A stretch of DNA of 33,022 nt. Source: Thermoplasmata archaeon (GTDB taxonomy: Archaea; Thermoplasmatota; Thermoplasmata; RBG-16-68-12; JAGMCJ01). The notes under the pieces were generated by a model. That model ran no database searches. It was not told the DNA's origin and was given only the letters and a program-made list of their open reading frames with translations. The stretch spans positions 1-33,022 of the forward strand of contig JAGMAI010000110.1 of the NCBI GenBank assembly GCA_023130895.1, in the 5' to 3' direction. Of this stretch, positions 1 to 33,022 are shown piece by piece; position 1 is the first letter of the stretch, and each line of letters starts with the position of its first letter. The translations under genes were made by a program, and so were the position numbers.

Positions 1-1155
1 ATAAAGGACGCCCTTCTCATCAAGGAACACTGGCCCGAGATCGAGATAACCGTGTTTTACATGGACATCAGAGCCTTTGGAAAAGGGTTCGAGGACCTAT
101 ACAAGCGGGCCAGACAGGAGGGCGTCCGCTTCATTCGCGGTCTGCCCTTCGACATCAAGAAGAATCCGGATGGCACACTGAGGGTGAGAGGGGAGAACAC
201 AACGCTCCAGGAGATCTACGAGTCCGACTTCGGGGTGGTCATCCTCTCAATAGGCCTCGAACCGCAGGATGACAAGGAGGACGTCCAGAGGCTGCTCAAT
301 ATCTCGACTGACTCGAACGGGTTCTTCCTAGAAGCGCATCCCAAGCTCAAGCCCATCGACACGTCGACCGGAGGCGTCTTCCTCGCGGGAACCGCGGAGG
401 CACCCAAGGACATCAAGGAGAGCGTCACCCAGGCCTCGGCGGCAGCGGCAAGGGCCAACAGGCTCATGATACGTGGAGAGGTCACTGTCGAGGCCCTGAC
501 GCCCATAGTAGACGCCGAGCTGTGCACGGGCTGCGGGGCTTGCGAGAAGGTCTGTCCCTACGGCGCGATCACCGCAGACAAGGAGGCGAAGCTCGCTACC
601 GTGGTTGAGGCGGCCTGCACGGGGTGCGGAACCTGCGGGGCAGAATGCCCGACCGGAGCCATTACGATGAGGCACTTCACCGACGACCAGATCATGGCGC
701 AGGTCGACCACGCGCTCGAGCGGGACCCGCAGGACAAGGTCCTGGTCTTCGCCTGCAACTGGTGCTCCTACGCCGGAGCGGACCTGGCGGGAGTGTCCAG
801 AATACAGTACCCGACCTCCTCGCGGGTGATCCGAACGATGTGCTCGGGCCGCGTCGCGGAGAAGTTCGTCATGCGGGCGTTCGAGAAGGGCGCTGCCGCC
901 GTGCTGGTCTCCGGATGTCATCTTCAGGACTGCCACTACATCAGCGCGAACCAGCAGACCGTCAAGAGAGTGAAGCGGTGGAAGAAGAAGCTGGAGAGGA
1001 AGGGCATAGACCCGGACAGGCTCCAGCTGGAATGGATATCTGCCGCGGAGGCCGACAGGTTCGCGTCGAAGATGAAAGAGATGGACGAGATCGTCTCTCA
1101 GGTGACCAAGAAGGACATCAGCAAGACGAAGAAGGCGCTGAAGGCGAAGGCCTAG
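1..1155 (+). CDS. hdrA: CoB-CoM heterodisulfide reductase subunit A-like protein fused to MvhD/FlpD iron-sulfur domain (5'-truncated)
   Basis: Open from base 1 in frame (IKDALLIKEHWPEIEITVFYMDIRAFGKGFEDLY...); two 4Fe-4S motifs (CTGCGACEKVCP, CTGCGTCGAECP), then an MvhD-like domain (FACNWCSYAGADLAG...MCSGRV...GCHLQDCHY). Confidence 0.9.
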   Translation: MKDALLIKEHWPEIEITVFYMDIRAFGKGFEDLYKRARQEGVRFIRGLPFDIKKNPDGTLRVRGENTTLQEIYESDFGVVILSIGLEPQDDKEDVQRLLNISTDSNGFFLEAHPKLKPIDTSTGGVFLAGTAEAPKDIKESVTQASAAAARANRLMIRGEVTVEALTPIVDAELCTGCGACEKVCPYGAITADKEAKLATVVEAACTGCGTCGAECPTGAITMRHFTDDQIMAQVDHALERDPQDKVLVFACNWCSYAGADLAGVSRIQYPTSSRVIRTMCSGRVAEKFVMRAFEKGAAAVLVSGCHLQDCHYISANQQTVKRVKRWKKKLERKGIDPDRLQLEWISAAEADRFASKMKEMDEIVSQVTKKDISKTKKALKAKA

Positions 1156-1205
1156 TCGATTTCATGCGACCACGTCCTCAGGTCATGAGCTTGGACCTGT
1201 GATGA

Positions 1206-1391
1206 CTAACGAGAATGCTCCTCTTCTTCCAAGAACGGAAGGAAGATGATCAGAGACGAACCCATCCACACCAGTGCCCCCATGACCAGGAGGATCCCGC
1301 CGAAATCGAAGACCGCTCCGAGCAGGATTAGGAGCAACGGGAGTATCACGGAGACGAAGAGAAGTATGAACTTGGCCCTGAATGGTTCCAT
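1206..1391 (-). CDS. Small two-TM hypothetical membrane protein
   Basis: 61-aa ORF with two hydrophobic segments and an acidic tail (FLEEEEHSR); fits the intergenic gap. Confidence 0.5.
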   Translation of the reverse strand: MEPFRAKFILLFVSVILPLLLILLGAVFDFGGILLVMGALVWMGSSLIIFLPFLEEEEHSR

Positions 1392-1419
1392 CTAATCCTC
1401 CTTCAATTACCGCTAGACC

Positions 1420-2082
1420 TTAATAACTTTCTGATTCCGCCGCCTTCCGCAGCGCCGCGATCCTCTCGGCCACGTTCCCGCCGTAGATCGCTGAACCCGC
1501 CACCAGGACGTTTGCGCCTGCCTCGACGACGAACCGCGCGGTCGTGGGGTCAATCCCGCCGTCGACCTGCAGGTCGATTCCGGTTCCCAGCTCCTCGATC
1601 TTCCCGCGCGCATCTATGATCTTCTGCACGACCTCGGGCATGAACTTCTGCCCGCTGAACCCGGGATGAACCGTCATCACGAGGAGAAGGTCCAGTTTCT
1701 CGAGATAGGGTCCCGCCTCGGAGAGTGGGGTTCCGGGGTTGAGAGACAGCCCCGCTTTGTTCCCTCCCGCCCGGATCTCGTCCAGGACCGCATCCGTGTC
1801 CTTGTCGGATTCCACATGGATCGTGATGAGGTCGGAACCGGCGGCAATGAAATCCTGAATGAGCGTCTGCGGTCTCTGAACCATCAGATGGCAGTCGAAC
1901 TCGAGGGTCGTGCATTTCCTTATTCGCTTGACCACGGGAGGTCCTATTGTGAGGTTCGGCACGAAGACACCGTCCATGACATCTATGTGTATCATGTCGG
2001 CTCCGCCTTTCTCGGCAGCGATGACTTCCTCCCCGAGCTTGCAGAAATCCGCGGACAGAATGGAAGGTGCTATCTTGACCAC
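1420..2082 (-). CDS. rpe: Ribulose-phosphate 3-epimerase
   Basis: APSILSADF, HIDVMDGVFVPNLTIGPPVV, MTVHPGFSGQKF, QVDGGID motifs; GTG start at 2082. Confidence 0.95.
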   Translation of the reverse strand: MVKIAPSILSADFCKLGEEVIAAEKGGADMIHIDVMDGVFVPNLTIGPPVVKRIRKCTTLEFDCHLMVQRPQTLIQDFIAAGSDLITIHVESDKDTDAVLDEIRAGGNKAGLSLNPGTPLSEAGPYLEKLDLLLVMTVHPGFSGQKFMPEVVQKIIDARGKIEELGTGIDLQVDGGIDPTTARFVVEAGANVLVAGSAIYGGNVAERIAALRKAAESESY

Positions 2083-2212
2083 GTTCCGCTGAATACCCAG
2101 AGGTTATTAAAGGCTTTTGAGGTCGCGGTCTCGAGAATGCGGATTTCCCTTGACGCGAAATCTTATTACGCTTGAGCTTATTACCCACTCGACTAGGTGG
2201 GGAGGTCCTGTT

Positions 2213-3049
2213 ATGCCCAAGCACAGTCGAGAACTGATAGGTAAACTGGAGCATGAAGCTCTCAAGATCCGCCGACGCCTCGTACGGATGATCTATCAGG
2301 CAGGGTCGGGACATCCTGGAGGTTCGCTCTCCGCCACAGATGTGATCGCCGCCCTGTACTTCCACGTGCTGAACGTGGATCCCAAGGACCCGTCTTGGGT
2401 GGACAGGGACAGGTTCGTCCTGAGCAAGGGTCATGCGTGTCCTGCCTGGTATGCGGCTCTTGCGGAGAGGGGCTTCTTCCCCATCGAGGAACTGGACACA
2501 TTGAGGAAGACCGGGAGCAGGCTTCAGGGGCATCCGGACATGAGGAAGACCCCTGGCGTCGAGGCTTCCACGGGATCGGAAGGCCAAGGCCTCTCCAACG
2601 GGATAGGAATGGCCCTTGCGGCCAAGCTCGACAGACGGAGCTACCGCATCTATGTGATGGTCGGGGACGGCGAGAACGATTGCGGTCAGACATGGGAAGC
2701 GGCCATGTCGGCGTCCTTCTACAAGCTTGACAATCTCTGTGCCATAGTGGACAGGAACCTGATGCAGCTTGACGGCCCCACGAAGCACATAATGTCCCTC
2801 GAACCACTTGCGGACAAGTGGAAGGCCTTCGGGTGGAAGGTCCTCGAGATCGACGGGCACAACTTCGCGGAGATCCTGAAAGCCTTCGACAAGGCTGAGA
2901 GCGTCAAAGGCAAACCCACTGTAATCATAGCAAGGACGCTCAAGGGAAAGGGCGTCAGCTTCATGGAGGGAGCGGTCGCGTTCCATGGAAAGGCACCCAA
3001 CGAGGAGGAGTACGAGCAGGCGATGACCGAGCTCGGGGGCGAACCATGA
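2213..3049 (+). CDS. Transketolase, N-terminal subunit
   Basis: SGHPGGSLSATDVIAALYF, GDGENDCGQTWEAAM (ThDP motif). ATG at 2213 preceded by GGAGGT; the ORF-track start at 2117 is upstream. Confidence 0.93.
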   Translation: MPKHSRELIGKLEHEALKIRRRLVRMIYQAGSGHPGGSLSATDVIAALYFHVLNVDPKDPSWVDRDRFVLSKGHACPAWYAALAERGFFPIEELDTLRKTGSRLQGHPDMRKTPGVEASTGSEGQGLSNGIGMALAAKLDRRSYRIYVMVGDGENDCGQTWEAAMSASFYKLDNLCAIVDRNLMQLDGPTKHIMSLEPLADKWKAFGWKVLEIDGHNFAEILKAFDKAESVKGKPTVIIARTLKGKGVSFMEGAVAFHGKAPNEEEYEQAMTELGGEP

Positions 3050-4008
3050 ACTACGGGGCCTGGAAGAAGGAGAGCCAGAGGGACTTCTGGGCGAAGGCCC
3101 TTCTTGAGCTCGGAAGGGAGAGAAAGGACATAGTCGTTCTGAGCGCCGACCTCTCCACGTCGGTCAAGACCTCCGTGTTCGCAAAGGAGTTCCCGGAGAG
3201 ACACTTCAACGTCGGGATCGCAGAGCAGAATATGATGAGCATCGCCGCGGGTTTTGCGGCCTCGGGGAAGACCGTCTTCGCGAGCACCTTCGCGGCCTTC
3301 GGGACGGGGAGGGTGTACGACCAGATCAGGCAGTCGATAGCGTATCCAGAGATGAACGTGAAGATAGTCGCGACCCACGCGGGAATAACGGTCGGCGGCG
3401 ACGGAGCCACGCACCAGATCGTGGAGGACATCGCCCTCATGCGAGCTCTCCCGAACATGACCGTGGTCGTGCCCGCTGACGCACCCGAGACGTATCTGGC
3501 GATAAGGGCGGTCGCGGACTATATTGGCCCGGTCTACCTCCGAATGGGACGCGCGGACGTCCCCACGATCGCGTCCATTCAGGACGACTTCAAGCTCGGC
3601 AAGGCAACCGTGCTCCGGGACGGCGACGATGTCACGCTCATCGGAACGGGCGTGATGGTGTCAAGGTGCCTGGTCGCGGCCGACGAGCTGACGAAGGAGG
3701 GGATCGATGCCAGGGTCCTGAACATGAGCACGATCAAGCCGCTCGACAGGGAGGCTCTGATCAAGGCGGCGAGGGACACTGGAGCCGTCGTCACGGCGGA
3801 GGAGCACAGCGTCACCGTGGGAATGGGAGCCGCCGTCGCGATGGACCTGGCCGAGAACGCGCATGTCCCCATGAAGCGCGTCGGGATACCCGACGTGTTC
3901 GGTGAGTCCGGGGACTCGGACGAGCTGATGGAGAAGTACGGGTTGACCGCTGAGAACATAATCGAGGCGACGCACGACGTCATGAGAAGGAAGGGTGGAG
4001 CCCTATGA
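3046..4008 (+). CDS. Transketolase, C-terminal subunit
   Basis: [38 protein letters not shown] motif; 4-bp ATGA overlap with upstream gene. Confidence 0.93.
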
Positions 4009-4649
4009 AGATATTCTTGGACACCGCGAATGTTGAGCACATCAGGGAGGCGAACAGCTGGGGAGTCGTGGATGGTGTCACTACCAATCCCACGCTCATC
4101 GCGAGAGAGGGTCGGAACTTCGAGGAGGTCGTCAGAGAGATCTGCGAGATCGTCGACGGACCCATCAGCGCTGAGGTCGTGAGCGAGGACGCGGAGGGCA
4201 TGGTCAAAGAAGCCAGGGAGCTCTCCAAGATCCATAAGAACGTTGTGATAAAAATCCCCATGACGCCCGAGGGCTTGAAGGCCACAAGGACGCTGAAGGA
4301 TGAGGATATCAAGACGAACGTCACTCTGGTCTTCTCCTCGAACCAGGTCCTGCTCGCCGCGAAGGCGGGAGCCACTTTTGTGAGCCCGTTCATCGGAAGG
4401 CTCGACGATCAGGGACAGGTCGGCATGGAAGTGATAAGGGAGACCGTAACGATACTCGAGACCTACGACTTCGACACGCAGGTGATCGTTGCGAGCGTCA
4501 GGCATCCAATCCACGTCCTCGAATCCGCCCTGGCGGGAGCCCACATAGCCACCGTTCCGTTCGACGTGCTCAAGAAGATGGCGAGGCATTCCCTGACTGA
4601 CGTCGGGATAAGGAAGTTCTTGGAAGACTACAAGAAGATACCGAAGTGA
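4005..4649 (+). CDS. tal: Transaldolase / fructose-6-phosphate aldolase family
   Basis: [63 protein letters not shown] overlap with transketolase C. Confidence 0.93.
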
Positions 4650-4711
4650 CTGCCGCCACCAGGATGGCTGCGGACAAACCTTAATATTCGGAAAGTGAAT
4701 CTCATAGGGAA

Positions 4712-4784
4712 GCCCCGATGGTGTAGCGGCCTATCATCCGAGCCTGTCGAGCTCGGGACACGGATTCAAATTCCGTTCGGGGCG
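4712..4784 (+). tRNA. tRNA-Asp (GTC)
   Basis: Acceptor GCCCCGA/TCGGGGC, anticodon arm CGAGC-CTGTCGA-GCTCG (GTC), T arm ACGGA-TTCAAAT-TCCGT; no encoded CCA; AT-rich TATA-like CTTAATATTC about 28 bp upstream. Confidence 0.95.
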
Positions 4785-6056
4785 CTAATCCCGGAGCGTG
4801 GTGGAGATCTCCTCCGCCAGCTTCTCCGTCTTGACCTCCTTCTGATCCCCGGACTGCATGTCCCGCAGCGATACTGAGCCTCTGGACCACTCGTCCTCTC
4901 CCACGAGGATGGCGATCCTGGCTTTCATGACATTGGCGTAGTCGAGGTTCTTGGAGGGGCCTCTCTCGTTGAGGTCCATGTCACAGGCTAGGCCTCCCTC
5001 TCGGAGTTCCTGCAGAATCGCCAACGCGTTGTCCCGCATCGTTTCCCCGATGGGCACGACGAAGACGTCGAGCTTCGGCAAGGGAAGCTGGATTCCCTGC
5101 TCCTCGAGCACCAAGAGAACCCTGTCGAACCCGATAGCGAAACCCGTGGCGAAGATCTCTCCACCTCCGATCGCATCACCAAACGAATAGGACCCCCCGC
5201 CACAGATCTGCTTCTCAGCACCGAGGTCGGGCGAGTCGATCTCGAAGACCATCCCCGTGTAGTAGTCTAGACCCCTTATCACGCTCAAATCCAGATCGAA
5301 GTCCTCAATCCCGTATTTCCTCAGCCTCTGGGCAAGAACGCGAAGGTACTCGATCTGGTCCTTGACCTCCTCGGATGACACCAGTCCCTCGGCCTCAGCG
5401 AGTATCTCATCCCCGCCTCGGAGGCCTATCAACTTCTCGCAGGGCTCGTACAGGTCCGCCTTTCCCAGCGAATCCAGCGTCGCCCGCAGACCTTCAAGGT
5501 CCCTCTTGTCCAGGAGCTGAAGACACCTGGTCTGTTCCTCGCGGGGGATGTCGAGCACCCCTCTGAGGACTCCTATGTTCCCGACGCGCACGTCCAAGCG
5601 CTTCATTCCCGTTGAGGACAGGCACTTGACGGCGAGAGAGACTATCTCGGCGTCCCCGTACAGGGGCTTCGAGCCTATCAGCTCAGCCCCGAAATGATAG
5701 AACTCCCTGTACCGCCCCTTCTGCGGCTCCTCGTACCGGAAGCAGTTCGCCATGTAGTACCATTTCAGCGGCTTGGGGGCGTTCCGCATCTCGCTCACGA
5801 AGTACCGGAACACCGAGGCCGTAACTTCCGGTCTCAGGGCGATCTCTCTCCCCGCCTTGTCCTTGAAGGCGTACATGTCCTTGACGACCTCTGGCCCGGA
5901 ACGCGCGGTGAACAGCTCGGTGCGCTCGAACGTCGGCGTGCGTATCTCCCCGAACCCGTACTGCCTGCAGACATCCCTGAACAGGTGTTCGACATAGTTG
6001 CGTCTATCCATTGTCTCGACGGAGAAGTCCCTCGTGCCTTTGGGCCGCGGAATCAT
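4785..6056 (-). CDS. hisS: Histidyl-tRNA synthetase
   Basis: MIPRPKGTRDFSVETMDRR; EIRTPTFERTELF; motif 2 RYEEPQKGRYREFYHFGAELIG; VIRGLDYYTGMVFE. ATG at 6056 preferred over the ORF-track start 6095. Confidence 0.95.
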   Translation of the reverse strand: MIPRPKGTRDFSVETMDRRNYVEHLFRDVCRQYGFGEIRTPTFERTELFTARSGPEVVKDMYAFKDKAGREIALRPEVTASVFRYFVSEMRNAPKPLKWYYMANCFRYEEPQKGRYREFYHFGAELIGSKPLYGDAEIVSLAVKCLSSTGMKRLDVRVGNIGVLRGVLDIPREEQTRCLQLLDKRDLEGLRATLDSLGKADLYEPCEKLIGLRGGDEILAEAEGLVSSEEVKDQIEYLRVLAQRLRKYGIEDFDLDLSVIRGLDYYTGMVFEIDSPDLGAEKQICGGGSYSFGDAIGGGEIFATGFAIGFDRVLLVLEEQGIQLPLPKLDVFVVPIGETMRDNALAILQELREGGLACDMDLNERGPSKNLDYANVMKARIAILVGEDEWSRGSVSLRDMQSGDQKEVKTEKLAEEISTTLRD

Positions 6057-6133
6057 TGCGCGCCGATTGAGTCGAACTGACTTAAAGGTTTTCACGAAAA
6101 AGGTAATAGCGGAAACAGACCTTTGCAGGGGAA

Positions 6134-7003
6134 ATGGAGTCTAAACGGGGCTTTCATCTGCTCATTGTGGCCTCCGCCCTGATGTGGGGGTCGTCATTCC
6201 CTCTCATCAAGGTGACGCTGGACTACGTGAACCCCTACTTCTTGACTGCCATGAGGATGCTCATCGCGGGCGCGATCGGGCTCGTCTTCGTCATGGCGTT
6301 CTCGCGAACGGCCATCTTCAAGGAGAAGACCATCTGGATTCTCGCGGGTCTCAATGCCCTGGGATACGGCCTCCAGCACGTGGGGATGCAGTACGCGCTG
6401 GCTTCCGAGTCCGCCCTCCTCATCAACGTCAACGTGATATTCGTCGCCATTCTCGCCGCTTACTTGCTCGGTGAGAAGATCACGGTCTGGAAGGCCTTGG
6501 CGCTTGCTCTCGGCGTCGGCGGGATCCTGATACTCACATCCAAGGGCGACCTGTCCTTCTTCGCTTCGGAGGAACTGCTGGGTCAAGGCATCTTGATTGC
6601 CTCGGGCTTCTCATGGGCCGTGTTCATAGTCCTCATGAAGAGACTCCTCGACACGCACGGGATCGCGGACGTTTCGATGGCTGTCGTCGCCGAGACCGCC
6701 CTCATTCTCTCTCCGCTCGTGGTGTTCTATCCATCCACGGGAATAGCCCTCGAGGGCTGGGCGGGCATCCTTTACCTGGGCGTCGTTTGCACAGCATTCG
6801 CACTCTTCGTCTACCTCGTCGGGCTCAGAAGGGTCGGGGCGACGACATCCTCCATCCTCCTCACAGCCGAGGTCCTGTTCGCCATAATTCTGTCGATACT
6901 GTTCCTGGAAGAGCAAATCACGACATCTCTGCTCACAGGTGGACTACTTGTGCTGGTTGCGATAATCCTGGTCTCCTGGAACAGGGAGACTACTCCACGG
7001 TAA
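6134..7003 (+). CDS. EamA/DMT-family transporter
   Basis: 289 aa, about 10 hydrophobic segments, ALMWGSSFPLIKVTLDYVNPYFLTAMRMLIAG typical of DMT (EamA) transporters. Confidence 0.9.
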   Translation: MESKRGFHLLIVASALMWGSSFPLIKVTLDYVNPYFLTAMRMLIAGAIGLVFVMAFSRTAIFKEKTIWILAGLNALGYGLQHVGMQYALASESALLINVNVIFVAILAAYLLGEKITVWKALALALGVGGILILTSKGDLSFFASEELLGQGILIASGFSWAVFIVLMKRLLDTHGIADVSMAVVAETALILSPLVVFYPSTGIALEGWAGILYLGVVCTAFALFVYLVGLRRVGATTSSILLTAEVLFAIILSILFLEEQITTSLLTGGLLVLVAIILVSWNRETTPR

Positions 7004-8780
7004 CGCTCTTCGCGAGATGCCTGGGTTTGTCTATCGAGCATCCCCTCTCCTTGGCAGCGTAGTACGCAAGGAGCTGCAGGACGACGGTCACCGGTATCGG
7101 CGTGAAAATAGCGGGGACGTCTGGAACGTAGAGGACGTCGTCGACATACTTCTCTATGTCCCTATCCCCCTCTGAGGCTATCGCGACCACCGGCGAGCTC
7201 CTCGCACTGACCTCCTTGATGTTGCTGAGCATCTTCTCGTACGTGTGGTCCTTGATGGCAACGGCGACTATCGGCGTCTCTTTCCCCACCAACGCGAGGG
7301 GGCCGTGCTTCAGCTCACCGGCAGGATAGCCCTCCGCGTGGATGTAGGAGATCTCCTTCATCTTGAGAGCCCCCTCGAGAGCTATCGGGTAGTTCACGTT
7401 CCTGCCCAGAAAGAACATGTCCCTGGCCTTGTGGTACTTCTTGGCGATCTTCTGAATCGCCTTGTGCTCGTCGAGCACGCCCTGGACCGCCCGGGGCATC
7501 AGGCGAAGCTCTTCCTTCATCTTCCTGGACTCATCGAAGCTCAGCGTTCTTCTCGCGAGCCCGAGCTGAATGGAAAGCAGGTAGAGGGAGACCAGCTGCG
7601 TCAAGAACGTCTTCGAGGCGGCCACTCCGATCTCCAGCCCCGCACGCGTGTAGATGACGTCGTCGGCCTCTCTGGTGATCGAGCTGCCCACGTAGTTCGT
7701 GATCGCCAGGCTCCTCCGTCCGCGCCTTCTGGCCTCTCTCGCCGCGCCGAGGGTGTCGGTGGTCTCACCGCTTTGACTGATCAGCAGAACGAGGGGTCTG
7801 CCAAAGGCCGCCGTGGAGTATCTGTACTCCGAAGCGAGCTGTGCCTCCGTCGGGACCTTCGCTATGTCCTCGAGTATGTACTTGCCCGCCAATGCGGCGT
7901 GGTAGGAGGTCCCGCAGGCCACGATCTTTATCGAGGGGAACGCATCCCGGCCGAAGCGGTTGACGTCGAAGTCGGCCACCCTCCCCAGAAGGGTGTTGTG
8001 GACGGCCTGAGGCTGCTCGAATATCTCCTTGAGCATGAAATGTTCGTACCCGCCACGCTCGGCGTCCTCAACGGTCCACTTGATCCTTTCGGGACGACGC
8101 GTGACTTCCTTTCCTTCGAAGGTCGTGATCTCGATGGACTCGGGGGTCAGGACGGCCATCTCGTTGTCGTGCAACGCTATCACCCTGTCCGTCTCCTTGA
8201 GGAGAGCGGATATGTCGGACGCCGCGAAGTTCTCGCCCTCTCCGATCCCCAGGACGAGCGGGCTCTCCTTCCTGGCAACCACAATCTTGCCCTTCTCCTT
8301 TGAATGGACCGCCGCGAAGGCAAAGGAACCCTTCAGCATGGGAATGACCTTCCTGAAGGTGGATTCCAGGTCCCCGGCGTAGTTCTCCTCCAGCAGGTGG
8401 ACGAACGTCTCCGTATCGGTCTCGGACGTGAACTTGTGCCCCTTCTTGATGAGGGACTCCTTCAGCTCGAGGTAGTTCTCGATGATGCCGTTGTGGATGA
8501 TGGCGATCTCGCCCTTGCAGTCGGCGAACGGATGCGCGTTGACCTTGGTCGGCTTGCCGTGGGTCGCCCACCTCGTGTGCGCGATGCCGCAGGCACCGGA
8601 GATGTTGGGCATCGATCCCCTGAGGTCGTCTATCTCGCCCTTGTCCTTGTGTATCCTCAGCTTCTTGTCCACGATGGCCACGCCGGCAGAGTCGTATCCC
8701 CTGTACTCCAGCCTCTTGAGAGAATCCAAGAGCAAAGGGGCGGCCTTTCTAGACCCTGTGTAGCCAACTATACCGCACAT
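6990..8780 (-). CDS. glmS: Glutamine-fructose-6-phosphate aminotransferase (isomerizing)
   Basis: MCGIVGYTGSRKAAPLLL start with catalytic Cys2; two SIS domains (VACGTSYHAALAGKY, SQSGETTDTLGAAREA); C-term KPRHLAKSVTVE. True start at 8780; the ORF track extends to 9161. Confidence 0.96.
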   Translation of the reverse strand: MCGIVGYTGSRKAAPLLLDSLKRLEYRGYDSAGVAIVDKKLRIHKDKGEIDDLRGSMPNISGACGIAHTRWATHGKPTKVNAHPFADCKGEIAIIHNGIIENYLELKESLIKKGHKFTSETDTETFVHLLEENYAGDLESTFRKVIPMLKGSFAFAAVHSKEKGKIVVARKESPLVLGIGEGENFAASDISALLKETDRVIALHDNEMAVLTPESIEITTFEGKEVTRRPERIKWTVEDAERGGYEHFMLKEIFEQPQAVHNTLLGRVADFDVNRFGRDAFPSIKIVACGTSYHAALAGKYILEDIAKVPTEAQLASEYRYSTAAFGRPLVLLISQSGETTDTLGAAREARRRGRRSLAITNYVGSSITREADDVIYTRAGLEIGVAASKTFLTQLVSLYLLSIQLGLARRTLSFDESRKMKEELRLMPRAVQGVLDEHKAIQKIAKKYHKARDMFFLGRNVNYPIALEGALKMKEISYIHAEGYPAGELKHGPLALVGKETPIVAVAIKDHTYEKMLSNIKEVSARSSPVVAIASEGDRDIEKYVDDVLYVPDVPAIFTPIPVTVVLQLLAYYAAKERGCSIDKPRHLAKSVTVE

Positions 8781-8782
8781 CT

Positions 8783-9973
8783 CTACACCACGAGGCTCTT
8801 GTCTGGAATGGTCCCTCTGAGGACCCTCATCGCGCTGACTCTGGACTTCGCTCCCACGATCGCCCCGGGGGAGGCGACCACGCCGTCCTCGCAGAAGACG
8901 TCCTCCCCGAGGAATGACCCGATGTCGCGGACCTTGTGGAAGTCGCCCTCGACATCCATCGTCGCCGTCGACGAGCTCGAGGAGAACCGTGACCTCAGGA
9001 AGGCCCCCTCGCCTATGACGCAGTGCGAGATGTGGGAACCTGGCCCGATCGTGGCATCGGACATGATGACGCTCTCCTCCACTACGGAGTTCGCGGAGAC
9101 CCTGACGTTGTCCCCGATGCTCGTCGAGGGGTAAATGACCGTTCCGGGGCCTATCTCGCAACCCCTCCCGATCACGACTGGACCCTGTATGTAGCTCCCC
9201 GACCTGAGCAGGGACTCCTCGCCGATGAGGACTGGTCCCTTGATCGTGACGTTCTTCTCGACCTTGCCGGACTTCTCTTCCCCGATGTCCCTCAGGACGG
9301 TCTCATTGACTCTCAGTATATCCCACGGGTACACGGCATCTATCCATTTCCCGCTCGTGTGTACCGCGAGGACGTCGTCACTGCTTGACAGGTCTCTGAC
9401 CACGGATGTGAGGTCGTGAACGCCCTTCCTGGAGTGCGATCTGATCCTCGTGAACGCATCACTGGACATGCGATAGATGCCCGTGCTTATGAGATTGCCA
9501 ACCATCTCCTCCGGCTTCTCCATGATGTCCGCGATCTTCCCTGAGCGTATCTGGACAACGCCGTACTTCGAGGGTATCTCGCTTTCCGTGATGAGCGCGC
9601 ACGGAGACTCGTCCGCCGAGAGAAGGTCCTTGACGACGTTGGAATCGATCACGTTATCCCCCGGAAGGACCACGAAGTCGCCCTTCACCATCTTGCTGGC
9701 GGCCAGCAGAGCATGGGCAGTTCCCAGTTGCTTCTTCTGAACCGCATAGTCGATGCGGGCCCCGTAGTCGCGTCCGTCCTCGAAGTGGGTCATTATCCTC
9801 TCTTTCTTGTATCCCACGACCATGATGATGTCGTTTATTCCATTGGCGACCAGGGATCTCACGACGTACTCCAGGATCGGCCTGTTCGCCACAGGGATCA
9901 TGACCTTCGGCTTCGAATATGTGAACGGCCAAAGCCTGCTTCCCTCTCCAGCGGCCAGAATGACAGCTTTCAT
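8783..9973 (-). CDS. glmU: Bifunctional sugar-1-phosphate nucleotidylyltransferase/acetyltransferase (archaeal GlmU-like)
   Basis: MKAVILAAGEGSRLWPFTYSKPKVMIPVANRPI plus a left-handed beta-helix hexapeptide C-terminus (VVIGRGCEIGPGTVIYPSTSIGDNVRV); 2-bp gap to glmS. Confidence 0.9.
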   Translation of the reverse strand: MKAVILAAGEGSRLWPFTYSKPKVMIPVANRPILEYVVRSLVANGINDIIMVVGYKKERIMTHFEDGRDYGARIDYAVQKKQLGTAHALLAASKMVKGDFVVLPGDNVIDSNVVKDLLSADESPCALITESEIPSKYGVVQIRSGKIADIMEKPEEMVGNLISTGIYRMSSDAFTRIRSHSRKGVHDLTSVVRDLSSSDDVLAVHTSGKWIDAVYPWDILRVNETVLRDIGEEKSGKVEKNVTIKGPVLIGEESLLRSGSYIQGPVVIGRGCEIGPGTVIYPSTSIGDNVRVSANSVVEESVIMSDATIGPGSHISHCVIGEGAFLRSRFSSSSSTATMDVEGDFHKVRDIGSFLGEDVFCEDGVVASPGAIVGAKSRVSAMRVLRGTIPDKSLVV

Positions 9974-10089
9974 TGTACCACTCGCATAAGAAACCCAGGT
10001 TCGATTTAACTCTTTTGTCCATTTTCTCAGACACGGCTGAGTGGGCTACTTGTCCAGAGCCTTTGAGATAGAGGGCAGACGGAGGCCAA

Positions 10090-10257
10090 TCAGTATTGCC
10101 CTAGTCCCCTGACGACCAATATGACACCTATGACAAAGGATATGAGGAAATCAATCCAACCGAAACATGGACTGTATACGCCAACGAGAGTCGAGAGTAG
10201 AGCAATGATGGACGCGACAATGAAGAAAACGCCCACCAGAGTACTTCCTGTTCGCAC
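10090..10257 (-). CDS. Possible 55-aa two-TM small protein (GTG start), not in ORF track
   Basis: Manual reverse-strand translation: VRTGSTLVGVFFIVASIIALLSTLVGVYSPCFGWIDFLISFVIGVILVVRGLGQY*; two hydrophobic segments. Confidence 0.35.
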   Translation of the reverse strand: MRTGSTLVGVFFIVASIIALLSTLVGVYSPCFGWIDFLISFVIGVILVVRGLGQY

Positions 10258-10519
10258 TCAATCCCTCTCAGAGAGGCTGGGAGAACCTCGGAGTAGAAGC
10301 TTGTCAAAGACGTCAGTTGCCGCGACAATCGGAGAGTCTTGTCCCTGCCTCAGAAACAGAATCAACTGAGAGATATTAGAAGCTTGAGGCGGAAAGGATT
10401 ATATCGCCACAGCCGATTGCTCTCAACGGTCACAAGCTGGAGGGAAACGCCTGTCGACTAGGCCGCAACCGGAGATTGAGGAACCAGTCCAAATCGACTC
10501 TTCTGAGCCGCGTGGACCA

Positions 10520-10987
10520 ATGTATGGAAGAGTGGCCTTTCGCGTGACGGTAATCGTGTTTGTCGTTGTCTGGGCATTCCTACTTGCTGCCATCTTTGCG
10601 TTCCAACCTAGATATCCAGATCCTCCTGAAGTCGAATTGTCGGTAATCTCTCAATCGAGTGGGTACAAGATCGAAATCTCAGACATTAGTGAATCCAAAC
10701 ATGTTAACGATTACAGAGTAGCCGTTCTGAAGGATGGGTTAGTATGGTTTGACTGCAGGGATCACTTACAGTCCTATCCAGACTCCTATCCGATTGTAAT
10801 GGGAACCGGTCCGACAGGAGAGTACCTGAACTTCACCAATCTAATGGGGGGCCACGGGCTCACAAGGGGGGACTATTTTACGCTGGAGAGCCTGACTTCC
10901 GGCTCTGAGTACGAGTTCACTCTGTTTTGGCGGTTTGGGCAGCATGGGGACCAGGTGATAGCAAGCGCGCTTGTCGAGGCACAATAG
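10520..10987 (+). CDS. Hypothetical secreted/membrane-anchored protein with one N-terminal TM
   Basis: N-terminal hydrophobic helix VTVIVFVVVWAFLLAAIFAF followed by a beta-rich extracytoplasmic domain. Confidence 0.65.
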   Translation: MYGRVAFRVTVIVFVVVWAFLLAAIFAFQPRYPDPPEVELSVISQSSGYKIEISDISESKHVNDYRVAVLKDGLVWFDCRDHLQSYPDSYPIVMGTGPTGEYLNFTNLMGGHGLTRGDYFTLESLTSGSEYEFTLFWRFGQHGDQVIASALVEAQ

Positions 10988-11074
10988 ATATGCAGTGGTC
11001 TCTGAATCTGGACAACTGAGAGGATTGTGGCGAAATGAATCCGCGTGCACGAAATCGACGATATCTGCCCGGAA

Positions 11075-11869
11075 TCAGTCCAGGGATATGACCTCGAACG
11101 CGACCTTGTCCTCGGAGTTCGCGTTCCTCTCCATGATGTGAGAGATGGCCTCGTTGCAGTGCTCCTCCGTGCAGAGATAGAGGACGCTGAGGCCCTTTTC
11201 GACCGCCTCGATCGATGCCTGAAGTGGTGCGAACTCCACGTCGGGCTCAAGTCCAGCTCTACTCGCGAGGGCCCTTCCCGAGGCGCCGGACACGGCGACG
11301 AGGTCAGGGTTCTCCCCGCTCATCAGGCGCTTCAGCTTGGAGAGGTTCGCTCCTCTGCTGCCCTTCTTCTCGATCCCGGGTATCTTCCCGAAGACCAGCT
11401 TCCCCGGGTTCAGTCCCGCTATACCATCAAGCTCCGAGATCGCGATGTCCTGGCCCTTCTTCGAGCCGAAGAGAGCGCGACCGGTGGATGACGACCTCTT
11501 TCCGGGATAGGCCTTCAGGTAGCCGTCCTCCATGATCAGCCCGACCTTCTGGCCCTTCCTGATGTCGGAGGCGGCGATCGCCCAGCACACGTCGATTATG
11601 GCCAGGTCCTTGGCGGAGGACTCGATGAACCTCCTCAGCTCGGAGAACCTGTCGTGAAGGAACTGAACGCCCTCCTTCGTGGGCTTGTACACCCCACCGA
11701 CGTTGTGCACGAGGCCCTCGGTGGTCATCGTCTTCAGATAGTCCGATATCCCTTGAACGGTCATCCCGAACCTCTCGGCGAGCGTCTTCAGCTTCGAGTG
11801 TTCCCGCTTGACCAGTTCCAGGAGGATGAGCAGCTTCGTCGTCTCCCTCAGGTCCCTCAGCAACGTCAT
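11075..11869 (-). CDS. Winged-helix transcriptional regulator with C-terminal uncharacterised (possible ligand-binding) domain
   Basis: N-term wHTH (LLILLELVKREHSKLKTLAERFGMTVQGISDYLKTMTTEGLVH); C-terminal domain of unknown function; start directly follows the ATPase stop. Confidence 0.8.
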   Translation of the reverse strand: MTLLRDLRETTKLLILLELVKREHSKLKTLAERFGMTVQGISDYLKTMTTEGLVHNVGGVYKPTKEGVQFLHDRFSELRRFIESSAKDLAIIDVCWAIAASDIRKGQKVGLIMEDGYLKAYPGKRSSSTGRALFGSKKGQDIAISELDGIAGLNPGKLVFGKIPGIEKKGSRGANLSKLKRLMSGENPDLVAVSGASGRALASRAGLEPDVEFAPLQASIEAVEKGLSVLYLCTEEHCNEAISHIMERNANSEDKVAFEVISLD

Positions 11870-12682
11870 TCAATCACCCCCGCCGCTGCCTCTCTTGGCC
11901 GTCCTTGCAGTGGGCACTATCATCACCAGGCCTGTGGACGGGCTCGTCTCGATCGCGACCTTCACGCCGTACACCTTCTCGATGTTCTCGTTCGTCAGCA
12001 CGTCCAACGTCCCGCCGACCTCTTCTACCTTTCCCTTGTCGAGAAGGACGACGTTCTCGCAGTACCTGACGGCCATGTTCAGGTCATGGAATATCGCGAC
12101 AACGATGAGGTTCCTCTCCCCAGCAAGTCCCTCGATCATGTCCATGATCTGCAGCTGGTAGCCCAGGTCCAGATGGGAGGTCGGTTCATCCAGAAGTAGC
12201 ACTCTCGGCTCCTGGGCGAGCGCTCTGGCTATGACCACCCTTTGCTGCTCGCCGCCGCTGAGCTCGGAGAACATCCTCGACCGGAGGTGCCAGCAGTCGG
12301 TCGACAGCATCGCTCCCTTTATGACCGCCAGATCCTCCTCCGATTCCATCTGAAGACGTCCGATGTACGGGGTCCTCCCCATGGCAACGATCTCGTATGC
12401 CGTGAACGCGAACCCGGGACGGGTGGTCTGCGGAACGACGCCGACCTTGCTCGCCACGTCGCGGAAGCTCATTGCCGACAGCATGTCAGTATCCAGCCAC
12501 ACGACTCCGCCGATGGGTTCCAGGACCCTGCTGATGCATCTGATGAGGGTCGTCTTCCCGCACCCGTTCGGACCGACGATGCCGAACAGCGTTCCCGAGG
12601 GCACGTCGAACGTGACGTCCTTCAGGACCTCCGCGCTGTCATAGCTGCATGAGACGCCGTCGATTCTAAGAAGCATAGGCAT
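11870..12682 (-). CDS. ABC transporter ATP-binding protein (FecE/BtuD type)
   Basis: Walker A GPNGCGKTTL, signature LSGGEQQRV, Walker B VLLLDEPTSHLD. Confidence 0.95.
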   Translation of the reverse strand: MPMLLRIDGVSCSYDSAEVLKDVTFDVPSGTLFGIVGPNGCGKTTLIRCISRVLEPIGGVVWLDTDMLSAMSFRDVASKVGVVPQTTRPGFAFTAYEIVAMGRTPYIGRLQMESEEDLAVIKGAMLSTDCWHLRSRMFSELSGGEQQRVVIARALAQEPRVLLLDEPTSHLDLGYQLQIMDMIEGLAGERNLIVVAIFHDLNMAVRYCENVVLLDKGKVEEVGGTLDVLTNENIEKVYGVKVAIETSPSTGLVMIVPTARTAKRGSGGGD

Positions 12683-13724
12683 ACCCTGTCTTCCTCGAGC
12701 GGAGCAGATATATGAAGAACGGAGCTCCGCAGAAGGCGGTTATTATCCCAATGGGGATCTCCTGTCCCCCCGCCACGGTCCGTGCCAGGACATCCATCCA
12801 GATGAGGAATATTCCCCCCGCAAAAGCGCTCGCGGGAATGAGGATGCGATTGTCGGGACCGAGCGTCATTCTGACGATGTGGGGGATTATGAGCCCCACG
12901 AAACCGACGATCCCCACGAAGGCGACCGCGATCGCCGCGAGGATCGATGCGGTCACAAGGACTATTATCTTGACCGTGTCGGCATCCACTCCAAGCTGTT
13001 TCGCTGTCTCCTCGCCCATCAGCATCACGTTCATGTCCCTCGCGAACAGGAAGACCACGAGCCCTCCCATTGCCAGCACGAATGTCGTTATGAGGACCTC
13101 ATCGAACGTGGTCAGGGCGAAGCTGCCCATTATCCAGGAGATTATCAGGTCCCTGTCCTTTCCTGCGGCGTAGAGCATGTAGAAGCTCACGGCGGAGAGG
13201 AAGGACGCGATTGCGACGCCCGCGAGCAGGAGCGTGTCCGTCTTGATCCTGCCCCTGACCTGCGCTATTCCGTACACGGCCGCGACCGTGATGAGGGCAC
13301 CGGAGAAGGCGAGGATCGGCGTGGAGAAGAGGGATGTGAGCCCCCAGATGAGACCCAAGGACACCCCGACGGCCGCACCGGAGGACACACCCAGGATGTA
13401 GGGCTCCGCAAGAGGGTTCCTGAACAGGCACTGCATGACCGCGCCCGAGATGGAGAGGGCCGCTCCGACCGCACAGGCGAGCAATATCCTCGGCAGCCTG
13501 ATGTTGACCAGGATGTTGGAAAGCGGTCCCTCCGCAAGAATGGAATTGAAGAAGTCCGCCCAGGAATATCTGCTGGGAATCCCCGCTCCGATGGGGCCTA
13601 CCGTTCCGAACGCCAAGGAGGCGAAGATCGACGCCAGCATTCCTCCGAACAGGATCACGATCCAGATGTGTCTTGAACGGGACTTCTCGACAACGTCAAC
13701 TGTGGATTCACGAGCCACCGTCAT
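12666..13724 (-). CDS. ABC transporter permease (FecCD/BtuC type)
   Basis: RLPRILLACAVGAALSISGAVMQCLFRNPLAEPYILGVSSGAAVG and GIVGFVGLIIPHIVR motifs. Confidence 0.95.
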   Translation of the reverse strand: MTVARESTVDVVEKSRSRHIWIVILFGGMLASIFASLAFGTVGPIGAGIPSRYSWADFFNSILAEGPLSNILVNIRLPRILLACAVGAALSISGAVMQCLFRNPLAEPYILGVSSGAAVGVSLGLIWGLTSLFSTPILAFSGALITVAAVYGIAQVRGRIKTDTLLLAGVAIASFLSAVSFYMLYAAGKDRDLIISWIMGSFALTTFDEVLITTFVLAMGGLVVFLFARDMNVMLMGEETAKQLGVDADTVKIIVLVTASILAAIAVAFVGIVGFVGLIIPHIVRMTLGPDNRILIPASAFAGGIFLIWMDVLARTVAGGQEIPIGIITAFCGAPFFIYLLRSRKTGYAYAS

Positions 13725-14641
13725 CAGAAGAGTTCAGGATGTATCAGGTGCGCCAGTTCCTCCAACCCGTCGACAATCCTCGGGCCGGGGCGCGATATCA
13801 GGTCGCCGTCGACGGCGAATACCTTGTCATTCTGGATCGCTGAGATGTCCGACCAGCCGGGTCTGGCCTTGATCTCCTCCACGGGCGTGAAGACCGTGAT
13901 TATGATGTCCGGAGAGGATGTCACGACGAACTCCTCGTCCAGCTGCACCCATGGGGATCCCATGCTTCCCGCTATGTTCTCCCCGCCAGCGAGATCGAGC
14001 AGGTCGTCGCCGAACGTTCCCGGACCGTATGTCCACAGATTGCTGTCCAGCTCGACGTAGACGCTCGGCGTCTCAACCCCCAGCATCAGGTCTGCAATCG
14101 TCTCGACCTTTGCGGTCAGGTTGCTGACGAGTCCTTCCGCTTCCGCGTCAGCGTCCGTAATCGAGCCCACGAGTTCGATGTCATCGAATACCCCGTCGAT
14201 GTCCGATGCGTCCAGCACGACGACGGCGAAGCTCCTGTTCTCGAGGTCTCCGATAAGCTCGTCACTGTTGATGGATGACGCCAGTATCAATTGAGGATCG
14301 AGCACTGTGATGACTTCGAGATTGTACCCGCCGAAGTACCCGCCCACGACCGTCTTGTCCTGAGCCTCTGGTGGATAGTTGGAGGCCTGGTCCACTCCGA
14401 CGACCTTGTCATCGAGTCCCAGTGCGAACAGAATCTCCGTGTTGCTCGGGGCCAGCGAGATTATCCTCTCCACTGGTTGAGGCACGGTAACGTCCCGTCC
14501 ATAGTCGTCAACAATCTTCATGCCCGACGGTTCCTCCGTTCCCTGGAGAACAGGAACCACCAGGAGTCCAACAGATAGTCCGCCCACAAAGACAACAGCG
14601 GCTATCACCACAATCATTATCGTACTTGTGCTCTGAGCCAA
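13724..14641 (-). CDS. ABC transporter substrate-binding protein (BtuF/FecB-like), TM-anchored
   Basis: DDYGRDVTVPQPVERIISLAPSNTEILFALGLDDKVVGVD. Likely TTG start at 14641 preceded by AGGAGGAG; ORF track starts at 14719. N-terminal TM IMIVVIAAVVFVGGLSVGLLVV. Confidence 0.9.
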   Translation of the reverse strand: MAQSTSTIMIVVIAAVVFVGGLSVGLLVVPVLQGTEEPSGMKIVDDYGRDVTVPQPVERIISLAPSNTEILFALGLDDKVVGVDQASNYPPEAQDKTVVGGYFGGYNLEVITVLDPQLILASSINSDELIGDLENRSFAVVVLDASDIDGVFDDIELVGSITDADAEAEGLVSNLTAKVETIADLMLGVETPSVYVELDSNLWTYGPGTFGDDLLDLAGGENIAGSMGSPWVQLDEEFVVTSSPDIIITVFTPVEEIKARPGWSDISAIQNDKVFAVDGDLISRPGPRIVDGLEELAHLIHPELF

Positions 14642-14652
14642 ACTTTCTCCTC

Positions 14653-14700
14653 CTAAAGCATACTTTAGAAAAGTCAAATACACTTTAGGTATAAAAGCCT
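14653..14700 (-). promoter_or_regulatory. Promoter/operator of the ABC-importer operon
   Basis: Perfect inverted repeat CTAAAG-CATA-CTTTAG (14653-14668), third CTTTAG half-site at 14683-14688 (20-bp offset), adjoining TATA-like CTTTTATACC (minus strand) at 14689-14698. Confidence 0.6.
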
Positions 14701-14715
14701 GACGAGAGCGCCCCG

Positions 14716-17700
14716 TCACAGTATCTTGGACAGCTTCTCCTTCATGTTCTCAAGGCGCCTTGACCTTACCTCGAGGTCGGTCTGGGCCTTCGAGAGCTCC
14801 TCCTCGGACTTGATGTTCTTCGCTTCGAGGACGGAGATCTTCTTCTCCTTCTTCTCGAGCGTCTTCTCCCTGGCCTGCAGCTTCCTGGAGAGTTCTGAGG
14901 TCTGAATCTTCTCCTTCTCCAGCTTCTTCGACTCGCTCTGAAGTCTCAGCTTCTCCTTGGCGGTCGCCTTCCCGAGCTCCGAGTCGAGCTTCCTCTCACG
15001 GTCGGACAGCCGCTTGCTTTCCTTCTCCATCCTGGACAGCATCTCGTTGACGGACTTCCTCTCCTTGGTGATGGACTCCTTCTCGAGCTCCAGCTCCTTC
15101 TTGAGGGCGAGGACTTCCTCTTCCTTGCGCTCCAGCCGGGTCAAGGAACTCACGGCTTCGGCCTTGGTCGCCAGGGCTTCCTCGACCTCCTTGGTCTTCT
15201 CGTCGATGTCCCTCTGCTTCGCCTCCAGGTCCGCGAGGGCCCTCTCGATCTCCTCGTCCATCCTGGTCTTCTTGTCCTTCACCATGGACTCGGCGTACTC
15301 GAGCAGCGAGGCCGTGGTCTCCTTCGTCTCCGCGATCTCCCTCTCCCTTTCCTTGAGCTCGTGCCACTCGTCCTCCAGCCTGCTCATCTCCTGATCGATG
15401 AGCTTCGATGTCCTCTCCAGCTCCAGCGACTTCTCCGCGATCGCCCTCTCCTGCGTCTCCAGGGAGCTGAGCTTCGCCGGGAGCTCTGACTCGATGTTCT
15501 CGAGCTTCTTCCTCTCGCCCACGATCTCCACGCTGCGCTGGTCCAGGGTGCTCTGCTTCTCCTCGAGCTCCTTGCTCCACTTGGACAGCTTCTGCTCCCA
15601 CTGCTGGACGTCCTCGCCTCTGGACGCAAGCTCTCCCTGATCCCTTCCCGTCTTCTCGATGGCCTCGCGCAGTTCCTCTTCCCTGCCCTCGAGCTCCTTC
15701 CTCATCAGGTTGATGTCGGCCTCGGCCCTAAGCACGTCCCCGGACTTCTGGTCCAGCTTCCCGCGCTTCTCCTTGATCGTCTTCTCCTCGTCCAGGACCG
15801 TGCTCCTGAGACCTTCTAGGCGTTTGCCTTCCCGTCCGAGGTTCTTCCACAGCTCGTCGAGCTTCAGCTTCTCCTTGGATGACGTCTTCTCCGCGCTCGC
15901 GAGGTCGCCCTCGAGCTCCTTCAGCACCGTCTTCTTCTTCTCCAGGTCCGACTCGCGGGAGTGCAGGTCATCCTCCCTCGCTATCAGATGGGCCTCGGTC
16001 TCGGAGGTCTCCGTCTCCCTCCTCTCGAGGTAGTCCATGCGCTTCTTCAGGTCCTCCTCTTCGACCTTCAGCTTGTCCAGCTTCTTCGCCATCACCGTCT
16101 CCAGCTCGTCGATCGCGAGCTTCTTGCCCTCGACCTCCCCTTCCAGCACGTTGAGACCCCTCGCCCTCTTCTCCGAGAGGTTCTTCTCGCTCTTGACGAG
16201 CCCGCGTTCCTTGTCGATCTCCTCCTGCTGCTTCTCCAGGTCCCTCTCTATCCTTGATTTCTCCCGCTCGAAGACGTCAACGCCCTTCGAGAGGTCCCTC
16301 GTGCCCTTCTCGAGCTTGAGCCTCTTCTTCTCCAGCTCCTTCGTTTCCTTCCGGACCGCGGTCTCCCGCTTCTTGACCTCCGAAAGCCTGGAGCTGATCT
16401 CGTCCTCGTGCTTTACCGTGGCGGACTCCCGCTGGTTCAGCGATTCTATCTCCCCGCTCATCTCTTCCCGTTCGCTGGCAAGCTTGGCCTCGACGTCCTT
16501 CAGGTCCTTGTCCTTGGCTCGGGCCTCTTCCTCCATCCAGTTCAGTCGGTCCCTGTAGGACACCAGGGACTCTTCCATCTCCGAGATCTCGTCGAACTTG
16601 AACGATAGCTCCTCTTCTTTGGCGAGCAGGGCCTTCTCCCTCTTCACGATCCTTTCGTTCTTCGTGTCCAAACCCTTCGCTTTCTCCGACAGGGCCTTCT
16701 TCCTGTCCTTGAGGATCGACTGGAGGTCCTGGCTCTCGGACTCCGTCCTCTTGACCTTGCTCTCCCTCTCCAGCAGCGTCTCCCTCAGGTGATCGAACCC
16801 CTCTTCCGTCTCCGCCATCTGGGCGAACTTGGACTCGAGCGCTTTCTCCTTGGAGGTCAGGAACTTCTCCTGCTTCTTCAGCTGGATCTCCTTCTCCTTC
16901 AGTGCGATCTCCTTGTCGGAGAGCTTCTCCCTGGCCTTCTCGAACGCTTCCTTTCTCTTGAACAGGGCCTTGTTCTCGGAGCCCAGCTCCTTTTTCGCCT
17001 TCTCATGCTCGCCGAGCGTTCCCTTGATCTCTTTCTCCTTCGCTGCGACGGACTCCTCTCGCTCCTCGAGCTCGGTTCCCTTCAGATCCAGGGTCCTCTT
17101 CTCTCTCTCGACCCTCTTCTTGAGCTTCCTTTCCTCCGCCTTGATGGCCTTCTTCTCTGCCTTCCAGGCCTTCGACATCTCCTCGAACTCGTCCATCTTC
17201 TTCTGGACGTTCTTCTCCTTGGTTGCGAGCGCCCGTCTCTTGCTGGTCCATTTCTTGGACTCCTCGGAGAAGGACTTCGTGGCCTCTCTCAGCATCGCCT
17301 CACGGCGGTCTATCTCCTTGATCTTCTCCTCCCCTTCCTCCCATCTCTTGAGGAGCTGCCTCTCTCTCTCGCCGAGCTCTTCCTTCGTGAGGCTGACACC
17401 GCTTCGCATGCCCTCCAGGTCCTTCCGTTCCTCGGCCAGGACGGCCTCCCTGTCTGCCAGTCCATTGTCCTTCCTCTCGAGCCCCTCCCTCGTCCTCTGC
17501 AGCTCTTCCTCGCTTTCCTTCCGCATCTCCTTGAACTCTCTGTCCTTCTCCTCGAGCGTCTGCTTCAGTTCCGCGACTTTCTGTTCCCTGGAATGGATCT
17601 CCTTCTCTGCCTCTGACGCCTTCTCTTCAGCCTCGGCGATGCCCTGTTCCCTGCTGTCGAGGGTCTTCTTCTTGCGCGCGAGGGACTTGGATTTCTTCTC

Positions 17701-18474
17701 CAGGGTCCTGGATCTCTTCTCTGTACCCTCGGTCTCCCCTTCCAGCTCCGATATCCGCTTGTCCTTCTCCTCGATCTCGCTCCGCAGGTCGGATTCCCGT
17801 TGCTCGAGGTCCGATGTGGACTTCTCTTCCTTCTCTCTTTCCTCGCCCATTGTGCCGATCTGGCCCTTGAGCTTCTCAACTTCCTTGGCGAGCTTGCCCG
17901 CTTTGCTCGCCTCCTTGGCCTTGATCTTCAGCTCTTCCTGGGCCGTCTCGAGTTCTCCCTCCAGCTTGCTCAGGTAGGTCCTTGCCTCCTCCAGCTCTGT
18001 GCTCAGTCTCCCGGATTCGGCCTCGGACTCCTTCTTTCCTTTGGTGGCGAGTTGCTTCGCCTCCTTGGTCTTGATCTTCAGCTCATCCCGAACGGACTTG
18101 AGTTCTTCATCCAGCCTGTTCGCGTCCGCCTTCGCCTTCTCCAGCTGCGTCTTGAGCTTCTCCGCTTCCCCCGCAGATTCCTTCTTCCCTTCACTGGCGA
18201 GCTGCTTCGCCTCCTTCTCGGCCTTCTTGAGGTCCTTCTTGCCCGCTGTGAGCTGCTTCTCCACGTCCTTGATCTGCTTCTTCTGCTCTGAGAGTGCCTT
18301 CTCCTTGCCCTTCACGTTCTCCTGCAGCGATCCGATCTCATCCTGCGCGGACTTCAGCTCGTCCTGCAGTCTCTCGATCTCCCCCCTAAGCTCCTCGGTC
18401 TCGTCGTAGACCTCGACCTCTTTGGCCTCGACATCCCCCGAAAGCATCTCCTTGGCTCTTTCTCTCAGTCCCAT
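14716..18474 (-). CDS. Giant (1252 aa) coiled-coil protein, no recognisable globular domain
   Basis: Continuous K/E/L-rich heptad-like sequence; by eye one proline and no cysteine. Starts 5 bp after the stop of the upstream zinc-ribbon coiled-coil gene. Confidence 0.9.
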   Translation of the reverse strand: MGLRERAKEMLSGDVEAKEVEVYDETEELRGEIERLQDELKSAQDEIGSLQENVKGKEKALSEQKKQIKDVEKQLTAGKKDLKKAEKEAKQLASEGKKESAGEAEKLKTQLEKAKADANRLDEELKSVRDELKIKTKEAKQLATKGKKESEAESGRLSTELEEARTYLSKLEGELETAQEELKIKAKEASKAGKLAKEVEKLKGQIGTMGEEREKEEKSTSDLEQRESDLRSEIEEKDKRISELEGETEGTEKRSRTLEKKSKSLARKKKTLDSREQGIAEAEEKASEAEKEIHSREQKVAELKQTLEEKDREFKEMRKESEEELQRTREGLERKDNGLADREAVLAEERKDLEGMRSGVSLTKEELGERERQLLKRWEEGEEKIKEIDRREAMLREATKSFSEESKKWTSKRRALATKEKNVQKKMDEFEEMSKAWKAEKKAIKAEERKLKKRVEREKRTLDLKGTELEEREESVAAKEKEIKGTLGEHEKAKKELGSENKALFKRKEAFEKAREKLSDKEIALKEKEIQLKKQEKFLTSKEKALESKFAQMAETEEGFDHLRETLLERESKVKRTESESQDLQSILKDRKKALSEKAKGLDTKNERIVKREKALLAKEEELSFKFDEISEMEESLVSYRDRLNWMEEEARAKDKDLKDVEAKLASEREEMSGEIESLNQRESATVKHEDEISSRLSEVKKRETAVRKETKELEKKRLKLEKGTRDLSKGVDVFEREKSRIERDLEKQQEEIDKERGLVKSEKNLSEKRARGLNVLEGEVEGKKLAIDELETVMAKKLDKLKVEEEDLKKRMDYLERRETETSETEAHLIAREDDLHSRESDLEKKKTVLKELEGDLASAEKTSSKEKLKLDELWKNLGREGKRLEGLRSTVLDEEKTIKEKRGKLDQKSGDVLRAEADINLMRKELEGREEELREAIEKTGRDQGELASRGEDVQQWEQKLSKWSKELEEKQSTLDQRSVEIVGERKKLENIESELPAKLSSLETQERAIAEKSLELERTSKLIDQEMSRLEDEWHELKEREREIAETKETTASLLEYAESMVKDKKTRMDEEIERALADLEAKQRDIDEKTKEVEEALATKAEAVSSLTRLERKEEEVLALKKELELEKESITKERKSVNEMLSRMEKESKRLSDRERKLDSELGKATAKEKLRLQSESKKLEKEKIQTSELSRKLQAREKTLEKKEKKISVLEAKNIKSEEELSKAQTDLEVRSRRLENMKEKLSKIL
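17917..18216 (-). repeat. Two tandem 150-bp (50-aa) diverged repeats inside the coiled-coil gene
   Basis: KEAKQLASEGKKESAGEAEKLKTQLEKAKADANRLDEELKSVRDELKIKT followed by KEAKQLATKGKKESEAESGRLSTELEEARTYLSKLEGELETAQEELKIKA, ungapped. Confidence 0.85.
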
Positions 18475-18479
18475 CTCAT

Positions 18480-19592
18480 CTACCCCTCACAGCTTTCCAG
18501 CACCTTCTCGTACTTCTTGAAATCATTTGACTTGGCAAACTCCTGAACGATGTTATCAGGCAACTCCCCGAGGAGGGCGTCGAGCCTCTTCAGGACGTCC
18601 TTCATCTCGTGGTTCTGGTCCGAGAGCTGGCGGCTCTGGTCCTCGAGAACGTCCTTGGCCTTCACTATTCTGTCCATGTCGCCCTCGACCTCTCCGATCC
18701 GCCTCTCCAGGGACTCTATCTTCTCTTCGTTCTCCCGCTGAAGGTTCGGGTCAGGGACCTCTTCGAGCCTCGACAGCTGCGCCTCGGCACTTGCTCCGGA
18801 CCCCGCCTCCGCGAGGCGCGCCTCGACCTCTTCCGCTATCCTCCTTTCCGTCTTCTCGACCTCTTGCTCCCGGTTCTCGAGCGAGCCGTCCTTCTTCGCC
18901 AGTTCCTCCTCCTTCTCCTTGAGCGAGCGCTCCCAGTCGACCAACCGCTTCTTGTCCTTGTCCCGCCTCACGATCTCCTTCTGGAAGACCTCCAGGCGGA
19001 GCTTCAGGTTGTCCTCCTTCCTCTTGAGCTCCGTCTCCTGCAGAGAGAGCAGGTTCCTGTAGATCGTCTCCATCTCGATGATGCCCTTCTCGATCTCCAT
19101 GACCTCGTTCCGCTCTTCTTCCAGCTGTGCGACCTGTCTCTCGAGCTCGGACTTCTCCATCATCTCCACTTCGTCCGTGGAGCTCTTCAGTTCTCTTATC
19201 CTCTTCTGGGCCGATTTGAGAAGGACGTTCATCTGCTCCAGCTTCTTCCTCCTCAGCCTGATCACTCTCTGGAAGGGCTCGGCCAGCTCCCATATCCGGT
19301 GCGTGGAGTCCATGAGAGAGGTGCTCTCGACGAGCTCTCTCAGGAAGTCCTCCTCCAGCTTGTCGTCCTCGGTGGGGCTCTCGATGTCCAGGGGCTTGAT
19401 GGGAGCGCCGCAGTTGGGACACTCGTTCGTGCCCGTCCGCACGATCGAAAGACAGGATTGGCAACGATAGGCCTCGAACTCGTCATGGAAGTCGGACCCG
19501 CAGTTGCTGCAGCTTATCTCTTCCTCTCTGACTTCCGCTCCGCACAAGGAGCAGAACAGCTTCTGGTCTCCCAATCTGGCCTTGGGTATCAT
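18480..19592 (-). CDS. Double zinc-ribbon protein with long coiled coil
   Basis: N-terminal CSLC...CSNC and CQSC...CPNC pairs, then about 280 aa of coiled coil; ends in a short non-coil segment. Confidence 0.88.
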   Translation of the reverse strand: MIPKARLGDQKLFCSLCGAEVREEEISCSNCGSDFHDEFEAYRCQSCLSIVRTGTNECPNCGAPIKPLDIESPTEDDKLEEDFLRELVESTSLMDSTHRIWELAEPFQRVIRLRRKKLEQMNVLLKSAQKRIRELKSSTDEVEMMEKSELERQVAQLEEERNEVMEIEKGIIEMETIYRNLLSLQETELKRKEDNLKLRLEVFQKEIVRRDKDKKRLVDWERSLKEKEEELAKKDGSLENREQEVEKTERRIAEEVEARLAEAGSGASAEAQLSRLEEVPDPNLQRENEEKIESLERRIGEVEGDMDRIVKAKDVLEDQSRQLSDQNHEMKDVLKRLDALLGELPDNIVQEFAKSNDFKKYEKVLESCEG

Positions 19593-19609
19593 TTCCTTCT
19601 CTCTGAGGG

Positions 19610-20128
19610 CTATTCACACTTGTTGTAGCACACGATCTCGTTCAGGTGCTTCCTCCCAGACGATTCTGGGTCTCCATTGGGCACTCCAAGGGGCGTAAGA
19701 GCGATCACCTTGACGTCCTCGGACGCCTGGACGGCTGACCTGACCTTCTCCTCGTTGAAGGTGTTGATCCAGCATGTGCCCAGGCCCTCGCTCTCTGCCG
19801 CTAAGGTCAGATAGGCCATGGCCAATGCCACGTCCACCGGATAGCTGCTCATGTATCCCCCGATCATGCCCTGTGCCTCATCCAACAACCCACAGGCCAC
19901 CACTACCAAAGGTGCTTCGGCAATCCATTTCTGGTTGCCTGATGCTGCAGCCAGCTGTCTCTTCACGTCCTCATCGGTTACGATCACGAACCTCCATGGC
20001 TGCAGATTATCGACGGAAGGAGCCATTCTGACGCTGTTGAAAACCTTCTGTATCTGCTCCGCAGAGAGAGGCGTAGGCTGGTAGCTTCTAACGCTCTTTC
20101 TTTGCTTCATCGCCTCTAGAACGTCCAT
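19610..20128 (-). CDS. Nitroreductase family protein
   Basis: AMKQRKSVRSYQPTPLSAEQIQKVFNSVRMAPSVDNLQPWRFVIV; GLGTCWINTF; LTPLGVPNGDP typical of FMN nitroreductases. Confidence 0.92.
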   Translation of the reverse strand: MDVLEAMKQRKSVRSYQPTPLSAEQIQKVFNSVRMAPSVDNLQPWRFVIVTDEDVKRQLAAASGNQKWIAEAPLVVVACGLLDEAQGMIGGYMSSYPVDVALAMAYLTLAAESEGLGTCWINTFNEEKVRSAVQASEDVKVIALTPLGVPNGDPESSGRKHLNEIVCYNKCE

Positions 20129-20179
20129 TCCATCACTGCCAACAAATCTGGCGGGGCTAATAAAAGCCTTTCTGTCTGG

Positions 20180-20206
20180 TTATTATCAATGATTATTATC
20201 ATTATC
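20180..20206 (-). promoter_or_regulatory. Fur-box-like element upstream of the nitroreductase
   Basis: Minus strand reads GATAATGATAATAATCATTGATAATAA (contains GATAATGATAAT and a dyad partner); a TATA-like CTTTTATTAG lies between it and the start. Confidence 0.4.
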
Positions 20207-20250
20207 AATTGCATAACTTTTAAATTCGCTCGCAGGTATCGTACTGGCGC

Positions 20251-20349
20251 GGGCCCATAGCTTAGTTTGGCTGGAGCACCCGGCTGATATGGTTCCTCTG
20301 GGAACCCTCGGAAACCGGGAGGTCGAGAGTTCAAATCTCTCTGGGCCCA
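20251..20349 (+). tRNA. tRNA-Ile (GAT) with 24-nt intron at 37/38
   Basis: Acceptor GGGCCCA/TGGGCCC, T arm GAGAG-TTCAAAT-CTCTC, anticodon stem CCCGG/CCGGG; mature loop CTGATAA after removing 20290-20313, which contains hairpin GGTTCC-TCTG-GGAACC. Confidence 0.9.
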
Positions 20350-20485
20350 TTCATTGCGCCCTCGCTACATCTCGCCCGTGAGGATGAGGTTCCACATTAC
20401 CTGGACACAGACCTCAAGAAACCCACCATAACGCTTTTATCGAATGAAGATGCTCTGCCCGCCTCAGTAAGGAGGATAACATATT

Positions 20486-21316
20486 ATGGAACAAACACAA
20501 AGTACTGGAAGTGAGCCGTATGGTGAATCTGCACCGCCTCCGATGGCGGCTGCACCGCCTCCTGCCCGAAAGACCGATGTTGCCAAGCCTGCACTAGTTG
20601 TAGCAGTAGTTGCCGTGGCGTTGGCCTTGATCGGAATGGTGGCCATCCCAGGACCTGAGGGTCCCGAGGGGGCACCAGGGTTAGAGGGGGATGACGGAGA
20701 TCAGGGAGACACCGGACCGCGGGGAAGTGATGGACCACAAGGACCTAGTGGCGCGGATGGTATCGCCTGCTGGGACCTCAACGGAAACGGAACAGGAGAT
20801 ATCCCAGACGAAGACATAAACGGGGACCTCGTTGTGGATGTGCTGGATTGCACTGGACCTCAAGGGATACAGGGAGACCCTGGACCTCAAGGGATACAGG
20901 GAGACCCTGGACCGCAGGGGATACAGGGAATACAAGGACCACAGGGACCGGACGGGCCGCAGGGACCGCAAGGAGTCCCCGGGCCAATTGGACCGCAGGG
21001 AATACAAGGACCGCCTGGGACCCCGGCCACGGTGTTGTGGGCAGTCGTCGAATCGAACGGAACGCTCTACCGCGGGAGCAACGTCGTGAGTACCAACTGG
21101 GAAGGAACGGGCGATTACACTATCCGTTTCAACCAGGACGTGCGCGCCTGCGTCTACGTCGCGACGCTCGGTTACACCGGCTTCACAGGGGTGCCACCGC
21201 CAGGGAGTATTGCGGTCGTTGGTGAGTTTGCAGACCCGACTGGCATCTGGGTCTCGACCGACGACATGACTGGCACGGCGACTGACCGATCGTTCCACGT
21301 AGCTATCTTCTGCTAG
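20486..21316 (+). CDS. Membrane-anchored collagen-like (Gly-X-Y) surface protein
   Basis: Pro-rich N-term, TM ([20 protein letters not shown]), Gly-X-Y blocks of about 12 and 19 triplets separated by [29 protein letters not shown], globular C-terminal domain. RBS AAGGAGG upstream. Confidence 0.9.
20854..20928 (+). repeat. 27-bp tandem repeat (two exact copies plus a degenerate third)
   Basis: TGGACCTCAAGGGATACAGGGAGACCC at 20854-20880 and 20881-20907, then TGGACCGCAGGGGATACAGGG; encodes GPQGIQGDP. Confidence 0.95.
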
Positions 21317-21429
21317 ACGTCACGAACTCGATTCGGCTCAGGATCCACTGTCCGGTCGGCAGAGGGGCAACACCAATCAGAGCGTAAGGAGGACTCAGAG
21401 GTAGTCGTAGTCTCGAAGGTGAGTTGACC

Positions 21430-21957
21430 ATGGCGGGAGAGAAGTCTAAGAGGGAATCCCTCCGTGAGAGGAACACCGCATCCAGCCGAAGCGATAGGGC
21501 TGATTTCATGGAGCTTAGCCCTCAAAGAGTTGCTACCTTGCTGGTCATCGCGATCGTTCTCTTGGCCATCAACTCCATTCTGCTGGCCGCGGTATGGCTG
21601 GAGAGTGCTGCAGAGCCTGCCTTCCTCACCATCGACTCAGAGGAACAGATCGTCCTGGACATTGAGGATGTGGTCAACAATAGTGTCACATATGGGGTAT
21701 GGGTCAGCCTGAAGAACACGGGAGGAAAGGTCGCGTACGCGAGCGCCTCAGGCGAAGTCCTGGTCTCTCTCTACGGATCGGCATATGGCGAGGAGGTGCA
21801 GGAAGTGCTGGACTATGTTTCCTTGTCCATAGCTCCGGGGGAGAGCAGTTGGCTGTCCTTTGGCAGCTTCACGACTAGCCCTGGCTGGCACTACGTCGTT
21901 CACGTTCACATATCCTGGAACGGAGGGTCACTGCAGCTTTCGAGAGTGGTGTCCTAG
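21430..21957 (+). CDS. Hypothetical single-TM anchored extracytoplasmic protein
   Basis: TM RVATLLVIAIVLLAINSILLAAVWL followed by a beta-rich domain; ATG at 21430 preferred over the TTG at 21424. Confidence 0.7.
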   Translation: MAGEKSKRESLRERNTASSRSDRADFMELSPQRVATLLVIAIVLLAINSILLAAVWLESAAEPAFLTIDSEEQIVLDIEDVVNNSVTYGVWVSLKNTGGKVAYASASGEVLVSLYGSAYGEEVQEVLDYVSLSIAPGESSWLSFGSFTTSPGWHYVVHVHISWNGGSLQLSRVVS

Positions 21958-22037
21958 GAGAGGCGTACCCGACCACGACCGGTTTGAGCAGCTGATATTC
22001 CTTCTTGCAGCGAGAGCCTTAAATAGTCACCAATTCA

Positions 22038-22054
22038 TTTGAATAATTGTTCAA
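22038..22054 (+). promoter_or_regulatory. ArsR/SmtB-family operator candidate
   Basis: TTGAATAATTGTTCAA near-perfect palindrome (one mismatched pair) between TATA-like TTAAATAG (about 22019) and the ArsR start. Confidence 0.6.
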
Positions 22055-22075
22055 CTGTTCACATGAGTTGATACC

Positions 22076-22429
22076 ATGGTACACCAAGAAGCCTGCAAGA
22101 GCGTGTCCGTTGATGAGGCCAAGGTGGCGGAAGTCGCTGGCAAGATGCTCGACCGGGATGCCTTCTACAGGCTGTCCGAGATGTTCAAGGCCCTCGGGGA
22201 CGGGACACGCATCAGGATCCTCTACGCGCTCTCGGCAGAGGAGCTGTGTCCCTGCGAGCTCGCTTTCCTGCTCGACATGTCGATGTCCGCCATTTCGCAT
22301 CAGCTCAGGACGCTCAGGTCCCTCGGGTTCGTGAGGGACCGAAGAGAGGGGAAGAACGTCTACTACTCCCTCTATGACGAGCACGTGAGGGTACTACTGA
22401 AGACCACCGTCGAACACATGAAGGAGTGA
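22076..22429 (+). CDS. ArsR/SmtB-family metal-responsive repressor (CadC-like)
   Basis: FKALGDGTRIRILYALSAEELCPCELAFLLDMSMSAISHQLRTLRSLGFVRDRREGKNVYYSL; ELCPCEL resembles the alpha3 metal site (ELCVCDL). Confidence 0.93.
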   Translation: MVHQEACKSVSVDEAKVAEVAGKMLDRDAFYRLSEMFKALGDGTRIRILYALSAEELCPCELAFLLDMSMSAISHQLRTLRSLGFVRDRREGKNVYYSLYDEHVRVLLKTTVEHMKE

Positions 22430-22444
22430 ACCGAGGGAGGGTGA

Positions 22445-24571
22445 ATGGCGCTTGACAGGCAGAAGGTGAGGGTCGAGGGCCTTCACTGCGTCGACTGCGT
22501 CAAGAGCGTTGAGAAGACAATCTCCAAGTTCGCAGGCGTGAGAAGTGTCTCCATCAGCTTCGCGACGGGGAGCATGGAGATCGAGTATGACACGGACGAG
22601 GTCTCGCTGGAGGAGATCCAGCGGGCGGTCAGGAGACTCGGCTACGGGTTCCTCAGAGAAGAGGTGGAAGGCGAGAGGGTATTCTCCCTGTCCAACAGGG
22701 AGTTCGTCCTCGCCCTGCTCTCCGGGTCGTTCCTGGCGGTCGGACTGCTCCTTGCCCTCGCTGGTCAGGACCCCGGGGTCCTGGATCTCGGCGGGTGGCA
22801 AATCACGCTCTCGGAGTCCCTGTTCGTCGCTGCGATGATCTTCGGCGGGTACTTCCCCGCAAGACGCACGATGACGGCGATCGCGAACAAGAGCTTCGTG
22901 ATGGACGGCCTCATGGTCGTTGGAGCCCTGGGCGCTGTGCTGATAGATGCCTTCGCCGAGGGAGCCGCGATCCTCTTCCTCTTCTCTCTCGCCGAGCTTC
23001 TCGAGGACTACTCGGTGGAAAGGACCAGGGACTCGCTCAGATCGCTCGTGGACCTGAAGCCCAAGATGGCGAGCGTCAAGCGGGGCGATGCCTTCGTTCG
23101 CGCAAGGGTCGACGATATCACCGTCGGAGACATCGTTCTCGTCAAGCCGGGCGAACAGGTCAGTGTCGATGGCATCGTACGTGCGGGGGAGTCGACCGTT
23201 GACCAGTCACCCATAACCGGGGAGTCGGTCCCGGTGCGGAAGGGAGTCGGCGATGAGGTCTTCGCGGGAACCGTGAACCGGGAAGGAAGGATCGAGATCA
23301 GCGTCACGAAGGAGTCCTCCGACACGGCGCTGTCGAGGATAATCCAGCTCGTGGAATCGGCCGCAGACAGGAAATCAGACACCGCCCGGTTCATCGACAG
23401 ATTCGCGAAGTACTACACGCCCGCCGTCCTCCTCATGGCCGTGGCGGTAGCCGCGATACCGACCCTCCTGGGCCAACCGTTCGACGTGTGGTTCTACAAG
23501 GCCCTGCTCCTGCTGCTGATCTCGTGCCCGTGCGCGCTGGCGATATCCACTCCCATATCAATGGCCTCGAGCATCACGAGCGCTGCGAGGAACGGCGTGC
23601 TCATCAAGGGAGGGGCATACGTGGAGAGGCTCGAGGAGATCGACACGATAGCGTTCGACAAGACGGGAACGCTGACCGAGGGCGAAATGGAGGTCACCGA
23701 TGTGATCCCGCTCGCCGGTCATTCGCGCGCAGACGTCCTCCGCGTGGCTGCTTCGCTGGAGTGCCTATCCGAACACCCGCTCGGGCTGGCGATCGCGGAG
23801 TTGGCGGGGAAGGAGGGCGTTCCCCTGGAATGCGTCGAGAGCTTCCAGTCGATTCCCGGAAAAGGCCTCAAGGGAGAGATTGGCGGGGAACCGCACCTGA
23901 TCGGATCGGACAGGCTGTTCGAGACCGCTTCGAACCCGCTCATGGATAAGAAGCGCTCCTTGGAAAGGCAGGGAAAGACGACGGTGTTCGTGGGCAAGGA
24001 GGGCGAACCGCTCGGCGTGATTGCACTGGCTGACCGCGTTAGAGGTTCGGCGAGGGACGCGATGCTCAGGCTCCGATCAGGCGGGAGATACGACCTCGTG
24101 ATGCTTACGGGGGACAACGAGGCCGTGGCCAGGAGGATCGCTGGGCAGTTGGGGATCGATGACTTCCGTGCGAATCTGATGCCCGAGGAGAAGGTCGGCG
24201 CCATCGAGGCCATGTCGAGAGGCGGAAGGAAGGTCGCCATGGTGGGCGATGGTGTCAATGACGCCCCAGCGCTGGCGGCAGCGGACCTCGGGATAGCCAT
24301 GGGTGCAGCGGGCTCCGATTCGGCACTGGAGATCGCGGACGCCGCTCTGCTCGGAGACGATCTCTCCAAGGTGCCCTACATGCTGGACCTGGGAAGGAGG
24401 ACCATGCGGGTCGTCAGGAGCAACATCGTTGCGGCCATTGCCGTCAAGCTGACGTTCGCGGTGCTCGTCTTCCCGGGCCTCGTGACCCTCTGGATGGCGG
24501 TCGCGATAGGAGACATGGGCGTGTCCCTCGGCGTCATCCTCAACGCGCTGAGATTGGCGAGGGTGAAGTAG
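22445..24571 (+). CDS. P1B-type heavy-metal ATPase (Zn/Cd/Pb-type CadA/ZntA-like)
   Basis: N-term HMA domain with HCVDC; TGESVPV, SCPCALAIS, FDKTGTLTEGE, MVGDGVNDAPALAAADLGIAMG. Confidence 0.95.
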   Translation: MALDRQKVRVEGLHCVDCVKSVEKTISKFAGVRSVSISFATGSMEIEYDTDEVSLEEIQRAVRRLGYGFLREEVEGERVFSLSNREFVLALLSGSFLAVGLLLALAGQDPGVLDLGGWQITLSESLFVAAMIFGGYFPARRTMTAIANKSFVMDGLMVVGALGAVLIDAFAEGAAILFLFSLAELLEDYSVERTRDSLRSLVDLKPKMASVKRGDAFVRARVDDITVGDIVLVKPGEQVSVDGIVRAGESTVDQSPITGESVPVRKGVGDEVFAGTVNREGRIEISVTKESSDTALSRIIQLVESAADRKSDTARFIDRFAKYYTPAVLLMAVAVAAIPTLLGQPFDVWFYKALLLLLISCPCALAISTPISMASSITSAARNGVLIKGGAYVERLEEIDTIAFDKTGTLTEGEMEVTDVIPLAGHSRADVLRVAASLECLSEHPLGLAIAELAGKEGVPLECVESFQSIPGKGLKGEIGGEPHLIGSDRLFETASNPLMDKKRSLERQGKTTVFVGKEGEPLGVIALADRVRGSARDAMLRLRSGGRYDLVMLTGDNEAVARRIAGQLGIDDFRANLMPEEKVGAIEAMSRGGRKVAMVGDGVNDAPALAAADLGIAMGAAGSDSALEIADAALLGDDLSKVPYMLDLGRRTMRVVRSNIVAAIAVKLTFAVLVFPGLVTLWMAVAIGDMGVSLGVILNALRLARVK

Positions 24572-24638
24572 CCACTGTTCTCTTTATTGATAACCGCGAA
24601 CCAACGACTAAATAGTTTCGCGGGGCTGTTTGCTAACA

Positions 24639-25718
24639 ATGTCATCCAGCGGGAAGAAGAGATGGCCCACGGTGCTTCTCCTCATTCTCTTCGTCGTTAT
24701 CCTCATCGTACTCCTCGGGAGCTACTCGGTCATACCGAACATCCTTCCATTTGACATCACCCTGAGCGAATACGCGCCGTTCATAATCTCCGGGCTGATC
24801 ATCATCGCCACCAAGATCTGGCTTGACCTCATGGGGCCCCTCTTCATACATGCATTCTCCACGAGAACGAAATCGGAGGCGGACGCCGCGGCCATATATC
24901 AGATTGTCAGCTACGTCGCGTGGTTCGTCGCCCTCGGAGCGGTGCTTTGGACTGCGGCTGGCGGTCCAGAGGGAGGCATGAGCCTGCTGAGCCTCGGCCT
25001 GGTCAGCGCGGCGGCGATCTACGTCCTGCAAGGACCGCTGCTCAACATCGTCGGCTGGGCTGTTCTCGTCTACAGGGGGATCTACACGCTCGGGGACAGG
25101 ATCAAGATCAAGGACCTCAGTGGATACGTCACGAACATATCCATAATGAACACGACCGTCCGCGAGTTCGGCGGATGGATGAGCGGGGACACATTCACAG
25201 GACGAGTTGCGTCCATCCCGAACAGCTTCGTGCTGGAGGCGAACGTCTACAACTACACAAAGGACACCAACATCATCTGGGACGAACTGGAGGTCAACGT
25301 GACGTACGAGAGCGATATCGCCAAAGCCCAGCGGCATGTGCTCGATGCGACGGAGGAGGTCGCCGGGAGGTTCATGCAGAAGTACTCCAGCTTCGTCAAG
25401 GAGAAGATCGAGTTCAGTGACATCAAGGACATCGCCATAGTAAAGCCCAGGGTGCTTGCCAAGCTGGGCGACTACTCCGTTCGTCTGTTCGCAGTATACT
25501 TCTGCCAGGCCCAGAGGAGGCGAGAGGTCAGGTCGCGGATAATCACTGCCGTCTTGCGGAGGTTCAGCGAGGACGATGATGTCCAGATCGCGTATCCTCA
25601 CGTCGAGGTCGTGCCCTACAAGCACAGACCATTCGAGAGCCGCGCGGCCGACGTCCCTGTTGAAAGTTTCTCTGTCGTCCCATCGAAGCGCAAGGGCAGC
25701 GTGAAGGAAGAGAGCTAG
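24639..25718 (+). CDS. MscS-family mechanosensitive channel-like protein
   Basis: N-terminal TMs, then a YVLQGPLLNIVGWAVLVYRGIYTLGDRIKIKDLSGYVTNISIMNTTVREFGG beta domain. ATG at 24639 preferred over 24630. Confidence 0.85.
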   Translation: MSSSGKKRWPTVLLLILFVVILIVLLGSYSVIPNILPFDITLSEYAPFIISGLIIIATKIWLDLMGPLFIHAFSTRTKSEADAAAIYQIVSYVAWFVALGAVLWTAAGGPEGGMSLLSLGLVSAAAIYVLQGPLLNIVGWAVLVYRGIYTLGDRIKIKDLSGYVTNISIMNTTVREFGGWMSGDTFTGRVASIPNSFVLEANVYNYTKDTNIIWDELEVNVTYESDIAKAQRHVLDATEEVAGRFMQKYSSFVKEKIEFSDIKDIAIVKPRVLAKLGDYSVRLFAVYFCQAQRRREVRSRIITAVLRRFSEDDDVQIAYPHVEVVPYKHRPFESRAADVPVESFSVVPSKRKGSVKEES

Positions 25719-25736
25719 CCCGCATACGGAACCTTT

Positions 25737-27680
25737 ATGCTGGAATCCGCGATGACCGCCTCGATGAATGACGGTACCTTCTCGTTGGAAGACGATATTC
25801 GCCTTGACGCTTCGAAAGTGACGCACAATCCGGACGACGACTTCTACAGGGAGTTCCTGAAGCCCTACTACGTGCTCACGAAGGACGGGCAGTTCCTCTT
25901 CGCCTCTACGCAGGCGGGGCGGAGACCGGACAGGGCGTTCTACATGGTGCCAGAGGACTACCCGCTCGGAACCCGCCAGAGGCCTTTTGACGTCGAGATA
26001 GGCAAGGCGCTCTACGACGTCGCCCTCCGATATCTGAGGACGGCTAGAGTGATCGTCCAGGAGGGAATACAAGGGGAGTCCGGCTACGAGGTCGGACTGA
26101 GGGTAACGACGACCGTGGAGAACCCGCACAGCGCGTACATCGCCTGGATGGGGAAGATGATGATCTTCCCGCCAAAGGAGAACATGCACGTCCACTGCTT
26201 CAACTACATCATACCGGAGCCCCTTCCCGCCGAGTACGTGAGGGAGATCCAGGAGTTCTGGCCCGAGTACGATCCGAAGGAGCCCATCACGCTGTACGAC
26301 TTCATGGACATGAAGAACGACGTCAGGCGGGTCCTCAGCCTCGGGATCGACTATTTCGGCGGGGCATACAAGAAGCCCAACCTCACGATGGTGTGGAACA
26401 GGGGAGAGCTGGACGGCCTGATATCGTACCATGCTGGATGCACGACGGACAGGGTCCTCAAGGGCCTGAGCGGGACGGGAAAGACCACGCTCACGGTCGG
26501 GCCCGAGCTGGAGCAGGATGACGCGTGCTTCGGACGCCCCGTTCTGGATTCAAGCGGGAACGTAGATTCCGTCGAGCTCGTTGGGCTGGAGGCCGCGAGC
26601 TTCGCCAAATCGGAGGGTCTCGTTCCTGGCAGCCCCGAATGGCCCGGGCTGATGAGGTCCGCTGAGACCGACGAGGGCGGGAAGAGACCGATCATCCTGG
26701 CCATGAACATCGATTGCGAGAACGTGGACTTCGTCCGCAAGACTATCGCTGACTACGAGGTGCTTGTCCCCGAGGTCGAGGAAGGAAAGCAGGCGGGGTC
26801 CCTGCAGTGCACGAGGTACGAGAAGAGCGGGACCACGAACGGGAGGTTCATATTCCTCTTCAGCGAGCTGAACCCGGGCTGGGGCTCAGGCGGGAAGAAG
26901 TGGCTGCGGTCCGAGTCGCTCAGCTACAAGAGGTTCGATGTCCTGGAGCCGATGCTCCGGGTGACGGACCCCGCCATGGCGACGGCGATGGACAGCGGGT
27001 GCGAGAGCATAATCACCTCGGCGATAGCCGCCCAGAAGGTCGGGACGAGGGTGAGGTCCTATGCCGCCACGGACTTCATGGTCGGGGAGCAGTCCAGGCA
27101 GGCGCTGGTCAAGCTGAAGATGTACCGGGACCTCGGTCTGGGTCCGGACGGCAAGCTCGTCTTCTTCATCAACAACGCCGGCTTCGTGGGCGAGTACGAC
27201 CTGCACGGCGATCAGATCCGCAAGCTGGACGAGAACGGCGAGCCCGTGCCGGAGAGGGATGACAGGGGCGAGGTCGAGCGGGACATGGCCGGAGAGGTGA
27301 AGTACGTCGGCCAGGGGGAGAAGGTAACGGTGCAGGACTCGAAGACGCTCGTGCACCTCGCTGAGCACAGGAAGATCGAGAGCTGGATAGAGAACCCGAT
27401 ATACGGGTACCTCCTGCCGGACCCGCGAGAGCTGGAGGAGAGGCACGGGATGAAGGACTTCGCGAGGCGGTTCAACCCGCTCAGGTTCTACTCCCCGACG
27501 GACATCGTGCGGTTCGCGGAGAGGGACATCAAGGAGAGGACGGAGTTCCTCGGGAACCTCTTCAAGGGGCAGAACGGTGAGGACGAGCTCCGCGATGTCA
27601 TGCGCGTCTGGGAGAAGGTCACGATCCCCTCGGAGGACGAGTTGAGGGAGTTCTACGAGAGGCACTACGGGGTTCCGTAG
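25737..27680 (+). CDS. pckA: ATP-type phosphoenolpyruvate carboxykinase-like protein (divergent)
   Basis: GLSGTGKTTL P-loop; FGGAYKK...SYHAGC keeps Lys and His spacing of metal ligands; LEQDDACFG replaces the usual GDDEHGW. Several in-frame alternative starts (25752, 25764). Confidence 0.8.
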   Translation: MLESAMTASMNDGTFSLEDDIRLDASKVTHNPDDDFYREFLKPYYVLTKDGQFLFASTQAGRRPDRAFYMVPEDYPLGTRQRPFDVEIGKALYDVALRYLRTARVIVQEGIQGESGYEVGLRVTTTVENPHSAYIAWMGKMMIFPPKENMHVHCFNYIIPEPLPAEYVREIQEFWPEYDPKEPITLYDFMDMKNDVRRVLSLGIDYFGGAYKKPNLTMVWNRGELDGLISYHAGCTTDRVLKGLSGTGKTTLTVGPELEQDDACFGRPVLDSSGNVDSVELVGLEAASFAKSEGLVPGSPEWPGLMRSAETDEGGKRPIILAMNIDCENVDFVRKTIADYEVLVPEVEEGKQAGSLQCTRYEKSGTTNGRFIFLFSELNPGWGSGGKKWLRSESLSYKRFDVLEPMLRVTDPAMATAMDSGCESIITSAIAAQKVGTRVRSYAATDFMVGEQSRQALVKLKMYRDLGLGPDGKLVFFINNAGFVGEYDLHGDQIRKLDENGEPVPERDDRGEVERDMAGEVKYVGQGEKVTVQDSKTLVHLAEHRKIESWIENPIYGYLLPDPRELEERHGMKDFARRFNPLRFYSPTDIVRFAERDIKERTEFLGNLFKGQNGEDELRDVMRVWEKVTIPSEDELREFYERHYGVP

Positions 27681-27830
27681 TCCGTCCACTCGACGATAAT
27701 GCTCTCATGCAACAGAGCAGACGCGGAGTCTCCACAAAGGATATTAGGATGAGTGTGGATTCGAATGTCGTTGGGGAGGAGATCGGGAAAAGAGGCTGCT
27801 TCCTGCCCGCCAAGATGACAGGGGTCTGAA

Positions 27831-28391
27831 ATGGCTAGAACGTGGATGGAGATCGGACTTCTCGTAGGGACAGCCATGTTCGTCCTCGGTACGGTCGGTG
27901 CTATAGCCATGCTGGGCCTCAACATGCATTGGAAATACATGTCGATCTGCTCCTTCTCCGGAGCGTCAATTGAATGCCTGGACTACGGCGCCTACCGCGA
28001 GGGGGAAGAGTGGACCTGGAGGGGGTATATGACCGCGCTCGGGATCGTCGTGGCAGGAAGTGGACTGGTATACATCTCATCGACTGGAAACCGCCGTCGA
28101 ACGCCGGACAGACGGAAAGCTTTCGACCTCGGCGCGAAGGTTTGGATCATACTCATCGTCGCAGGATTCGCGTGCCTATTCGCGGGCTACTGTCTGGACA
28201 ACAGCCTCGATCCACTCTGGGCTTGGCAGAACTGGTATGTGCACGTGATAATCAACGCACTCGAAAGTGTGGTCTGGCTTCTGTGGATCGTCGCGTTCGG
28301 TGCGATGTTCATTGCGAGAAGTGAGTGGGTACTCCCGAGGGCCCGTTCAGAAGAGAAGGACGCTCCCGCCTCAGACACGGCACGAAAGTAG
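27831..28391 (+). CDS. Four-TM hypothetical membrane protein
   Basis: Four hydrophobic segments in 186 aa; charged C-terminal tail. Confidence 0.65.
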   Translation: MARTWMEIGLLVGTAMFVLGTVGAIAMLGLNMHWKYMSICSFSGASIECLDYGAYREGEEWTWRGYMTALGIVVAGSGLVYISSTGNRRRTPDRRKAFDLGAKVWIILIVAGFACLFAGYCLDNSLDPLWAWQNWYVHVIINALESVVWLLWIVAFGAMFIARSEWVLPRARSEEKDAPASDTARK

Positions 28392-28497
28392 GATGCGGAA
28401 AGCGTTGCAGCGGCAACCGTTTGGCGAAACGACATTGTACTCCAGTGTGGATTAGACTGCTGAGGGATGGCATAGGCCAGCAATTGGAGGAAGTGAG

Positions 28498-28974
28498 ATG
28501 ATCGATGAAGTCCGGATACTAGTGAACCCCAAAATCACCGCTGACCAGCTCTACTCCTTCTACGAAAGGAACGATATCTGCGAGGAGGGTCTGGGCAAGG
28601 AGGTCGCCTCGAGAGTGCTGAAACACAGCAGCCTCATAGTCGGTGCCTTTGAAGGGGACAAGCTCGTCGGTATCGCGCGAGCCATGTTCGACGGTTGTTC
28701 TGCGAACATCTCTGAGTTCTCATTGGAATTGAAACACCAAGGTGAGGGTCTCAAGTATGACAATGGCTCGCTGCTCGAGAAAGACTCTCACGGAATCGGG
28801 AAGAGAATGGGCAAGGTTCTCATCGAGGAGCTATTCGGGATGGGAGCGACATTCATTGACTACTACTTGGTTGAGGATTGCGAGGAGGGCTTCTTCCAAT
28901 CGATTGGCTTTGAGCACAACACAGGTCACCTTGTCTATTACATCGATAGACGCCCCTACGTTCTCAGGAAGTAG
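28498..28974 (+). CDS. GNAT-family N-acetyltransferase
   Basis: SLIVGAFEGDKLVGIARAMFDG...GIGKRMGKVLIEELFGMG...GFFQSIGFEHNTGHLVYY; RBS GGAGGAAG upstream. Confidence 0.75.
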   Translation: MIDEVRILVNPKITADQLYSFYERNDICEEGLGKEVASRVLKHSSLIVGAFEGDKLVGIARAMFDGCSANISEFSLELKHQGEGLKYDNGSLLEKDSHGIGKRMGKVLIEELFGMGATFIDYYLVEDCEEGFFQSIGFEHNTGHLVYYIDRRPYVLRK

Positions 28975-28990
28975 GCTGCTCGTTCCTGGC

Positions 28991-29659
28991 CTAGTCGCCC
29001 TTGCGAGTCTTCTTCGCCAACAAGTACAAGTGCTCCTCGTGCTGCCCGTGGAATTCCTCGCCCTCAATCGAGGACTGGATGATGGAAAATCCAGCCTTCT
29101 CCACCATCTTCTTGGATGTCTCTGAATCATAGTGAGACCAATACATCCTCACTCCGAAAAAGCGGTCGTCGGGAGAGCTGACCCAGTCTGTCGATCCCAA
29201 GGTCAGGAGTATCAGGCCGCCCTCCTTCAGCATCTTGTGCATTCGCTTGAACAGGTCCGCGTGCTCTTCTCGAGGAACATGGATGATGGCCACAAGCGAG
29301 ATGATCGCGTCGAATGCTCCATCCGGGAAGGAGATCTCGGTCATATCACCTATGAAGAAGTTGCCTTCTGGCACTTGTTTCCTCGCGAGGTGGATCTGCC
29401 TCCTTGAGATATCGACTCCCGTCACATCATAATGCTCGACCAGAAGCTTTGTGATCGGCACGCCTGAACCACAGCCTAGGTCCAGAACCCTGGACCCGTC
29501 TGGAAGGCGCTCAAGGAGAAGACTGAGGTACTTCTTGTCCCTGCGACCCATACTCTTTCTTGCTCTGGTGTACTCCTCTGCTATCCTGTCGTAGCCCCCC
29601 TCGACGATTCGCTTCTCACGACTGATGTTCGCCTTGCCTCCACGATATAGTAGTGCCAT
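28991..29659 (-). CDS. Class I SAM-dependent methyltransferase
   Basis: VLDLGCGSGVPITKLLVEHYDVTGVDISRRQI motif; alternative start at 29689. Confidence 0.9.
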   Translation of the reverse strand: MALLYRGGKANISREKRIVEGGYDRIAEEYTRARKSMGRRDKKYLSLLLERLPDGSRVLDLGCGSGVPITKLLVEHYDVTGVDISRRQIHLARKQVPEGNFFIGDMTEISFPDGAFDAIISLVAIIHVPREEHADLFKRMHKMLKEGGLILLTLGSTDWVSSPDDRFFGVRMYWSHYDSETSKKMVEKAGFSIIQSSIEGEEFHGQHEEHLYLLAKKTRKGD

Positions 29660-29889
29660 GTGATCGGGATGCCGGTCTTGGTGTGTCACCTTTCGTGCTC
29701 ATGAATCCACTCCGTCTCTTGGATCAAAGAAATCATGTCCACATTGGTCTGGAACCGCCAGACGCTACATAAAGGATTCGTCAGGAACTGCGGTTGGTCA
29801 TGAAGAGGGATGACATCCCGCAGAGAGGAGCGGTCTCGACCAGAAGGCTTTTAAGTGGATATTGGGATGATTCGCTGCGGGTGGAGGAG

Positions 29890-32841
29890 ATGAAGTTCAG
29901 AGCATCGCTAACGTGCTTTGTGTGCTTTGCTTTGTTGCTGTGTTGCATCGGTCCCCACTACGGTGTGCAAGCTCAAACGAATTGGACGAAATATCCAGGG
30001 AATCCCGTGATCACTCATGGCCCGGACTTGGCTTGGGACTGGTTCGTTATGCATCCCAGCGTCTTGGAGGAGCCGACAGGATACAAAATGTGGTTCACTG
30101 CGCAGACCTTCACGGGCGTAGGTGATCTGCAGATGAGAATCGGACTAGCCACGGGCTTCGATCAGGTCACATGGACCAAGAACCCCAGTCCGGTGATGGA
30201 CATAGGGTTGCCTGGAAGCTGGGAGGAGATCGGCGCCCTCGTTCCAAGGGTGATTGCTGACGTTGTGGGTTACAAAATGTGGTACACAGGATGGGATGCC
30301 AGTGACCTGATGCAGATAGGCTATGCTACTTCACCTGATGGAATCACCTGGACGAGACATCCTGGGAATCCTGTATTGACACCGGGTGGGCCTGCCGAGT
30401 GGGACGCCAGCGGCACGGCTGCTGCTTCTGTCGTATTCCTGGGCGGAGAATACCACGCTTGGTACACGGGAAACGATGCGTCCGACTACACCCGCATAGG
30501 ATATGCGAACTCGACCGACGGAATCATCTGGAACAAGTACGCGGGCAATCCCGTTCTTGACCTCGGCGCTCCTGGCGAGTGGGACGCGGAGAGTGTCCTG
30601 ATACCTTGGGTTCTCTTCGACGGGATGAAGTACGAGATGTGGTACATGGGCATGGATGCCTCCACGAACTTCGCCATCGGCTATGCCACCTCCATGGATG
30701 GCCTTGTTTGGACAAAACACCCCGACAATCCTGTTCTGAGCCCTGGCCCTCCTGGATCCTGGGATGACGGAGTCACGCAGGCTCCATGCGTTCTCTACAC
30801 ACCCACGGGCTACGACATGTGGTACAATGGAGCGTCGGGAATGGACACTGGAATCGGATACGCCAATAGTACGTTCCCAATCGAGCACGCGCCCATTCTG
30901 GAGGGTGGCGAGGTCTCACCATCTTCAGGACCGCGAAACGCACGGTTCACGTACAACGTGACCTACAGCGACGAGGACGACGACCCCGCCGCGTACGTGC
31001 GCGTGTGGATCAACAAGAGCGGCGTTCCCTTTGGCAGCAGCCCCTATGACCTGAAGTTCGACAGCTGGAAGGGTGCTCCTGGAGACTGGGTCGCGGGGGC
31101 CAGCTACGCCCTCCCGGTCAATCTCTACTCCGAGGGGAGCGACTACGCCTTCGCGTTCAGCGCCTCGGACGGCAAGGATACCGTCTTCCTTCCAGAGCGG
31201 GCGGGTCCGGATGTGACCGCCTTGCACGGCGTCGAGAAGATAGCATGGATGTCGGACCGGAGCGGGAACATGGACATCTGGGTGATGGATGTTGACGGAA
31301 GCAATCCGGTTCAGCTGACCACTGACCCGGCTGAGGACTGGTTCCCGGACTGGTCCCCTGGCGCTGAGAGGATTGTCTTCGCATCTTGGAGAGCAGGGAA
31401 CTCGGACATCTGGGTGATGGACGCGGACGGGAGCAATCAGACCCAGCTGACGACGAATGCCAGCGGTGACTTCAATCCAGTCTGGTCGCCTGATGGCACG
31501 AGAATCGCAATCAACTCGAGAAGGGACGGCCCGGACTCGGACATCTGGGTCATGGACGCGGACGGGAGCAATCTAGTCCAACTGACCACAAACGTGAGTG
31601 ATGACAGGCACGCCTCGTGGTCTCCGGACGGGTCGAAGATAGTCTTCTCGACTGACAGGACTACGCCCAACGACAACGATATCTGGGTAATGGACGCGGA
31701 CGGGAGCAACAAGACTGAGATTCTGTCCTATCCGAATTATGACCTCGGTCCTACGTGGTCACCAGATGGCAATAGGATCGCATGGAGCACACGAATGACA
31801 GGTGAACATGACATATGGGTGATGACCCCCGACGGTAGCAACCAGACGCAACTGACCACCCATCCAGAGGAGGACGCCTCCGCTTCTTGGTCTCCCGACG
31901 GCAGCCGGATCGCGTACTACTCAGCCCTGTTTGGGAATGGGGAGATTTTCGTTATGGACGCGGATGGAAGCAATCAGACACAGTTGACTGTGGACGCTGC
32001 AACGGACACGTGGCCGGACTTCGCCCTGATACCAAGCGAGGAGCCACCTCTGCCTCCAACTCTTCGGCAGGCGGTACTCGTTGGTGCGAGTCTCGAGAAC
32101 GTCGAACTCACGTGGAATGCCTCAGCGGACGACGGGCAGCCCGGCGGAACGGTGAAATACGAGATCTGGCGAACGACGGACTATGCCGGCCCGTACTCGT
32201 ATCTTGATGAGGTCGTCGCTGACGGCTCCCAGAGCTACACCTATGTCGATTCAGGAGCCGGGCATGGGGACCCGAGCAACTACTTCTACAGAGTCCGTTC
32301 CGTGAATGAGATGGCGAAGTGGAACGTAACAAACGAGACTGCCGGCAAGTTCGTGAGACAGCTGTCAGCTGGAGTCAACTTCATATCGATCCCGTTGATG
32401 CAGGTCGACGAGAACCTGGAGACGGTCCTTCAGACGTTGACGTTCGACAGGGCGTGGTTCTACGACCCTGCCGGAAAGGAGTGGAGATACTATGCGAGGC
32501 AGCGGCCGTGCAAGACAGACCTTGACCGTATAGATCACTCAATGGGATTGTGGGTGAACGTGACGGTGGGCTCCGCCCTCACCGTGGCGGGCATGGTTCC
32601 TGCCAGCACAACCATTCAGCTGCGCAGCGGATGGAATCTCGTCGGATTCCCGTCCTTCAATCTCACATACACGGTCGCGGACCTGAAGGCTGGAACGGGA
32701 GCGACAAGAGTGGAGGGGTTCTACGCACCCGGCCTTCCGCACTGCTTGCGGGTGTTCGAAGATTTCGATGTGCTTCAGGCGGGATACGCGTACTGGGTGA
32801 GGGTGGAGGTCGATATTGTCTGGACCGTCCCGCTCGCGTAG
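29890..32841 (+). CDS. Secreted multidomain protein: 5-bladed glycosidase-like propeller, Ig-like region, 6-bladed TolB/PD40 propeller, FN3-like and C-terminal domain
   Basis: Signal peptide MKFRASLTCFVCFALLLCCIGPHYGVQAQ; five TWTKxPGNPV...MWYTG...IGYATSxDGI repeats; six DIWVMDADGSNQTQLTT...WSPDGxRI repeats. ATG at 29890 preceded by GGAGGAG; ORF track starts at 29794. Confidence 0.88.
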   Translation: MKFRASLTCFVCFALLLCCIGPHYGVQAQTNWTKYPGNPVITHGPDLAWDWFVMHPSVLEEPTGYKMWFTAQTFTGVGDLQMRIGLATGFDQVTWTKNPSPVMDIGLPGSWEEIGALVPRVIADVVGYKMWYTGWDASDLMQIGYATSPDGITWTRHPGNPVLTPGGPAEWDASGTAAASVVFLGGEYHAWYTGNDASDYTRIGYANSTDGIIWNKYAGNPVLDLGAPGEWDAESVLIPWVLFDGMKYEMWYMGMDASTNFAIGYATSMDGLVWTKHPDNPVLSPGPPGSWDDGVTQAPCVLYTPTGYDMWYNGASGMDTGIGYANSTFPIEHAPILEGGEVSPSSGPRNARFTYNVTYSDEDDDPAAYVRVWINKSGVPFGSSPYDLKFDSWKGAPGDWVAGASYALPVNLYSEGSDYAFAFSASDGKDTVFLPERAGPDVTALHGVEKIAWMSDRSGNMDIWVMDVDGSNPVQLTTDPAEDWFPDWSPGAERIVFASWRAGNSDIWVMDADGSNQTQLTTNASGDFNPVWSPDGTRIAINSRRDGPDSDIWVMDADGSNLVQLTTNVSDDRHASWSPDGSKIVFSTDRTTPNDNDIWVMDADGSNKTEILSYPNYDLGPTWSPDGNRIAWSTRMTGEHDIWVMTPDGSNQTQLTTHPEEDASASWSPDGSRIAYYSALFGNGEIFVMDADGSNQTQLTVDAATDTWPDFALIPSEEPPLPPTLRQAVLVGASLENVELTWNASADDGQPGGTVKYEIWRTTDYAGPYSYLDEVVADGSQSYTYVDSGAGHGDPSNYFYRVRSVNEMAKWNVTNETAGKFVRQLSAGVNFISIPLMQVDENLETVLQTLTFDRAWFYDPAGKEWRYYARQRPCKTDLDRIDHSMGLWVNVTVGSALTVAGMVPASTTIQLRSGWNLVGFPSFNLTYTVADLKAGTGATRVEGFYAPGLPHCLRVFEDFDVLQAGYAYWVRVEVDIVWTVPLA

Positions 32842-32917
32842 TCCCCCGCAAGGATTTCATATTGGCGGGCCTAACAATCCTCTCCTGCCGACTCTTCGGT
32901 AGTCGTTCAGTGATTCC

Positions 32918-33022
32918 TCACGGGACCTCTTCTTCGGGGGGTGGCGGGATCTCTTCTTCAGGAGGCGGTGGCATCTCTTCATCTCCCGCAACCACCGGTT
33001 TTCGCCTCAGAGCCATTAGTGC
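32918..33022 (-). CDS. C-terminal end of a protein with Pro/Glu repeat tail (truncated by window end)
   Basis: Manual reverse-strand translation: ...ALMALRRKPVVAGDEEMPPPPEEEIPPPPEEEVP*, open to the window edge; absent from the ORF track. Confidence 0.6.
   Translation of the reverse strand, partial: ALMALRRKPVVAGDEEMPPPPEEEIPPPPEEEVP

Follow-up and report, generated by a model that had tools for sequence, protein, structure and literature searches.

A pair of adjacent genes in a metagenome-assembled Thermoplasmata genome (i.e., that of an uncultured archaeon) encodes a 370-aa zinc-ribbon protein (A) and a 1252-aa coiled-coil rod (B), and the two protein ends that face each other across the gene junction recur throughout the phylum Thermoplasmatota. 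We propose, at roughly even odds of being correct, that this pair is an instance of a two-gene docking module that would be assembled co-translationally, with the rod acting as a cytoplasmic spacer or scaffold. The features of the analyzed stretch of DNA (33,022 nt; referred to here as the window) are as follows.

18480..19592, minus strand: gene A, 370-aa adaptor with two zinc ribbons, coiled coil, and a C-terminal FAKS module
14716..18474, minus strand: gene B, 1252-aa coiled-coil rod
18475..18479, minus strand: 5-nt gap between the stop of A and the start of B (from the sequence)
19500..19553, minus strand: zinc ribbon 1 of A, Cys 14, 17, 28, and 31 (PF13240, E = 4e-8; cysteine positions)
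19410..19463, minus strand: zinc ribbon 2 of A, Cys 44, 47, 58, and 61 (cysteine positions; double-zinc-ribbon match at residues 14-62, slightly below the cut-off)
18567..19370, minus strand: helical/coiled-coil stalk of A, residues 75-342 (AlphaFold2 helices; hydrophobic period 3.54)
18486..18608, minus strand: FAKS module, C-terminal ~42 aa of A (profile A1, E = 3.9e-21 in its own genome)
18448..18474, minus strand: N-terminal tag of B, MGLRERAKE (consensus MGL[RL][ED][KR]A in residues 1-7)
14719..15918, minus strand: C-terminal ~400 aa of rod B, in conserved register (alignment across families)
19610..20128, minus strand: nitroreductase, 17 nt upstream of the pair (PF00881, E = 9e-27; neighborhoods)
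11075..14719, minus strand: downstream genes for a BtuF-like binding protein, an FecCD permease, an ABC ATPase, and a wHTH/DUF7839 protein (same directon)

The coordinates confirmed the arrangement given in a preliminary description of this DNA, namely, genes for 370 and 1252 aa lying 5 nt apart, here on the minus strand and in different reading frames. Protein A was described there as two Cys4 zinc ribbons followed by a coiled coil, and the cysteine positions, the PF13240 match, and the hydrophobic period of 3.54 agree with this; a ninth cysteine lies at residue 368. Stalk helices were predicted by AlphaFold2 at residues 75-135, 141-260, and 282-342, and the C-terminal element was predicted to comprise a helix end and two short helices, in a model (mean pLDDT of 70, lower at the C-terminal end; 3-sequence alignment) that serves as a sketch only.

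Protein B is free of cysteine and has a single proline, at residue 999. In each 105-aa segment, the strongest hydrophobic period is 3.48 to 3.56 residues, i.e., a heptad period from end to end; for the protein as a whole, the peak lies at 3.50 and is above the 99th percentile of shuffled sequences. The maximum 19-aa hydropathy of 0.17 reveals no hydrophobic or transmembrane segment, and B has no Pfam match; the earlier picture of a pure coiled coil devoid of ATPase and transmembrane domains thus stands. As a continuous helix, B would measure ~186 nm, in line with the suggestion of a rod well over 100 nm long if extended. Across four genomes of the genus, dN/dS was 0.25 to 0.29 for B and 0.19 to 0.30 for A; both genes are therefore under purifying selection, and B is a real coding sequence.

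The long coiled coil also calls to mind SMC proteins, Rad50, and archaea-specific SMC-related proteins, and B might be a degenerate or specialized chromosome protein or tether of this kind, a reading that we find barely credible. B does produce coil-level hits to SMC models (TIGR02168, E = 4e-23), but these reach 81 bits against a cut-off of 567 for TIGR02168 and 60 against 300 for NF045487 and are accounted for by coiled-coil composition. Unlike the SMC and Rad50 proteins, B has no ATPase head: a motif search of the whole protein found neither a Walker A motif ([AG]xxxxGK[ST]) nor an ABC signature (LSGG), and the pair is conserved without an ATPase partner. We therefore rejected kinship with SMC/Rad50, as had been argued from the missing Walker motifs.

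Among the genes flanking the pair, rod gene B overlaps the start of the ABC-transporter operon (13724-14719 onward) by 4 nt. In the neighborhoods of relatives, this BtuF-FecCD-ATPase operon follows the pair only in the window's genus, and these genes are thus not part of the module. A role in vitamin B12 or iron uptake, as the operon might suggest, was rejected; elsewhere, unrelated genes come after the pair. On the other side, a small nitroreductase lies directly 5' of the pair in families f1, f2, f3, f4, f8, f20, and f23 (window 19610-20128, minus strand; loci L038, L040, L049, L058, L067, L068, L071, L109, and L117). Farther upstream, positions 20486-21316 on the plus strand encode a protein of 276 aa that has a hydrophobic segment at its N terminus as well as collagen-like repeats (PF01391, E = 1e-17), which is unusual for an archaeon.

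Conservation in A is strongest in the cysteines of the zinc ribbons and in a C-terminal stretch of ~42 residues, named FAKS here (consensus ...LDxLLGxLPxExIxKFAKSxDFxLYEKVLD...), which with few exceptions lies 0 to 9 residues from the stop. The part of A that precedes FAKS varies by lineage and may carry zinc ribbons, plain coil, or an EF-hand-like motif. The last of these occurs in family f57 (L156, L157, and L163), where A also has two FAKS copies; the motif matches PF00036 at E = 1e-5 in L157, slightly below the cut-off, and because of it the putative docking in this family might be calcium linked. A FAKS profile had matches in 79 of the 400 genomes sampled from the class and in 140 of the 390 sampled across the phylum, counts that describe Thermoplasmatota and do not imply that the module is confined to this phylum. 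The module is missing from several complete genomes of the class and is thus not essential there.

In other families of the class, relatives of A have directly 3' a long coiled-coil gene (767 to 2191 aa) or the start of one at the contig end. A and B co-occur in every class family examined in which the contig continues, one variant family having a near-tag. Residues 1 to 7 of B are nearly invariant (M-G-L-[RL]-[ED]-[KR]-A), with G and L at 100% and A at 91%. The fetched loci contain 126 FAKS ORFs, 124 of them with downstream sequence, and the next ORF bears the tag in 102 of these 124 (median gap, 6 nt); these are counts of sequences and not of independent events, and the family-level table covers 25 families from the window's class and others. 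Near-tags (MSLKDKAKK, MGFLEKAQ, MSLIEKTQ, and MGLLEIVQ) follow FAKS in four more. Conversely, all 51 tagged genes among the 1037 called genes of the loci adjoin FAKS, and none of the 1037 has the tag away from it. Across 25 whole genomes, the tag pattern occurs almost only on gene B, and it had no match in five near-complete genomes without FAKS. Co-occurrence in related genomes, which the preliminary description had proposed as a test, thus holds far beyond chance.

Conserved segments that adjoin on the DNA, usually 0 to 20 nt apart, might reflect translational coupling or a DNA or RNA element at the gene junction instead of protein docking. This is very improbable in our view: the gap between A and B ranges from -14 to 109 nt, the codons of the tag differ synonymously between relatives while its residues are kept, and FAKS is conserved as a protein even where no tag comes after it.

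What follows the tag differs by lineage. Pure rods are found in the window's class and in f39/f54, and f8/f23 have DUF835 plus a rod (DUF835, E = 8e-29 in L068). Families f48 and f52 have the tag on a PilB3-type pilus ATPase, after which T2SSF platform proteins are encoded; the f52 ATPase has an additional zinc ribbon. The f45 payload combines zinc ribbons, DUF835, and a MoxR-like AAA+ domain; that of f44 has an RDD membrane domain, and those of f49/f57 are small membrane proteins (hydrophobic segments judged by eye). Only the abutting ends are common to the pairs; the head of A and the body of B are replaced from lineage to lineage.

Because the end of A and the start of B are all that is shared phylum-wide, the simplest explanation would be that these ends bind each other. 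We propose that A is an adaptor composed of a zinc-ribbon head, a coiled-coil stalk, and the helical FAKS module, and that B is a payload bearing the seven-residue tag. FAKS, completed just ahead of the start of B on the same mRNA, would bind the tag of B as it emerges, so that the pair would assemble during synthesis. The suggestion that the zinc-ribbon protein provides the anchoring is plausible in this light, as its C-terminal module and the N-terminal tag of the rod are co-conserved neighbors.

Two further features are consistent with docking. Two "middle" proteins (L101 in f26 and L159 in f48) carry both elements, the tag N-terminally and FAKS C-terminally, in the gene order A, AB, B, which is the order that a putative docking chain predicts. 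In addition, the residue at tag position 4 varies together with that at FAKS position 26: of the 17 families whose tag has R, 13 have K at the FAKS position, against none of the 8 families whose tag has L (best of 42 columns; P = 0.0005, uncorrected for multiple columns or phylogeny). Families that deviate from their class follow the same rule, with R and K in f45 and f52 and L without a majority K in f19 and f34. This covariation weakly suggests docking.

If these contacts extend to all payloads, FAKS and the tag would form a plug and socket used across Thermoplasmatota, joining rods (100 to 300 nm), pilus motor ATPases, AAA+ ATPases, and membrane proteins to adaptors co-translationally; it would be chainable through the two-ended proteins, and KaiC-family FAKS proteins would use the same sockets. 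We hold this broader proposal tentatively, as a possibility somewhat short of an even chance.

The rods themselves show where length is free to change. Their last ~400 residues align in a largely gap-free register in many families, and the landmarks in B are W876, LLEYA near residue 1060 (an LL-YA motif across families), and the shared end; tryptophans lie about 378 and 107 residues from the end in the rods, the latter being absent from the window rod. Outside the conserved ends, the rods vary freely, with lengths from 767 to 2191 aa. In f4, segments of 239 or 179 residues have been duplicated in tandem and in frame, enlarging the rods; the ~2190-aa rods of L046 and L048 contain exact in-frame repeats of 239 residues, a clear case of growth by duplication. 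Fixed ends and a free middle are the pattern that would be expected of a spacer or tether.

The same properties, i.e., a very long pure coiled coil, a C-terminal ~400 aa in conserved register, and lengths that change by duplication, would also suit a self-assembling cytoskeletal filament, in which the rod polymerizes like an intermediate filament, the zinc-ribbon protein nucleates or anchors it, and the conserved ends serve for assembly or anchoring instead of docking to each other. We regard this as unlikely. B has no long charge period exceeding that of shuffles, unlike packed filaments such as myosin, and the same tag and FAKS accompany proteins that are not rods (pilus ATPases, AAA+ proteins, and membrane proteins). 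Myosin-like packing was rejected on the missing charge period. The preliminary interpretation is supported in part: the pair co-occurs and no library assigned the rod to a known family, and the filament, cytoskeletal, chromosomal, and cell-shape roles that it raised are hypothetical. It did not include the conserved ends, the pairs with other payloads across the phylum, or the links to DUF835 and KaiC.

Judging from its shape and associations, the rod of up to ~186 nm would, in the docking model, serve as a spacer or scaffold in the cytoplasm, with zinc-ribbon adaptors held at its N-terminal end and a further partner at the other. This scaffold is probably tied to KaiC/iKaiC signaling proteins, some of which have FAKS or DUF835. 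KaiC-type signaling is suggested as what the rod organizes because DUF835, listed as an inactivated KaiC domain (PMC5847659), occurs within related rods, because FAKS is present on iKaiC proteins, and because genomes with the pair have more KaiC-like hits (mean of 17 versus 5 in those without it, phylogeny being ignored).

FAKS proteins without an adjoining tag also exist, including KaiC-linked and orphan coiled-coil proteins, and FAKS may therefore have other ligands or act in trans. Many of the tagless proteins are of the KaiC/DUF7504 type and lie beside a KaiC ATPase. In f25, f17, and f26 (L096, L098, L099, L102, and L119), a cluster recurs in which a KaiC/DUF7504-type protein with FAKS at its end is encoded together with a KaiC ATPase and two small proteins. 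In the window's own genome, locus L095 (624-5462; contig C203) encodes a second FAKS-ending coiled-coil protein, of 532 aa, and its neighbors include a Rab-like small GTPase and a protein with zinc ribbon and TPR. In f4 (L111 and L112), membrane coiled-coil proteins end in a FAKS variant, and the protein that follows at -4 nt begins with MSPLF...REaAEaAL, which might be a tag of another type.

These associations raise the question of whether the pair mainly organizes KaiC-family and DUF835 proteins, with FAKS and the tag belonging to a KaiC network and not to a general docking code. The DUF835 domains within the f8/f23 rods, the FAKS proteins adjoining KaiC ATPases, and the KaiC-like hit counts are in favor of this reading, which we consider distinctly unlikely and which overlaps the docking model. 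The KaiC counts ignore phylogeny, two genomes without the pair (G049 and G090) are also KaiC rich, and the payloads of f48, f44, f49, and f57 have no match to KaiC or DUF835. An archaellum scaffold was likewise considered and rejected: ArlH scored above the cut-off in only 5 of the 22 pair-bearing genomes examined, and it did so in G049 and G090 as well.

Neither of the two elements is represented in Pfam, NCBIfam, or PDB sequences, FAKS has no sequence match to solved structures, and our literature search found no paper describing the A-B pair. If the ends dock, they would represent a general rule for how proteins are wired together in an archaeal phylum, one that can be read from sequence alone and that predicts which proteins are physically joined. 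They would also offer an entry point to uncharacterized scaffolds, pilus motors, and KaiC signaling in largely uncultured lineages, and would define a family of very long non-SMC prokaryotic coiled-coil proteins (~186 nm in the window; longest found here, 2191 aa). The longest prokaryotic coiled coils in a 22-proteome survey are in SMC, MukB, SbcC, and Rad50 (PMC1322226).

Several known systems share parts of this organization. Like KaiC and DUF835 (iKaiC) signaling proteins (PMC5847659), the module is associated with DUF835 within related rods and with FAKS on KaiC-type proteins, but a Pfam scan found no KaiC or DUF835 domain in the window pair itself. Archaeal type IV pilus loci (PMC4858521) are known to include accessory proteins with coiled coils and Zn ribbons, and the tagged PilB3-type ATPases of f48 and f52 lie beside T2SSF platform proteins as in such loci; the A-B pair is not described in the passages of the 2016 census that were consulted, and, unlike in pilus loci, no secretion ATPase, platform, or pilin gene was found among the window neighbors scanned. 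Bacterial coiled-coil-rich filament and polarity proteins (HmpF, NF038350) resemble B in being long coiled coils, with a weak coil-level match (E = 2e-6), but B scores 26.6 bits against a cut-off of 200, with no sign of common descent. The docking (COM) domains of polyketide synthases and nonribosomal peptide synthetases (NRPS) are paired terminal elements on consecutive gene products. The present module has the same arrangement, i.e., conserved ends on successive products, C-terminal on the first and N-terminal on the second (102 of 124 FAKS ORFs; 51 of 51 tagged genes), with bodies that differ and, if the ends dock, with the capacity to be chained. Unlike in those systems, the payloads here are rods, pilus ATPases, AAA+ proteins, and membrane proteins, and the likeness is one of operation, with no sequence relation claimed; if docking holds, the window module would work like polyketide synthase docking pairs without being a member of that group.
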